In this document: piece after piece, positions 1 to 64,000 of the stretch
Position numbering within the stretch: position 1 is the first letter of the stretch
How the letters are laid out: every line of letters starts with the position of its first letter
Assembly: GCF_000317065.1 (NCBI RefSeq)
Contig: NC_019701.1
Span: forward strand, 434,001-498,000
Source: Pseudanabaena sp. PCC 7367
GTDB taxonomy: Bacteria > Cyanobacteriota > Cyanobacteriia > Pseudanabaenales > Pseudanabaenaceae
Reading direction: 5' to 3'
DNA: 64,000 bases
Program-made: the position numbers and the translations under genes
Notes under the pieces: generated by a model
Seen by the model: the letters and a program-made list of their open reading frames with translations, nothing else
Database searches by the model: none
What the model was told of the DNA's origin: nothing

Positions 1-2
1 TC

Positions 3-1220
3 AGTCGGCTCAGTTTTCGTACCAAACGGGGGAAAAACGCCTTTCGCTTAATTGCGGCGATCGCCAACTTTTTCTACCGCTGTAGCAACTATTTGCTATT
101 TCCGATTACCCGCAGCAGTGCCTATGTCTGCGATCATTTTGCCGCTGAACTTACTGGCAATCCCAATGCTATGTCACGGGCGCTCACTAAAATTGCCAGG
201 GGGATCGTTGAACAAGGCCAACTCCGCAATGACATCAATCGCCTGTTGGAATCGACCAGAGCCCTGGGGATTTGCGATCATCAAACGGCGATCGCGGTGG
301 GCACTGCCTTTATGGTGTTGCATTCTGGTTATTGGGAGCAAAATCCTACCCGCGTATTTTTGTGGGAGCTATATAACCCCTGGAGCAGTTGGATTGAGTT
401 TCATTCGCCCTTGCCGCTAATTGGACGGCGATTGCGTACCCTCACTCTCTATACCAGGCAATTGGGATTGAATAGTGAGTTTGAATTTCTGCAAATTATG
501 AAGGAGGGTAAAGCCCTCAAAAAGGCCAAACTCTATCGCAACTTTTCTAAAGACGTGATCGTGCAAGTGGCTCCCTATGGCGGTGCGATCACTGGCTTGA
601 TTCTGGCCAAAATCATGAACCCGCTATTTAATTTGTATAACAACTGGTTGCCCTGGCAGTTTATTTTGATCGGCCTGGGGATTGGCATCATGTTTCAGGG
701 TACGTTTCGCTATCCTGATTTTCGACGTGTGGTGGATGGTGATCTGGTGAGTTTGCTCAATGACCCCTACGCCAGCACTCTGCGCGGCCAGCCAGTACAG
801 TTGCCAGGGGAGTTAATTGGCTATGACCCGGATATTAATCAATTGGGGTATAACCTGAAGCTAGAAGATCAGGCGGGCATGATTAATTTAAATTATTTAC
901 CCAACTATCAATCGCTGGTGACTAATTCCAGTCGGGCGATCCGCCGGATTGAAACCCTGATCGGTCAATCGGTGGTAGCAACGGGTTGGTTCAGACGCGG
1001 TAACCTGCCGATCGTCGATCTTTCCAGCCTCAAGCCATTGCTGACCGATGAGGCAATGGGCATCAAAATCCTCAGCAGTTATCATCAACTCTGGAATAAT
1101 CTGATTAGCTCGTTGCTGGTGCTGGCAGGGCTCTTGCCCATGACGATCACCTATCGGGTGGAGCTGGTGGAGTTTGTGGCGGATTTTGTGAAGTTAATTA
1201 CCAGTCTATTTGGATCCTAG
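3..1220 (+). CDS. M48-family membrane metalloprotease, 3' part
   Basis: The frame is open from the first complete codon at position 3, so the gene begins upstream of the window. The first visible stretch (SSAYVCDHFAAELTGNP, then SRALTKIA) resembles the part of M48/HtpX-type zinc proteases that carries the third zinc ligand and the helix after it; the HEXXH motif would lie upstream and is not seen. The middle has two hydrophobic segments (codons at about 570-620 and 650-700) and a further one near the C terminus (about 1105-1165), so the protein is membrane-bound. The segment between them, around 760-1020, has repeated GYDPDINQLGY-like text and may be a soluble domain. The family call rests on a short motif and is moderate; the substrate is unknown. 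Confidence 0.6.
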   Translation, partial: SRLSFRTKRGKNAFRLIAAIANFFYRCSNYLLFPITRSSAYVCDHFAAELTGNPNAMSRALTKIARGIVEQGQLRNDINRLLESTRALGICDHQTAIAVGTAFMVLHSGYWEQNPTRVFLWELYNPWSSWIEFHSPLPLIGRRLRTLTLYTRQLGLNSEFEFLQIMKEGKALKKAKLYRNFSKDVIVQVAPYGGAITGLILAKIMNPLFNLYNNWLPWQFILIGLGIGIMFQGTFRYPDFRRVVDGDLVSLLNDPYASTLRGQPVQLPGELIGYDPDINQLGYNLKLEDQAGMINLNYLPNYQSLVTNSSRAIRRIETLIGQSVVATGWFRRGNLPIVDLSSLKPLLTDEAMGIKILSSYHQLWNNLISSLLVLAGLLPMTITYRVELVEFVADFVKLITSLFGS

Positions 1221-1406
1221 TTTTGTAAAAATGGAATTGCGATTTCGAAGTTGCCCGATCGCTAGCTTAAACTAAGCAATCATAGGCAAAGCTTGATTAG
1301 AATGATTACGATCGCTGATAACCGAACCCACCAAAATGCCGCAAAAGACGAATATTTCGCGTAGCATATAATTAATAGTTTCGATCGAGGTAAACAAAGG
1401 GAAATT

Positions 1407-1643
1407 ATGGCCAAAGAATTAACAATGGATAACGTCGAGAATGTACTCGATGAGTTGCGCCCCTACCTGTTGGCGGATGGCGGTAATGTGGAATTAGTAG
1501 AAGTAGAAGGGCCGATCGTGCGGCTGCGGCTCCAGGGTGCTTGTGGTTCTTGCCCATCTTCGGCGATGACCCTGCGGATGGGAATCGAGCGTAAGTTGCG
1601 GGAGGAGATCCCCGACATTGGTGAAGTCGAACAGGTCTTTTAA
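1407..1643 (+). CDS. nfu: NifU-like iron-sulfur scaffold (Nfu type)
   Basis: This 78-residue protein is a stand-alone NifU C-terminal domain. It carries the CxxC iron-sulfur ligand pair in the motif GACGSCPSS (residues about 48-56) and the family start [22 protein letters not shown]. Family members assemble and hand over [4Fe-4S] clusters; in cyanobacteria and plastids the short Nfu form supplies photosystem I and other Fe-S proteins. The ATG at 1407 follows an AGGGA-like ribosome site. It is transcribed alone, between the M48 gene and the convergent susA. The identification is secure because length and motif match the family. Confidence 0.93.
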
Positions 1644-1779
1644 GCAATTACCTGGACTAAGTTATTTACAACTTACTCACTAAATTATTCTCAGCATTAG
1701 GCAGGGCTACACAAAGCCTTGCATTTTGCTTTTTAGGCGATCGCAATTTGCCTAGTTACCTACTAAGGCTAATTAATTA

Positions 1780-4206
1780 CTATTGCCAATGGCTATGCTG
1801 ATCCAACAACTCCCTGGCGCGGGGCTTATAGAGCAAATGGAATAGCATTTCAATGTAGCGCAACATATCCTCGCGGTTATCCTTGGAGGTGTAATTCCAG
1901 AACCCATAGGTACGCGCCAAAGATAGCAATCGCTTCGAGTGCAGACTCCAGGTGTATTTGCTATAGACCCGATCGATCGCCCGACCGGAGATCTCATGCC
2001 AGTAGGTAGGATTATGCTCACATTTAGTTAAAAAGTCAGCGATCTTTTCCGCTGTCTCTTCATAGTTAGCCGGATTGATATAAAAACCACTCACTTGATC
2101 TTGAATGATTTCCAACGAGCCACCAAATTGGGTCGCAAAGCTAGGCAAGCCCGTAATCATTGCTTCGAGCACAGTTAAGCCAAACGCCTCAAACAGTGCC
2201 GGTTGAATGAAAATACCCTGGCGATCGGCAATGATTCGATAAATCTCACCGGTCTCAATTCGGGAAAGGCGCACGGCCAACCAGCGGATCTTGCCATGTA
2301 AGTTATAGCGATCGATCACGCCATAGAGCTTTTCAATTTCTTCACGCTCTTCTTGATCCTGGGAATCTTCTAACCGCAGCTTACCAGCAATAATAATTAA
2401 ATTGCATTGCTCTTGCAGCGCCTCACTTTGACCAAAACACTCGGCCAGCCCCGACATATTTTTGATCCGATCCATCCGACCGATCGAAAAAATTGGCCGC
2501 TTGTCGGGATCTTCGAGCACACCAAAAATTTGTGTAGGTGCTTCGTTATAGGTAAACAACAATTGATTCAAGCGCTGGCGATCGCTCTCTACGCGATTTT
2601 CGGTTTTGGTGTAGGGAAAGAAAACTTGCTCACTCACCCCCGGTGGCACCAGATTGAACTTGGGGCTAAATAGATCAATGCCCGTATGCACATGATAGAG
2701 CTCAGGCATAGTAAAGGATTGATATGATTCATACTGGCCAATACTTTCAGTAGTACCAGCAATTTCTTGATAGGTGCTAGACACAATAAAATGACAGGCA
2801 TTCATGGCGATCAAATCAGCCGTGAATTGCAACGAAAAATGATATTTACTTTCTAGATCCTGCCAGTACAAATTACTAAATAGGTACTTGGGCTTTTCCA
2901 AGGAGTGGGCAATGTAGCATTGAATTACTTTCATGCTGCGCGAGAGCAAGAAAGCTACCAGATTGCCGTCGGTATAGTTACCGACAATCAAATCAGGTTT
3001 ACCGCCCAACTCCGACTTGATCTCAGTTTCTGCATCGATCGCAAAGGTCTCCAGATAGGGCCACAGCTCAAAGCGCGATAGCCATTTACGGGTCACGTTG
3101 GGATTATGCTCCCTAAATGGCACCCGCAAAATCCACACATCATCGGAGCCGCGTAATTTTTCTAAGCGTTGATTGCAAAACGTGCCTTCGCTGTAGGCGA
3201 TCAACCGGGTCACAATCAGCAGCTTGGGGCGAATTTTTAATTCATCTAATCCGGCCAGGGTAATATCTTGCTGGAGCTGTTTTTCTAGACTGCGTGCTTG
3301 ATCGAGCACATAAACCACCTGTCCACCAGTGTCGGGTCGTCCCAACACCCCTTCCTGCCCAAACCAACCATTAACCGAAACCAGCACAATCCGAAAAATC
3401 ATCGGGATGCGTGACAAAAATGCCTCTAGGCTCTGGTGATCGGGTGAATCCAGGAGGCCATCCAGGATATCAAGGGTTTGGGAAACGCGGCCAGCGGTAT
3501 TACCCCAGCCTGGTTCAAAGCCTAGTTCTTGTAATTCGTAGCGAAATTCTCGATAAGGGCGATCGTCCGGGTATTTGGCCAGCAACGTCAGCGCCTGCTT
3601 AGCCTGCTGCGAAAGCTGCCATTGTGATTGAATCCGCCCATTGAGTAATAATTGGGTGCCATTGTAGTGATGGGAGCGCAGAAACTTGAATAAAGACTGA
3701 AACCACTGCTCCGGCGATTGAAACAGCTTGCTCGATAAATAGCGATTTAAAAAAGCAGCCCCTTTGCCAATGTTTTTTGGGTCTTTGATCGGCGGGTAGT
3801 AGTCATAGAAAGGTTTGAAGTCGATCTCCAATGTTGCCCCTTCCTGGGGATGAAATCGCTCGACCAGGCGATCGCGCAAATTGAGCAAATCTTCTACGCT
3901 CATTTTCTCAACGGTGAGATCAGCTAAAATGCGGTGTGCGCTTTGGGTCGCAATGCGGGGGCGCAACAGGAGACAAAAGCTGTCTTGGTCTTTAATTATT
4001 TCCTGGCTACTGGCAACTAAATCACTAAAAGCAGACCGATGGCGAAAGCGATCATCTTTTTCATTGTCTAGACAATAGCGATCGAAGGCGCTAAGCACAT
4101 CAGTACGCAGCAAATAATTGCGATCGTCAGCCCGCAATTGACTTAAAAAGTTACGCAGATCGTTTTTCTCATCACTATTAAGAACAGCCTGAATCAATTG
4201 GAGCAT
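1780..4206 (-). CDS. susA: sucrose synthase
   Basis: The enzyme catalyses reversible conversion of sucrose and a nucleoside diphosphate to fructose and a nucleotide sugar. Visible family landmarks are the N-terminal regulatory region (MLQLIQAVLNSDEKNDLRNF), the GGQVVYVLDQARSLE motif of the donor/acceptor cleft, the GT4 glycosyltransferase half with FSIGRMDRIKN, and the EAFGLTVLE motif (E-x7-E) that holds the nucleotide sugar. I start it at the ATG at 4206, which gives 808 residues and matches the family N terminus; an in-frame ATG at 4245 would add 13 residues. No clear ribosome site distinguishes them. It is convergent with nfu and divergent from rplS. In cyanobacteria this enzyme usually works in sucrose breakdown and glycogen supply. 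Confidence 0.93.
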   Translation of the reverse strand: MLQLIQAVLNSDEKNDLRNFLSQLRADDRNYLLRTDVLSAFDRYCLDNEKDDRFRHRSAFSDLVASSQEIIKDQDSFCLLLRPRIATQSAHRILADLTVEKMSVEDLLNLRDRLVERFHPQEGATLEIDFKPFYDYYPPIKDPKNIGKGAAFLNRYLSSKLFQSPEQWFQSLFKFLRSHHYNGTQLLLNGRIQSQWQLSQQAKQALTLLAKYPDDRPYREFRYELQELGFEPGWGNTAGRVSQTLDILDGLLDSPDHQSLEAFLSRIPMIFRIVLVSVNGWFGQEGVLGRPDTGGQVVYVLDQARSLEKQLQQDITLAGLDELKIRPKLLIVTRLIAYSEGTFCNQRLEKLRGSDDVWILRVPFREHNPNVTRKWLSRFELWPYLETFAIDAETEIKSELGGKPDLIVGNYTDGNLVAFLLSRSMKVIQCYIAHSLEKPKYLFSNLYWQDLESKYHFSLQFTADLIAMNACHFIVSSTYQEIAGTTESIGQYESYQSFTMPELYHVHTGIDLFSPKFNLVPPGVSEQVFFPYTKTENRVESDRQRLNQLLFTYNEAPTQIFGVLEDPDKRPIFSIGRMDRIKNMSGLAECFGQSEALQEQCNLIIIAGKLRLEDSQDQEEREEIEKLYGVIDRYNLHGKIRWLAVRLSRIETGEIYRIIADRQGIFIQPALFEAFGLTVLEAMITGLPSFATQFGGSLEIIQDQVSGFYINPANYEETAEKIADFLTKCEHNPTYWHEISGRAIDRVYSKYTWSLHSKRLLSLARTYGFWNYTSKDNREDMLRYIEMLFHLLYKPRARELLDQHSHWQ

Positions 4207-4396
4207 CGGTGATTCATTCACTAGAGGATGTGTTGATTCCAGCATTTTAGCCGGATTTGGTTAAATAGGTAATAAAATAAAAACCAATCCAACTACGGAT
4301 ATAGATAGGTTTTGCTATATACCTACTTTCAATCTCCAGTAGACAATCCGTATAAGTTACTTTACAATTGAAGACTGCCGATTTTTTAAGGTGATC

Positions 4397-4840
4397 ATGC
4401 ACGCAGAGGCGATAATTCGCTCCGTAGAAGCGAAACACATCAAAGAAGACGTTCCCAAAATCTATGTTGGGGATACCCTTAAAGTTGGGGTCAGAATTAA
4501 AGAGGGCGGTAAAGAACGGGTGCAGCCCTATGAAGGGACTGTAATTTCCATGGCCGGCTCTGGTATTAATAGCCGTATCACCGTGCGCAAGACCTTCCAG
4601 GGGATTGGCGTAGAGCGGGTTTTCCTGCTTCATTCTCCTAAGATCGAAAGTATTAAGGTGATCAGACGTGGTAAAGTGCGTCGGGCGAAGCTTTATTACC
4701 TGCGCGATCGCGTTGGTAAGGCCACTAGAGTTAAGCAACGTTTCGATCGGCCGATTGATACGGAAGGCAAGAAAACGGTCAAGCGCGCCAAAGCTAAGGC
4801 TAGAAAGAAAGCTAAGGCTGCCGCTGCTGCTGCTGAATAA
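4397..4840 (+). CDS. rplS: 50S ribosomal protein L19
   Basis: L19 sits at the interface of the two ribosomal subunits. The conserved core is plain: [64 protein letters not shown] and [16 protein letters not shown]. The ATG at 4397 has AAGG six bases upstream; a GTG at 4391 in the same frame overlaps that ribosome site and is less likely. A basic, alanine-rich tail ([23 protein letters not shown]) extends beyond the usual bacterial C terminus, as in several cyanobacteria. A 163-codon frame on the opposite strand here is only a shadow. Confidence 0.96.
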
Positions 4841-4850
4841 ATTGGCTTAG

Positions 4851-5208
4851 GAAGTTAGATTCTAAGTCGGTTAGATTCAAAGTAATGTTTATTTAAGCTG
4901 TTGAAGTTTAAATATGTAACATTCTATTTTTCTGTTGTTGGGTCTTTCAATGTCTAGATCAAATGCCATTGACTTATGTAATGGGTTACTATGGATCAGG
5001 CATTGAAGTTAAGACTCAAAGCCGCCAATTATTTCTAGGTTTTCCGCCAGTAGAACCGTTGGCCGATGGCTCTTAAGCAGCTATATTGTTTAGGTTCCAA
5101 GCTGATCGATTAGCGAATTTAGTCTTTAACTAATGGCTCAGCCAGTAAGCAAAGCGAATCGCTAGAATGATCTTTGGATGATCTAACAGATCTAGATTTC
5201 AGAAGTAT
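4851..5208. other. gap between rplS and tRNA-Trp
   Basis: This 358-base gap holds no recognisable gene except a doubtful 37-codon frame listed separately. It should contain the promoter for tRNA-Trp and perhaps for secE-nusG; I cannot point to a clear -10/-35 pair. Confidence 0.4.
4963..5076 (+). CDS. possible 37-residue small protein
   Basis: ATG at 4963 to TAA at 5074-5076 encodes MPLTYVMGYYGSGIEVKTQS followed by RQLFLGFPPVEPLADGS. Composition looks protein-like (balanced, with Gly/Pro/Tyr) and it fills part of an otherwise empty gap, but there is no ribosome site and I recognise no family. It could be a real small protein, a decayed gene fragment, or chance. Confidence 0.2.
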   Translation: MPLTYVMGYYGSGIEVKTQSRQLFLGFPPVEPLADGS

Positions 5209-5281
5209 GCGCTCTTAGTTCAGTTGGTAGAACGCAGGTCTCCAAAACCTGATGTCGGGGGTTCGAGTCCTCCAGGGCGCG
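5209..5281 (+). tRNA. trnW: tRNA-Trp (CCA)
   Basis: A full cloverleaf can be folded. The acceptor stem pairs GCGCTCT (5209-5215) with AGGGCGC (5274-5280), discriminator G at 5281. The anticodon stem CAGGT/ACCTG encloses the loop CTCCAAA, giving anticodon CCA. The T arm reads GGGGGTTCGAGTCCTCC. CCA is not encoded. A T-run follows at 5285-5292. A tRNA-Trp gene directly before secE-nusG is a common bacterial and cyanobacterial arrangement. Confidence 0.97.
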
Positions 5282-5456
5282 CTCCATTTTTTTTGAATTT
5301 TCCACTACTGCCCAAGCTGCTAGCACAACTTAATTATCTCATTGCTCAATAATTGGCTAGATGCCTAATCGGCTTAACCAAGTCCAGTATTGACCTTGAA
5401 ATTGAGTTTCACCCTAGCTAGCCCTATCAATTGCCGCGATCGCCATACATGAAGCC

Positions 5457-5696
5457 ATGACCAAGGAAGAGGATCTCAAAAAAGGTAAAAAGCCTTCCCA
5501 GGAAGAAGCGGCGGAAACTGGTAAGGCAGGTAAGTTTATTAAAAATACCCAGGCAGAACTTGAGAAAGTTGTCTGGCCTAGTCGTCAACAGCTTTTCAGC
5601 GAATCTGCTGCCGTGTTGCTCATGGTAGTTGCTGCATCTTCGCTAGTATATCTAGTAGATGGCCTGTTCAGATGGGTCGCTAACCAATTATTTTAG
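5457..5696 (+). CDS. secE: preprotein translocase subunit SecE
   Basis: This is the small essential subunit that clamps SecY in the Sec translocon of plasma and thylakoid membranes. The short single-helix form is seen: a charged, Lys/Glu-rich N terminus, then the conserved amphipathic segment TQAELEKVVWPSRQQL (residues about 32-47), then one membrane helix (about 52-72). The length of 79 residues is normal for cyanobacterial SecE. It is followed two bases later by nusG, the classical secE-nusG pair, and preceded by tRNA-Trp. No strong ribosome site is seen before the ATG. Confidence 0.95.
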   Translation: MTKEEDLKKGKKPSQEEAAETGKAGKFIKNTQAELEKVVWPSRQQLFSESAAVLLMVVAASSLVYLVDGLFRWVANQLF

Positions 5697-5698
5697 CA

Positions 5699-6340
5699 AT
5701 GTTTGCAGAAGAACAAGATCCCGATAATTTAGAAGCCGAAATAGAGACTGAAGCAACAGCAGGCCAAGCTTCGGGCATAAAGCCACGCTGGTATGCTGTA
5801 CAGGTTGCTTCTGGCTGCGAAAAAAAGGTCAAAGCTAATCTGGAGCAACGTCTTGACACTCTAGAAGTGCAGGATTTGATCCACCAGATCGAAATCCCTC
5901 AGACCCCCACCGTCAAAATTCGCAAAGATGGCAGTCGCCAATCAGCCCAGGAGAAAGTATTTCCGGGCTATGTTCTGATTAAGATGAACATGGATGACCA
6001 TGCCTGGCAGGTGGTCAAAAATACCCCACATGTGATTAATTTTGTGGGTACTGAGCAAAAACGTCCCTACGGCCGTGGGCGCGGGCATGTTACGCCAAGA
6101 CCACTTAGTCGATCGGAGGCGGAGCGTATTTTCCGCATTGCGGTCGAGCAAGAAACAATCGTCAAGATCGATATGGCAGCAGGCGACAAGATTAAGGTTT
6201 TGTCTGGGCCATTTAAGGACTTTGAGGGTGAAGTAGTGGAAGTCACGCCGGAGCGGAGCAAGCTGAAAGCGTTGTTGTCGATCTTTGGCCGTGATACACC
6301 AGTGGAACTTGAATTTAATCAAGTGGAAAAGCAAAACTAA
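5699..6340 (+). CDS. nusG: transcription antitermination/termination factor NusG
   Basis: NusG binds RNA polymerase and modulates pausing and Rho-dependent termination, and couples transcription to ribosomes. After an acidic N-terminal extension of about 28 residues comes the NGN domain (KPRWYAVQVASGCEKKVKANLEQR, later VFPGYVLIKMNMDD and VINFVGT), then the KOW domain at the C terminus (GDKIKVLSGPFKDFEGEVVEV). The ATG lies two bases after the secE stop, implying one transcript and coupled translation. Length 213 is typical. Confidence 0.96.
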   Translation: MFAEEQDPDNLEAEIETEATAGQASGIKPRWYAVQVASGCEKKVKANLEQRLDTLEVQDLIHQIEIPQTPTVKIRKDGSRQSAQEKVFPGYVLIKMNMDDHAWQVVKNTPHVINFVGTEQKRPYGRGRGHVTPRPLSRSEAERIFRIAVEQETIVKIDMAAGDKIKVLSGPFKDFEGEVVEVTPERSKLKALLSIFGRDTPVELEFNQVEKQN

Positions 6341-6356
6341 ATTGCTGATATACTAA

Positions 6357-6386
6357 TTAGCCGAGCTAATTTTAGCCGAGCTGATT
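6357..6386. repeat. 15-bp tandem duplication after nusG
   Basis: TTAGCCGAGCTAATT (6357-6371) is followed directly by TTAGCCGAGCTGATT (6372-6386), 14 of 15 bases identical. It lies in the 295-base gap between nusG and rplK. No function is evident. Confidence 0.8.
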
Positions 6387-6635
6387 TGATTAGTGATCAG
6401 CGATCGGCACTGAGACCGGGTGAATTCTGCGGACTCAGTTATTTTTATGGCTTGCTCCATTGGTGATGGATGGCATCGCTAATATTCAAAAATATTGCCG
6501 CCACTATCAAAAACGTTAATTTATACCTTCAAGGAGCTTTAGCCACAGCTCTAGATGTTCAAAACTAAGCGAATGTAGCGTAAATATAGAGTTTAGTTAT
6601 TTTTAGATATTCCAAAATAAACAAAGTAGGCAAGC

Positions 6636-7061
6636 ATGGCAAGAAAAGTTGTAGCAATTATTAAGCTGGCGATCCAGGCTGGTAAGGCGAACCCCGCGCC
6701 ACCGATCGGCCCAGCACTGGGGCAGCATGGCGTTAATATTATGATGTTCTGCAAGGAATATAACGCCAAAACCGCTGACAAAGCTGGCACTGTGATTCCG
6801 GTTGAGATCTCTGTCTATGAAGATCGCAGCTTTACCTTTATTCTCAAAACCCCACCCGCATCTGAGTTAATTAAAAAGGCGGCCGGGATTAATAGTGGTT
6901 CGAGCGAACCCAACCGGGTAAAAGTTGGCTCAATTACCAAAGCCCAACTCAAAGAGATCGCCGAGACCAAAATGCCTGACCTCAATGCCAATGATATTGA
7001 TGCAGCGATGAATATTGTGGCGGGGACGGCTAGTAATATGGGCGTGACGATCGCCGAATAG
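6636..7061 (+). CDS. rplK: 50S ribosomal protein L11
   Basis: L11 forms part of the GTPase-associated centre with 23S rRNA and contacts L10/L12. The hallmark N-terminal text [20 protein letters not shown], followed by [14 protein letters not shown], and the C-terminal RNA-binding domain ([23 protein letters not shown]) are intact over 141 residues. It heads the L11-L1-L10-L12 cluster; a separate promoter in the 295-base gap after nusG is plausible. Confidence 0.97.
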
Positions 7062-7203
7062 CTTGGCTCAGTAAATTTGATCGATCGTAGCGATCGTTTA
7101 GATTTATCAATTTTCCATTTTCTTGATTTTCAATCAACTGTTAACCATAGTGGGGGAGAGGCTGATTAGCTTCGCTATCTAACCCCAAGGAGAATACAAA
7201 TCA

Positions 7204-7920
7204 ATGGCTAAAAAACAATCAAAACGCTTTCTGGCCGCATTGAGCAAAGTAGAAGAGCGTCCCTACCAACCCCTTGAAGCCTTGGCACTGCTCAAAGAAA
7301 CCGCCACAGCTAAATTTGTCGAAGCAGCCGAAGCCCATATTCGCTTGGGGATTGACCCTAAATATGCTGACCAACAACTGCGGACTACGGTCGTTTTGCC
7401 CCAAGGTACAGGCCAAACTGTGCGGGTGGCAGTGATCGCCCGTGGTGAAAAAGTGGCCGAGGCATCAGAGGCCGGAGCAGACATTGTTGGTTCGGAAGAG
7501 CTGATCGAAGATATTTCCAAAGGCATGATGGATTTTGATGTGGTGATCGCCACTCCAGATGTGATGCCTCAGGTGGCAAAACTAGGTCGCTTGCTGGGTC
7601 CGCGTGGGTTAATGCCATCACCCAAAGGCGGCACTGTAACTTTCGATCTAGAAAAAGCCGTAAATGACTTCAAAGGTGGTAAAATCGAATTTCGTGCCGA
7701 TCGTACCGGGATCGTGCATGTCATGTTTGGTAAAGCCAACTTTGAGCCCCAGGATTTATTGATTAATCTCAAGGCTTTGCAGGAAACGATCGATCGTAAT
7801 CGACCTTCCGGTGCTAAGGGTAAATACTGGCAATCGATTTATCTTTCCGCTTCGATGGGCCCGGCGATCGAGCTTGATGTTAGCGCCCTGCGCGATCTAA
7901 AGCTAGAAGATGCCGCCTAG
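7204..7920 (+). CDS. rplA: 50S ribosomal protein L1
   Basis: L1 forms the mobile stalk near the ribosomal exit site and in many bacteria also represses its own mRNA. The 238-residue sequence shows the family signature [20 protein letters not shown] and the ending [28 protein letters not shown] at 7187-7192 lies 11 bases before the ATG, a usable but long spacing. It follows rplK after 142 bases. Confidence 0.97.
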
Positions 7921-8022
7921 ATTGGCCAAAAGGCTTAAATAGTAAGTTTCTAGTCCAGTAAAACAAAACAATTAGGAGCATAGCTCAACGCTCTAACATC
8001 CCTACAACCAAATAAAACTGTA

Positions 8023-8154
8023 GACAGTAGGTGTCTGTTACTGGTCTTAATTAGAAGTCTGATCAAGATTTCGCACAGATTAGCAGCAAGACTTAATTTC
8101 CTGCCGAGGTTGTTAACGAGGGAGTTATGCTCTCCTTGACCTCTACCTGTTGTC
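8023..8154 (+). promoter_or_regulatory. ribosomal protein L10 leader (rplJL autoregulation)
   Basis: The 348-base gap before rplJ has the features of the L10 leader, the mRNA site where L10-(L12)n binds to repress rplJ-rplL. An outer helix pairs GACAGTAGGT (8023-8032) with ACCTGTTGTC (8145-8154), with G-U pairs. Inside it are the CCTGCCGAGGT segment (8100-8110), typical of the kink-turn region, and a hairpin GAGGGAG-TTATG-CTCTCC (8119-8136). A T-run at about 8181-8187 follows and might be an attenuator. The fold is drawn by eye; an Rfam model search would settle the exact limits. Confidence 0.75.
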
Positions 8155-8268
8155 GGTTAGGGGTCATTGTTTTGGCGCTAATTTTTTTGAAATGCGAGGG
8201 CTAGGATTCTTGGCTTGATCAAGCTTTACCAAACAGATTTGAAATTTCGCCAAAGGAGGTGAATTTAA

Positions 8269-8832
8269 GTGGGTCGAAGTCCAGAGGACAAGCAGCAACT
8301 AGTTAGTCAGCTTGAATCTCAATTAACCGAAACTCAGATGGTGATGGTAATCGATTATGGTGGCCTCAGCGTGGCCGAGATTACCGATCTGCGCCGTAGA
8401 CTGCGGGATTCCGAAACTACCTGCATGGTGGTGAAGAATACCCTAATGCGGATTGCGATCGCCAGACATGAGCATTGGCAGCCAATGGGTGAATATCTCA
8501 AAGGTGCAACTGCCTGTTTGTTTGTGAAAGGCGATATGGCAAGTGCCGTCAAAGCCTACCAGGCATTCAAAAAAGACACTAAAAAGACCGAGTTACGCGG
8601 CGGCGTATTTGATGGTCGGGCTTTGGATGCTGATGCCCTAGAAGCTGTATCCAAATTGCCATCGCGTGAAGAACTACTGGCTCAGATCGCTGGCGTACTC
8701 AACAGTGCTACGTCCAGAGTGGCGATCGGACTCAATCAGGTGCCAACCTCGCTGGCACGCGCGCTCAACGATGTACCTTCCTCGTTGGGTAGGGCAATCA
8801 AGGCTGCTGCTGACCAAAAAGAAGCTGCTTAG
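8269..8832 (+). CDS. rplJ: 50S ribosomal protein L10
   Basis: L10 anchors L7/L12 dimers to the ribosome at the stalk base. Conserved parts are MVIDYGGLSVAEITDLRRRLR, VVKNTLMRIA and the C-terminal helix that binds L12. The start is a GTG at 8269; the near-perfect ribosome site AAAGGAGGTGA (8252-8262) decides this start. Length 187 is usual for cyanobacteria. It is under the L10 leader and is followed by rplL after 176 bases. Confidence 0.96.
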   Translation: MGRSPEDKQQLVSQLESQLTETQMVMVIDYGGLSVAEITDLRRRLRDSETTCMVVKNTLMRIAIARHEHWQPMGEYLKGATACLFVKGDMASAVKAYQAFKKDTKKTELRGGVFDGRALDADALEAVSKLPSREELLAQIAGVLNSATSRVAIGLNQVPTSLARALNDVPSSLGRAIKAAADQKEAA

Positions 8833-9008
8833 TAATTAATTTTTTAATTTAATTACTTCCGTCGAGCTTGGTTTTATGAATTGCCTTAATTCTGAGTATT
8901 TCCATAATTTTCCGTAATTTTCTGCAATTGTCTCTAATTGATTGACGCGATCGCCATGATCATTACTCAATCACAAGTTTATTAGTCCATTAAAGGAGTA
9001 TTTTCCCA

Positions 9009-9413
9009 ATGTCTAAAATCGAAGAAGCCTACGAACTAATTACTGGCCTGAGCGTTCTAGAAGCGGCTGAGCTGGTCAAAATGATGGAAGATAAGCTCGG
9101 TATCTCTGCGGCTGCTCCTGCTGGTGGGATGATGATGGCGGCTATGCCTGGTATGGCTGCTGGTGGCGCTGCCCCTGAAGCTGAAGCGGCGGAAGAGCAA
9201 ACCGAATTTGATGTCATCCTTGATGAAGTGCCCGGTGACAAGAAGATCGCCATCCTCAAGATTGTGCGTGAAATCACTGGCCTGGGTCTGAAGGATGCGA
9301 AGGAAGTGGTTGAATCTGCGCCTAAGCCAGTTAAGGAAGGTGCTAGCAAGGATGATGCTGAAGCTGCCAAAAAGAAACTCGAAGAGGCTGGTGCTAAGGT
9401 GACGGTTAAGTAG
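9009..9413 (+). CDS. rplL: 50S ribosomal protein L7/L12
   Basis: L7/L12 is the flexible stalk protein that recruits translation GTPases. The N-terminal dimerisation part ([23 protein letters not shown]) is followed by a Met/Ala/Gly-rich hinge (about residues 38-62) and the C-terminal factor-binding domain ([33 protein letters not shown]). AAGGAG at 8993-8998 is well placed. The last gene of the ribosomal cluster; a strong terminator follows at 9466. Confidence 0.97.
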
Positions 9414-9465
9414 ATTTATTTAACCTTTTGCTTAAGCCACAGTTAATTTAATTTCTGTGATTTTT

Positions 9466-9500
9466 GGGGATCGCTGCTCATAGGGCGATCCCTTTGTGTT
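9466..9500 (+). terminator. rho-independent terminator after rplL
   Basis: GGGATCGC (9467-9474) and GCGATCCC (9485-9492) form a perfect 8-bp GC-rich stem with a 10-base loop, followed by TTTGTGTT. It ends the rplJ-rplL transcript. The stem reuses a HIP1-like GCGATC core. Confidence 0.85.
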
Positions 9501-10001
9501 AGCAATCATAAAAAACGATCGCCACCAGTAATACACCCAGGGCGATCGGAACCATTCATTACTCTATAAACACAGGAGAAGAAACCAGGCCAGCAAGTTA
9601 GACCAATAAATCGCTTAAATATTTTTAACTCGCTTCTAGTCTCATCACATCATCTCGGATTGATGACATTACTCTATAGCTATTCACGATCGGAAACTGT
9701 TAGACAGTAACCAATTTGACTAAAACCTTTTAAAAAGCTCCTTAACTTGGTATTGCATGATCGAGAGATAGAAATGTCGGCATCATAAATAGCAAATGTA
9801 TATCCAGTATGAGTTTGTCCGATCGCTAAATGGATAAACATCTCGTTAATTTGCAACAACACCGACTTTTTAAATATTTTAGAGTGATTTATTGGTAACG
9901 CTTACTAGCGAAGCTATTGCTAAATAGCCGATAGACATTAGTTAGCAATAGTAAATATAATCACAAAAAGGGAATAGAGTATTTTATTAGGGGCGATCGC
10001 C
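9501..10001. other. AT-rich gap, no clear gene
   Basis: Only a 60-codon reverse frame (9680-9862) lies here; its Ile/Phe/Cys-rich product and lack of a ribosome site argue against it. The last bases should carry the promoter of the small gene at 10002. Confidence 0.5.
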
Positions 10002-10175
10002 ATGATTAGACTACAGCGCACTTCATATAAACCGGGCGAAATCTGCCGACAAGCAGGCACATATGCCCTAGTCAGTCCCTTGGGGCAACCAATGGGGCAA
10101 CCATTCCAGCGACTCTATGGTCAAAAGTTCCCTAGTTTTCCTGCGCCAGGTTATCGCTATGTACCAGCTAGTTAG
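10002..10175 (+). CDS. 57-residue small protein, YjzC-like
   Basis: ATG at 10002 to TAG at 10173-10175 encodes a 57-residue protein. It has the text YKPGEICRQAGTYALVSPLG near the start and ends FPAPGYRYVPAS. The pattern [Y/F]xPGx-(C/A)xx(A/S)GxY resembles YjzC-like small proteins of other bacteria, which have no established role. It lacks membrane segments. A HIP1 site sits directly before the ATG and no good ribosome site is visible. I rate it real because of the family-like pattern and protein-like composition; the function is unknown. Confidence 0.6.
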   Translation: MIRLQRTSYKPGEICRQAGTYALVSPLGQPMGQPFQRLYGQKFPSFPAPGYRYVPAS

Positions 10176-10211
10176 CCATGATAGCTAGTAAATTAATAAT
10201 TAACCGATTAG

Positions 10212-11033
10212 CTATTTTTGCTGAATCTGCACAAACATAACGCAGTAATCAGCCCAGATTTTGCCTTTCAGTCCCCCTGCCTCAATCTTATGCTTAGTTA
10301 TCTGCATATTTGATGGCAAGTAACTAAGCAAGTCCCACAGCGAAACCCAGTGGATCGCATCGGCATCCCTGAACCATTTCTGATGGAACAACACCGGATC
10401 AAGGTGGATTAAAAAGCTGGGTTTTTGGCCAAGTAGGGTTAACAATCGCTTCAGACTTAGCCACAAAGAAAGCTTGAGCCGATCGCCCTTGCTGAGGTGG
10501 CGACAGGATGGACTGAGGTAAAAGGGCAAATCATAGCGAGGAGAAATCAAAAAAATGCTGCCCTGGGGATTCAGCAGACTAATTAAATGATCCAGAATGG
10601 CTTTGGGGGTGGTGAGGTGCTCCCACACAAAGGTAGAGAAAATCAGGTCATATTTTTGGGTCACCTCCAGCAGATCGCCAATGTAAACCTGGCTGGCTTG
10701 GGTGGCTAAATAATCCTGGTTCTGGGGCGTGACATCCTGGGTGTCAAAAGTCAGCCGATCGCTCAGATCTGCCGCAATATCCGCCTTTTGCAAATACTCT
10801 TGCAGATATTTCCCAAACCCAGTACGCCCTGCGCCAAACTCCAAGATCCGACAATCACCTTTACTCTGGAGCAAATTAACCGCCCTCTCCGCGATCGGTT
10901 GCCAATAGACTGGCTGCCAGTTGGATTCATGGAAAGCAGTATAATCGCTGGTTTCAGCATAGAAACTATCCAGGCGCGATCGTAGTTCTTGGGTGCGTGG
11001 ATCTTCTTCGGTGGAAAATATCTGGCTATACAT
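10212..11033 (-). CDS. class I SAM-dependent methyltransferase
   Basis: The SAM-binding motif I is CRILEFGAGRTGFGKYL, followed by a post-motif acidic residue region and the motif IV-like segment YDLIFSTFVWEHLTTP, then LLNPQGSIFLISPRYDLP. This is the Rossmann methyltransferase pattern of the Methyltransf_11/23 type; the substrate cannot be told. I start it at the ATG at 11033 (MYSQIFSTEEDPRTQ); an in-frame upstream start at 11102 would add 23 residues of unconvincing text. It is a single gene, convergent with the small gene at 10002 and downstream of the STAND gene on the same strand. Confidence 0.8.
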   Translation of the reverse strand: MYSQIFSTEEDPRTQELRSRLDSFYAETSDYTAFHESNWQPVYWQPIAERAVNLLQSKGDCRILEFGAGRTGFGKYLQEYLQKADIAADLSDRLTFDTQDVTPQNQDYLATQASQVYIGDLLEVTQKYDLIFSTFVWEHLTTPKAILDHLISLLNPQGSIFLISPRYDLPFYLSPSCRHLSKGDRLKLSLWLSLKRLLTLLGQKPSFLIHLDPVLFHQKWFRDADAIHWVSLWDLLSYLPSNMQITKHKIEAGGLKGKIWADYCVMFVQIQQK

Positions 11034-11304
11034 GCTGATCTCATTGCTATTTGCCTTACTAAACCTTATACCTGTTCTGCTCCTAATTAACAATATTAAC
11101 AATCTGGATCAGGCTCAGTTTGGTGTGATTTTCCTGCCCAGATCCAAGCTGCTGCTTTAGCAAAATAAGATGTATTGAGGTGCAAAGATTGTGGACTAGA
11201 TCAAGGCTAGATCAATCTGGCACCATCCTCCGCGTGAGTTTAAAACAAAGTTAGTAAATAGCCTGACCTTGTCTATATGCTAGTTACTTATTACTTAGCT
11301 GCGG

Positions 11305-13923
11305 TTAGCCAGGGGTTGGTTGAGCTGATGGGGCAGATTGGGGATCTAACTCAGGGCGATCGCTTAGCTCTGGGCGATTCTCTCGATCGATATCTGGTTC
11401 AGTATTTGGGTTGGCAATTGGATCGGGCTGGGCGGTTGTTGTGCCACCAGCTATTTTCAACATTTTCAAGCATTCGCCAGTTTGAATATCCCAGAGCCGA
11501 ATTGTTTGATCATAGCTGCCACTAGCCAGAATTTGGCCATCGGGACTAAAGGTAGTTGCAAAAGCAGGTTGAGTATGACCTACCAGGGTAGCTAAACAAT
11601 CGCCATTACTGCTGTGGCGTAGCTTGATACTGCCATCATTATTACTACAGGCAAAGACCTTGCCATCAGGACTGAACTCGATCGCCATCAGCTCGGTTGT
11701 ATATTCTGAATGGTTGCCACAATTTAGCTGGGAGCCAGGGTTTTCAACCAGCTTGGCCAAGTCCTGCAAATTATTACCCAGTGCGATCGATCGGCCTGAA
11801 TAACTAGAATCAGCTAAATCATCTAAACCACTAGCTAAAATACCAGTTTGAGCCATGCCCAAAGGCGATCGCTGCGGCAGAATCTCTTGCAGATAAGCTT
11901 GCCAGATCGGCAGGTGGGCAAAATCACTACCGGGGCGATCGAGTTGTAATTGTCGCAAGAGGGTAAGTATATTTTCTTGGGCATAGCCAGGATTTTGCTG
12001 AGATTGGCTAAATCGGCACAGAATTTCGCTTAACTTATTCCCCAGGCTCCTGGTCGAGCCAAATTGGGCAGTTAGCTTGGTTAATAATGGCTCAATTATG
12101 GCTAGCGGCAGCTGAGGTGACTGTGGTAACTCGATCTCATCTATCTCGATCGCTGGGGTCAATGAGGTGGGATAGTAAAGCGCAAACTCAACCAAGAATT
12201 CATCGCGCTGCTGAGTGATCGCTGCATACGCTGCTTCAATCACCAGGTTGGTCACATATTTATCTATGATCCTGGGTAGGCTAAAACCATGCTTCTGCTT
12301 GGCAATTAGCGATCGCCACCGCAAGGCCGTAATTGCCTCAAGTAACTCTGCATGGCTAGTAACTGGTCGCATCACCTGCCCCAATTGCTCAACCGTAACT
12401 GGTGATGGCAAGATTGCCAGCCAATACATGACCCGTTGCTCCAGCCCGGAAAGTCGATCGTACTGTTGCATCAGCAAGTGACGCACTTCGCCAAACACGA
12501 TCGCATCCTGTGCCAAAAACTGCTCGATCGCGCCATCAAATAATTCCTGGATCGCCCTACCCACTGCCTTGAGCATTTTGGGATTGGTTTGATATTGGCT
12601 AGCTAAATTGGCGATCAACCCTGGATTATTAGTTGGATTGAGCTGTTTGAGTCTGGCTAAAATGGGCAATTGCTGAGCCGTTGCCAACTCCAGGCCACCC
12701 AACGACATCAGAGCGATCGTCTGGCTAGATTGCTCACCATTCCCAGTTGGCATCATGGTGGGCATGAGTTGATGGGGTTTTTCTCGACTGGTAAACAGTA
12801 AGCAGCTCTGGTGATTGATTTCACCCACCTGCTGAAACAAATCGCCATAGCCCTCATAGCCTGGCAGGTAAAACCCATGCCGATCGGCTGGGCGCAGGAT
12901 TGTTTCTAGCTGATCGAATATGAGCAGACAACGATGCTGCCGCAGGCAATCAAATAGCAACAGGAGCAATCGATCGGCCGGGATTGACTGATCCAATCGT
13001 GATTGGGGACTGAAGAAACCAACTAAGTCCTTTAACATATCCACCAGGGCTGGGGCATGTCGCAGCGATCGCCAGATTAAATAGTCAAATTCATCCTGAC
13101 AGCGATCGGCAATTTTTGCAGCTAATGCTGTTTTGCCCACGCCACCAAAACCCAGAGTGCCAATCAATCGAGCCTGATCCTGAATTAGCCATTGTTCTAG
13201 CTGCTGTAATTCTGGCTCCCGGCCAATAAAATCACTGGTGTCGATCGCACTGCCCCAATCCTGGCGCAAGCTGCGATCCTCTAAGTTGCCTTGGCTATGG
13301 GTTGTAGATATATAGGCATTGATCTGCTCCTCAGCCATAGTGGAATACACTTGACCGATGTTATTTAAATTTCCTGGCTCAGAATGATCGATTTTGCCAG
13401 AGACCCTTAATCGTTGCGGTTGATTTACTACCTGCTGGCCGATCGGGTTAATATTGCTGCTGCCCTGATTAGACTCAGCCCAGCCCTGCCAATTATCACC
13501 TACTAATAAGGATGGAGTTTGGGGATTACTGGGATTAAAAGTATTAGGCAGATTACCTATACTAGGGCTAAAGCCAGCACCATATTGACTAGTTTCATAA
13601 ATACTATTGGGTTCATACCCGTGCGGAGAAGGCGAACTGGTCACCAGCTTAGATGCATATCGACGCAACACCACCTGTAAATTTTTCTTGGTTACCCGCT
13701 CACCAAATGCCCGTGATAGAGTCTGCCATAACTTATAGCCCACGTCTCTAACATAGGAGGCATCATAGCCAGAATTCTCAGCGATCGCCAGATAGGTTTT
13801 ACCCTCCCAGGTTTGCCGAAATAATAGCTCTTGAATATTATTTAAACTCCTACCGGGCAAGATCGAATCAACGATCATTAATGCGTCTTCAATATTCATT
13901 AAATTATTATTTGTCTTGATCAT
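11305..13923 (-). CDS. STAND-type NB-ARC ATPase with N-terminal helix-turn-helix and two WD40 repeats
   Basis: The N terminus (residues about 10-92, IEDALMIVDSILPGRSLNNI onward) matches the helix-turn-helix module found at the start of many cyanobacterial vWA-MoxR-associated (vMAP) and STAND proteins. A low-complexity linker (95-220) leads to DFIGREPELQQLEQWL and the NB-ARC ATPase, with Walker A GFGGVGKT (258-265) and Walker B LLIFDQ (D337). After an alpha-helical arm come two WD40 repeats (about 745-830) and an acidic, Pro-rich tail. Full-length relatives carry seven or more WD40 repeats, so the sensor looks shortened. Such proteins are thought to act as signal or defence switches. No partner gene is adjacent. 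The exact role is unknown. Confidence 0.8.
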   Translation of the reverse strand: MIKTNNNLMNIEDALMIVDSILPGRSLNNIQELLFRQTWEGKTYLAIAENSGYDASYVRDVGYKLWQTLSRAFGERVTKKNLQVVLRRYASKLVTSSPSPHGYEPNSIYETSQYGAGFSPSIGNLPNTFNPSNPQTPSLLVGDNWQGWAESNQGSSNINPIGQQVVNQPQRLRVSGKIDHSEPGNLNNIGQVYSTMAEEQINAYISTTHSQGNLEDRSLRQDWGSAIDTSDFIGREPELQQLEQWLIQDQARLIGTLGFGGVGKTALAAKIADRCQDEFDYLIWRSLRHAPALVDMLKDLVGFFSPQSRLDQSIPADRLLLLLFDCLRQHRCLLIFDQLETILRPADRHGFYLPGYEGYGDLFQQVGEINHQSCLLFTSREKPHQLMPTMMPTGNGEQSSQTIALMSLGGLELATAQQLPILARLKQLNPTNNPGLIANLASQYQTNPKMLKAVGRAIQELFDGAIEQFLAQDAIVFGEVRHLLMQQYDRLSGLEQRVMYWLAILPSPVTVEQLGQVMRPVTSHAELLEAITALRWRSLIAKQKHGFSLPRIIDKYVTNLVIEAAYAAITQQRDEFLVEFALYYPTSLTPAIEIDEIELPQSPQLPLAIIEPLLTKLTAQFGSTRSLGNKLSEILCRFSQSQQNPGYAQENILTLLRQLQLDRPGSDFAHLPIWQAYLQEILPQRSPLGMAQTGILASGLDDLADSSYSGRSIALGNNLQDLAKLVENPGSQLNCGNHSEYTTELMAIEFSPDGKVFACSNNDGSIKLRHSSNGDCLATLVGHTQPAFATTFSPDGQILASGSYDQTIRLWDIQTGECLKMLKIAGGTTTAQPDPIANPNTEPDIDRENRPELSDRPELDPQSAPSAQPTPG

Positions 13924-13966
13924 AGGAACATAATGAAAATGCTAGTCTTGCCCCCTATATGTTCCT
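13924..13966. repeat. inverted repeat at the start of the STAND gene
   Basis: AGGAACATA (13924-13932) and TATGTTCCT (13958-13966) are perfect 9-base inverted repeats separated by 25 bases. The left arm touches the ATG at 13921-13923. The structure could be an operator for a dimeric repressor or an mRNA hairpin that limits translation. Confidence 0.7.
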
Positions 13967-14519
13967 TAAGATCGCAAATGCAAAAACAGTATTAATCATG
14001 CTTAAGCACCCTAAACCACTAGCTTTGACTAAGCCATTAGGATTAGAATAGTTTTTTTGTCTTAATTTGCAGACCATAAAAAGCCCTTAATCCTGTCGGC
14101 AAAGACATGAAAAACAAAAATATTAGGAACAATTTAAATAGTTATTTATATGCTAAATACTGTTAGTTAAACCTGCCATTTCTTGGTGATCTAATCGGGC
14201 AAATCAGGTTGATCTATGACATCAGGATCAGGTGATGTAGTGGCAAGATCTGACATCTCAAGTCAATTCATGATATATTTGCAAATAAATACTGAATATA
14301 TTGCCGTCTAAATGATCACTAGGAATCAGGATTGAGGCGATCGCTGCACTACAACAAAGCCTGATTTTGGCGGATTTGATAGCTATATGCGGCTATTGAT
14401 TAACTCCATCAGCAGCTAAGTAATGCGATGTAATGCGATCGTAATTAAACCAATTGTCGGGTTTGTCAGGTTTGCCACTTGTCTATAATCAAAGTAATCA
14501 AAGCAAGTAGTCCCAAAAA
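13967..14519. other. divergent promoter region, STAND gene and phoX-like gene
   Basis: About 550 AT-rich bases separate two divergent genes. A 7-base inverted pair AATCAGG/CCTGATT lies near 14324-14366. I searched by eye for Pho-box repeats (CTTAACCT-like) ahead of the phosphatase gene and found no convincing pair. Confidence 0.4.
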
Positions 14520-14541
14520 TTAGCCAATAGTTAGTCAATAG
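14520..14541 (+). repeat. 11-bp near-perfect tandem repeat before the phosphatase gene
   Basis: TTAGCCAATAG (14520-14530) is followed directly by TTAGTCAATAG (14531-14541), 10 of 11 identical and one helical turn apart, ending 11 bases before the ATG. Confidence 0.7.
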
Positions 14542-14552
14542 TCAAAAAAGAC

Positions 14553-15860
14553 ATGTCCATCTCTCGCCGCCATTTCCTTGCCCTCGCCGGAGTCAGCTCC
14601 CTTGGTGTGGTGCTTCCCAAGCTATATGCCAATGCTAGAAAGCAGATTGGTTATGGCGATCTGGTCACCGATCCCAATGGCATCCTCGATCTGCCGCCTG
14701 GATTTAAGTATCGGGTGATCTCCAAGCTGGGCGATCGGATGGATGATGGGGCGATCGTGCCTAATGCTGCCGATGGTATGGCTGCCTTTGATGGTGCCCT
14801 AGCCGGAGTCCCTGGTAGTACGATTTTAATTCGCAACCACGAACTCACTGGCCGCCACTACACCAAAGTAGCTGCGCCAACCGAAAAACTCTACGATCCG
14901 ATCGCCCAGGGGGGAACAACTACATTGATCGTGAATAGCGATCGGCAGGTAGTTAAGCAGTTTGTGTCGCTGGCGGGAACGGTGCGGAATTGCGCTGGTG
15001 GCAAGACTCCCTGGGGCAGTTGGATTAGTTGCGAGGAAGATACCGCCACCCCGGCTGGCAATGAGACAGTTAATTATGCGCCTGTTTCTAAACGACATGG
15101 TTATAACTTCGAAGTGCCTGCTGATGCCACTGCGCCGATCGCACCGCAACCATTGATCGCCATGGGTCGGTTTAATCATGAGGCGATCGCTGTTGATCCA
15201 CGTACCAATATTGTTTATCAAACCGAAGATCGGATCGATGGTCTGTTCTATCGCTTTATTCCCAATCAACCAGAGAATCTAATCGCAGGCGGTAGGTTGG
15301 AAGCACTGAAAATTAAAGACCAACCCCAGGCGATCACAGCCAGGCATTTTCCGATCGATCAACCGATGACGATGGAATGGGTCACGATCGAGGAGGTCGA
15401 TCCAGAAGGGGATACGGTGCGATTGGAAGGATTTAGTAAGGGCGCTGCCCAGTTCATGCGCGGGGAGGGGATTTGCTATAGCGATGGGGCGCTCTATTTT
15501 ACCTGCACCAATGGTGGCATGATCCAAAGTGGCCAGGTGTGGCGGTATGAGCCTGATCCGACCAATGAAACAGGGGGCACGATCGCCTTATTTGTTGAAT
15601 CAGACAATCCTGAAAGCCTCCATTTCCCCGACAATATTTGTATTTCGCCCTGGGGTGACATGTATGTTTGCGAGGATGGTATCAATCAACAACAGCACGT
15701 GGTGGGAATTACTAGCAAAGGTGAGATGTATCACTTTGCCCACAATGCGCTAAATCGCAGCGAGTTTGCGGGGGCGTGTTTTTCGGCGGATGGCCAGACG
15801 ATGTTTTTGAATATCTATAACCCGACGGTGACGCTGGCGATCTGGGGGGATTGGGTTTAG
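14553..15860 (+). CDS. PhoX-like phosphatase (DUF839), Tat-exported
   Basis: The N terminus is a twin-arginine signal (SRRHFLAL, residues 4-11, then a hydrophobic stretch), so it is exported folded. The mature part matches the PhoX/DUF839 family: LPPGFKYRVIS, TILIRNHEL, NCAGGKTPWGSWISCEED (about 146-163), GRFNHEAIAVDP, YQTEDR, and LHFPDNICISPWGDMYVCED near the end. Characterised PhoX enzymes are calcium/iron-dependent monoester phosphatases used in phosphate scavenging; many DUF839 members are untested. At 435 residues it is shorter than classical PhoX, so phosphatase activity is inferred. It is followed by a TPR gene 79 bases on. Confidence 0.82.
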   Translation: MSISRRHFLALAGVSSLGVVLPKLYANARKQIGYGDLVTDPNGILDLPPGFKYRVISKLGDRMDDGAIVPNAADGMAAFDGALAGVPGSTILIRNHELTGRHYTKVAAPTEKLYDPIAQGGTTTLIVNSDRQVVKQFVSLAGTVRNCAGGKTPWGSWISCEEDTATPAGNETVNYAPVSKRHGYNFEVPADATAPIAPQPLIAMGRFNHEAIAVDPRTNIVYQTEDRIDGLFYRFIPNQPENLIAGGRLEALKIKDQPQAITARHFPIDQPMTMEWVTIEEVDPEGDTVRLEGFSKGAAQFMRGEGICYSDGALYFTCTNGGMIQSGQVWRYEPDPTNETGGTIALFVESDNPESLHFPDNICISPWGDMYVCEDGINQQQHVVGITSKGEMYHFAHNALNRSEFAGACFSADGQTMFLNIYNPTVTLAIWGDWV

Positions 15861-15939
15861 TCGCTCGATCGCTATATTTTTGTGAATGATATATTTATTA
15901 GTGATATCAATAAATCCGCTGTATTTGTGGTGCCCAGTA

Positions 15940-16440
15940 ATGAGCGATCGCCCTGACGACCAGAGTCCGCAACCAGAGCAAGATGCGCAAGCTAATTTCG
16001 ATCTCAATCAGGCAAATGTGGGGAATGATGTAAATAATGATATAAATACCGATCAGGCCGATGTGGCAAATCGTATGAATAATCAAGCTACCCTCTACTC
16101 TGCGCAAGGTCATTATGAGTTAGCGGAGCCGCTCTTGCAGCAGGTCTTGACCATACGACAGGAACTATACGGCGACGAGCATACCCATGTAGCAGATAGC
16201 CTGAATAATTTGGGAGCGCTTTACTATAATCAGGCAAAATTTGCTGAGGCTGAGCCCATTTTCCAAAAGTCACTAGCGATCTGTGAGCAGGTATTAGGCT
16301 CCGATCATACCTATACTAAGATCACGAGAGAATGGTTAGAAGATACCAAAAAAGAACTGGAGTTTCGTAGGCACATGGCAGACAATCCCGAAGTGGCGGA
16401 ACTGATTGAGCGGTTCCTGGGTGATGACGATCCCACCTGA
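15940..16440 (+). CDS. tetratricopeptide-repeat protein
   Basis: Two kinesin-light-chain-type TPR units are visible: ANRMNNQATLYSAQGHYELA-EPLLQQVLTIRQ and ADSLNNLGALYYNQAKFAEA-EPIFQKSLAICEQ. An Asn/Asp-rich leader (QANVGNDVNNDINTDQADVA) precedes them and a charged helical tail follows. The ATG at 15940 (MSDRPDDQSPQPEQ) is preferred; an upstream in-frame ATG at 15886 adds a hydrophobic stretch of 18 residues that could be a start artefact. Two repeats suggest a small adaptor. Its partner is unknown. Confidence 0.75.
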   Translation: MSDRPDDQSPQPEQDAQANFDLNQANVGNDVNNDINTDQADVANRMNNQATLYSAQGHYELAEPLLQQVLTIRQELYGDEHTHVADSLNNLGALYYNQAKFAEAEPIFQKSLAICEQVLGSDHTYTKITREWLEDTKKELEFRRHMADNPEVAELIERFLGDDDPT

Positions 16441-16512
16441 ACAAAACCCCACCCGACTTTTTAAAAATCAGGCAGGGCAACATCAAGGATTTTACTTAGG
16501 GAATTGAATTAA

Positions 16513-17145
16513 CTACTTGCTCGTACTTTCCACTTCAGTAACTTCAGCATCAGAAGCCTGATAGGAAGTCTCCAGCGATTCCAACCGACGCAGCGTTCTG
16601 TTGGCGATCAGCTTGCCTAACCAGGCATTGAGAAATCGATCCACCGAAAACTTACCCGCGCCATTGACCAAAAAGAAAGCAAAGACCGAAGCATAAACGC
16701 CCGATAACTCCAGGTAGGGAAGGCTGAGGCCAGCCACCAGAATGTGATGATACATCGCCACCAGCATTGTTCCCATCAAGCCCAACGCCGCCGGACGAGT
16801 GAACAAGCCCAGGGCTAGCAATGGCGCTCCCAACAGTTCCGTGAACGCCGCCACATAGCTAAAGAAGATCGGGAACGGCAAGCCGATTACTTCCACATAG
16901 GCCGCTGCGAATCCTTCGATGTCGGCAAGCTTGTCCAGGCCATTGTGAACCATGAAGATACCTACCGCGACCCGCAAGACCGTCAGGGCGATCGGTAACG
17001 CCGGATTGTCTTTGAGTTCGGGGGAGATGATTGTTTTGAGCAACCGCAGTGGTTGGCTCGATTGCATATTTATTGTTTGCATATGATTGCCAGAAGGATA
17101 ATGATTAAGAATTGTTAACTTATGCATATATGCTATCACATTCAT
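16513..17145 (-). CDS. DoxX-family membrane protein
   Basis: Four membrane helices and the family text ALTVLRVAVGIFMVHNGLDK, FTELLGAPLLALGLFTRPAA and FFLVNGAGKFSVDRFL identify a DoxX-type protein. Members are linked to thiosulfate:quinone oxidation or redox balance in some bacteria, but most have no proven role. The start is uncertain: in-frame ATGs lie at 17145, 17127 and 17082, and none has a ribosome site; the hydrophobic core begins well after the last, so 17082 is possible. It stands alone. Confidence 0.85.
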   Translation of the reverse strand: MNVIAYMHKLTILNHYPSGNHMQTINMQSSQPLRLLKTIISPELKDNPALPIALTVLRVAVGIFMVHNGLDKLADIEGFAAAYVEVIGLPFPIFFSYVAAFTELLGAPLLALGLFTRPAALGLMGTMLVAMYHHILVAGLSLPYLELSGVYASVFAFFLVNGAGKFSVDRFLNAWLGKLIANRTLRRLESLETSYQASDAEVTEVESTSK

Positions 17146-17346
17146 TAATAAAACTTATTGCTCCGCTTGTCAGATTTACCATCCTGTGGATAGAGATCGT
17201 CAAATAATTAAAATCTCGATCTAAAAAACTGCCCCACTCACCAATGAGCAGGACAGTAGCAAACGAGGAATTTTATGGTTTGTGGTCAGGTTGAGTTGGC
17301 GGAGTTGAAAATTAAGCGATCGCCCCAGCAACTCTAACCAAATAAA

Positions 17347-20300
17347 CTAAGCCTTGGGCTGTTCCTCCGGCAACATGCACTTATCCGAATCACAACCCGC
17401 AGGCCCCGCTTCCACCAGGAACCCAGAATCATACAAACTCAATGCCGTATGGAAATCATCCGTACCACGACGCTTCAACACTGCGGCTAGCTCTTGTTCA
17501 TATTTTTCCCGATCGATCGGCTCGAATGGCAAACGCGGGAAGGTTTGCAGATCGTCAAATCTGGCCAGCAAGGCGGTGGAAATATAGCCCTGATCCCGCT
17601 CGATCGCCTCATAGATCCGCTTGCCCACCGCTTCGATTTCTGGTTCGCGCAATTCGATCGTGCTGGAGGTGTTATGGCGGGTGTAAGACTGCTGCACATT
17701 CATCCAGAAGTCCATTTGCGCCAGGGCAGAGAATTTGGAAATGTCGATCGTGTCGGCTCCTGGCAAGTCCGCCCAGGGCACCCGCACCGGAATTTCCACC
17801 AGCCATTCCGTACATCTAGGATCAAAGGGATCATTGAGCAGATTGCCATTCTCATCCTTGTCCGATTGGGAAGGCACCACATTATAGCCATAGTCAATGC
17901 AAGCCATAGCCACTGGATCATTCTTGCGGAAGGTGACCCGGCGAATGAATCGCTGTGCTTTGGGGGGATGCCAACCAGGGGACGCACCAGTCAGCAAAGA
18001 CTTAGTACCGCTGGGTTGTACGGTAGTACAGCGATTGGGACGCTTGATCCCGTGGCGATCGCAATAGTCCCACACCACCCGATGCACGGTGTCGCTCCAT
18101 TTGCGCAGGTAAGCGCTTTCCTTTTCCTTAAATTCAATCCCTGGCATCGTGGCGGGTCTGCCCTCTGCCCACCATTGCAGCCACTCCACGCCAAAGGCAT
18201 TAACAAAAAAGTCAAATAGACCAGTAAAGGAAACCCCCACGATCGGATCGAGTTGGCGCGATTCCTGGTAGCGATCTTCTGTGAATTGGTGATTCAGCAA
18301 GGTAGCCACGGATAGGGCTCCGGCGGCGAAGGCATCTGCTTGATCTTGTTCGTTGTTGGGATCGAGCTGATTAAGATGAATTTCACTGAGGTTGCAATGG
18401 AAATTACTACCGATGATTTCACCGCAGTTGTGAGCCGTGATCCCGTTGGCATCAAACCGAGCCGGACCTGGCACAGTGCAATCAAAAACCGCTGCTTCAC
18501 CATCGGCCTCGATCGAGGCGATCGTCACTGCGAAGCGTTCCCGATTAAAATTGCGCTTATAGCCAGATAGCACCTGCTGGAGGCGTTCTGCCTTGGTCGC
18601 ATCCTGGAAACCGATCACATCCTGGAACACAGGAATATTATCGTTAGCAATTACTAGCTCATGCTGTGCCTGACAGAAATATTCTGCTAGCTTACGGTTG
18701 GAGTCTGGCAACTGCCTAAAACCAGCGGGGCGGCGATTCTGGTAAATGGTGCTAGCAATGCCCACTCTCAGCAACATTCTCTGTACTGCTTCTAGGAGTG
18801 GCAGATTACTTTGAGCCAAACGAATACTTACGCCCTTTGCTTGACTACCCTGAACACTGCCATCCGCATCAAACAAGCCGCGCAGGAACCCTTGATAGAA
18901 TTCATAGCTGGATTGCTCAACCCCAGGTGTGAGCGTTTTATGGCTTTGGGTAATGCCATACTGGTTGGCCAGCTTGGCTAATCCGGCTGAACCAATTTCA
19001 TCGTATTTATTTTGCTGGTGATAAATTCCGGCCAAGTTAGGCGCAGTTGCTACATTACTCTTAACCAAGTCAAGGGCATATTCATTCATCTCCGCTTGAG
19101 TGTCGCCCCAGTAGCGCAACTTCGCTTGATGGGAATAGCTGGCCGCATGGCTAGAGAAACAACCATCGCCGATCAAATTACCCAACAACCAACCTTCGGC
19201 AAATGTGCCCATGCCATGCCAGGGTTGCAAGTCACGATGGTTATGAATCAAAATCCGATCGCCCTGGTTTAATGCCCCTGCCTCAACCCATTGGCTATAT
19301 TGTTGCTTCTGGGTTTGGGCTGTGACTTTGAGGAGTTGATGATTGCCGGTCAGGCGCAGGGTATAGCCTTCCTTGGTGGTTAGTTTCACCACAGGTTTAA
19401 CGCCAGTAAAAAAGAAGCCTTCTGGAGTAGTGCTGAATAGCTCACCATTGACATAGGTGCTGTGTTGCACACCAACTAAATCCTTGACTTGCCTTGCACC
19501 ATTGCCAGTATGCACCCAGGTTTCGGCAGTAACACAAGGATTTAAGCCATAACGCTCTAGTCTATGCTCTAGCTCAGTTTCAGGCATATCGGGATAATGC
19601 GATCGCAACCATGCTTTAGCATTCTCTAAGCCCTGACTATAGACCTGCATGAATTCTTTTCTTAGTTCAGGCGTGGCTAAGATATCTACATTTGACCTGG
19701 CGATCGCTTCACCTGCCCATTGGATTGCCCCTTCACCGGAATAATACTGCTGACGCACCGCATCAACACATTCCTGCTCGGTTGGTTTGTGGTGGTAAAC
19801 GCGGGTGTGGTTGGCCATGCGCAGGGCATCCCGCTCCGGATCGATCCGCCAGTTGCCCGATTCATCCTGCTGCCAAAGGTTCAACTTAGCTCCAGCAAAC
19901 AATTCATCATCGCTGGCTCCCTGGCGCATTCCGGCACTCCGGCGAATATTTCCAGCCACAATGCAAACCGCCGCTTCATCGATCAAAATGCAACATTCTA
20001 CCGAGGTGAGCTTGCGACCGATCGCCTTGTTCAAAACCCTGGCACACCGGTTATAGAGACTGGGCAGCTTGACCGGATTAGCTACGCCACCAAATCCCTT
20101 AAGCTGTTCACCGGAAGCACGCACATCACTCAAATCCACCGTAACTTGCACTTCGCCAGAAAAGCGATCGTCACTGGAAAGTTCTAGTATGGTTTGATAG
20201 GACTTAACCCAACCATGCCGACTGTCGCCCACATAGATCGTGACCCGATCGCCATTCACTTCTACTTCGGTGGTTTCGCGGCGAGCCTGGGCAGGCGTAG

Positions 20301-20808
20301 AACCCACTTCACCGGCCAGGGAAACATTGAGGCGATTGCAAATTACTGGCAACTGACTAATATATTTTTCTTCCAGCACTGCGCCTGTACCGCAGCCCAT
20401 CATCGCCAGATCCATCATCAGGCCAAAGGCACGCCAATCAACTACATTGGTGCTGGTACAGTTATAGCCGCCGGAAAAATTACTGGGTTGGGCGATCCAA
20501 TCAGTACCACCGACCCACAGCCAACGCCCAGAGGACAAGGCCTTTAATTGCCGCTGCATCCTGGAAATGAGCGCTACTTCCTCATCATTGAGATTACCCA
20601 ATTGTTTGAGGCTGCTAATGGTGCGATCGCAAACTTGCTGCCAACTTTCGCGCCGATCGCCAATCTTACGGCTATAGGTTCTAAAAAACACTGGATTAGC
20701 TACCGGGGCATCTTCCGGGAAGGCATTAGATGTATTGGCCTTAGTATTATCAGACTTACTCAGATTGGCCTGAGCATTGGCTTTGGTGCGATCGATTTCC
20801 TGAACCAT
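17347..20808 (-). CDS. nrdJ: adenosylcobalamin-dependent ribonucleotide reductase with intein
   Basis: This class II enzyme reduces ribonucleotides to deoxyribonucleotides using a B12 radical. The 1153-residue product is a 783-residue reductase interrupted by a 370-residue intein (residues 425-794). Reductase landmarks are GGTDWIAQPSNFSGGYNCTS, AMMGCGTGAVLEE, VAGNIRRSAGMRQG, the active-site motif NP|CGE split by the intein, PSGTKSLLTGASPGWHPP, and the C-terminal redox pair in GCDSDKCMLPEE. AGAGGA precedes the ATG at a good distance. Correct splicing is needed to rebuild the catalytic loop. The upstream 636-base gap has an 11-bp triple repeat. No class I genes are in the window. Confidence 0.95.
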   Translation of the reverse strand: MVQEIDRTKANAQANLSKSDNTKANTSNAFPEDAPVANPVFFRTYSRKIGDRRESWQQVCDRTISSLKQLGNLNDEEVALISRMQRQLKALSSGRWLWVGGTDWIAQPSNFSGGYNCTSTNVVDWRAFGLMMDLAMMGCGTGAVLEEKYISQLPVICNRLNVSLAGEVGSTPAQARRETTEVEVNGDRVTIYVGDSRHGWVKSYQTILELSSDDRFSGEVQVTVDLSDVRASGEQLKGFGGVANPVKLPSLYNRCARVLNKAIGRKLTSVECCILIDEAAVCIVAGNIRRSAGMRQGASDDELFAGAKLNLWQQDESGNWRIDPERDALRMANHTRVYHHKPTEQECVDAVRQQYYSGEGAIQWAGEAIARSNVDILATPELRKEFMQVYSQGLENAKAWLRSHYPDMPETELEHRLERYGLNPCVTAETWVHTGNGARQVKDLVGVQHSTYVNGELFSTTPEGFFFTGVKPVVKLTTKEGYTLRLTGNHQLLKVTAQTQKQQYSQWVEAGALNQGDRILIHNHRDLQPWHGMGTFAEGWLLGNLIGDGCFSSHAASYSHQAKLRYWGDTQAEMNEYALDLVKSNVATAPNLAGIYHQQNKYDEIGSAGLAKLANQYGITQSHKTLTPGVEQSSYEFYQGFLRGLFDADGSVQGSQAKGVSIRLAQSNLPLLEAVQRMLLRVGIASTIYQNRRPAGFRQLPDSNRKLAEYFCQAQHELVIANDNIPVFQDVIGFQDATKAERLQQVLSGYKRNFNRERFAVTIASIEADGEAAVFDCTVPGPARFDANGITAHNCGEIIGSNFHCNLSEIHLNQLDPNNEQDQADAFAAGALSVATLLNHQFTEDRYQESRQLDPIVGVSFTGLFDFFVNAFGVEWLQWWAEGRPATMPGIEFKEKESAYLRKWSDTVHRVVWDYCDRHGIKRPNRCTTVQPSGTKSLLTGASPGWHPPKAQRFIRRVTFRKNDPVAMACIDYGYNVVPSQSDKDENGNLLNDPFDPRCTEWLVEIPVRVPWADLPGADTIDISKFSALAQMDFWMNVQQSYTRHNTSSTIELREPEIEAVGKRIYEAIERDQGYISTALLARFDDLQTFPRLPFEPIDREKYEQELAAVLKRRGTDDFHTALSLYDSGFLVEAGPAGCDSDKCMLPEEQPKA
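18427..19536 (-). other. intein with LAGLIDADG homing endonuclease, in nrdJ
   Basis: The intein begins with Cys (CVTAETWVHTGNG, block A) and ends ANGITAHN before the +1 Cys of the extein. Block B is GYTLRLTGNHQLLKV with the T-x-x-H pattern. Two dodecapeptide endonuclease motifs are intact: WLLGNLIGDGCF (about 540-551) and FLRGLFDADGSV (641-652), both with the acidic metal ligand. Terminal His-Asn and the following Cys are the residues needed for splicing. The extein junction lies between Pro424 and catalytic Cys795. All required residues are present, so both splicing and endonuclease activity look possible. Confidence 0.95.
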
Positions 20809-21444
20809 ATAATTTCCTCTGGGCTGTAGTATTTGTCGCGGGCGATAAATCTCCGAGCACTTAGCTAATAGCTTTGGCTAAACCTAGATCAACTTGATTG
20901 GTAGTTCCAGCAATCGCTTATTAAACAGCTAGTCAAACCAAGAAGTTAATGTATAGAGATTTAAAAAACTGATCGTAGAGATTAAACACAAAGTATTAGA
21001 TTTTGAATATACGCTATTTATCCAGAAAGGTCAAAGATTAAAACACTATATATGGTGGTATGCGTTGTGTTTTCAGGCTCTAACTACACAAAAGCAGGGC
21101 TTGTAGCGATCTCCACCATTGTTGACAGTTCTAGGTGTAATCTAGGTGTAATCTAGGTGTAAACCTAACCCAAGCTAACGACCGATTCACTAATTCTTCA
21201 TGTTCTTCATGGGCAGAGGTTTCAGCTTTGTGCAAATAACTTCCATGCCGAATGCCGATCGCATAACAGCCAAAAGGGCATTAGACAGACAAATCTAATG
21301 TATTGAATGAGAATTTAAAGTCAATAAACTAAAAAACTAAAAAGACCAGAGTTAAGCAATCACTTAACCCAAGCACCTGAATGTAGGGCAAATATTAATT
21401 GAATTGCGATCGAGTATCTAATCTAATAATTTAATATTTAATAT
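20809..21444. other. gap upstream of nrdJ
   Basis: This 636-base AT-rich stretch carries the nrdJ promoter region and the triple 11-bp repeat at 21130. I looked for a cobalamin riboswitch ahead of nrdJ and saw none of the B12-box text found at 38881-38940. Confidence 0.5.
21130..21162. repeat. three perfect tandem copies of an 11-bp unit
   Basis: TCTAGGTGTAA occurs at 21130-21140, 21141-21151 and 21152-21162 without any mismatch. One unit equals about one helical turn, so all copies face the same side of the DNA, as repeated protein-binding sites do. It lies 322 bases before the nrdJ start. Confidence 0.85.
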
Positions 21445-21921
21445 CTAATATCCGAGGGGTTGAGCAGTCTCAGGCTCTACCTGTTCTAGCTCAGCATCAT
21501 TCACCCCAAGACCTGGTCTAGGGCTTTCCCCCCTGATGAAGAGGGTTTGGGTTGGCTTTTCACGGGTAAGCTGTCCCGGTGAATTTTCCACATTGCTCAC
21601 AATATTGTCATTGACCAATGCTTCGGCAGCGGTCAACTGGCGTTCATCACGCTTGAGATCTTCGAGCTTATGAAATTGCTCATTCCAAAGCTTTTGGGCA
21701 TATACAGTGTAGCTATAGGTGCCGAATACCGCTGTGGTCATTAACACAGTCGAAACGATCGAAATTCTTTGCACCGTAAGCAACAGCTTCAGCCAGGCTG
21801 GTAATGACTGATTAGCTAATTGTGCCGGCAACCTACTAACCTTACGGCGGTTTGCAGACTTGCGTCGGCTTGACTGCCTAGGTCTAGGGGCAAAAGCATC
21901 TGTAGCTCTGACAGGGTTCAT
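21445..21921 (-). CDS. single-pass coiled-coil membrane protein, FtsL/DivIC-like
   Basis: A basic N terminus (PRQSSRRKSANRRKVSRLPA) precedes one membrane helix (about residues 50-70, ISIVSTVLMTTAVFGTYSYTVY) and a short coiled coil (YAQKLWNEQFHKLEDLKRDE), then a Pro/Glu-rich tail. This topology, with a basic cytoplasmic part, one helix and an outward coiled coil, is that of FtsL-like divisome proteins. The sequence similarity is too weak to name it. It is convergent with nothing and lies 143 bases from the next reverse gene. Confidence 0.55.
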   Translation of the reverse strand: MNPVRATDAFAPRPRQSSRRKSANRRKVSRLPAQLANQSLPAWLKLLLTVQRISIVSTVLMTTAVFGTYSYTVYAQKLWNEQFHKLEDLKRDERQLTAAEALVNDNIVSNVENSPGQLTREKPTQTLFIRGESPRPGLGVNDAELEQVEPETAQPLGY

Positions 21922-22064
21922 TACTTAGCTCACACTCACTACAACATCCACTGCTAGCAAAGTAGCATCTTTTCACAGAAACGCAAAGTATTTTTCTAAA
22001 AAAATGAGGCGGCATTACCCGACATAAGCGGCATTTTGCTGGCATTCCTTGGTTCCTATAGAAC

Positions 22065-22307
22065 TCAGGCAGGGATACATTTCCCAGCGCGAATCAATCC
22101 CACCCGTTTGGCGATCGCTTCGTTTTGATTGGCAAACGGCCCCCAGGTTTCTAATGAGCCCTGGGCTTCCTGATGGTTCGTAATCAAACAAACACCTGAA
22201 GGTTGCCTATGGATATACCAGTTAGTTGCAGCGTTTGTCGCGGCATCAATGTCTGGGCTATTGGCTGGGCTATTGACAGAGTTTGATTCGATCGGCTGCT
22301 CTGGCAT
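22065..22307 (-). CDS. conserved small protein of unknown function
   Basis: The 80-residue product has a polar Asn/Ala-rich leader and a compact second half: WYIHRQPSGVCLITNHQEAQ, then WGPFANQNEAIAKRVGLIRA, ending GKCIPA. The second half looks like a small folded domain with Trp and Gly at conserved-looking positions, of a kind I recall in cyanobacterial hypotheticals. No catalytic motif or membrane segment is seen. It might be a signal-adaptor or DNA-related protein, but nothing supports that directly. Confidence 0.6.
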   Translation of the reverse strand: MPEQPIESNSVNSPANSPDIDAATNAATNWYIHRQPSGVCLITNHQEAQGSLETWGPFANQNEAIAKRVGLIRAGKCIPA

Positions 22308-22516
22308 ATATTCACTCGCCTTCGTGAGATAATAATTGGCAATAATCTATTTAATTTTTGGATGAATGTCAAAGGTAATTACTATTGGGTTGGATTAAGT
22401 GCAGTTGAATACGTTAGCTGGAAATCTTTACTTCTATATTGTTATTCCCTTGTTCTATGGTTGGTTAATCAAAACTATTTGGGCTGTTCATATAAACATC
22501 TATGACAGCAATAACA

Positions 22517-22918
22517 TCAATTTAAGACAAAGAAATTACCAAAAATGGCCAGGGTAGTAAACTCCTGAATCCCAGTTTCAGTGCGATATATAGTAAAAAT
22601 CAAAAAGTTCTGCGGCGCAGTATTTTTCTCGATCACGTCTTTGATTAGATCTCGCTGCAGATTCACCCCCACCATACAAATTCTTGATACCAGACTGTTT
22701 GCTGCATCCAGGGGATTGTCGGGATTTTGTTCACTCTGCGATTGACATACTCCTTCCTTGACTTGTGCTGAGAACTCCTGGGCAGCGAAGTTGATATATT
22801 TTTCTTTTGATGGATTGGTAAACGCCATCGCCAGAAGTAGCAAACCAAACATGCCAGCAGCTACCTTAGGATAGAGACGATCGGCACGCTTTGCCTTATT
22901 CTGCTTGGGTCTAGTCAT
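22517..22918 (-). CDS. DUF4359-like membrane-anchored protein
   Basis: A basic start (MTRPKQNKAKRADRLYPK) is followed by one hydrophobic helix (AAGMFGLLLLAMAFTNPSKE) and an outer domain with KYINFAAQEFSAQVKEGVCQ and NFLIFTIYRTETGIQEFTTL, ending in a hydrophobic strand. The pattern TNPSKEKYxxFAA after the helix fits the cyanobacterial DUF4359 family. Two cysteines (near residues 58 and 81) could pair outside the membrane. The function is unknown. Confidence 0.7.
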   Translation of the reverse strand: MTRPKQNKAKRADRLYPKVAAGMFGLLLLAMAFTNPSKEKYINFAAQEFSAQVKEGVCQSQSEQNPDNPLDAANSLVSRICMVGVNLQRDLIKDVIEKNTAPQNFLIFTIYRTETGIQEFTTLAIFGNFFVLN

Positions 22919-23097
22919 AGCCTCTTGATGTATTCGCTAAATTCATTTTATTGACTTACCAGAATATATGTAGCAAATCAATTACATGTAGAAACTAACA
23001 GAAACTAGAAATAGAGTGCCTACTGGTTGGCCAAGCAAATTAAGATAGTTGCTTTCCCCTGTCTAGATTGCAATCCCTCCTAATCTAAATTAGATTG

Positions 23098-23178
23098 TAT
23101 TCCCAATTTAGGTATTCCCAATTTAGGTATTCCCAAGGTTTGTAACTTAATCGGTAGCACTGGATTCGGTAGCACTGG
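23098..23178. repeat. two adjacent 15-bp-period tandem repeats
   Basis: TATTCCCAATTTAGG occurs at 23098-23112 and 23113-23127 with a partial third copy (TATTCCCAA) from 23128. Then TCGGTAGCACTGG occurs at 23151-23163 and again at 23166-23178, also 15 bases apart. The two families are unrelated in sequence but share the period. They lie in the 506-base gap between the DUF4359 gene and rluD, which otherwise holds no gene. Confidence 0.85.
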
Positions 23179-23286
23179 TAATGGTCAAGATTGAATAGAA
23201 GCGTTGTAACTAAACCGCTCTGCAACTATTTTTAAACTAATCAACAATAATCAACATGACTATGCAGGACTATGACTGATTTTCCT

Positions 23287-23310
23287 AGCTAATATTAGAG
23301 CTAATATTAA
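23287..23310. repeat. 12-bp tandem repeat upstream of rluD
   Basis: AGCTAATATTAG (23287-23298) is followed by AGCTAATATTAA (23299-23310). It is within the rluD upstream region, about 125 bases before the start. Confidence 0.7.
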
Positions 23311-23436
23311 AAACCCTCGCCATTGCTACACTGGCTTAGGCAGCATAAAGACGATCGCGGTGAAACAATCATTATTAATTACTTTAACACACATTTTTAT
23401 ATCATATCCGAGCTACATGAATAAGTGCAAATAATA

Positions 23437-24387
23437 ATGGATTTAAATAAGTCGGCTGAAAATAAAATATCGATCGAGGTTGATCTGAACTTGCCCGCTG
23501 CTGCTCCGAGCCGATTAGTCCGATTAGACAGTTATTTGGCAACCTGTTTGACTGAGTTTTCCCGATCGCGGATTCAAAAATTAATTGAACAGGGGATGGT
23601 GCAGCAAAACCAGCAGACTTGCACCAGCAAAAAGGCGATCGTTAAGGATGGCGATTACCTCACGATCGAAATCCCTGAACTTGAGCGCTTGACCATTGAA
23701 CCTCAAGCGATCGATCTGGATATTCTTTATGAAGACGAGCATTTACTGGCGATCAACAAACCGGTTGGCATGGTGGTGCATCCTGCGCCGGGGCATTCTG
23801 AGGGGACTCTGGTAAATGCTTTGTTGGCGCACTGTCAACATCTATCTGGCATTAATGGCGTGCAGCGACCAGGCATCGTGCATCGGTTGGATAAGGACAC
23901 CAGTGGCGCGATCGTGGTGGCGAAAAATGATTTTGCCCATCACAGCTTACAAGCCCAAATTCAGGCCAAGACTGCGCGGCGGTGCTATTTGGGGTTAGTG
24001 TTTGGTGTGCCAAATGCTAGTAGTGGCATCATTAATGCGCCAATTGCCAGACACCAGCGCGATCGCAAAAAAATGGCAGTAGTGGAAACGGGGCGATCGG
24101 CAATCACTCATTGGCGCTTGCTAGAGCGATTGGGTCATTTCTCACTATTGCAGTTTGATCTCGAAACTGGCCGCACCCATCAGATTCGGGTACATAGTGC
24201 CTATATGGGTCATGGGATCGCTGGTGATCCGGTATATGGCAAAACCCTCAAACACCTGAAGCATCAAGCGCTCCATGCCTGGCAACTCTCTTTTATTCAT
24301 CCGGTTAGCCAGGTTGAGATTAAAGTTACTGCACCTCTGCCTGATTATTTTGAAAAAATACTCAAACAATTACGGCATCGCACTTAA
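23437..24387 (+). CDS. rluD: RluA-family 23S rRNA pseudouridine synthase
   Basis: An N-terminal S4 RNA-binding domain (RLDSYLATCLTEFSRSRIQKLIEQG) is followed by the RluA catalytic core: DEHLLAINKPVGMVVHPAPG, then HRLDKDTSGAIVVAK with the catalytic Asp, and GRTHQIRVH near the end. Members with S4 plus this core are usually RluD types modifying helix 69 of 23S rRNA; the exact target is inferred. I choose ATG at 23437; a GTG at 23425 is in frame four codons earlier and neither has a ribosome site. Monocistronic. Confidence 0.88.
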   Translation: MDLNKSAENKISIEVDLNLPAAAPSRLVRLDSYLATCLTEFSRSRIQKLIEQGMVQQNQQTCTSKKAIVKDGDYLTIEIPELERLTIEPQAIDLDILYEDEHLLAINKPVGMVVHPAPGHSEGTLVNALLAHCQHLSGINGVQRPGIVHRLDKDTSGAIVVAKNDFAHHSLQAQIQAKTARRCYLGLVFGVPNASSGIINAPIARHQRDRKKMAVVETGRSAITHWRLLERLGHFSLLQFDLETGRTHQIRVHSAYMGHGIAGDPVYGKTLKHLKHQALHAWQLSFIHPVSQVEIKVTAPLPDYFEKILKQLRHRT

Positions 24388-24403
24388 GTAATACTTAAGT
24401 AAT
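24382..24403. repeat. 11-bp tandem repeat across the rluD stop codon
   Basis: ACTTAAGTAAT occurs at 24382-24392 and 24393-24403 with no mismatch; the rluD stop TAA is inside the first copy. Confidence 0.8.
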
Positions 24404-24545
24404 CTAACCTGAGTTTGATGGATCTAGTCTAAGCCTGAACCTGTGGTTGCTAGAGCTGACCTGAAAACCTGAACATTTAGCGATCGATGTTTTTTCATTG
24501 CACTGATTCTTGTTATTGATCCTGTTGAATTAGCTTGATTAAAGC

Positions 24546-26699
24546 CTAGAAATTAGCCCGCACCGAGAAATACAAGCCATCATCCTGTAAGTTATTGGTG
24601 GCATTATTAATCTCAATCAGCGGGATGCCATAGTCCACCCGGAAGGTAAATATATCGCTGGGTTGCCACATTAAACCTGATCCGATCCCTACCAGGGTTT
24701 GGCGATCGGGATTGCTAAAGCTTGAATTCCAGATTGTGCCTGCTTCCACAAATGGCAATAACTTCAATACACTCACGCCCTCTTCATTTTTGGCGATCGG
24801 GAATTGAAATTCCACCGAACCTTGCACGCCGCTATCACCACTGAGTTGGTTCTGGCGATAGCCTCTCACTGAAAATGGCCCACCGATGCTATAGCGATTG
24901 ATCGGCAGCAACGAATCACCGGACAATTGCGCACCAACCCGGAAAATAGCCAGAGTATCACGATCGAGTCCCAGGCGCTGCACCCGCAGCACTTGACCAT
25001 TCCAGCTAAAGAATTGGCCGTCGGGAGAATTATCACGGCTGGTTGCACCAAACACATCTACGCCAAAATTAAAGGTGGAGCGCAACGCCCATGCTCCACG
25101 CGGATCGCGGCGAATATAGTCCTGGCCAAGCCTCAGCACCGTAGATTGTGATTTACCATCATCAAATTCTAGACTTTGGAAATTAAACGATCGCCCATCC
25201 AAAAATGAGTTACTCCGCTCGAAGGCCAGACCCAAGCGCAGGGCAAACTCTTCACGCGGGGTGCGTACAAAAGGTTGGCGATAGGTCAGCTCATAGACCG
25301 TAGAATCGGTTTGAATATTCAGCGGCGCGATCGGGGTTTCGGTGACTGGGTTTACGCCCGTAGAAAAACTAAAAGCTACGGTTCCGCCAGAAGGGCTGAC
25401 CGGAATTTGATAGCTGGCGCGATAGGAGTTGGCATCACCAGAACGTTGATAGCTGGCAAAAAATTGATCGCCGATCGTGGAAAGATTGCGATGTTGGAAG
25501 GAAATAGCCCCCTGATAGATACCAGTGGCAGCGTTACCATAGTTATCAAACGAAACACCGATATTGTAGGCTTTGGCTTCGCTATAGCGCACTTCTAGAA
25601 TACTTTGCCCTGGCTGACTACCAGCCTTGAGGTTGGCACGAATATCCTGGATCAATGGATCGGCTTTGAGCAGTTGTAATTCCTGTTCCAGGCGAGCAAA
25701 ATTAAGTGGTTCGGTTACCCCCAGACCCACCCGCGATCGCACATAGCTTTCTCTCAACCGTCCATCGGCACCATCAATGCGGCTCACTTCAATGTTTTCC
25801 AGCTTGCCCTCAATAACTTGAATTAAGATGCTGCCATCATTAATGTCTTGTTCGTTGGGGATAAAGGCGCGAGAGGTGATGTAGTTATTATTTAAATAGA
25901 GCTGAGTGATCTGATCGGCAACCGCTTGCAGCTCGGCCAAACTCACCGATTGCCCCACCAGTGGTTCAGTGAGGGCATCGATCTCTTCCGGTGGGATCAC
26001 TGTATTACCTTCCACCACAATTTCCCTCACCGGAATCAGCGGCGCATCATCGGCCTGTACCAGCAATGAATCAGCAATTTGATTCTGATTTGGTGATCCT
26101 GTCTGTGATGTGTTAGGTGCGATCGCTAGTTCTAACTTATGCGAGGCAGATGTTTCACTATTAGTAGCTATGGGGGCAACTTGCAGCGCTGGATCAATCT
26201 CGATCGTTAAGGTAGAGACTGGTTGATCTATTTGAGGTGCTTGATCAATAGATCTACTTGAAGATATCGCCGCAAGATGAGATGAAGTGTTTGGCTGATT
26301 TGTATTATTAGTAGCATCAAAGCTGTTTGGTGAGGTGAAGCTATTAAGATCGCTTGGCCCAGATAGCTCAGATAGTTCAGATAGTTCAGAGATAGGGGCG
26401 ATCGAGGTGATTGGCACGTCAGCAGTTTTTTCTGGAACTGGTGAAATTTGCTGATCCAACTTACCAGTCTCGCTGGTAATTAAGTAGTTACTTTCTTGAT
26501 TACAAAAAGGGTAGCTGTCTAGCTCGCAGGTGGTCGAGGCTAATTCTGAGGGTGCTAATGATGCTGGATCGATCGGTTCGGCGCTGGTGGGGCTGGTGAT
26601 TACCAAACTCAAAGGGGAGGCAATTAAAGCAGCTAGCCAAATAGACTTACCTGTCAGCACCATTGCGATCGCTGACCGAGATTTTCGATCCTTATTCAC
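24546..26699 (-). CDS. TpsB-type outer membrane secretion pore (ShlB/FhaC family)
   Basis: The 717-residue protein has a hydrophobic signal-like start (SIWLAALIASPLSLVI), a long Ser/Asn/Pro-rich spacer including SELSELSELSG, a POTRA domain beginning around PVREIVVEGNTVIPPEEIDA, and a beta-barrel half with the VRGY motif (SIGGPFSVRGYRQNQLSGDS) typical of the Omp85/TpsB superfamily. It ends in an aromatic residue (SVRANF), as outer membrane barrels do. In two-partner secretion the pore exports one large adhesin or haemolysin-like TpsA protein; none is adjacent here. The spacer is much longer than in classical FhaC. Confidence 0.88.
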   Translation of the reverse strand: MNKDRKSRSAIAMVLTGKSIWLAALIASPLSLVITSPTSAEPIDPASLAPSELASTTCELDSYPFCNQESNYLITSETGKLDQQISPVPEKTADVPITSIAPISELSELSELSGPSDLNSFTSPNSFDATNNTNQPNTSSHLAAISSSRSIDQAPQIDQPVSTLTIEIDPALQVAPIATNSETSASHKLELAIAPNTSQTGSPNQNQIADSLLVQADDAPLIPVREIVVEGNTVIPPEEIDALTEPLVGQSVSLAELQAVADQITQLYLNNNYITSRAFIPNEQDINDGSILIQVIEGKLENIEVSRIDGADGRLRESYVRSRVGLGVTEPLNFARLEQELQLLKADPLIQDIRANLKAGSQPGQSILEVRYSEAKAYNIGVSFDNYGNAATGIYQGAISFQHRNLSTIGDQFFASYQRSGDANSYRASYQIPVSPSGGTVAFSFSTGVNPVTETPIAPLNIQTDSTVYELTYRQPFVRTPREEFALRLGLAFERSNSFLDGRSFNFQSLEFDDGKSQSTVLRLGQDYIRRDPRGAWALRSTFNFGVDVFGATSRDNSPDGQFFSWNGQVLRVQRLGLDRDTLAIFRVGAQLSGDSLLPINRYSIGGPFSVRGYRQNQLSGDSGVQGSVEFQFPIAKNEEGVSVLKLLPFVEAGTIWNSSFSNPDRQTLVGIGSGLMWQPSDIFTFRVDYGIPLIEINNATNNLQDDGLYFSVRANF

Positions 26700-27074
26700 A
26701 CCAACGCCCTCACATCAAGAATTAAGCAAAGTTGGGAAACTTCTCACCAAAATAAGCAATCGAAATCCAGGTTGCCCCAGAATTATTGCTTCAAATCTGC
26801 TAGCCACCAGGCAGATATCATACCCTAACTCAATTTTTGCATCAAACTATTGTTCTTTAAATGATTTTTTAGGCAATTTTAAGTGCCTGCAATCGCCGCA
26901 AAGCTGCTAAGAACTTCAAGATCGCCACCATTTTTGCTTAGTTCATTAACCAGAATTAGCAATAGCTTAAATATTAAACTAATTAAAATTAAAACTTAGC
27001 CCAAACTGGGTACAGACGTAAACAGCAGATTTGCCAGGTTTTAGCTGTTCTTCTAGCGGGATTTGACCAAAGGC
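26700..27074. other. gap upstream of the TpsB gene
   Basis: No gene is supported in these 375 bases; a forward frame entering from inside the TpsB gene is a shadow. It should carry the TpsB promoter. Confidence 0.5.
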
Positions 27075-28403
27075 TTAATCCTTCAAGATCAAGTAATACA
27101 ACTCACCGTCAGTATTCACCAGACCTGCTCGATCCTTAGCTAACGATCCCGTACCCATGAAAATATCAACCCGACCCGCACCCTTGATCGCACTACCTGT
27201 GTCCTGATCAAGCACTAGCCGCGACACTGGTTTAAATTCAAATTGATCCTCAAAGGCCACCGTGCTATCCACCCCAGGTACTTGCATCGGTAAATTAGTC
27301 CGCAGTAAGGCGATCGCCCCCGGTGGCATGATTGATTTATCGGTAGCGATCGATCGCTCCGCCGTGACTGGCACACCCAGGCTGCCAGTGGCAGGGCTAC
27401 CGTTGGTGGCGCGGAAAAATACAAAACTCTGGTTCCGTTGCAAATAGGATTTGAGTTCTTGGGGATGAGCCGCAAAATAATTAATCAAAGCCTGAAGGGT
27501 CACATCCTCTAGCTTCATCTTGCCATCCTTAACCAGTTCCGCCCCCACCGAGGTGTATTTGTGGTTGGTTTTGCCAGCATAGCCCACACTCATCACGCTG
27601 CCATCGGGCAATTGCAATCGAGCTGAGCCTTGCACATGGATCAAAAAAGCCTGGAACCGATCGCTGAGCCAGGCCAATTCCTGCCCCTTGAGCAGATCGC
27701 CATTTTCCAGTTGAGCCCTGGTGGGGTGAGGACTGCGCCAGCTTCTAAAACCTGGTGGCAATGAATAAATGGGATATTTAAACACATTTGTGCGTACCCG
27801 ACTGGCCGGATATACCGCTTCGTAATAGCCAGTAAAATGCACTGTGCCGCGTTGATCCAGACCCACAGACTTATAAAAATCATATTCCCTGGCGATCGCC
27901 ACACTCAAAGCTTCGGCGGTGGGAACAGTTTGGACTAGTTGCTTGAGCCGCAGCAAACTTCGTTCTACTTGATTGCGGCTGATCCCAGCCACCGGATATT
28001 TTTGGGCAGCGCTGTTGGTGCGGATATAGCGCAGACTATGGTCGATCGATTGAATTAACTGTTGGCGATCTTGCATCACCAGATCATCCACAATCAGGGG
28101 CGCAAGCTGACTGGGATTGGCCAGTTTTACTTTAGCGACTCCGTGGTCTGATTCAATGATCTCGCCTTGGGGCTGTACCTGATTAGGATCAAAAACATCG
28201 GAGGTGGCTTTGGCTGGGAGATTAATGCTTAAGGCTCCTAGTGAAACCAGGCAGGTGATCGCCACTGAGAGCCAATTAGAGCCTGTTAATCTTTTAAATC
28301 CATAGGCAAATTGCGATCGCCGATCGCCCTGCTGTTTTGCGTTTAAATTCTGCAAATCCCTGATCCTAATATTCCTACTATTCCTCATGTCTTGATTATT
28401 CAT
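27075..28403 (-). CDS. mltA: membrane-bound lytic murein transglycosylase A
   Basis: MltA cleaves peptidoglycan glycan strands to 1,6-anhydro ends. The MltA domain is clear: GTVHFTGYYEAVYPASRVRT, FKYPIYSLPPGF, LAWLSDRFQAFLIHVQGSAR and GKTNHKYTSVGAELVKDGKM, and the C-terminal 3D domain has the conserved aspartates in DTGSAIKGAGRVDIFMGTG. An N-terminal hydrophobic segment (about residues 45-65) serves as signal or anchor. A small upstream frame ends in an ATGA overlap with this start. The 442-residue length is normal for cyanobacterial members. Confidence 0.92.
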   Translation of the reverse strand: MNNQDMRNSRNIRIRDLQNLNAKQQGDRRSQFAYGFKRLTGSNWLSVAITCLVSLGALSINLPAKATSDVFDPNQVQPQGEIIESDHGVAKVKLANPSQLAPLIVDDLVMQDRQQLIQSIDHSLRYIRTNSAAQKYPVAGISRNQVERSLLRLKQLVQTVPTAEALSVAIAREYDFYKSVGLDQRGTVHFTGYYEAVYPASRVRTNVFKYPIYSLPPGFRSWRSPHPTRAQLENGDLLKGQELAWLSDRFQAFLIHVQGSARLQLPDGSVMSVGYAGKTNHKYTSVGAELVKDGKMKLEDVTLQALINYFAAHPQELKSYLQRNQSFVFFRATNGSPATGSLGVPVTAERSIATDKSIMPPGAIALLRTNLPMQVPGVDSTVAFEDQFEFKPVSRLVLDQDTGSAIKGAGRVDIFMGTGSLAKDRAGLVNTDGELYYLILKD

Positions 28404-28600
28404 CGTTGCTTACTAGTTGACCGCTTGACCAAATATTGAGCGCATATTAACAGAGCTAAACTAAAGAAGATGACTCCGATCGCTGTAAATAATCGCCGTA
28501 AATATATGCCAATCGGGATGGTTATAGTGGTTATCTCGATCAATGTTGCTGAGTCAAAGCGCCTTGGCTTGGGAGCAACAAGATAATGTACATAGTCCAA
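28400..28600 (-). CDS. possible small single-pass membrane protein overlapping mltA
   Basis: A 66-codon frame ends with TGA inside an ATGA that also holds the mltA start, a layout typical of translational coupling. The product has one good membrane helix (LFTAIGVIFFSLALLICAQYL) followed by basic residues (VKRSTSKQR). Against it, the only available starts are TTG or other rare codons and no ribosome site is visible. It may be a real upstream partner or chance. Confidence 0.35.
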   Translation of the reverse strand: MDYVHYLVAPKPRRFDSATLIEITTITIPIGIYLRRLFTAIGVIFFSLALLICAQYLVKRSTSKQR

Positions 28601-28688
28601 CTCGATCGCTCAAGGTATCTTGTCCTTTCTTAGTTATCTTTCTTTAGCGTTGAAAGTTCCTGACGTTAGCAGCATTAGTTTTGTTCAT

Positions 28689-28714
28689 GGTTATATTTGA
28701 TGGTTATATTTGAT
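28689..28714. repeat. 13-bp perfect tandem repeat
   Basis: GGTTATATTTGAT occurs at 28689-28701 and 28702-28714, in the gap between the small membrane frame and the glycosyltransferase pair. Confidence 0.8.
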
Positions 28715-28746
28715 CGTGATACTTAGCACTGCATTTAGCGATCGCC

Positions 28747-29487
28747 TCACTCATGTACCGAATCTAGATCAAGATTTAAATTTAGCTGCCGCTGACACCA
28801 ATCCACCAACTCTACCTGCTCTGGCAAAAGGTCTATTTTGCGCATTTCCTGGCAAATGGTCAAGACATCGGCTTCGTGGTCAATGTCACCAATCGGGGGC
28901 AGTTTAATTACGATCATTGGTAGTAGTTGCCGCAAAAATACATTTGTGGTTTTGGCAGAGCTATAGGGCGTATTTACCCAGGCCGATGTGGGAATATTAC
29001 TCTGACTACCAAACAGGGCATAGCCACCATCATGGGTGGGGCAAATCACACTTTTTTTAGCATTGATCCCAGTAGCAGCACTAACTAGTAACTGAGCCGT
29101 GAGTTGAGGTGAATCTGCACCAATTAAAATTACGCGCTGATGGTTTGCTCGCAAAGCCCGATAAACCCGATCCAAACGTTGACCCAGGTTCCCCGCGCCA
29201 GTATGTAGGCGTGAGAAATTCTGCCACAGCGGATGATCCAAGGCTTCGGCTTCGGCGATCGCCCAGTAGGGAATTATTTCGCTGGGTTGATTTTGGGTTT
29301 GTAGCTGTGCTTGCTTGGCTACGGCAGCGATCGCCCTGATGCACAATAAAAATAATTCCTCTGCTTTCTCTTGCCCCAAAGTAGCTGCTAATCGGGTTTT
29401 GACTGGGGATAGGCCAGGGGTTTTGACAAAGATCGCTAGGGCAGTAGGATTGTCTGTATCTCCGTAATCTAACTGAGCAATTTGCAT
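28747..29487 (-). CDS. DUF2064/TIGR04282-type glycosyltransferase
   Basis: The start ALAIFVKTPGLSPVKTRLAA, the segment RVILIGADSPQLTAQLLVSA and PTHDGGYALFGSQSN are those of the GT-A-fold nucleotidyl/glycosyl transferase family TIGR04282, often annotated as associated with arsenosugar synthesis. It lies 42 bases downstream of a TIGR04283-type partner on the same strand, the usual pairing. Its donor and acceptor are not established. The product is 246 residues, full length. Confidence 0.85.
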   Translation of the reverse strand: MQIAQLDYGDTDNPTALAIFVKTPGLSPVKTRLAATLGQEKAEELFLLCIRAIAAVAKQAQLQTQNQPSEIIPYWAIAEAEALDHPLWQNFSRLHTGAGNLGQRLDRVYRALRANHQRVILIGADSPQLTAQLLVSAATGINAKKSVICPTHDGGYALFGSQSNIPTSAWVNTPYSSAKTTNVFLRQLLPMIVIKLPPIGDIDHEADVLTICQEMRKIDLLPEQVELVDWCQRQLNLNLDLDSVHE

Positions 29488-29529
29488 ATGTATCTTTGGT
29501 CTAGAGCCTGAGCAAGAAATTAAGCGATT

Positions 29530-30195
29530 TTATTCTAGCTTGTGCAGTTTGAGTTGGATTGCGATTAACTTTAGCCATTCTGGCATGGCCTGCCTCAGCC
29601 ACAGGTATTGATATTTAAGCGTAATCTGCAGCCAGCCCCGATCGCGGTATTTCCTGGCACTGGTATAAAGCAGCGCATTGGTACATTTGAGCTGGATGCC
29701 CAACTGTCGCGATCGCCACCCAAATAAATGATCCTCGCCATAGGCAACGTCTTCAGGATAGCCGCCAATTTTGGTAAATAAGGCCTTGCTAATGCAAAAG
29801 CCCTGATCGCCGAAGGGCACACCGAGCCAGTGCGATCGCCAATTGGCTCCCCAGGCATTTAATTTAGTTAACTCTGGGCCATCGCCCCAAAAAGCCAGAT
29901 TAAAATAATGCAATGCATCAGGAGCTTGTTGAATTGAATTGGCCAGGGCGATCGTAGTATTTTGATCAATGCGGCTGTCGGCATGGAGAAACCAGATATA
30001 ATCATTGCTGGCCTTTGCTGCGCCAAGGTTTAGGCTTTTGGCGCGACTCCCTTCGGCAGAGATAATTATTTCTGCATTCAAAGATAATTTGTCAATATCC
30101 GTCAGCAGTGTTTCTAAAGCCTGCTCATTATTAGCTTTTGGGATCACAATGCTAATGTTTTCAAAACTGACGCGATCGCTTAGGTCTGTAAGCAT
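29530..30195 (-). CDS. TIGR04283-type family 2 glycosyltransferase
   Basis: A short GT2 enzyme: ISIVIPKANNEQALETLL, the sugar-nucleotide region IIISAEGSRAKSLNLGAAKA, the DxD-like IWFLHADSRID, then PFGDQGFCISKALFTKIGGY and YGEDHLFGWRSRQLG. These match the TIGR04283 family, which pairs with the downstream TIGR04282 gene. I use the ATG at 30195 because the family starts close to ISIVIP; an in-frame ATG at 30249 would add 18 hydrophobic residues. The arsenosugar label is by family name only; no radical-SAM ArsS gene is nearby. Confidence 0.83.
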   Translation of the reverse strand: MLTDLSDRVSFENISIVIPKANNEQALETLLTDIDKLSLNAEIIISAEGSRAKSLNLGAAKASNDYIWFLHADSRIDQNTTIALANSIQQAPDALHYFNLAFWGDGPELTKLNAWGANWRSHWLGVPFGDQGFCISKALFTKIGGYPEDVAYGEDHLFGWRSRQLGIQLKCTNALLYTSARKYRDRGWLQITLKYQYLWLRQAMPEWLKLIAIQLKLHKLE

Positions 30196-30334
30196 AAGGA
30201 GAGCAACATTTAAACGTAGAACAAATACAAACGATTCGATCGATCGCATTTTGTCGTAAAACTTACTTATTAAAGCTTCACCATCCGAACCCCATCAGAA
30301 AAGCTAAAATCAAATAAAGCGGTAGGAAAATCAA

Positions 30335-30628
30335 ATGTTTATGGAAGCCTTCGATCCAAATTCACCTCAATGGGCCGAGTCTGCCACCCACTCTAATAGT
30401 TTTCGTTGTCCCACCTGTAATAATGGCCCCGATCTGGCCGATGCAGTGTGGATCAATCGCCGATCGCCAGTTTATACCGAAAACCACCGCAAGAAATGGC
30501 AAGAGTTCTACCACTGTGAATGTGGTTGTGTCTGGTGGGCTTGGAGTAATGAGCGCCCTAAAACTGAGTATTCTGGTCGGGAGCCGATCGCCGAAGATGG
30601 TGGCCTGCCGCCTTCTAGCTTGTTTTAA
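30335..30628 (+). CDS. zinc-ribbon-like small protein
   Basis: A 97-residue soluble protein with two cysteine groups: FRCPTCNNGPDLADAVW (CxxC) and YHCECGCVWWAWSNERP (CxCxC). These could bind one zinc or an Fe-S cluster. The remainder is polar with a Pro-rich end. I know it only as a conserved cyanobacterial hypothetical type. It is followed 66 bases later by the OsmC gene, with a possible shared transcript. Confidence 0.65.
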   Translation: MFMEAFDPNSPQWAESATHSNSFRCPTCNNGPDLADAVWINRRSPVYTENHRKKWQEFYHCECGCVWWAWSNERPKTEYSGREPIAEDGGLPPSSLF

Positions 30629-30647
30629 TTAATCAGTATTAATCAGT
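30628..30647. repeat. 10-bp tandem repeat
   Basis: ATTAATCAGT occurs at 30628-30637 and 30638-30647, starting at the last base of the zinc-ribbon gene's stop codon. Confidence 0.7.
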
Positions 30648-30694
30648 ACACACAAATCGATCATCGATTGTAACTACTCACCATATAAGTATCC

Positions 30695-31189
30695 ATGACA
30701 GCTAAGCATAACGAACATAACTATGCAGTGGAGGTAGATTGGATTGGCAATTTGGGACAGGGCACAGCCAACTACAAAGCCTATAGCCGTGAGCATGAAA
30801 TTAAAGTAATTGGTAAACCAGTGATTTCTGGCTCTGCCGATCCTAGTTTCCGAGGCGATCGAGAGCTATATAGCCCCGAAGAGATGTTAGTTGCCTCGCT
30901 CTCAGCCTGTCATATGCTCTGGTATTTGCATTTGTGCGCCGATGCTGGGATTGTCGTGGTCGATTATCACGATCGCACCACTGGTTTAATGATTGAAGAA
31001 AAAGATGGCAGTGGCCATTTTCAGCAGGTGAGCTTGCAACCCCAGGTGAAAATCGCTAAGCCTGAAAATATTGCTAGGGCGATCGAGCTGCATGACCACG
31101 CTCATGCCAAGTGTTTTATTGCTAACTCAGTGAATTTTGCAGTTACTCATCAGCCCACCATTACTGCCCAATCAATTGAGCCAACCTAA
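30695..31189 (+). CDS. OsmC-family peroxidase-like protein
   Basis: The fold is marked by VISGSADPSFRGDRELYSPE and the first active cysteine in SLSACHMLWYLHL (Cys72), with the second in HAKCFIANSVNF (Cys140). Both redox cysteines of OsmC/Ohr-type proteins are thus kept, so thiol-dependent hydroperoxide reduction is likely. The closest layout is the OsmC/YhfA-type rather than Ohr, but subgroup is uncertain. Cytoplasmic, 164 residues. Confidence 0.88.
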   Translation: MTAKHNEHNYAVEVDWIGNLGQGTANYKAYSREHEIKVIGKPVISGSADPSFRGDRELYSPEEMLVASLSACHMLWYLHLCADAGIVVVDYHDRTTGLMIEEKDGSGHFQQVSLQPQVKIAKPENIARAIELHDHAHAKCFIANSVNFAVTHQPTITAQSIEPT

Positions 31190-31249
31190 GTAAAACCAGT
31201 TTTCAATAATCCTGTAGAGACTACTCAAGATTTTTGCGCCCATCTTTGC

Positions 31250-32320
31250 TTAGCTACCTGGTTCTTCATAGCTGTCTTCGATCTCGCCCAACTCATCTAA
31301 ATTGTGGCTGAGATTAGCGATCGCCAGCGATCCCCAGCGCCAGGCGAACACCTTGGTAAACTCTGCCCCCAGGAATAAAATCTGAGCCGAATAATAAACC
31401 CAAACCAGCACCACCGCCAGCGATCCAGCCGCCCCATAAACGGAAGTAAAGCTGCTGTGTTGGATATATAAACTGAATAAAAACTTACCCAGTGTAAACA
31501 GAATTGAAGTAAGGGCTGCACCAATCCAAACATCACTCCACTTGATTTTGACATCAGGAATATATTTATAGGTGACGGCAAATAATAACGTTGCCAAGCC
31601 ATAGGAAACCATGAAGTTAATTAATTCCAGACTTACTTCTAGCCACCACAGCGATTCACCAAAAATAGCATTTTCCACATAAAAACTAACTGTTCTCATC
31701 ACTGCGTGGAGCGTGAGTGAAGCAATAATCACAAAGGACAGGCCAATTACAACCAAAAATGAATAGAACCTTTTGAGCAAAATTGAAGTAACCATGCCGC
31801 GACTCTTGGGAGTTACTTTCCAGATCGAGTTGAGCGAGTCTTGCAATTGGGCAAACATCCCCGTAGCAGCGATCACTAGCACCAGTAAACTGCTCAGTGC
31901 TGGCCTTGAGCCAGACAACATATTAGTTTGATTAGCATTTTTGAGCGCGGTTTCTACAAATTGGGCTCCCTTATTCCCCACCAATCCCTGGATATAGCCC
32001 ACGATCTGTCCTTTGGCAGCCTCTTCGCCAAACAACGACCCGGCAATGGCGATCGCAATAATTAGCATTGGCGTAATCGAGAACATGGCATAGTAGGCCA
32101 GGGCAGCGGCTTTCTGAGCCGCTTTGTCCCGGTTCCATTCTGCACAAACTTCCCGCACCGCGATCCCACAGTTAGCGGCGATCGAAATCAAAATCCGCAC
32201 TGGTGATAAATCAATCCCGGCCAGAATCTCTTGGATGCGCTTCCATTTGCGTACCACACCCTTGACAATGCGCTTACCAGGTTTGGGCTGAATTTTAAGT
32301 TTTCTGGCTGAAGGCTTCAC
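31250..32320 (-). CDS. YihY/BrkB-family integral membrane protein
   Basis: Six hydrophobic segments and the family text KAAALAYYAMFSITPMLIIA, GMFAQLQDSLNSIWKV, RFYSFLVVIGLSFVII, FAVTYKYIPDVKIKW and SVYGAAGSLAVVLVWVYYSA identify YihY/BrkB. The family was once called RNase BN; its real role is unknown, perhaps in envelope or transport. The start is GTG at 32320, and the long basic N terminus (RKLKIQPKPGKRIVKGVVRK) precedes the membrane part. It stands alone, with an 833-base gap upstream. Confidence 0.9.
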   Translation of the reverse strand: MKPSARKLKIQPKPGKRIVKGVVRKWKRIQEILAGIDLSPVRILISIAANCGIAVREVCAEWNRDKAAQKAAALAYYAMFSITPMLIIAIAIAGSLFGEEAAKGQIVGYIQGLVGNKGAQFVETALKNANQTNMLSGSRPALSSLLVLVIAATGMFAQLQDSLNSIWKVTPKSRGMVTSILLKRFYSFLVVIGLSFVIIASLTLHAVMRTVSFYVENAIFGESLWWLEVSLELINFMVSYGLATLLFAVTYKYIPDVKIKWSDVWIGAALTSILFTLGKFLFSLYIQHSSFTSVYGAAGSLAVVLVWVYYSAQILFLGAEFTKVFAWRWGSLAIANLSHNLDELGEIEDSYEEPGS

Positions 32321-33153
32321 AATACTCTTAGTCCAATGCGGTTTAAGTCTTCTAATTCTTTTAAGTTGTTAGGTTCAATTTAAATTTGCGTGCAAAGATT
32401 GTTGTAGGCAGAATCAGGAGTTAGTGATGTCAAGTTTTTTTAATATCTGCGGCTAATTGTCTAGAGATGCGATCGTAGCTATAGGCCACTCTTCACCCAT
32501 ATAGAAATCTAGAAACAATCACCTTAGTCGAGCGCAACTAACTAACTACCCAACTATTATTGGTGCAGCGATCGCGTTTATAGGGCTTGCTTGTGCCGAT
32601 ATTTCGATCGTCACGTTGGCCAAATATCTAGCTCGACTGCTAACCTGGGTTTGCGATTAGAAATGTTTAAGAGCCTCTGATATCTTTACCTAGTGCTTTT
32701 TAAAGCTAGCTATTATGCAAGTTTGGTCTTAATCAGCAATATTAATATTAGTAACTCAATGATCGATCCCTTCGCCAAAAAGATTGCTAGAAGTTTCACT
32801 AGTAATGATTAGGGTATATATATGCGGCACCTCCTGCAACTTTGGATAGCCCAATGCTTTGAAATAAGTGCTTTGAAATAAATACTTAAGTTGCTTTATA
32901 ACTTGATATACGGGAAAGGCTACTTCAAGCGTAAGCCAAGCAGCTTAGCTCATAAACCAGGGGTTCGATCGCCAGGAGTTAAGCAATTTTGCAAAACCAC
33001 CCTAAAACATAGACCAAATCTGATTTAGTCTGATTAAGTAATCTCATCATAGTCCTCTGCCTTCAATTAAACAAAAGCCCTGGGGCAGATAGAACAATGG
33101 GCCTACCTCGAAAAAGTGGGCAGAGCAACTAGTTCAATTAATCGACTACCAGC
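32321..33153. other. 833-base gap with a 14-bp-period repeat
   Basis: This is the longest gene-free stretch in the window. No frame or structured RNA could be recognised. TGCTTTGAAATAA occurs at 32855-32867 and 32869-32881, 14 bases apart. The gap separates two reverse genes, so it should hold the promoter of the YihY gene and the end of nothing obvious. A small RNA is possible but unproven. Confidence 0.5.
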
Positions 33154-34269
33154 CTACTCTGCACCGATCGCAAACTTACCATCCACCGCCTCCGCCACAT
33201 CATAACTATCCACCAACCAATAACTGGCGGAATAGGCATAAGGGTCACTCACCTGACCAGACAGGGTAGAGGTATTAACCTGATTGGACTCCAGATTTGA
33301 ACTGAAGGCAGCGATCGCCAACATTTCATCCAGGCTCAAATTAGTATCAATATTGGCTTGAAGCGTTTCGATTAGACCTGGCAACCTAGTAAGAGTCAGG
33401 GGATTGCTGAGTTTTTGGCGGATCGCCCCTAATAAAATCTGTTGTCTGCGAATTCTGCCAATATCCCCCTCGTCATCACCGCGAAACCTCACAAAGCCTT
33501 CTGCCTGCTCGCCATTGAGGGTTTGAATCCCTGGGTGCAAATCAATGTATAAGCCCTGAGTCTGGTCCACATAATACATCCGTTGTGGCACCTCAACAGT
33601 CACCCCACCCAAAGCATTGACTACTTCTGGCAAAGCAGCGCGACTGATCCGCAAATAGCGATCGATCCTTACCCCGTCCAGGGTATTGCTCACGGTCGAT
33701 TGCGCCAGATCAACTCCCCCATAAACATTGGCAGCATTGATTTTGTCCGTGCCCAATCCTTCCACCCAGGTGCGCGTATCACGGGGAATCGAGAGCATAT
33801 TTAGTTGCTTGGATTGGGGGTCAAATCGAGCCAGCATAATCGTATCCGATCGGCCATTGAAAATTTCCTTTGAGCCAGGCGCAGCATCAGGAACCCGATC
33901 GATGCCCAGAATTAATACCTGATAGGGTGCGGTTAGTTTACGGCTGACCGCCTCGGCGATCACTTCCCTTAGCTCCCGTCCCTGCATCAGACCAACCCAA
34001 TCAAAGGAGGTAATTGGCGCAAGACGACCAAGGGTGGCACCAGCAGCGATCGCGGCGGAAAGGGTGGCGGCAAAGAACATTTTGCCCAGAGGCAAGCTAA
34101 ACGATCGGTGCTGAGACTTTGCTCCTGCGCCATTCGTAGTCTCAATCACGCCAAAATCTGTTTCCAATTCGCTGGCTCCAGAATCACCAGAATCAGGCGC
34201 TTGATTCTTTTTGGCGTATTTTTTGGCTACAACTGTTTCAATATCTGATTCAATGTCTGATTTGGTCAC
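33154..34269 (-). CDS. LytR-CpsA-Psr (LCP) family glycopolymer transferase
   Basis: LCP enzymes attach polyprenyl-linked glycopolymers to cell-wall peptidoglycan. The domain is clear: VLILGIDRVPDA, RSDTIMLARFDPQSKQLNML-SIPRDTRTWVEG, KINAANVYGG and EGFVRFRGDDEGDIGRIRRQ, with the conserved Arg and Asp residues of the pyrophosphate site. An acidic N terminus of about 70 residues leads to one membrane helix (about 78-97). The start codon is GTG. The nearby sugar nucleotidyltransferase is divergent, 358 bases away, suggesting a common surface-polysaccharide theme. Confidence 0.92.
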   Translation of the reverse strand: MTKSDIESDIETVVAKKYAKKNQAPDSGDSGASELETDFGVIETTNGAGAKSQHRSFSLPLGKMFFAATLSAAIAAGATLGRLAPITSFDWVGLMQGRELREVIAEAVSRKLTAPYQVLILGIDRVPDAAPGSKEIFNGRSDTIMLARFDPQSKQLNMLSIPRDTRTWVEGLGTDKINAANVYGGVDLAQSTVSNTLDGVRIDRYLRISRAALPEVVNALGGVTVEVPQRMYYVDQTQGLYIDLHPGIQTLNGEQAEGFVRFRGDDEGDIGRIRRQQILLGAIRQKLSNPLTLTRLPGLIETLQANIDTNLSLDEMLAIAAFSSNLESNQVNTSTLSGQVSDPYAYSASYWLVDSYDVAEAVDGKFAIGAE

Positions 34270-34627
34270 GTTTATTTGCCCTATTTTGCCAACCCACTTG
34301 AATATTTAATTAGATATTTAAAAACTTGATTTTCAAAAAACCTGTTTTTTTATCTGGTATCCAACAATATTTGCAAAAATCATTTAACAATCTTTAATAC
34401 ACTGAATACTACAGACCCAGGATAGAAGTATACAAGTAAGGAAGTTAAGCGTGGTTAGATTGCTAGCGAATAGCTTTTGAATCAGTGCCGATCGCATTGC
34501 CTAATATCCTTTAATATCCTTAGCTTCAAACTAACCTGACTCAACTAGACCAATAAAGCCCATTCACATCAATCCAACTAAAATCTAAGCAAACTCAAGC
34601 AAACTTTAGATATAGCGACTAAAAACT
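34270..34627. other. divergent gap, LCP gene and nucleotidyltransferase
   Basis: These 358 AT-rich bases should carry two divergent promoters. A perfect 10-bp tandem repeat TAATATCCTT lies at 34502-34521. Nothing else stands out. Confidence 0.5.
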
Positions 34628-35581
34628 ATGCAGGCTGTGATCATCGCTGGCGGTAAAGGTACTCGCCTCAGACCACTAACCTACGGCACTCCCAAGCCCA
34701 TGCTGCCAATTTTCGACCAACCATTTTTAGCCTGGATGGTCGATCGCTGCTGCCAAGCGGGAGTTACCGATATTTTGATTAATGTCCGCTACCAAGCACA
34801 TCAGGTCAGGGACTATTTTGGCAATGGTGAGCGCTTTGGGGTCAAAATTCGCTACGTTGAAGAATCAACGCCACTGGATACGGCGGGAGCGATGAAACTA
34901 GCTCAACCCTATTTTACGGGTGAATCCCTGCTGGTGTTCAACGCGGATATCCTGACTAACCTAGACCTAAAATCAATGATTAGGTTCCATAAAGATAGTA
35001 AAGCAGATGCGACGCTCGCACTCAAGCGCGTAGAAGATATCCGGCCGTTCGGCCTAGTGGAAATCGATCCAGACGATCGGGTGCTAGCTTTTCGGGAAAA
35101 GCCTGCGGCGGATCAGGCAGAAGTATTTTTAGCTAAGGGCATCAATACGATCAATGCGGGTACTTACATTCTGGAGCCTGAGATTTTCAATGATTATCCT
35201 GATGGTGAGCCCCTCAGCTTTGAACGGCAGGTTTTTCCTAATGTACTGGCGGCGGGTAAAAAAATGGTGGGTTATGCCTGGGATGGTTACTGGATGGACT
35301 TGGGTACTCCGCAAAAATATTACCAAGCCCATTTAGATATTCTGGCTGGGGCTATGCCCTATGCGATCGCAAATGCTACCAGCTCCAGCGCTGGGATTTG
35401 GATTGGTCAAGAAGCAGAGATCGATGCAGCGGCTAAGTTAGAAGCACCCTGTTATGTTGGCGATCGCGCTAGAATCACGGCTAATGCCCATGTGCCAGCG
35501 AATACGGTGGTGGGGGCTAATACCTTAGTCGATCGCGCCATTACACCTGGCATCTATGCGCCGGGATCGATGTTGATCTAA
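34628..35581 (+). CDS. sugar-1-phosphate nucleotidyltransferase
   Basis: The enzyme activates a sugar phosphate as a nucleotide sugar. The N-terminal signature AVIIAGGKGTRLRPLTYGTP-KPMLPIFDQP, the metal-binding LLVFNADILTN, FGLVEID and NAGTYILEPEI mark the GT-A nucleotidyltransferase, and the last 75 residues have a short left-handed beta-helix (IWIGQEAEIDAAAKLEAPCY then VGDRARITANAHV). The sugar (mannose or glucose) and nucleotide cannot be told. 317 residues. It is followed 16 bases later by an unknown membrane gene. Confidence 0.9.
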   Translation: MQAVIIAGGKGTRLRPLTYGTPKPMLPIFDQPFLAWMVDRCCQAGVTDILINVRYQAHQVRDYFGNGERFGVKIRYVEESTPLDTAGAMKLAQPYFTGESLLVFNADILTNLDLKSMIRFHKDSKADATLALKRVEDIRPFGLVEIDPDDRVLAFREKPAADQAEVFLAKGINTINAGTYILEPEIFNDYPDGEPLSFERQVFPNVLAAGKKMVGYAWDGYWMDLGTPQKYYQAHLDILAGAMPYAIANATSSSAGIWIGQEAEIDAAAKLEAPCYVGDRARITANAHVPANTVVGANTLVDRAITPGIYAPGSMLI

Positions 35582-35597
35582 CTAGACGAGGTATTTT

Positions 35598-36062
35598 GTG
35601 AAATTAGCATTATATCTAAGGTTTGCTTCTATAGGGCTGCTTGGCATTGGCGCTATTATACTCATATATAATGGAAAAATTGCTGAAGAAATGATCGCCC
35701 TAGGTCCTATTACAGTTCTTGCAACGAACCGCCAGTCTATTGATAAGGATGATATAAATAATACAGAGGCAGAATTGGCTCGGAGATTACAAAAACTAAG
35801 GGAAGAAATTATTTATAGTGAGCTGCTTGCTGATGTGAGTAAAAATTTGCTTCAAAAACTGGCTGCTCTAGAGGAAGAAAATACTGCCTTAAAAAGTGAT
35901 TTTGAGCAAATGCCCCAGGCAGAATCATTGGCATCTTCCCAAAAGGAGCTTTCTACAGAAGAGCTACTGGCCATACTTGACGAGGATATTGACCCAAAAC
36001 CAGAAGATTTGGCCAAAGAAGATAATAATGAGGGAGACGAAGAGGATGAATCAAGCAGATAA
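35598..36062 (+). CDS. unknown coiled-coil membrane protein (upstream partner)
   Basis: The start is GTG at 35598 with GAGG eight bases before. The product has one N-terminal membrane helix (FASIGLLGIGAIILIYNG), then a helical, charged region likely to form a coiled coil (NNTEAELARRLQKLREEIIY, later LLQKLAALEEENTALKSDFE) and a strongly acidic tail. No family is recognised. The end overlaps the next gene by 17 bases, so the two are probably translated together. The region is AT-richer and lacks HIP1 octamers, unlike its neighbours. Confidence 0.65.
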   Translation: MKLALYLRFASIGLLGIGAIILIYNGKIAEEMIALGPITVLATNRQSIDKDDINNTEAELARRLQKLREEIIYSELLADVSKNLLQKLAALEEENTALKSDFEQMPQAESLASSQKELSTEELLAILDEDIDPKPEDLAKEDNNEGDEEDESSR

Positions 36063-36477
36063 AGAAAAATTTTCTCCATCCTCTAAATCTACAGAGGGTT
36101 TTAAGTCTTTGTCTTTGCTGGAAAAGCGCATTGATATTGGACTTGCAGAAATCGTGAATATTAATAAGGAAGTTCTTGCCATAGCTAGCACTTATGGAGT
36201 AGATCCATATCCTCCTAAGCCCCAGAATGATGACCTTGAATCATCGGAAAAGGTGGTTGGGTTTTCTAAACCTCTTTCGTTATTAGATAACACAGAGAAG
36301 AGAAAAGCTAATTATGCTTTCTTTGCTGGGCTTATTTTGGCAGTAGCCACCTGTGGTTTGATCTATGCAGTCAATGTCATTAATGACAGAAATTCCACCA
36401 CCACAAATATTATCGCCTTTGTAACTGGTATGTTTGGATTTGCGAGTGTTGAGCAATTTCGACGCGCATCTAGATGA
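36046..36477 (+). CDS. unknown two-helix membrane protein (downstream partner)
   Basis: ATG at 36046 lies inside the end of the previous gene. The 143-residue product has a polar N-terminal half (SLSLLEKRIDIGLAEIVNIN, SEKVVGFSKPLSLLDNTEKR) and two membrane helices near the C terminus (ANYAFFAGLILAVATCGLIY and NIIAFVTGMFGFASVEQF) ending in RRASR. No known family is recognised. A longer frame beginning at 35896 exists, but it would overlap most of the partner gene, so the internal ATG is preferred. It is 24 bases before fabG. Confidence 0.65.
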   Translation: MNQADKEKFSPSSKSTEGFKSLSLLEKRIDIGLAEIVNINKEVLAIASTYGVDPYPPKPQNDDLESSEKVVGFSKPLSLLDNTEKRKANYAFFAGLILAVATCGLIYAVNVINDRNSTTTNIIAFVTGMFGFASVEQFRRASR

Positions 36478-36501
36478 ATTTTAAGTATTTAGTTTACATA
36501 A

Positions 36502-37245
<744 letters not shown>

Positions 37246-37293
37246 ACTATCTTCGAGATTCGCAAGCTTAGATTTTAAAGTTATAGTTGAACA

Positions 37294-38346
37294 TTAAGGT
37301 TTAGGTAATGCTTTCACCACTTTGCCTAAACCTTTGATTACATCACTTTGCAGTACCAGTTTGAGGATGCGATCGCCCCCTAACAATATGCCCAGAGCAA
37401 CTAAACCATGGGAGGCATGAAATTGAAATGGAACAGGTGTGGTTTCAATTCCGCTTACAGAAGTAATCCAAGCAGTGTGTAAGGAAACTCTAGTGTCTCC
37501 AAGAATTGTGCCATAACGTCCCGTGTCATTTGCGACAAATGAATGGATGCCAACCAAGCGCCACTGCCCTCCGAAGTTCATAAATGCGCCACCACCACTA
37601 TCTCGATCGGCGATTGAATATTCCAAATTAGTAGGAGTGGGAACACTGAAAGGTGACAGGGAATTAGTATCCAGATTAGGACTATCAAAGTCAGCTAGAA
37701 GGATATTATTGTTTGGGTCTAGGGGATTTAAGCCCAATGCAATACCGTTGGGCATACCTGAATTGGTGCCAAACACATCGATCACATTAGTACCAGCTCG
37801 TTTCGTGCCTGGAGGGACATTTGGACCAGTTAAACCAGTACCCGATCTGCCATGACCTACAAAGGTGCCAATTTGTCCTAATTCGCTCCTGCCCGCATAG
37901 ATCAATGCTGGGTTAACGCCCATAACATTACTATCGAGACGTACTAGCTGGATATCAAAGCCATTGGAAAAATCTCCTGTCCAATTGGGATGCAAGAATC
38001 TCTCACTTACTGTGTAGGAATTACCGCCGATATTAAATTGAGAAACGCCAATATTTAAACCAACGTGAGCCGCTGTTAGAACCCAGTCATCACCAATATA
38101 GATGCCATTAAAGGCACTCAACCTTCCCACAGAATCAAACTGAGGCTCGTTTGCCAGTTGAATATATGGATTTGCTGGGTCGTTGATCCCAGGGGCAACA
38201 CGATCGTCACGAATTGTGCCAGCCCTTCCCGGTTCTGACAATGACAATGCAGCAGTGATGGTTAGCAATGCCAAGACAATATTATCGACCCATTTTGTTG
38301 AGCATAATTTTTTTATGTCAAAATCTCTATTTCTAGTTCTTATCAC
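37294..38346 (-). CDS. secreted trypsin-like serine protease with C-terminal sorting-like tail
   Basis: The signal-like N terminus (NIVLALLTITAALSLSEPGR) is followed by a trypsin-fold domain with the catalytic triad His94 (VLTAAHVG), Asp131 (NGFDIQLVRL) and Ser250 (DRDSGGGAFM). The C terminus reads PFQFHASHGLVALGILLGG followed by basic residues: a motif, a hydrophobic helix and a basic end, as in cyanobacterial PEP-CTERM/PFE-CTERM sorting signals cut by exosortases. No exosortase gene is in the window. Convergent with fabG. Confidence 0.8.
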   Translation of the reverse strand: MIRTRNRDFDIKKLCSTKWVDNIVLALLTITAALSLSEPGRAGTIRDDRVAPGINDPANPYIQLANEPQFDSVGRLSAFNGIYIGDDWVLTAAHVGLNIGVSQFNIGGNSYTVSERFLHPNWTGDFSNGFDIQLVRLDSNVMGVNPALIYAGRSELGQIGTFVGHGRSGTGLTGPNVPPGTKRAGTNVIDVFGTNSGMPNGIALGLNPLDPNNNILLADFDSPNLDTNSLSPFSVPTPTNLEYSIADRDSGGGAFMNFGGQWRLVGIHSFVANDTGRYGTILGDTRVSLHTAWITSVSGIETTPVPFQFHASHGLVALGILLGGDRILKLVLQSDVIKGLGKVVKALPKP

Positions 38347-38840
38347 TGGAATTCCCCCTTTAATGCGCCCCTTGAATTGTTTAGGCTTGATTCACGGTCA
38401 AACATGACCATTTTGGGTCTATCACTACCTCAACCAACTCAATATTACCCAACTTGATAGTGACTTTGGCTGGATTTTGATGTTTTAAACCAAACACAGC
38501 GTGAATATATGGTGTTTAACTCGATCGCAATTGGATAGAAGCTTTCTGCTGGCCTGAGTTTTAATTGAGATCTTGAGATCTCTTTAAATTCTTTATTTTT
38601 GGCCTTGGTGGATTCCGTTATGCTCGATCGCAGGTCTAGTTAATGATAATTAAATCTTCAGGTGTTTTAGCAAGCAAGGCGTTGGCACAGTGGCCAAACT
38701 CGGCGATCAAAAGCGATCAAACTAGATAATTAATTAAGTAGATGAGGTTATAAAATCTCGTAGCGATCGCCTAGAATTCATTGGTCAAAGGATTTTCGCT
38801 CAAAAGATTTTTAAAATATGCTAAACCTAATAATCTAATC
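38347..38840. other. gap upstream of the cobalamin riboswitch
   Basis: About 490 AT-rich bases between the divergent protease gene and the riboswitch. It should hold both promoters; no gene or repeat stands out. Confidence 0.4.
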
Positions 38841-38965
38841 AATCTTTGCAAATCACAAACAGCATTGCGATCGGTAATCTTGGGGGAAAGTAGGGTGAAA
38901 GTCCTACGCTGTGCCGCAGCCGTTACAGCCGGAATGCCTCATGAATTCTACCTTTAGCCCTGTTT
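38841..38965 (+). promoter_or_regulatory. cobalamin riboswitch before cbiX
   Basis: The conserved core is visible at 38884-38938: GGGAAAGTAGGGTGAAAGTC, then CTACGCTGTGCCGCAGCCGT, then TACAGCCGGAATGCC. The GTGAAA-TC strand pairing (TAGG/CCTA), the GCTGTGCCGCA block and the AGCCGGAATGCC B12-box are the standard cobalamin-riboswitch elements. It looks compact. The limits are approximate. It lies 30-150 bases before the cbiX start; B12 would lower cbiX expression. Confidence 0.88.
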
Positions 38966-38996
38966 CCTGCGTAGCACATGGAAGGAGAAATAACAC

Positions 38997-40223
38997 ATGT
39001 CATCAATTACTGAAAACAACAACAATACGGCTAGCGCAGCAAATACAGCTAGCATCAAAAATCAAACTGCGATTCAAGCCAAAGCCCAAAATCACGATCG
39101 CCCCGATCAAGACTTTGAACCACCCGCAATCAAGTCTGCGTCCAACATTTCCCTTACCCCGCTGCCAGAATCGAAGCCGTTGCTCCTGATTGGTCATGGC
39201 ACCAGGGATGAAAATGGGCGACAGACATTTTTAGACTTTGCTGCTGCCTATCAAGAATGCGATCGATCGCGCCCGGTGGTGCCCTGTTTTTTGGAGCTAA
39301 CCGAACCAACGATTATGGCGGGGGTAGAGCAATGTATTGCCCAGGGCTATGATGACATGACTGCAATGCCGTTGTTATTATTCGCGGCTCGGCACAGCAA
39401 GTTTGATGTCACCGCCGAACTCGATCGCATTCAAGCTAAATACCCCCAGGTGAATTTTCGCTATGGTCGGCATTTGGGGATCACAGCCAATATGATTCAG
39501 CTCTGGCGCGATCGCTTGGCTCAGTTGGATTCCCTGGCAGCTAACCCCAGGCAAATCAGCCGCGAAGATACAGTTATTTTAGTGGTGGGGCGTGGTTCAA
39601 GCGATCCTGATGCCAATAGTGATGTGTGCAAGTTGGCACGGATTTTATGGGAAGGCAGTGGCTATAAAAACGTAGAGGTTTGCTTTATTGGTATCACCCA
39701 TCCCCGTTTGGAAGAAGGCTTTCGCCGTGCAATGTTCTATGCCCCCAAGCGGATTATTGTCTTGCCCCACTTTTTGTTCACCGGCGCATTGATCAAAAAA
39801 ATTGCCACGATCACCCAGCAGATGCGCGAGCAGTATATTTCTACTGATAATCCTTCTGAGGGCAGCCTATTAGAAATTACTGGTTTGGATGAAATTGGCA
39901 TCGATCCCAAGTTATTTACAATGGTGCGCGATCGTGAAATTGAAGCTCAGCAAGGCCAGGTGCAGATGAATTGCCAGATGTGTAAATTCAGGATGGCGGC
40001 GATCGGTAGCTCTGGCAATGGGCACAGCCATGATCATCACTCCCATAATCATAACCACCATGATCACGGCCATAGTCACGACCATCACCCCGGCCACTCG
40101 CATCACCACCACGATCCCCAGGCTGGTCATAGTCACAATGCTGGTCACGATCATGGCATTGCCTGGCAGGATATTTACCAAGAGCCCGAAGCCTATCACG
40201 ATCGCGCTTGGCAGGTGCCCTAA
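38997..40223 (+). CDS. cbiX: sirohydrochlorin cobaltochelatase with His-rich tail
   Basis: CbiX inserts cobalt into sirohydrochlorin, the entry step of B12 synthesis by the anaerobic route. The two-lobe chelatase is present: [20 protein letters not shown] with His67, the second catalytic-site segment [18 protein letters not shown] (His133), and a second half [20 protein letters not shown] and [16 protein letters not shown]. The C-terminal region has MNCQMC (Cys326, Cys329), a MxCxxC iron-sulfur ligand motif, and a run with 22 histidines (about 343-387) likely to store or buffer cobalt. The ATG follows GAAGGAG. The first 50 residues are low complexity. A cobalamin riboswitch precedes it. Confidence 0.9.
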
Positions 40224-40566
40224 AAGATTAATTTCATTGTTTGTTGATTATGTTGCAAAGTGGCCGATGCTGGTAAGCTAATCTATTGAGGGGATCGCCA
40301 AATGTTGCGGTTTTCGTTTGACTAAGCTCATGGAAGGATATTAAGTAGATTAAATATCTTGCATATATCTTCGATATTGTAGCGATCGTTATGTTATGCC
40401 TTTTGCTAAGCAGGTCAGTCTACTGATGGGGAAACTGCAATGTAATTAATGCTTGCGATCGGTTATCTCTAATTCATTTGATACATTTTTGAAACATCGG
40501 ATGCACTTGATGCCTATGATGTTTCTGGATTATTTCAATTTAACCAATTAACCTAAGAATCGACCA
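40224..40566. other. gap between cbiX and pdhA
   Basis: 343 bases with no supported gene. It probably includes the cbiX end and the pdhA promoter. Confidence 0.4.
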
Positions 40567-41595
40567 ATGCTTCAAGATCAAGTTGCCACTTCTTCAACCA
40601 ACGCCGCAGAAATCGATGCCCAGGAGGGTTTGAGAATTTATGAAGATATGGTGTTGGGGCGCACCTTTGAAGATAAGTGTGCCGAGATGTACTATCGCGG
40701 TCGGATGTTTGGCTTTGTCCATCTTTACAATGGCCAGGAAGCAGTTTCTTCGGGCGTAATTAAGTCTCTGCGGGATGATGATTATGTATGCAGTACCTAC
40801 CGCGATCATGTTCATGGACTCAGTGCCGGGATTCCCGCCCGTGAGGTGATGGCAGAATTGTTTGGCAAAGCCACTGGCTGTAGCAAAGGACGTGGCGGCT
40901 CGATGCATATGTTCTCCGCCGAGCATAATTTCCTGGGGGGGTATGCATTTGTGGCAGAAGGAATCCCGGTTGCAGCGGGTGCGGCTTTTCAAACCAAGTA
41001 TCGCCGCGAAGCACTAGGACAAACCGACGCCGACCAGGTAACTACCTGTTTCTTTGGTGATGGCGCGACTAATAATGGCCAGTTTTTTGAAACTATGAAT
41101 ATGGCGGCATTGTGGAAGTTGCCGATTATATTTGTAGTTGAGAATAATAACTGGGCGATCGGTATGGAGCATGTACGAGCTACCTCTGATACTGCAATCC
41201 ACAAAAAAGCCGCTGTCTTTGGGATGCCCGGTTATGAAGTTGATGGCATGGATGTATTGGCTGTCCGCAAGCACGCCCAAACTGCGATCGCCAGAGCCAG
41301 AGCTGGTGAAGGCCCCACCTTGCTAGAATGCATGACCTATCGCTTCCGGGGACACTCGCTGGCCGATCCCGATGAACTGCGCCCTAAGGAAGAAAAAGAC
41401 GAATGGTTCAGCCGCGATCCAATTAAGCTATTTTCGTCCTATTTGATTGAGCATGGCCTGAGCAACCAGGCAGACCTCAAGGCGATCGATAAGCGGATTC
41501 AAACCCTGGTCGAAGCAGCAGTTAAGTTTGGTGAAGAATCACCAGAACCAAGCCCCGATGAGTTATATCGCTTCCAGTTTGCCGAAGATGAGTAA
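40567..41595 (+). CDS. pdhA: pyruvate dehydrogenase E1 component, alpha subunit
   Basis: E1-alpha with its beta partner decarboxylates pyruvate using thiamine diphosphate. The ThDP motif is [20 protein letters not shown] followed by [17 protein letters not shown], and phosphorylation-loop-like [14 protein letters not shown] is kept. [18 protein letters not shown] is typical. 342 residues, normal for plastid-type enzymes. pdhB is not adjacent, as is usual in cyanobacteria. The ATG lacks a strong ribosome site. Confidence 0.95.
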
Positions 41596-42086
41596 AATTA
41601 GGGGTGAGTCAAGGTATGTAAGTTATTAAGTTAGATCGTATGACTGGTAGGGGATTAGCACGACTTGGGCAAGATCAAAACGGGGTGGCTAATGGCGATC
41701 GACTTAAAAAAACTCCCTAAAGCTGTTTGTCTAGTACCTGGATCACATCCGAGATTGAGATTGCATTAGATAATCGTGACAAGGCTAATAAAATAAAGAT
41801 GGTAATCTGCTAGCATATTTTGCAATTGTAATCATGCATGGCGATCGATAATTTAATATACAAAATTCTCAGCCCTGGCTGAATTTAGGGTCTATTACTT
41901 TAATATATGAGTTTTTGAGCGCATTCTGTCTGAATATAGTCAAATATCAACTTAAAACTGCTTATTTGCCTAAATTTGGCTTATAGACATAGCTGCTAAT
42001 GGGTAAGCTTTAAATATACTAATTTACTGAGTGAAGAGATTGTTCACTATGAATTCAGTAAAACCAAGTCAATAACCTTGCAAGTT
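41596..42086. other. gap upstream of the sugar transferase gene
   Basis: About 490 bases, AT-rich, with no recognisable gene or RNA. Confidence 0.4.
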
Positions 42087-43538
42087 ATGGTTAATAAATC
42101 CGTCAGAGACGCAACGGTAGACAGGCCAAGCAGAGTATCGAGATCAAGTATTTCACCACCCCATCCCCGCCTCACTACTTCGGTAGTGCTATTAACTGAT
42201 GTCATTTCCCTAATTCTCGGTTTTGAGTTAAGTGGCTCTGTAATTTGGCACTCGCCCCATACTCCCGTCGATACGGTACTCTATTTTGTGCTGTTCCCGC
42301 TCGCCTATGCATTTTCCGGTTTGTATCCCGGTGTTGGGATCAGACCGCATGAGGAACTCAAAAAACTCACGATCTCCACTACTTTGATCCATCTGGCGAT
42401 CGCAGCATCGGCTTTTTTGTCCAAGAGTGCTAACGATCGATCACGGGGGGCATTAATAATTGCCTGGATATTGGCATTATTTTTAGTGCCATTGGGTCGA
42501 ACGATCACCCGATCGCTCTTTGCTAAGCGCTCCTGGTGGGGCGTGCCAGTTTTGTTGTTGGGTGCCAAAGAAGAAGGACAGCTTCTGGCTAAGCGATTGA
42601 TCGAACAGCCAGGAATGGGGTTTAAGCCCGTGGCGATTTTTGATGATAATCCCAATCCCCATGTTGGTTTGGCCACCCATTTACCGATTTATAGCCCATT
42701 GGCCGAAGCCCCCAAGCTAGCTCGCCAGATGCGGATTAAGCATGCAATTCTTTGTTTGCCTGAATCACACCCCCACAAAATGGCCGCGCTATTACAAAAA
42801 CTAGACTCCACTTTCCCCTATGTGATCGTGGTGCCTGGCTTTTTTGATTCGATTAATATCTGGATTACGGCCAGGGATCTGGGGGGATTGATGGGGCTGG
42901 AGATCAAGCATAACTTGCTATTTGCTAGCTCCCAGGTTTGTAAGCGCAGTATTGACCTAATCCTGACGATCGCAGGTGGATTAACGATCTTGCCATTTTT
43001 GATTTTGATTGCCCTCTTGATCAAACTTGACTCACGGGGTTCGATTTTCTATGCCCAAGAGCGGATGGGGATTAATGGCTCGCGCTTCCAAGCCCTCAAA
43101 TTCCGCAGTATGCATGAAAACGCCGAAGTCAAGCTTCAACAAATCTTGACCGAAGATCATGAACTGCGCCAGGAATATGAAGTTTTTCATAAGCTGCGCC
43201 ATGATCCCAGAGTGACAAGATTAGGGCGTTTTTTACGCAAATATAGCCTCGATGAGTTGCCCCAAATCTGGAATGTGATTAAGGGTGATATGAGCCTGGT
43301 TGGCCCTAGAGCCTACATGCCCAGTGAGCTGGAGAAAATGAATAGTAGTGAAAATATGATTTTGCGAGTGCTACCTGGCATTACGGGATTGTGGCAGGTC
43401 AGGGGTAGAAATAATTTTAGTTTCCAGGAACGTTTGGATATTGACGTTTATTATGTACGCAACTGGTCATTATCACTGGATTTATATTTATTAGTTTCCA
43501 CTATTCGAGTAGTGTTGATGGGGAAAGGTGCTTTCTAA
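42087..43538 (+). CDS. polyprenyl-phosphate sugar-1-phosphate transferase (WbaP/WcaJ-like)
   Basis: It starts lipid-linked polysaccharide assembly by moving a sugar phosphate to undecaprenyl phosphate. The N-terminal half has four or more membrane helices and a nucleotide-binding-like stretch (PVLLLGAKEEGQLLAKRLIE). The catalytic C-terminal domain is clear: CKRSIDLILTIAGGLTILPF, SIFYAQERMGINGSRFQALK-FRSM, and SLDELPQIWNVIKGDMSLVG-PR. The ATG at 42087 is preferred over TTG at 42078. The last 11 bases overlap the next gene. Confidence 0.9.
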   Translation: MVNKSVRDATVDRPSRVSRSSISPPHPRLTTSVVLLTDVISLILGFELSGSVIWHSPHTPVDTVLYFVLFPLAYAFSGLYPGVGIRPHEELKKLTISTTLIHLAIAASAFLSKSANDRSRGALIIAWILALFLVPLGRTITRSLFAKRSWWGVPVLLLGAKEEGQLLAKRLIEQPGMGFKPVAIFDDNPNPHVGLATHLPIYSPLAEAPKLARQMRIKHAILCLPESHPHKMAALLQKLDSTFPYVIVVPGFFDSINIWITARDLGGLMGLEIKHNLLFASSQVCKRSIDLILTIAGGLTILPFLILIALLIKLDSRGSIFYAQERMGINGSRFQALKFRSMHENAEVKLQQILTEDHELRQEYEVFHKLRHDPRVTRLGRFLRKYSLDELPQIWNVIKGDMSLVGPRAYMPSELEKMNSSENMILRVLPGITGLWQVRGRNNFSFQERLDIDVYYVRNWSLSLDLYLLVSTIRVVLMGKGAF

Positions 43539-43983
43539 TCGATCGCAGCAAAAAATTCTCAGGCGCGGCATAGTGTTGATAATTATATTTACGATCGGTG
43601 TGATTTCCTTTTTGCGATTCGATCGCTGGATGGGAGCGGCCTCCACTTGCCCCACCTACTTGCTAAGTCGCCTGGCCAACACTGAAATTACGCTTCATCC
43701 CACCAAAGTGGTAATCGATCCCTGGCAAGGCCGCCATCGTGTCTATGGCATTTTTATGGTCACTCCGAGCCAGCTTAGTCGCCAAAATATCATCATCAAT
43801 CTTGCCAGTGATGGTAAATATTGCGGCGGCATCTCCCATCCATCGGGCCAATTCGATGATGTGGTGGCTGCACCTGAACATTATGTAGTCAAGGGTTTTT
43901 TGCGTACCAGAACAACATTCTGGCTGATGGTGAAAGGTTTATCTAAAAAACTGCAAGACCCTGAAAATTGGCAATTAATCTAA
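43528..43983 (+). CDS. unknown membrane-anchored protein, coupled to the sugar transferase
   Basis: GTG at 43528 overlaps the end of the transferase gene by 11 bases, with GGGAAAG just before. The product has one N-terminal membrane helix (IVLIIIFTIGVISFLRF) and an outer domain of about 120 residues (TCPTYLLSRLANTEITLHPT, GRHRVYGIFMVTPSQL). No family is recognised. The overlap implies a shared transcript, so a role in polysaccharide assembly is plausible but not shown. Confidence 0.6.
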   Translation: MLSNRSQQKILRRGIVLIIIFTIGVISFLRFDRWMGAASTCPTYLLSRLANTEITLHPTKVVIDPWQGRHRVYGIFMVTPSQLSRQNIIINLASDGKYCGGISHPSGQFDDVVAAPEHYVVKGFLRTRTTFWLMVKGLSKKLQDPENWQLI

Positions 43984-44197
43984 TATTACTAATATAATTT
44001 TGGCCTAAGTTCGATCGCGCTTTGGCGCCCCTAGCATGTGGTTACGGACGATCGACACTGACGCTCGATTTAGAACCCTATGGCAATCTTAGCGATTTGT
44101 GCGATCAAAACTAAAGTTAATGCCAAGATCCTTATTTGGCAAGATTTGGTCAGGATTACTGTTATTACCACTCATCTAGATATTTAGATATCTAGAT

Positions 44198-44923
44198 CTA
44201 GATACAGACACTATTTTCAACCGGTAGCTTGCGGATATCGCTATTACTACCAATCACCACGATCGCCGTATTGCGTTGTAGTCTGTGGTAGGGGTCGGGA
44301 TTGATTTCGTATTTATGGGTTTTAATGTCATCACTGACCGCTAGCACTGTAATTCCATATTTGGATCTTAGCTTCAGCTCCAGAATTGTTTTTTCATGGA
44401 ACTCATCTGGCACCATGATTTCCACAATGCTGTTTTCTTGATCTAATTCAAACCGATCGAGGATGCCACGTTGGGTCAGCGATCGCGCCAAAGAGCAACC
44501 CATCTCCGATTCTGGATAGACAACCAAATCCGCGCCTACTTTTTTGAGCAAAGTGCCATGTACTTCCGATGAGGCTTTGGCTACTACATTATTCACGCCT
44601 GCTTCTTTGAGGTTGAGGGTGGTAATAATGCTTTGTTCTAGATAATTACCGATCGCCACAATTACCGTATCAAAATCAAAAATGCCCGCTTCTTTCAGCG
44701 CAAAGGGATCGGTTGAGTCCAGGCGCAAACAATGGGTCGCCATATCTGCTTTGAGCATTTGACATACCCGCGTTTCATTCTGGTCTACGGCTAGCACCTC
44801 TGCCCCCAACCGGAGCAGGGTTGAACTAACCGCACGACCAAAACGCCCCAAGCCAATTACGGCAAATTCTTGTCTGGTTTGGTTTTGAATGCTGCGGAAA
44901 AAATTTAGAGATGACAGTCCCAC
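44198..44923 (-). CDS. ktrA: KtrA/TrkA-type potassium uptake regulatory subunit
   Basis: A soluble RCK protein that gates the K+ channel. RCK-N begins EFAVIGLGRFGRAVSSTLLR (GxGxxG nucleotide site) and continues DFDTVIVAIGNYLEQSIITT; RCK-C follows with EKTILELKLRSKYGITVLAV. The start is GTG. It lies 392 bases downstream of ktrB on the same strand, so the two may or may not share a transcript. In cyanobacteria the complex also needs KtrE, not seen here. Confidence 0.9.
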   Translation of the reverse strand: MGLSSLNFFRSIQNQTRQEFAVIGLGRFGRAVSSTLLRLGAEVLAVDQNETRVCQMLKADMATHCLRLDSTDPFALKEAGIFDFDTVIVAIGNYLEQSIITTLNLKEAGVNNVVAKASSEVHGTLLKKVGADLVVYPESEMGCSLARSLTQRGILDRFELDQENSIVEIMVPDEFHEKTILELKLRSKYGITVLAVSDDIKTHKYEINPDPYHRLQRNTAIVVIGSNSDIRKLPVENSVCI

Positions 44924-45315
44924 AGTTAATTAATTCCTCGCTAAAAAGTTGAATCTAAATATCTAAATAAAGTTGGCAAACCGATCGATCTAACTCAATG
45001 TATCAATAGATTGTGAATATTCTAAATTGCAGCGTTAAGTCAATACCTAGCTTTGCGATCGAGCGATAATTATTGATACTCACTATTTACCTGGTTTTCG
45101 AGCCCTGAAACCCTTAGTTTTTAATTTTGCTAACCAATCTACATAAAAATATTCAAAGCTGGTAATTAAGAATAATGGCACAACGTGCCTAGGGGCGATC
45201 GGCTCAATTCAATATTAGTTGTTGAGTTCGATATACCCTAATTGGTGGTTGAGCAAAATCCTTCATATTTTGATTATTTTTATTTTGCCAATTTGCTAGT
45301 TAATCCCAATCAATC
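44924..45315. other. gap between ktrB and ktrA
   Basis: 392 bases with no supported gene. The length suggests that ktrA has its own promoter. Confidence 0.4.
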
Positions 45316-46674
45316 CTAGCCAACCAGGAGAGTTTCCTCTGGATACTTAACCAGGCTGGGTTCTGGCTCAGCGATCAACGCCGCCATCAAAACCACAACA
45401 CCAACGCGACCTATATACATAGTACCAACTAAAATTAAGCGGCCCAGGTCAGAAACTTCTGGAGTAATCCCCATTGACAAGCCAACGGTGGCAAAGGCGG
45501 AAACTGCTTCAAACAGAATGTGAATAAAACTGTAGCCACTTTTCGTAATCAGGTCTGCTTCAGTAATCGACAACAAGACTATGCTGATTACCAGCGTGAA
45601 CATTGAGCCCACTGCTACGGCGATCGCCTTAAATACCAATACTGCTGGCACTTGGCGATTGAACAATAAAATGTCTTCCCTGCCCTGAAGTGCGCTGCGG
45701 GTGCAACCAAGTAACAAAAACATCGTCGTGGTTTTGATGCCGCCGCCAGTGCTACCAGGACATGCACCAATAAACATCAGCGCGATCGTGGTAAATAAAC
45801 CAGTCATGGTCATAGCCCCAGTATCGATCGTATTAAAACCAGCGGTGCGACTAGTTACTGATTGAAACCAAGCCGCTAATGCTTGCTTTGGAAATGAGAG
45901 CGCTCCGAGGGTTTGATTATTAGTAAATTCGGTGAGGAAAAAAGCGAGCGTGCCGATTGCCAACAAAAATACCGTAGAGCTTACTGCTACTTTAAATTGC
46001 AAACTAAGTAAAATTGGTGCATTCGATCGCCTGAGTTTAATTTGCAGCCAATTATAAACCTCCATAATTACCTGATAACCAATCCCACCGACAATAATCA
46101 AGCCAGTTATGGTGAAGTTGACGATCGGCGAACCAGCATAATTGACCAAACTGCTACTAAATAAACTAAAGCCAGCATTATTAAATGCACTCACGCTATG
46201 AAAAATTGCCTGCCAAACATTAGTCAAAAATGGCAGATCGCTGCGATCGCGGCTAAAGGCATAGAGCAATAAAAATACGCCAGTTAGTTCCAACAGAAGC
46301 GTAGTAGAAATAATCGACTTGACCAATTGCACACCACCCTTAATGCCTGGGATATCGAGGGCATGTTGCAGGGCAATCCGATCCCTGAGGCTAAATCTGC
46401 GGCCTACTAACACCAGCAAAAAGGTGGTCGCAGTCATATAGCCCAGCCCACCAATTTGAAACAGCCCCAGTAAGATCAATTGCCCTAGCGGTGTGTAGTG
46501 CTGCCCCACATCAACTACCGACAAACCAGTTACGCATACGGCTGAAGTTGAGGTAAACAGGGCGATCAATGGCTCCCAATTGCCTTCCACATTGGCGATC
46601 GGCAATGATAACAAAATTGTGCCAAAAATAATTACAGCTAAAAAGCCTACACAGATAGTGCGAGCAGGCGTCAC
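45316..46674 (-). CDS. ktrB: KtrB/TrkH-type potassium transporter pore
   Basis: The family's repeated M1-P-M2 fold is seen, with selectivity-filter segments ending in glycine: STSAVCVTGLSVVDVG, SVSAFNNAGFSLFSSSL, SVTSRTAGFNTIDTGAM and AVSAFATVGLSMGITPEV. The text GACPGSTGGGIKTTT between helices is characteristic. The GTG start has AAGGAG five bases upstream. KtrB imports K+ (often Na+-dependent) and supports osmotic adaptation. 452 residues, full length. Confidence 0.93.
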   Translation of the reverse strand: MTPARTICVGFLAVIIFGTILLSLPIANVEGNWEPLIALFTSTSAVCVTGLSVVDVGQHYTPLGQLILLGLFQIGGLGYMTATTFLLVLVGRRFSLRDRIALQHALDIPGIKGGVQLVKSIISTTLLLELTGVFLLLYAFSRDRSDLPFLTNVWQAIFHSVSAFNNAGFSLFSSSLVNYAGSPIVNFTITGLIIVGGIGYQVIMEVYNWLQIKLRRSNAPILLSLQFKVAVSSTVFLLAIGTLAFFLTEFTNNQTLGALSFPKQALAAWFQSVTSRTAGFNTIDTGAMTMTGLFTTIALMFIGACPGSTGGGIKTTTMFLLLGCTRSALQGREDILLFNRQVPAVLVFKAIAVAVGSMFTLVISIVLLSITEADLITKSGYSFIHILFEAVSAFATVGLSMGITPEVSDLGRLILVGTMYIGRVGVVVLMAALIAEPEPSLVKYPEETLLVG

Positions 46675-46873
46675 GATAACTCCTTGCGATAAAAATTAAA
46701 TATAATTGCAAATTTAAGCTAGGCATTATTAATCATATCCGCAGTCTACCCATCTCTAACCGTTGAGGTTTGCACTATGACCAACCACAATTCAAGCTCA
46801 ATCGAAATTTGGGTAATATTATCGGTCGATTAGACTCCTAGCCTAAATGTACAAATAGCGCTGCAATTATTTC

Positions 46874-47929
46874 TCAGCCACCAGAGGTTAAGTAAAGGCT
46901 TTGGGCTTGGGTCAGCTCCAAACGCGATCGTGCCGCTAGCTCTAACCTAGAAGTCTCGCCCCTGGCTAAATGCATCGCCCCCGCACAACCAATCATGGCG
47001 GCATTGTCAGTACAGAGTGATAGTGGTGGAAAGATGACGGTTAAATTATGCTCTGTGGCCGCATTCAACAGTTGCGATCGCAATTCCGTATTTGCCGCCA
47101 CCCCCCCCACAGCGACGATTTTGGTTAAATTATGGGCGATCGCGCATTTAACTGTCCGGCTGGAAAGTGCCTTGGCCACCGTGGCCTGAAAACTCGCCGC
47201 AATATCAGCAATGGGCAAGGGATTGCGATCATTTGCTTGCTCTTTTGCTGCTGCTAGTTTTTCCACCAGGCGCAAAACCGCCGTTTTTAAGCCACTAAAA
47301 CTGGAATCATAGGGATGGTTGGCAATTCTGCCCTGGGGTAAATTAAATGCCTTGGGATTGCCCTGTACGGCAATTTTATCGATCGCTGGGCCGCCGGGAT
47401 AGCCAAGCTTGAGCAATCGCGCCACCTTGTCAAATGCCTCACCAGCCGCATCATCACGAGTTTGGCCAGCAATTTCATAATCACCATAGTCCTTGACCAG
47501 AATCAAACTGCTGTGGCCACCGGAAACCAGCAAACACAAAAAAGGCGGCTCCAAACTTGGCTCAGCCAGAAAAGCCGAAAAAATATGCCCCTCCAGGTGA
47601 TGCACACCGATCAGCGGTTTTTGATGCAATAGTGCCAGGGTCTTGGCAGCGGTGATCCCCACCATCAAAGCGCCAATTAGCCCAGGGGCAGCGGTTACGG
47701 CGATTCCATCAATTTCTGCCCAGGATCTATTTGCCTGCCCAAAGGCTTGGGAAATCGCCAGGTTAATTGTCTCCAGGTGTTGACGGGCGGCAATCTCTGG
47801 CACTACCCCCCCATAGGCGGCATGAATATCAATTTGCGAAGAAACCACACTGCTGAGGCAATGGCGATCGCGCACCACGGCGGCGGCTGTTTCATCACAA
47901 CTGGTTTCGATCGCTAAGACGGTTGGCAT
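46874..47929 (-). CDS. tsaD: tRNA N6-adenosine threonylcarbamoyltransferase
   Basis: TsaD makes t6A37 in ANN-decoding tRNAs. The universal motifs are present: [36 protein letters not shown], the metal-binding [25 protein letters not shown] and [15 protein letters not shown]. Full length at 351 residues. It is divergent from psaF (217 bases between starts); a tsaD neighbour of psaF-psaJ is a known arrangement in several cyanobacteria. Confidence 0.96.
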
Positions 47930-48146
47930 AGAAAATATGGAAAATAATTAAATAGGTAGGTTTCGCAATCAACTGTAATAAAAAAAGACCCCAAATAAAT
48001 TTATAATCTTTCAATAATTTACAGCTTGTGAACTTTTCTTTACCAAGGTGCGATCGCAGCGATATGATTCGAGGTTGATCCCCCTGGTGGGAATTTTCAA
48101 TCAGCATTACTTCAGCTCAATAGATTAAGAATTAAAAGGTAAATCT

Positions 48147-48719
48147 ATGCGAAGACTGTTTGCTCTTATTTTAGTATTTAGCCTCTGCTTTGGTTTAAAC
48201 CTCTCGGCAGCCCCCGCCGCTTGGGCAGATTTTGCAAATCTGACTCCCTGTAGCGATTCTGCTGCATTCCAGGAGAACCTGAGTAATAGTGTTGCTGGCT
48301 ACGAAGCTCGTCTAGACAGCTTTGATGCTGGCAGTGGCCCGTATCAGTATTTACAAGGCAAGATCGATGCCACTAAGGCTCGTTATGCTGCCTATGCTGA
48401 TGCTGGTTTGCTCTGTGGTACTGATGGCTTACCCCATTTGATTTCAGATGGCCGTTGGAACCGTGCTAGTGAATTCCTAATTCCTAGCATTATGTTCCTA
48501 TATATTGCTGGCTGGATTGGTTGGGTTGGTCGTGATTACTTGCGTAAAGCCAGAGCTAGTGGTTATAACAACGCTACCCAGAAGGAAATCATTATTGATG
48601 TTCCTACTGCTCTTGGCGTGATGCTACCTGGCTTCATCTGGCCTGTAGCTGCTTTCACGGAATTTGCATCCGGTAAGCTAGTAGCACCAGAGAAAGAAGT
48701 ACCTATTTCACCACGCTAG
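48147..48719 (+). CDS. psaF: photosystem I subunit III
   Basis: PsaF docks plastocyanin/cytochrome c6 on the lumenal side of photosystem I. A signal peptide (LFALILVFSLCFGLNLSAAP, cut after AWA) leads to the mature start DFANLTPCSDSAAFQENL, with lumenal cysteines, and a membrane helix (FLIPSIMFLYIAGWIGWVGR). The length of 190 residues is normal. AAGGT precedes the ATG. psaJ follows after 42 bases. Confidence 0.97.
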   Translation: MRRLFALILVFSLCFGLNLSAAPAAWADFANLTPCSDSAAFQENLSNSVAGYEARLDSFDAGSGPYQYLQGKIDATKARYAAYADAGLLCGTDGLPHLISDGRWNRASEFLIPSIMFLYIAGWIGWVGRDYLRKARASGYNNATQKEIIIDVPTALGVMLPGFIWPVAAFTEFASGKLVAPEKEVPISPR

Positions 48720-48761
48720 CTCCTAGTTAGGCGTTTTAGTAGTCAATCGGAAAATTAACCT

Positions 48762-48890
48762 ATGGACAACTTGCTCAAATATCTATCCACTGCGCCAGTT
48801 TTGGCCACTGTGTGGATGCTAATTACTGCTGGTATTTTGATTGAATTCAATCGCTTTGTACCAGACATGCTCGTGTTTCCTTTTCTATAA
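48762..48890 (+). CDS. psaJ: photosystem I subunit IX
   Basis: A 42-residue hydrophobic subunit next to PsaF in photosystem I. The sequence [20 protein letters not shown] continues [20 protein letters not shown] and ends FL, matching the family in length and text. The gene is shorter than many gene finders report. It follows psaF on the same transcript. Confidence 0.97.
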
Positions 48891-49073
48891 TTGATAATTG
48901 ATAATTGATTGATTTAGTTTAAATCTAATTAAGTTATTCAATCGAATCGATCGGGAAACCTGTTCTCATTAATTTACTTGAAATTTACTGTTTTATTGGA
49001 AGCATATAAACCTAACTGGCCTTTTTAGTATCTATTTAAATATTAAATAAAATACTAACCAGGTTGGTTAGCG

Positions 49074-49108
49074 ATCGAGGGTGTGGGTTTCTGCACGCTC
49101 GATTTTTT
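49074..49108 (+). terminator. rho-independent terminator after psaF-psaJ
   Basis: ATCGAGGGTG (49074-49083) pairs with CACGCTCGAT (49094-49103) in a 10-bp stem with one G-G mismatch, followed by six T. It lies 184 bases after psaJ. Confidence 0.8.
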
Positions 49109-49370
49109 ATTGATAAATTTAGCGTTCTCTGCAATCACACAAACGCATTCAAGCCTATGCGTCTAAGAGTAATCGCACAACTGGCAAGAACATCAGTTTG
49201 ATAAAAAACGATCGATAATGAAGCGCTAGGGATTTCAGGCGATCGCCATTAAGGACAAGCTAGGGAGGGATTGTAAATATCGATCGAGCTAAAGTTGCAA
49301 GAAGTAGCAATAAAACTGCTCTTGCTCTAACACTTACTAATTAATTTATTCAGTTTGGTTAGCCTCAAAA

Positions 49371-49441
49371 AGGCGATGCCCAGATTCGAACTGGGGATAA
49401 AGGCTTTGCAGGCCCCTGCCTTACCACTTGGCTACATCGCC
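49371..49441 (-). tRNA. trnC: tRNA-Cys (GCA)
   Basis: Read on the reverse strand, GGCGATG (49441-49435) pairs with CATCGCC (49378-49372) as acceptor stem; discriminator U at 49371 is the usual tRNA-Cys identity base. The anticodon stem GGGGC/GCCTT-like encloses CTGCAAA, giving GCA. The T arm is CCCAGTTCGAATCTGGG. CCA is not encoded. Confidence 0.96.
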
Positions 49442-49751
49442 ACATGCAAACTACGATCAATTAAGCGATCGTAATCGTAATTAGTTATGCACTCGGATTT
49501 AATGCTTAATTTGCATCACCGATTAGCTAGTATAGCAAACCATCTTCAACTTGCTCATTTAAATTGCTGTTCATGCATAATCTCAAGCGGCTATAGCCTG
49601 CTCTTAAAATGTTTACCCAGAAGATAAACCGAACATTAGATTAAAAAGACTCCCAGTCTACGAACCAGAAGCCAACTAATCATTATTTGAACTGTTCAGG
49701 CAGATTAAGACCTTAATTCTGAATCCGACCTAATCACCAATCAATAAAGAC
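49442..49751. other. gap between tRNA-Cys and the DUF3352 gene
   Basis: 310 bases without a supported gene; it probably holds the tRNA-Cys promoter and the DUF3352 transcript end. Confidence 0.4.
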
Positions 49752-51461
49752 TTAATTCAAAGAAATAAACATTTGACCACGACTTAGCCCAGCAGACTTG
49801 CCATCATCACTACTAGTAATATCGATCGCCTTGACATGGCTAAGCAACGGCTGCCACAACGATCGTGGTTTAAGCTGTAAATTTTTCAGGCTGGGGAATT
49901 GTTGCGCTAAATTGACGATCGCCTGTGGGTTGTCAATAAAGGCATAGCCACTACTGCTGGTTGGCACGATCGCAGTTGCGGTCTTATAGCTAGCAGATTT
50001 GGTAATCGGCTTGAGCTTATCGCCAAGGATGCGATCGAGCGCTTCGATCGAGTTGGCAATAAATACATACTCAGGGGTTTGGCCATGTACCGCTGCCACT
50101 TTACCCGTTACCTGAGCAGCTACTTTTTGATTACTGATCCCCACCGCATTCAAGCGGGTCCAGACCGTTAATTTTTGGTCACCGATCGCTACCTCACCTA
50201 CAGTAAAGTTAGCCCTGGTACGAGCCGATTGATCTAGATCGCTAATGGCCGCATCGATCGCCTTTGGATCGCTGTTTTGCGCCACAAACACCCAACTATT
50301 GGCATCACTGGGATTGGCATCGGGCAGCAGGGCGATCGCATAGTCCCCTTTGACCCAGTTAAATACCTCAGCGGGCAAATCAAACCCACTACTACGATTG
50401 AGCTTAGCGATGGCATTATCAAGAATGCCGCCCAGCGCAGGATAGGGCTCCAAAGCCGCCACCAGCTTTTGCCAGGTTTGATTCAGGTCATGGCCAGCGA
50501 TCGCAGCGCTACCAGCCGGAATCAGGGCGATCGCCTTATTTTCAATTGCTTTATTGGCTGCGGGGCTAACATTAACCGCCTGATCGGGATCGAGTGCCAG
50601 GATCGCATCCGCCCTAATCCCCGCCTCAGTCAAGCCCAAATTCACCACCAGACCAGAACCAGGCAAACTGGACAGATCTAGATCTGCATCCACCAAACCA
50701 CTGGATTTGCCCAGATAACCCAACTGGGAAAGGTTTACAAAGGCAACCCCAAACCGACCATCCTTGAGTTGTTTGAGGCTATTGCTATAGGTGGGATCGT
50801 TAGCTAGAGCCAGGTCAGGCACTTGCAGATCGTTGATCGCATTGCGGATCACCTTGGGATTGTTGGCAAACAGCACAAACTTGCCCAGGATCGTGCCCGA
50901 TAGGCCGGGGCGCTTGGAACTGGCGGTGGCATAAATAATCGAAATGCCTTGATATTGCTCGAATACCAAGTCCGAGCCGGCGATCGCTTGTTTTTGCCAG
51001 AAGTCTTCGCTAAATTGCTTGGCGGCTTTGTCGTCTTTACTCGCCAACGCTAACAAATAACCGGGTTGTAAGCCATTTTCGGCCTGACGATCGATGTCGG
51101 TGGTGGTGACCGCCAGGGTGATTTCGGCATCGAGCCAAGGTGAGAGGTCTTTGTCGTAGTCAATCAACCAGGTTTTTTTAAGCTGGCGCTTGAGGCTATT
51201 AATATCATTACTAATCGCTGCCCGATCGCCCGGTTTGGCGGCTAGCTTGGTAAATAAGCTGAGTTGGTCGGGATTAACCAAAAAGGAGGCTACCAGGGGC
51301 GATCGCTTGGGCAAAAACTTGGCGGCGATCGGTTTGGCCTGGGTGCCCGCGAGCAAATCACCGGGACTGGCGCTTAATACATTGCCCACTGCGGTGAAGC
51401 CAATCACCAGTAGAATCGTTGCCGCTATGGCGATCGAGATAAAAACTTTGTTTATTTTCAT
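49752..51461 (-). CDS. DUF3352-family exported protein
   Basis: After an N-terminal membrane helix (VFISIAIAATILLVIGFTAV) comes a long domain repeating the pattern of DUF3352: FLPKRSPLVASFLVNPDQLS, WLDAEITLAVTTTDIDRQAE, YLLALASKDDKAAKQFSEDF, ending SLWQPLLSHVKAIDITSSDD. The family is common in cyanobacteria and of unknown function; a lipoprotein or periplasmic location is likely. I use the ATG at 51461 (MKINKVFIS); a TTG at 51476 is in frame. 569 residues. Confidence 0.82.
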   Translation of the reverse strand: MKINKVFISIAIAATILLVIGFTAVGNVLSASPGDLLAGTQAKPIAAKFLPKRSPLVASFLVNPDQLSLFTKLAAKPGDRAAISNDINSLKRQLKKTWLIDYDKDLSPWLDAEITLAVTTTDIDRQAENGLQPGYLLALASKDDKAAKQFSEDFWQKQAIAGSDLVFEQYQGISIIYATASSKRPGLSGTILGKFVLFANNPKVIRNAINDLQVPDLALANDPTYSNSLKQLKDGRFGVAFVNLSQLGYLGKSSGLVDADLDLSSLPGSGLVVNLGLTEAGIRADAILALDPDQAVNVSPAANKAIENKAIALIPAGSAAIAGHDLNQTWQKLVAALEPYPALGGILDNAIAKLNRSSGFDLPAEVFNWVKGDYAIALLPDANPSDANSWVFVAQNSDPKAIDAAISDLDQSARTRANFTVGEVAIGDQKLTVWTRLNAVGISNQKVAAQVTGKVAAVHGQTPEYVFIANSIEALDRILGDKLKPITKSASYKTATAIVPTSSSGYAFIDNPQAIVNLAQQFPSLKNLQLKPRSLWQPLLSHVKAIDITSSDDGKSAGLSRGQMFISLN

Positions 51462-51688
51462 AAAATACCCGCCCAACAGAGCTTAGCTTTGCACCGTGAA
51501 TAAGTCTAACCCGCAGGGGCAATAATAATGGCCTAATTTTAGTTTTCTAAATTTAGGTTAATTTATTGGATTAGCTTATTTAGGTCAAGGGGCGATCGTT
51601 TTTACTTGCTTATGCATTGCGCTCTGGAGAATTTATTTCAAGGCAAAACTGCTATTTAAGATATTTAAGTTGCCCTAATTAGTACGAT

Positions 51689-53218
51689 TTAATTATTACT
51701 ATTCACTAATAATGCTCTGCGCAGGAATGAACGCATCACATACCCAGTCACCACAGCATATATCCCAAAACCTAAAATGCTGTCCAGTAAAATCCTGAAA
51801 GCACCACCTACAGTGCCACCAATAATTCCACCCAAGACATTTGCAACTATCCACCAGGCAGGATTAGGGAACCTCCCTTTAATTACAAACCACTGGGATA
51901 GTCCTACTGTCATACCGAAAGTAGCACCTACAATCAAGTTGGCTACACTACCTGCAATACCAGTCTCAGCAAGGCCAGCAGTGCCTATCATGGCAAAACT
52001 TACGGCACAGCCTGCGGCACTACCGATAAAAGTTGCGAATATCCACCACACTATGTTGAGAAGACGTTTTCTAAGTGTTAACCACTGAGCCAACCCCATT
52101 GCCATACCAACAGCGCCACCCACTACTAAGCCTGCCGTACCACTGATCATTCCGGCTGCAGCGAGATCCGCATTACCGACCATGGCAAAGCTTAAAGCAA
52201 TGCCTACATTACTGCCTGCAAAGGTTGCAAATATCCACCAAAGCAAAAATCGGGATCTAATACTTTTACTTTTACTTTGTAATTGTGTTGCTTGATTTAC
52301 CTGAGGTTTGTTGCTTCTTACCATTACTGGCCGAGCATTTTCTGGCACAGGTTGTGTAGGTGGGATATGGGCTACTGTAGGGACTGACAGATTAAGCTTT
52401 TGAATATCCTGCAATGCCTCACCTGCAGATTTATATCGATCGCTAAAGGAGGGCTCCACCATCCTATCTATAATCACAGCCAGTTCGTTACTAACATTTG
52501 CCTGATCACGCCATTCAATTTTCTCCGTATCAGGATGTTCAAGCTTACTTATCTCAACGTCTATGATCCCAGTTAATGCTCTGATTGCGATCACTCCTAC
52601 CGCAAAGATATCACTACTCAATTTTGGCTTGCCTGCGGCCTGTTCATTGGGCATATAACCAGGAGTGCCAACCTGGACGGTGAGGTTTGTTTTTCCCTGA
52701 TTAACCGTAATTGCACTGAGTTCTTTTACAGCACCAAAATCAATCAGCACTAATTTACGATCAATAGTGCGGCGCATTATGTTGGGAGGCTTTATATCAC
52801 GATGAATAATGTCTTGTTGATGTAAAAAATCCAGAACTTCTAAAATCTCAATTAATAGATGAATTACATCATCCTCACTCCATCTTCTGCCTGGGATCAG
52901 CTCATTTTGTAAATCATGTCCATCAATAAACTCTTGCACCAGAAAAAAATCGCCTGTGTGCTGATCCTCAAAATATTCATGGAGCTTAGGAATTTGATCA
53001 TGTTCTTTCCCCAGCTTGTAGAGAGTTGCCGCCTCTTGTTTAAAAAGGCGTACAATTGTAGACTCCTTAACATGCCTGGGGATTAGCCGCTTAACCACAC
53101 ATTTAGGCTTTGGTGTATCAGGAATACCCAAATCGTAGGCTAGATAGGTTTCGCCAAATCCACCGACGCTTAGCTCTTTATCGATCGCATATCTTTCACG
53201 TAGAACTTTGCCTAACAC
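51689..53218 (-). CDS. membrane Ser/Thr protein kinase with three 64-residue membrane repeats
   Basis: The kinase domain (residues about 10-275) has the glycine loop GGFGETYLAYD, Lys43 in CVVKRL, catalytic HRDIKPPN (139-146, Asp141) and DFG (160-162), and an APE-like GTPGYMPNEQA, so it should be active. A Pro-rich linker follows (280-320). The C terminus has three tandem membrane units starting WWIFATFAGS (327), WWIFATFIGS (391) and WWIVANVLGG (455), exactly 64 residues apart, the first two ending in a QW pair (379, 443). The kinase is cytoplasmic, with a helical membrane domain as a possible sensor. Upstream signal and substrates are unknown. Confidence 0.88.
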   Translation of the reverse strand: MLGKVLRERYAIDKELSVGGFGETYLAYDLGIPDTPKPKCVVKRLIPRHVKESTIVRLFKQEAATLYKLGKEHDQIPKLHEYFEDQHTGDFFLVQEFIDGHDLQNELIPGRRWSEDDVIHLLIEILEVLDFLHQQDIIHRDIKPPNIMRRTIDRKLVLIDFGAVKELSAITVNQGKTNLTVQVGTPGYMPNEQAAGKPKLSSDIFAVGVIAIRALTGIIDVEISKLEHPDTEKIEWRDQANVSNELAVIIDRMVEPSFSDRYKSAGEALQDIQKLNLSVPTVAHIPPTQPVPENARPVMVRSNKPQVNQATQLQSKSKSIRSRFLLWWIFATFAGSNVGIALSFAMVGNADLAAAGMISGTAGLVVGGAVGMAMGLAQWLTLRKRLLNIVWWIFATFIGSAAGCAVSFAMIGTAGLAETGIAGSVANLIVGATFGMTVGLSQWFVIKGRFPNPAWWIVANVLGGIIGGTVGGAFRILLDSILGFGIYAVVTGYVMRSFLRRALLVNSNN

Positions 53219-53340
53219 AACTATTTTATCGCCTCCAAACCAAATTGCATATAATTTAGCTTAATCGAAAATCATAAATTGCTGTGGCTTCATGGTTAGT
53301 AAGAGGTGAGGAAAGAATATAGAATCCATATATGTATTTG

Positions 53341-55422
53341 TTAGTCTTGACTTTCAAACGAAGAAACCCCACCCCGATCGGTCATGAGCTTGATTCTGAG
53401 CGGGTCTTCTGAAACCGTTGCATGATCCAGTGGCGTAGTGCCATGCAGCGTCTTCGCATTAACATTCGCCCCCTTGTTAATTAACACTAACATCGTTTCA
53501 TTGCTGCCAAACTCCGCCGCCCAATGCAACGGCGTTTCCTGTTCAATGTTGCCGCCATTCGGGTTTGCGCCATTGTCAATTAAAAAGGCCACGATCGTGG
53601 GGTGCTGGGTTTGCACCGTGCAGATCGGGTCATAGTATTGCTCGTCATATTTAGAGCTATATTCATAGGCCGAGCACCCAGCCACAGCCCAATGCAACGC
53701 CGTATTACCATGCACATCAGTCGCACTCACCTCAACCCCATCAGCGATCAATTCCTTGACCTGATCTAAATTCCCTTGCCCCGCCGCCAACTGCAATCGG
53801 CTCACTTTTGATTCTGTGAGAATGCCATTATTAACCACCTGTGGCGCCGTGACTGGGTCTCTGCCAACACCATATCTAAATGGCACAATAATAAATATAA
53901 AGATCAGCATACTAACCACAATCCGCCACCGCCTGAGGAAGGTAAAAATAGCCCATATATCGATACTATTTGACGAGGCTACCTGGCGACCGCTACTACG
54001 GCTATTCTGCCGCCGATTCGAGCTATTAGTTCTTGAGTTACCCGCAGATAAATCTGTAGTAGGGCGCGATCGCGGTCGATATTTAATTTCTGCCAGCGAT
54101 TGTTTTTGATATGCCTCTCCTGCATCGGCATCACTACTAAAGTTAGAGCTAGCCTGATTACCGATCGAGACATCATTTACAGAACTAATTAGATTATCAA
54201 GATCGTCCGGATCTAAATCCCCTGGATTTTTCTTAGCCTTAAATCCCAATGTGGCATTGACCTGCTGCATGGTGCGAGTGCGATCGAGGCAATAACGACT
54301 CAGCCACACCGAGGCCGATCGAAATTCTCGATTGCCCAGCTTTTTGAGTTTTGCTAACCATTCCTGCCATTCGGGAAGCAAATGGGAGGTTTCAGCGCGA
54401 TTGGGATCGGTAAAGAAATCATTCAGCACCGGAGCCAACAGCACTTTATCGGCTTCCAACAAATTGTGGAAGTAGGTAACGGCATCGGCCACTTCTGGAT
54501 CGGGGTTTGCCAGATCGATCTTGACCAGGTGTTTGTTGCGGCTAAAACAGAACGCAGATAGATCGCCTGGTTTGATGTCGCTGTCTGCGGTAGATGCAGA
54601 TTCTAGTTGAGCCTTTTCAGTTTGAGGCTCTGAGTTAGTTGCAAGCTCAAGATCGTTGGCTTCCTGTTGACTAGTTTCCTGTTGACTAGTTGGTGCAAGG
54701 TTCTCTAACTTAAGCTCAGCGTCTATATCCTCTGATACAAAGTTATCTGATGCCAACTCAGCGGCAGCATGATCCGATGTAGTTTCCTGCGCTGCGGCAC
54801 TTTCTCTATTAATACTTTTAATACTTTCATTACTTGCGTCATCACTTACATTGCCAAGAACCTCATCATCAAGATCGGGGGCAACCAGATTGAATTCAGC
54901 ATATTTGTTTGGGGTTGAGATAACTGCTTGCTCTTCCGCTTGATCTTCCACTTGAGTTGTGGCGATCGCTTCCGCTGGCTTTGCTTCAGGTTTAATTTTA
55001 TTAGTCAGTTGTGGCTTTGCCGTAGTTGCATTCGCTGACTGAGAGGGATCAGGGCGATCGCCAACTGTTTTATGAGCCTGACCTGGTTGTGATTGCTGAG
55101 TTGTTTTTGATTTGGGGTTGACTGTTTTTTGACCAGTTGGGGCAGATGATTTAGCTTTTGACTTTACTTTTAGCGTGGTCTCCCATTCAAGCTCATGCTC
55201 ACCCCAAATACGACCACACAGCTTGATTTCCTCTAGCTGCTTTAACCGTAGTTTTTTGACATGGGCGATCACATCCTTCTTTTGTTGCCCATAGTCCAAA
55301 TCTAGATCGGCGGTGCGATTGAAAATTACCGCCAGGTGGCGATCGGTAAATGTGGCTTGCACATACAAGCGCTCATGACCCAGATGGGTTTGGAAATACT
55401 CAGCTAGTTCTGCTTCAGTCAC
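53341..55422 (-). CDS. ankyrin-repeat membrane protein with long disordered middle
   Basis: N-terminal domain of about 85 residues (MTEAELAEYFQTHLGHERLY, WETTLKV), then a 200-residue acidic, Ser/Ala/Gln-rich region, a conserved-looking helical segment (290-395, YFHNLLEADKVLLAPVLNDF), one membrane helix (about 500-517) and three ankyrin repeats (540-690: ALHWAVAGCS, PLHWAAEFGS, PLDHATVSED). The ankyrin part binds a partner, probably in the periplasm if the N-terminal half is cytoplasmic. The whole architecture is unfamiliar to me. Stands 118 bases after the kinase gene start, same strand. Confidence 0.78.
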   Translation of the reverse strand: MTEAELAEYFQTHLGHERLYVQATFTDRHLAVIFNRTADLDLDYGQQKKDVIAHVKKLRLKQLEEIKLCGRIWGEHELEWETTLKVKSKAKSSAPTGQKTVNPKSKTTQQSQPGQAHKTVGDRPDPSQSANATTAKPQLTNKIKPEAKPAEAIATTQVEDQAEEQAVISTPNKYAEFNLVAPDLDDEVLGNVSDDASNESIKSINRESAAAQETTSDHAAAELASDNFVSEDIDAELKLENLAPTSQQETSQQEANDLELATNSEPQTEKAQLESASTADSDIKPGDLSAFCFSRNKHLVKIDLANPDPEVADAVTYFHNLLEADKVLLAPVLNDFFTDPNRAETSHLLPEWQEWLAKLKKLGNREFRSASVWLSRYCLDRTRTMQQVNATLGFKAKKNPGDLDPDDLDNLISSVNDVSIGNQASSNFSSDADAGEAYQKQSLAEIKYRPRSRPTTDLSAGNSRTNSSNRRQNSRSSGRQVASSNSIDIWAIFTFLRRWRIVVSMLIFIFIIVPFRYGVGRDPVTAPQVVNNGILTESKVSRLQLAAGQGNLDQVKELIADGVEVSATDVHGNTALHWAVAGCSAYEYSSKYDEQYYDPICTVQTQHPTIVAFLIDNGANPNGGNIEQETPLHWAAEFGSNETMLVLINKGANVNAKTLHGTTPLDHATVSEDPLRIKLMTDRGGVSSFESQD
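54661..54690 (-). repeat. in-frame 15-bp tandem duplication in the ankyrin gene
   Basis: TTCCTGTTGACTAGT occurs twice (54661-54675, 54676-54690), encoding two copies of a TSQQE pentapeptide. It is in the disordered acidic region. Confidence 0.85.
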
Positions 55423-55591
55423 AACAGTCCCCCAGGGCGATCGAAATAACTAATTCAATAATTACCGAAAATAACGCCAGAGTCTCAATTTTTCTAACCT
55501 GTCAATCATAAATCATCCTTGCCCGAATACGGCAAACATCATTTAGGTAAGCTATGTGTGCGACTTGATTTCTTGAATTTTTTAAATTCTT

Positions 55592-57235
55592 TTAAATGTT
55601 AAGCCCCACAGGCGTTATGTCTGGCGGGTGTGAAATCGTAAATTGATAGTAAATTTCTTGTTTGGCATTGGCTGCAAGTAAGAGATCCCAGGTTAATATG
55701 CCTAGATCCTTTGGCTGGATCGTTGGATTGGAGCGGCTTAAACTTACCTTAATCTGTTCATTGCGACTGGTGGGAAGTTGTTCGGTGAGCCTTAATTTTG
55801 CGGGGCGATCGCTCAGATTAGTAACGATCAGGCGATAGGCATAGGTGGTTCTGCGCTGACCACTGATGAAGCGTTTATCTACTTCTCTTTCTACTAGATC
55901 GCGTTCAATCTGAATACCTTCGTCAATTCCCAGATTTAGCTTGAACTCTTGCCCAGGTGCAATATTGGCCAATTTAGTAGTACCTACAAACATATTGCCA
56001 CGAAATATATTCGCCTTCCCTGGTAGCAGCGTAACGCCATTTTCGGGGTTCTTAACTATGGCTTGTAAATAGGCAAAGCTGGAAAGTTGGGGAATCGCCA
56101 CATACTTCATTTCACCTTGATATTCACGCTCAAAAATGGTGATTTTATGGGGATTACCATCGCTGGGAATATCGCCGCCGCCACCGATCGCAAAACTCAC
56201 CGTACTGCCCTCGCGCTTAATTTCCGCAGTGCTCACCTGGTCTAATTCAAATTCAAAACTTTCCGCTGCTGCGCTTGCCGCTAGTGGAGCAGACATCTTT
56301 GCCATCATTGGAGTATTCGGCGCGTTAGCTTGTCTGGTGCGGATCGCGGTGGGGACGGGTGGCTGATTTAAGTCAATGTACCAGGGTTTAAGCTTGGGTG
56401 GCAGCATCCCCATCCCTGGCTTGGCAGTGGAGAGGGTCAGTTGCGGATCTAGCCAGTCTTCGCCACTGGTTTGCACGATTTCCGCCAGATAGCTGAGCAA
56501 GATTATGCCCTGTTCACTGACCCTGATATCATACAAAGGTCGCCAGAAGGTTTGCTGCACTACATAGGAAACCTCTAAGGTGAATTCCCCTGTAGCTTGA
56601 GCTTCCACTACCACAAACAGGCTATAGCTTTCCTGGGGGCGATCGCTCCGAAGCTGTTTGAGCTGTTGAATCAAAGCCGAAAGTTTGCTTTCAACTTCTT
56701 TTTTAGCTTTATGCTTAGTGGCGATCGCGCTGGCATAGTCGCCATAGTTCTGGCCAACAAAGTTAAGTAACTCCTGCGTTGCCTCCAGACTGGTTTCATC
56801 CCGAGCCAGACTAATGCAAAAGCGCTGGATTGATTTTTCGCCCAACCCCTTCACGAAATCTCGCTGCACAATCAGGGCATTGAGGTCATTTTGCAGGGCT
56901 AACTTTTGGTCTTCTAATTCCTCAATTTGGGCAGTTAATTCTGCCACCTTGGCCGCGATCGGCTCTTGGCTAAAACTGCGTTCCGTGCGCACTTCCACCA
57001 GTCTAACTGGTATATTGCCTTTACCCGTAGCCCGCACCGAATCTACTTGTAAGGTGATCGGTAGTTCTGAGACCAATAGGGTCTGATTTCCTTCGTGCAG
57101 GTTCGTTTGCCCTTGGCGTTTAACTAAAGCGCGATCGCTATATACGGTCACTGCGGCGATCGCCGTTACTACCCTCTGTTCTGTTGGGGATGCATTGGTT
57201 TGAGTAGGATGATTAGCCTGATCCGGATTAGTCAT
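55592..57235 (-). CDS. MuiA-like protein (DUF4140/DUF4139)
   Basis: Members resemble the mucoidy inhibitor MuiA. An N-terminal DUF4140-like part (VTAIAAVTVYSDRALVKRQG) with LPITLQVDSVRATGKGNIPV is followed by a coiled coil (about 80-200, VAELTAQIEELEDQKLALQN) and a C-terminal DUF4139-like half (LEVSYVVQQTFWRPLYDIRV, LATITLSTAKPGMG-like segments, ANIFRGNMFVGTTKLANIAP). Function is unknown; an envelope or polysaccharide-related role is suggested by the name. 547 residues. It is 71 bases downstream of the MscS gene on the same strand. Confidence 0.82.
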   Translation of the reverse strand: MTNPDQANHPTQTNASPTEQRVVTAIAAVTVYSDRALVKRQGQTNLHEGNQTLLVSELPITLQVDSVRATGKGNIPVRLVEVRTERSFSQEPIAAKVAELTAQIEELEDQKLALQNDLNALIVQRDFVKGLGEKSIQRFCISLARDETSLEATQELLNFVGQNYGDYASAIATKHKAKKEVESKLSALIQQLKQLRSDRPQESYSLFVVVEAQATGEFTLEVSYVVQQTFWRPLYDIRVSEQGIILLSYLAEIVQTSGEDWLDPQLTLSTAKPGMGMLPPKLKPWYIDLNQPPVPTAIRTRQANAPNTPMMAKMSAPLAASAAAESFEFELDQVSTAEIKREGSTVSFAIGGGGDIPSDGNPHKITIFEREYQGEMKYVAIPQLSSFAYLQAIVKNPENGVTLLPGKANIFRGNMFVGTTKLANIAPGQEFKLNLGIDEGIQIERDLVEREVDKRFISGQRRTTYAYRLIVTNLSDRPAKLRLTEQLPTSRNEQIKVSLSRSNPTIQPKDLGILTWDLLLAANAKQEIYYQFTISHPPDITPVGLNI

Positions 57236-57306
57236 TTGCCTTGCTTGTTTGTCTGGGTTTCCAGAATTTGTGACGGTCTTTTCTTCTATGCCGCTTCAGA
57301 TAATCA

Positions 57307-58431
57307 CTACCCCGACTGGTTGGGTTGAGGTTGAGTTAAGACGATCGGATAGTTAATATCATGGCGGATAAATGCTTGTTTGGCGCGTTTGAGCAGATCG
57401 GTTTTATAGATAAACTCGTCGCGGGCATCGATCGGATAGCATTTGAGCTTAAAGTGGGTGGCAAAGGGTTTTTCGTCCATCACCACCAGGATTGGTAGGG
57501 TGAGTTGGGTGTATTTGCTGGTATAGGCTACCTGATAGAGAATATCGATGATCATCTCCACATCAGTAGCATGGGCAAAGTAGAAGTCGGCGATCACCTG
57601 TGCTTCCAGGCTACCCTTGTTGGAGTTGGCGATCGCCTCAGTCCAGATTTTATTGTGGGGAATGGTCACAATATTGTCGTCGGGAGTTTGAATTTTGATC
57701 CCACGCAAGCCATAGCTAACGATTTCACCGTAGTAATCATCAATTTTGACCCGATCGCCCACCTGATAGGGTCCCTCGAACAGGGCAATGATCCCGGCAA
57801 TCAATGAACTGGCATAGTCCTTGAAGGCAAAACCGATCGCCACTGCGGCTGTCCCTGTAATTGCCAACACATTATTGGGGGAAAGATTTAAAAATAAATT
57901 AATCAGTAATGCTGCTGCCAGGCCAAATAAAAATGCTTTCCAAAAGGGGATTGATTGCTTGACACTGAGCCGAAACCGCAGCGGCACTTTCTCCGATAGC
58001 CAATTGATCAGGCGGTTAATCAGCCACACGGTGCCATAGGCGGTCGCCATGATTATGATTGCTTGCAAGATCTTGCCAAAGGTAATCTCGGCAAATATTT
58101 CTGAAGCCTGCTGCCCTGAATCAGCCGAGTTACTGCTATTAGCAGCTTTGTCGATCGTGTCACCTACCGATACATTGCCGTTTTGACTATTTGAGGAATC
58201 TTGCTGCGCCAACAGAAAACCCAGATAGGGACTAGCGTTTAGCCATATACTGGCACTTATATTGGCGCTTATATTGGTACTTACTTCCAGCCAGGCATCA
58301 TGCCATTGCTCCAGATCCAAATGAGGCAAATTTAAGTGGGCGAAGAGCTTCCCACCCCAACTAGTGGTGCTGCTGACCAAGTTATGAAAGTTACTCAAAA
58401 AATTGTTGGCGGGAGTGAATAAGTTAAACAT
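57307..58431 (-). CDS. MscS-type mechanosensitive channel
   Basis: The pore helix and beta domain are clear: SPNNVLAITGTAAVAIGFAF-KDYASSLIAGIIALFEGPYQ-VGDRVKIDDYYGEIVSYGLR and TPDDNIVTIPHNKIWTEAIA. These are the TM3 Ala/Gly helix and the MscS beta domain. An N-terminal extension of about 100 residues is helical and Asn/Ser-rich, with two further membrane helices before TM3. It releases solutes on hypo-osmotic shock. The upstream unknown gene ends 18 bases before it. Confidence 0.92.
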   Translation of the reverse strand: MFNLFTPANNFLSNFHNLVSSTTSWGGKLFAHLNLPHLDLEQWHDAWLEVSTNISANISASIWLNASPYLGFLLAQQDSSNSQNGNVSVGDTIDKAANSSNSADSGQQASEIFAEITFGKILQAIIIMATAYGTVWLINRLINWLSEKVPLRFRLSVKQSIPFWKAFLFGLAAALLINLFLNLSPNNVLAITGTAAVAIGFAFKDYASSLIAGIIALFEGPYQVGDRVKIDDYYGEIVSYGLRGIKIQTPDDNIVTIPHNKIWTEAIANSNKGSLEAQVIADFYFAHATDVEMIIDILYQVAYTSKYTQLTLPILVVMDEKPFATHFKLKCYPIDARDEFIYKTDLLKRAKQAFIRHDINYPIVLTQPQPNQSG

Positions 58432-58449
58432 TGGCTCGTTTTGGTTAGT

Positions 58450-59781
58450 TTAATCCGCCTCACTAAACAGTATCTTATTATTAATTAGCCGACGACGGAG
58501 GTTGGGATAAAAAGCAGGGCTGAGCTGGAATTGATCCCGATCGCGCTCAATCAGGCCAACTTGCCACAATGCTTCCATTTGGGTTAAGACCTTAGAATCA
58601 GACTCGTTCAGACTCAAGGCTAGATCTGCCAAATTCATGCCGCCATGCAATCCCAGCGAAAGCAGTAAATAATAATCATCTTTGTCTAGGTCAGGTAACT
58701 CAGGCAAAGTAGCTGATTTGGCCACCATAATCTGGATGCTTTCCGCCGCTTCACTATTATTACTTTGGGCATCTTTGTTTTGGGGCGGATCTGATCGCTC
58801 TGAAAGCTCAGGAGTAGAATCTGAATTTTCCTCTGGCTTGTCTTCTTGGGGTTCTTCCTGTTTCAGGCGCAACGATCGCAACCATAACCCTGCTGTGATC
58901 GCACTAGAGCCCAGGGCTAGGTCATCTAATTTCTCAAAATAATGTTTTTCAGACTTCGATCGCCATTTATCTTGCTGTTGCTCTGACCAATCTTGTGCTG
59001 TGTCTGATGTACTATTTTGGTGATTGTGATTTCCATACTTTAAATCTAGCTCCTGGCTGACTGGACTAAGCCATGTTTTTAATTCCAGATCAGATAGGGT
59101 TGGCAAGGCCAAAAACTGGGCAAAACAATTATGCCAGTCATAAATATGATGGAAATAATGCCAAGTCCAGCTATTACAGCCAATTAGCCAAAAGCGATCA
59201 CGATTGCCCAGGATCGTAGTATTGAGATAATTAATCCCCTTGAGCCCATCGATACAGCGCAAAAAACACCAGCTCAGATTAGGCAATACGATCAAAGTGT
59301 TGCGATCGGCATCCGCTTCCGGCAGACAAACTAATGATGTGGTTTTTTCTTGGCAAAGGGGGGCAAGTTCTTCCTTTAATTTGGTATAAATCTGTTCATA
59401 GCGATGGGGGCGAGTCTGCCATGTCAGGGGTTTGATATCCAAAAAATGATCTTGCCAGCTAGCCAGCGCGTCGGCCAGAATTTGATCGATCGGTTCGATC
59501 GGTCTAGCCAAAACATACAGGTAGTTGGGGGCATTTACATCTTCTTGCCATCTGGCGATCGCCTCGGTTAGTTTAGTCTGAATCGCTTCACGATAGGGTT
59601 GAGGTGGGTCTAGTTTGTCCAGTTGCTGACCCAGATCAGTTATGGCTTTTTTGGATAGCTCAGCTAAATCCTGCTTAGACAGTTGGGATTCAAGTTCAGC
59701 AGTTTGCTCCTGGAGTTTCGCCCTGGCTTTGGGTACTATTTTTTTGATTCGTTGCACTAGTACGCCAAACTTAAAACTCAT
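58450..59781 (-). CDS. unknown protein with C-terminal winged helix, partner of MscS
   Basis: A charged helical start (IKKIVPKARAKLQEQTAELE) leads to a compact globular part (residues about 85-240) with WQDHFLDIKPLTWQTRPHRY, LVCLPEADADRNTLIVLPNL, WCFLRCIDGLKGINYL and FWLIGCNSWTWHYFHHIYDW. This reminds me of a degenerate AAA/STAND core with no Walker A, but I cannot name it. An acidic linker (about 305-355) precedes a winged-helix-like end (370-440, YYLLLSLGLHGGMNLADLAL). It may regulate or gate the downstream channel. Inference only. Confidence 0.6.
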   Translation of the reverse strand: MSFKFGVLVQRIKKIVPKARAKLQEQTAELESQLSKQDLAELSKKAITDLGQQLDKLDPPQPYREAIQTKLTEAIARWQEDVNAPNYLYVLARPIEPIDQILADALASWQDHFLDIKPLTWQTRPHRYEQIYTKLKEELAPLCQEKTTSLVCLPEADADRNTLIVLPNLSWCFLRCIDGLKGINYLNTTILGNRDRFWLIGCNSWTWHYFHHIYDWHNCFAQFLALPTLSDLELKTWLSPVSQELDLKYGNHNHQNSTSDTAQDWSEQQQDKWRSKSEKHYFEKLDDLALGSSAITAGLWLRSLRLKQEEPQEDKPEENSDSTPELSERSDPPQNKDAQSNNSEAAESIQIMVAKSATLPELPDLDKDDYYLLLSLGLHGGMNLADLALSLNESDSKVLTQMEALWQVGLIERDRDQFQLSPAFYPNLRRRLINNKILFSEAD

Positions 59782-59911
59782 TGGACTAAAATATTAGACT
59801 TAATTTATATTGATTTTGATTGAATTTTCAAATAGGGGCTAAACGCTCGATTCCCTTGCCCCAGAATTTGCTTTAGTAAAATAACTTACTGAACTCTGAA
59901 CTATTAAAATC

Positions 59912-61261
59912 TTAGGCTAAACGGGTTAGACACAACCGATTTGCAACAATCGCAAATACACCGTGGACGATGCCATAGGCGATCGAGATGCCGATTGCAA
60001 TCCCTGGCAAATCCCACCTGCTACTGAAAACTACTACACCAAGCAAAATAATTAGAAAACCCGATCGCCAGTATAGATTAAACTGCGATCGATTTGTGGT
60101 AGTAAATAGCTGCGTGCCCACCGCCGCAAAAGGCTGTGGTAAAGCTGCCCAGAGCATAATTAGCATCGCTGGGATCGTAGGATTCCAGGTATCGCTGAAT
60201 ATTAAGGGCACATAAAATGGCGCAAGCGTGGATTGAATTATCAGCAATGGGATTGTCAGCAGGGCGATCTGGCGGTAGCTGTCTATGTAAAGCTGGCGCA
60301 GCCCCCGAAAACTCACACTAAGCTGGGCTAGTCTGGCGATGTTGTCACCAGTACCCAGATTGATTATTTTCAGCGTGATTATCAATCCGGCATTAATTGC
60401 GATGAAAAAGCGCCCCAACGCATTGAGATCGATCGCCCATGCCACGATCAAATAGGCCAGATTTATTTCCAATACCGCGATCACTGGCAAGGCTAGATTA
60501 AACGGTTGCTCGATGAATTTGAACAATAATCGCCAATTGCGTAGCTTGATTTTAGGATTGGGTTGCCAGAAATAACTTTTGCGGCGTAGCGATTGCGCCA
60601 CCAGAGCAGCCAGAATCGTAGCTACTACGATCGCCCAGAGCCCCAGGCCAGAGTAGAGCAACAGGGCGATCGCGCCATAGTTAAGGCTACTCTCGGCTAG
60701 ATTGATTAACCTGACCTGGGTTTGATTGAGGCTAGTAATTTGACTGGGACTAAGTTTTGGCTGTTGCTCGCGGTTATGGCGTTGCCGCAATGCTAAGCAG
60801 ATTGTCCCCTGTGGATAGATCGCAAATCCCAGTGCCATTGTCAAAAGTGGCCAGGCCAACTCATCGCTGCCATATAAATTTGCCAGGGGGAAAGCGATCG
60901 CTCCTTGCACCAGAAACAAAACCAGTGCCAACAGCCAGTTAAACCGATAGGCCGCATTGCAAACTTGATTTAGATCCTGGCCATCGCAGTTAACTATTGC
61001 AGGCGTAACAATACTTTTAATAAAAACCTGACTAAATATCCGCAAGATCGCATGGGTCGCCCACAGGATCGCCACCAGACCCAGATCCGCATCAAAAAAC
61101 GATCGCGCCAGGGCACTCAGTGCCAGCACAAAAAAGCCCAGATCAATAAACCCAGAGAATGCCAGCCAACTGTTGCGATCGCCATCGGGCTTGGTAATTG
61201 AGGCAGTCAGGGTTTGCCGCAAGGTCTGCAACTGTTCAATTATGGCCTGAATAAATTGCAT
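59912..61261 (-). CDS. polysaccharide flippase (MATE/Wzx-like)
   Basis: Twelve or so hydrophobic segments and the family text WLAFSGFIDLGFFVLALSAL, GDNIARLAQLSVSFRGLRQL and NPTIPAMLIMLWAALPQPFA fit a Wzx/MVF-type oligosaccharide flippase. It would move lipid-linked sugar units across the plasma membrane. Substrate unknown. 449 residues, slightly short for the family. It lies 131 bases upstream of the unknown MscS-partner gene and is separated from secG by 110 bases; all are reverse strand. Confidence 0.75.
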   Translation of the reverse strand: MQFIQAIIEQLQTLRQTLTASITKPDGDRNSWLAFSGFIDLGFFVLALSALARSFFDADLGLVAILWATHAILRIFSQVFIKSIVTPAIVNCDGQDLNQVCNAAYRFNWLLALVLFLVQGAIAFPLANLYGSDELAWPLLTMALGFAIYPQGTICLALRQRHNREQQPKLSPSQITSLNQTQVRLINLAESSLNYGAIALLLYSGLGLWAIVVATILAALVAQSLRRKSYFWQPNPKIKLRNWRLLFKFIEQPFNLALPVIAVLEINLAYLIVAWAIDLNALGRFFIAINAGLIITLKIINLGTGDNIARLAQLSVSFRGLRQLYIDSYRQIALLTIPLLIIQSTLAPFYVPLIFSDTWNPTIPAMLIMLWAALPQPFAAVGTQLFTTTNRSQFNLYWRSGFLIILLGVVVFSSRWDLPGIAIGISIAYGIVHGVFAIVANRLCLTRLA

Positions 61262-61371
61262 TGCGATCGCCCACGACTAACTACTAGTTGCGTCACTACA
61301 GCTAAATATCCTTACTGCTTTGCCGTTACCAGTAACTCTCTAAATTAAATTCTCGATCTGCTTACCAAGCA

Positions 61372-61773
61372 CTAGCTAGGTTTAGATTTTGCTGCTTTGG
61401 GAGCGATCGCTGGTGCAGCCGCTTTGGGCTTGCTATTGGGGATTTCCAAGATCGGCTCCACTTCGTCGGGAATCCGCAGTTCGCTGGGAGCGGTGGTAGT
61501 GCCGGGGATTTGGATAATTGGTATCGAGCTAGTTGTATCTGCTCCCGGTTGGGCGATCCAGCCGGCGCTAAGCGCTACGGTTAATCCTAAAAATACTACC
61601 GTCAAAGTCCAGGTGATCTGGTTGAGGGTCTTTTCTGCGGTTTTGGTGCTGGTGAATAGCTGAGCTTGACCACCAATGCCGCCGAGGCCATCGCCTTTGG
61701 GACTATGTAGCAATACTAGCAGCACCAGGAGAACGGCACTTGCTGCCCATATGAGTTTGATCCAGGTATACAT
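61372..61773 (-). CDS. secG: preprotein translocase subunit SecG
   Basis: SecG is the small accessory subunit of the SecYEG channel. Two membrane helices flank the conserved loop with LLHSPKGDGLGGIGGQAQLF (the GGIGG motif) and TLNQITWTLTVVFLGLTVAL. The C-terminal tail of about 50 residues is Pro/Ala-rich (PNSKPKAAAPAIAPKAAKSK), longer than in E. coli but seen in other cyanobacteria. 133 residues. Confidence 0.9.
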   Translation of the reverse strand: MYTWIKLIWAASAVLLVLLVLLHSPKGDGLGGIGGQAQLFTSTKTAEKTLNQITWTLTVVFLGLTVALSAGWIAQPGADTTSSIPIIQIPGTTTAPSELRIPDEVEPILEIPNSKPKAAAPAIAPKAAKSKPS

Positions 61774-61919
61774 ATGCTGATCTCTGTTTTTTCTTGATCG
61801 GGGGGCTCTTTATTCTAATTTATATTAATACTTTCTGGGTTGAATTTTTGGGTTGGGGCGATCGACAAAACAAAACTAGCTCATCGACCGCCAAGGAAGT
61901 TAGACAAGCTATAGCAATC

Positions 61920-62528
61920 TTAAATGATATTAGAGAAAGCGCTATAGGTACTTAAATCAGGCAATGTAAATAATCTGTACCTCAAAAATAGCTCAAATAG
62001 TTTCTTGGTTAGCTTGAAGGAACGACAAAATTGATGCATCTGGCGTAACACCTGTTTGGCTTGTCCCCAGATATTTTCAATCGGGTTCTCTGCCGGTGCA
62101 TAAGGAGCAAAGCGCAGACAATGTATTTGCCAGTCCTGTCCTTGATTGATTTGGGTCAGGAAATCACGAAACTCTTGGGAGCGGTGATAACTAGCGCCAT
62201 CCCACACTAGCAATATCTTGGCACCAGCACTGATATCGTGCAAATGCTTTACAAATTCAATTGTCGAGGAGCTATTAGCACTTTGATAGGACTGTAAGAT
62301 TAAATCTCCATTCAGACAATCTAAGGCGCCAAAATAAGTCTGGCTATCTCGGTAGTTATCAACTTTGACCTCCAGCCGCTGTTGACGGTCTCCCCAGCCA
62401 TACCCACAAATATCACCTGCTCGAGTATGGCACTCATCTAGTGCAAATACCCGTATCTGTCCGTTTTGAATCTCTGGTTGATGAGACTTAAGCCAATTGT
62501 TAATCATTTGGTTATGCTCGTGCACCAC
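61920..62528 (-). CDS. IS630 transposase, C-terminal (catalytic) part
   Basis: Holds the DDE catalytic core: VFALDECHTRAGDICGYGWG (first Asp), LVWDGASYHRSQEF (second Asp) and APYAPAENPIENIWGQAKQV (Glu). The stop codon lies inside the terminal inverted repeat. The GTG at 62528 is the first listed start, but the frame is open further upstream to the slippery site, so this part is most likely made as a fusion by -1 frameshifting from the upstream frame. Confidence 0.88.
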   Translation of the reverse strand: MVHEHNQMINNWLKSHQPEIQNGQIRVFALDECHTRAGDICGYGWGDRQQRLEVKVDNYRDSQTYFGALDCLNGDLILQSYQSANSSSTIEFVKHLHDISAGAKILLVWDGASYHRSQEFRDFLTQINQGQDWQIHCLRFAPYAPAENPIENIWGQAKQVLRQMHQFCRSFKLTKKLFELFLRYRLFTLPDLSTYSAFSNII

Positions 62529-62935
62529 AGATGCATCATACCTGGGGCTTTTTTTCTCCCCTTATGCCAACTCATGCCAGCACTTTTGAGCAAATCGTAA
62601 TAGCTTTGCACCGAACGGTATATCACTCCATAGTTCTGGGCTATATGTTCAACTACTTCAGATACTGTACGTTGCCTTTCTTGAGCGATCCATTCAACTA
62701 CCGCCTGACGCTCTACCTTACTCAAAAAGCCCGCACTGCCTTTATGGCCTAGCCTCAAACCTGCTATGCCTTGCTCTCTATACTTTCTCTCCCAGCGGCT
62801 GATATAGTTTGAACTCACGCCTAGGATTGGTTGAATTTCATGGTGTTTCATCTCCTTAAGACGCATTTGTACTGCTAATGCGCGTTTCATCTCGCGCGGG
62901 TCTGGGTTACTGGCGATAAATTCTTCTAGGGGCAT
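62504..62935 (-). CDS. IS630 transposase, N-terminal (DNA-binding) part
   Basis: Contains helix-turn-helix units for end binding: ALAVQMRLKEMKHHEIQPIL-GVSSNYISRWERKYREQGIA and FLSKVERQAVVEWIAQERQR. It ends in the zero frame after GRKKAPGMMHLW. A run of seven A then G at 62555-62548 (reverse strand) just before this end allows a -1 slip into the catalytic frame. Confidence 0.88.
   Translation of the reverse strand: MPLEEFIASNPDPREMKRALAVQMRLKEMKHHEIQPILGVSSNYISRWERKYREQGIAGLRLGHKGSAGFLSKVERQAVVEWIAQERQRTVSEVVEHIAQNYGVIYRSVQSYYDLLKSAGMSWHKGRKKAPGMMHLWCTSITK
62548..62555 (-). other. -1 frameshift slippery site in IS630
   Basis: On the reverse strand the sequence is AGA AAA AAA GCC; slipping back one base joins ...GRKKSPRYDASVV-HEHNQ, giving one continuous transposase. 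The offset between the two frames is exactly -1. Confidence 0.8.
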
Positions 62936-63053
62936 ATCTTCTCAACATATACTACCCTCTATTATTCTCTATAATCATCTGGAATTGCTATAGTCACAAA
63001 CAAATTAATTATCTTGGTTCAACTTTTATACTTTAAATAGCCGGCTCCAGCAC

Positions 63054-63359
63054 TCAAGAAGCCGATCGCTCCTGACCATATTCAGCGCCATAATCATTCA
63101 CATTAGCTCGTGCCGCTTCCAGGTCTAGTTGATCCTCAACCATAGCGATCGCCCGCTGCAAGAAGTAATAAGCCTCGATCGAAATCACCGCCGCTATATC
63201 CTCCCCATTCTCCGAGATGATTGTATGCTCATCATCAGCAGCATTTAGCACAATCTCATGCCAGTTGCGCGGGATTTGCTGCACCTCCACCCGATTGCCC
63301 ACATGGGTAGCTTCGGTCGCAAAATTCGACACAGATCCAGGCACCATTACTTCTTCCAT
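63054..63359 (-). CDS. orphan Phd/YefM-like antitoxin
   Basis: The product contains a Phd/YefM-like stretch (RNWHEIVLNAADDEHTIISE-NGEDIAAVISIEAYYFLQRA) with the typical NGEDIAAVIS-IEAYY text, followed by an acidic helix. No toxin gene is adjacent: between it and the IS there are only 60 bases, and on the other side lies gatB. Start ATG at 63359 has GAGGAG three bases upstream; a GTG at 63383 overlapping gatB is in frame too. It may be a DNA-binding autoregulator or a domesticated antitoxin. Confidence 0.65.
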   Translation of the reverse strand: MEEVMVPGSVSNFATEATHVGNRVEVQQIPRNWHEIVLNAADDEHTIISENGEDIAAVISIEAYYFLQRAIAMVEDQLDLEAARANVNDYGAEYGQERSAS

Positions 63360-63382
63360 AAACTCCTCACCTTTGCTTTGCA

Positions 63383-64000
63383 CTAGGCATTCAGCTTCTT
63401 GCCAAGCATTTGATTTGTGGTTTTGGGATCAGCCCGCCCTTGGGTACGCTTCATCACCTGCCCCACAAAGAAACCCAATAGCTTGGTTTTACCACCTTTG
63501 AACTGTTCAACTTCATTGGGATGAGCAGCTACCACCTCGTCGATGATCTGCTCCAATTGATCGCCAGCCAGAACGGTTAAACCTTTCTTTTTGACCAGCG
63601 ACTTTACAGAGCCACCCTTTTCTAATAGCTCTGGTAGGATTTCCTTGGCGATTTTACCAGTAATCGTTTTCTTGTCAATCAAATTAATCAATTCGCCCAA
63701 AACCTTAGGCGTAAGCGGAAGATCGCTGATATTAATCTTTTGGTCTTTCAAATAGGCCATAATATCGCCCATGATCCAGTTGGCGGCTTGTTTTGCATCT
63801 GCGCCAGTGGCCAACACCGCTTCAAAATAATCAGCCGTAGTATGTTCATCAGCCAGCAAATTAGCATCATAAACACTCAGCCCCAATTCATTAATATAGC
63901 GATCGCGCTTGGCTTCGGGCAGTTCCGGCAACTCCTGGCGATAGATGCTCAGGATTTTCTCTGATACTTCGATCGCGCCTAGGTCTGGTTCTGGGAAATA
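63383..64000 (-). CDS. gatB: Asp/Glu-tRNA amidotransferase subunit B, 3' part
   Basis: The frame stays open to the window end and reads YFPEPDLGAIEVSEKILSIY then RQELPELPEAKRDRYINE, a clear GatB stretch (the RYFPEPDL motif), followed by the helical and YqeY-type tail domain (LGKLINLIDKKTITGK-like segment and LLGFFVGQVMKRTQGRADPK). GatB with GatC and GatA makes Gln-tRNA and Asn-tRNA from mischarged species. The first part lies outside the window. Its stop overlaps a possible GTG of the antitoxin-like gene by one base. Confidence 0.93.
   Translation of the reverse strand, partial: YFPEPDLGAIEVSEKILSIYRQELPELPEAKRDRYINELGLSVYDANLLADEHTTADYFEAVLATGADAKQAANWIMGDIMAYLKDQKINISDLPLTPKVLGELINLIDKKTITGKIAKEILPELLEKGGSVKSLVKKKGLTVLAGDQLEQIIDEVVAAHPNEVEQFKGGKTKLLGFFVGQVMKRTQGRADPKTTNQMLGKKLNA

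Follow-up and report, generated by a model that had tools for sequence, protein, structure and literature searches.

The B12-dependent ribonucleotide reductase (RNR) of Pseudanabaena sp. PCC 7367 is interrupted by what is, to judge from its sequence and predicted structure, almost certainly a canonical intein of class 1 with a LAGLIDADG homing endonuclease. The insert, which very probably belongs to allele rir1-b, sits between Pro424 and Cys425 of this monomeric enzyme. The host gene lies at positions 17347–20808 of the minus strand of the window (the whole stretch of 64,000 nucleotides that was analysed, with a GC content of 46.0 %). It is a stop-free open reading frame that encodes a ribonucleoside-triphosphate reductase (RTPR) precursor of 1153 amino acids with the intein in frame, and it gives the single RTPR protein match in a genome of 4,885,680 bases on two contigs. 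The intein itself comprises 370 residues, from C1 to H369-N370, corresponding to precursor residues C425 to N794 and to window positions 18427–19536 (−). The N-extein (residues 1–424; 19537–20808, −), delimited by alignment to the Lactobacillus leichmannii enzyme (PDB 1l1l), ends in YGLNP. Cys1 thus directly follows RYGLNP, and the intein closes with ITAHN before the C-extein (17347–18426, −), whose sequence starts with CGEIIGSNFHC. The earlier note had given the same coordinates, residue numbers and NP/CGE junction, all of which are exact.

Profile searches with the insert recovered the Pfam families Intein_splicing (PF14890, 2.6e-11, over the cut-off) and LAGLIDADG_3 (PF14528, 8e-23) as well as the NCBIfam model intein_Nterm (TIGR01445). 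All the hallmarks of a class-1 intein are present, namely C1, block B from T63 to H66, the terminal H369-N370 pair and a cysteine at position +1 of the C-extein. In all 24 aligned members of this intein family at the NP/C site, hereafter called type A, the residues C1, T63, N65, H66, D352, C353, H369 and N370 are invariant. They include those of block B (T63-G-N-H66; 19339–19350, −) and the four key positions D352, C353, H369 and N370 of blocks F and G (VFDCTVPGPARFDANGITAHN; 18427–18489, −). The two LAGLIDADG motifs, LLGNLIGDG with D124 (19162–19188, −) and FLRGLFDADG with D223 (18859–18888, −), are likewise preserved. Both aspartates occur in 19 of 19 full-length relatives, while in the five relatives with a degenerate homing endonuclease (HEN) D124 is lost and the second motif is lost or eroded. 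The claim that all splice residues and both nuclease motifs are intact is thereby borne out by the invariant residues of the 24-intein alignment. Since the frame is free of stops, the splice blocks are intact and 30 relatives share identical boundaries, the comparison rules out a chance resemblance to an intein.

The AlphaFold model of the intein, for which an alignment of 31 sequences was supplied, has a pLDDT of 90.5, and this confident prediction shows a Hint fold into which a LAGLIDADG nuclease with two motifs is inserted. Its best matches in the PDB are homing inteins, TliVMA (7qsu, Z 28.3) and PI-PfuI (1dq3, Z 28.2). The Hint part superimposes on the DnaB intein 1mi8 with an rmsd of 1.6 Å over 132 residues (Z 20.7), and an I-DmoI-like fold occupies approximately residues 112–330 of the model. 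TliVMA, PI-PfuI and PI-SceI (7qsu, 1dq3 and 1ef0) share with the window intein the Hint domain carrying an inserted LAGLIDADG endonuclease (Z 24–28, VIA), but they reside in other host genes and are only 14–18 % identical.

The host enzyme scores 762 bits against the RTPR family TIGR02505, well above the family cut-off of 340, while the model for dimeric NrdJ (TIGR02504) gave no match to the precursor at an E-value of 0.001. A dimeric host of the Thermotoga type was accordingly rejected, and the comparison with Thermotoga NrdJ drawn in the earlier note has to be replaced: by these family matches the host is a monomeric adenosylcobalamin-dependent RTPR of the L. leichmannii type. When the spliced sequence is aligned to 1l1l with phmmer, its Cys425 pairs with Cys408 and its Cys435 with Cys419, and the catalytic residues of the exteins are intact. 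In the L. leichmannii enzyme Cys408 is the thiyl-radical residue and Cys419 belongs to the redox pair. The +1 cysteine (C795 in precursor numbering and C425 after splicing; 18424–18426, −) is consequently, as aligned, both splice nucleophile and radical cysteine. This confirms two points made previously, that the insertion directly precedes the catalytic cysteine and that a single residue serves both functions.

The position is striking but very probably known already. A 2014 survey (PMC4071816, Table 3) lists rir1-b in Pseudanabaena sp. PCC 7367 (YP_007101092.1), Pseudanabaena PCC 6802, Calothrix PCC 6303, Synechococcus elongatus and many other bacteria. The entry for PCC 7367 is likewise an intein of an RNR large subunit, very probably at the same locus, and we know of no difference between the two. 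The window intein is thus very probably InBase allele rir1-b, and the suggestion that its insertion site might be new is not supported. As to membership in this allele, the site in the window is exact and that of the SPbeta intein is the homologous residue, while Table 3 of the survey prints no site sequence. The SPbeta bnrdE intein (Bacillus phage SPBc2, NC_001884) is also of class 1, about 26 % identical over 370 amino acids and located directly before the homologous cysteine (SNL/CSEV) of an RNR, but it is distant in sequence and its host is a class Ib NrdE.

In a sample of 386 cyanobacterial genomes, 144 had an RTPR match. Type-A inteins occupy the LNP/CGE bond in 20 RTPR genes among these 144 genomes, five of the 20 being HEN-degenerate, and their occurrence was again patchy among 29 close genomes. 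The earlier note had proposed a comparison with strains that lack the intein, and such strains are readily found: intein-free LNPCGEI alleles are common and include two genomes of the same family (G193 and G282), while a third genome of that family (G346) carries an insert elsewhere in RTPR, at site 290/291. A second lineage, type B, was found at the same LNP/CGE bond of the same gene in seven RTPR genes of the 386-genome sample (for example at locus L089, probably from Nodularia spumigena CCY9414). It differs from the window intein in being a separate lineage of about 30 % identity, with a leucine in place of Cys353.

The type-A family is confined neither to RTPR nor to cellular genomes. In genome G296 an intein with 60 % identity lies at the TNP/CGE site of a dimeric NrdJ (TIGR02504; locus L078, 1255–4353, −), which by its sequence places the family of the window intein in a further RNR subclass. 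On viral contigs, type-A relatives of 56–59 % identity are found at LNP/CGEIIG of RTPR-type enzymes, and more distant inteins occur at NP/C of other viral-contig RNRs. The genes beside the RNR genes on two of these contigs match phage families such as SSB, ParB-like proteins, methylases and helicases. Four of the viral inteins are nested among the type-A inteins of cyanobacteria, on a branch with full support (SH-aLRT 100). Moreover, maximum-likelihood trees of 22 inteins and of their exteins each reject the topology of the other (delta lnL 360 and 277, with AU values of 9e-5 and 3e-64). The AU tests and the viral nesting together point to horizontal spread of the intein relative to its host gene, and the relatives on viral contigs hint at a way in which such inteins could move. 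The 11-residue segment at 424/425 ranks in the top 13 % of the protein by conservation, and such a conserved insertion region, combined with the conflict between intein and extein trees, is the pattern expected of homing into a conserved site. A simple empty-site repeat was sought in the window and none was found.

These features suggest the following course of events. After translation, Cys1 would form the N-terminal thioester, which the +1 cysteine would attack to give a branched intermediate. Asn370 would then cyclise with the assistance of His369 and the exteins would be joined. Splicing would in this way restore the NPCGEI loop and free the catalytic thiol, and the precursor would be inactive until then. 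At the DNA level, the nuclease is predicted to cut intein-free alleles within the sequence that encodes the invariant NPCGEI loop, so that the element would spread by homing, also by way of phages. The intein would persist because its imprecise loss would destroy the sole RNR detected in the cell. Inteins are known to prefer conserved positions and active sites (PMC2814812; PMC5784728), and the present case may serve as a clean example of why they settle there: the target DNA is near-invariant, a +1 nucleophile stands ready and only precise loss is tolerated.

How far the cell depends on this intein follows from its RNR complement. When the genome was searched with PF02867, PF00268 and PF13597, neither subunit of a class I enzyme, large or small, came to light, nor did a class III enzyme (NrdD). 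PF02867 detects class I as well as dimeric class II enzymes and gave no match to the RTPR of the window, RTPR being covered by the separate family search. Since no other RNR was found, splicing appears to be obligatory for dNTP synthesis. An intein that is non-functional or only cleaves, in a cell that relies on another RNR, can for the same reason be given practically no weight, all the more as the splice residues and the catalytic residues of the exteins are all intact. It is also unlikely, if less drastically so, that the homing endonuclease of the window copy is dead and the intein inherited vertically only. Five relatives at the LNP/CGE site have indeed lost or eroded their HEN motifs, but the window copy keeps D124, D223 and every residue conserved among the full-length relatives, and the endonucleases of relatives are under purifying selection. 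In close pairs of relatives both parts of the intein evolve under constraint, with omega values of 0.04–0.14 (0.07–0.14 for the HEN part), whereas in one pair with degraded HENs omega reaches 0.25 in the HEN part against 0.05 in the splicing part. These values were measured among relatives only, dS being saturated between the window intein and its nearest relatives. The window intein is thus probably an ordinary, mobile and functional one.

Another possibility is that the intein has come to serve the cell as a regulatory switch; the earlier note had asked whether splicing conditions could gate the supply of dNTPs. Redox- or stress-sensitive splicing, for instance through a disulfide of Cys1 or Cys+1 with Cys353 of block F, would delay the maturation of the RNR. 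The dependence of dNTP synthesis on splicing, the half of this proposal that stands, speaks in its favour, as does the invariance of Cys353 (18478–18480, −), which is found in all 24 type-A inteins, the HEN-degenerate ones included, and in most viral relatives. Disulfide-based redox control of splicing has moreover been documented for a mycobacterial DnaB intein (PMC6195587). However, no evidence of conditional splicing itself was found. The type-B intein makes do with a leucine at the position of Cys353 and close relatives are viable without any intein, and we therefore consider conditional splicing improbable. The patchy distribution, the conflict between trees and the occurrence of both intact and degenerate HENs fit a selfish element, and the invariant block-F cysteine may be merely structural. 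The ordinary homing intein therefore remains the preferred reading. Since the cell seems to rely on protein splicing for all its dNTPs, the intein nevertheless offers a simple system in which conditional splicing could be studied.

The bond occupied by the window intein is one of several insertion sites in the sampled RTPR genes, the others being 290/291 (GNIRR/S), 434/435 (NFH/C), 564 (VQPSG) and 139/140. The insert at 139/140 in locus L076 is a group II intron according to Rfam. Inteins at 434/435 (NFH/C435) occur in L098, L099, L105 and other RTPR loci. Since this separate site directly precedes C435, the equivalent of C419 and the second catalytic cysteine, the alignments indicate that inteins use two catalytic cysteines of RTPR as their +1 residue. 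Stop-containing inserts are found after codon 426 (426/427), two codons from the intein site, in loci L100 to L104; most measure 250–320 nt and that of L101 about 1150 nt. A search of two of them (L102 and L103) with Rfam returned no group I intron match; a group I intron in an RNR gene of Nostoc punctiforme is mentioned in a review that cites Meng et al. 2007. A HEARO RNA (107 bits) lies at 6858–7109 (+) of L103, near its insert-bearing RTPR gene. On two viral contigs (L112, 2435–8236, and also L113) the RTPR frame, 1933 amino acids long in L112, contains four in-frame inserts, at 290, 424/425, 434/435 and 564, the first of which is short in L112 (about 130 amino acids). A cyanobacterial RNR gene invaded by inteins was the subject of a 2003 paper by Liu, as cited in PMC4649490; going by that citation, it resembles the present gene in its inteins but houses several elements, whereas the gene in the window has a single one.

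All these observations could be merged into one broader picture, to which we would give little credence as a whole. The active-site loop of cyanobacterial RTPR would be a shared landing zone, with two intein lineages before the thiyl-radical cysteine, a third site before C435 (the equivalent of C419) and an intron-like insert two codons downstream. Phages would shuttle the same intein between the RNRs of hosts and viruses and between RNR subclasses, and Cys353 could render splicing redox-sensitive and so link dNTP supply to the oxidative state of the cell.

Two further features of the window deserve mention. An 872-residue protein that combines NB-ARC and WD40 domains, an NLR-like architecture, is encoded at 11305–13923 (−). 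An AdoCbl-II (B12) riboswitch at 38868–38947 (+; 42.8 bits) is located just upstream of a gene for a CbiX-type cobalt chelatase (38997–40223), which fits a cell whose sole detected RNR is B12-dependent.
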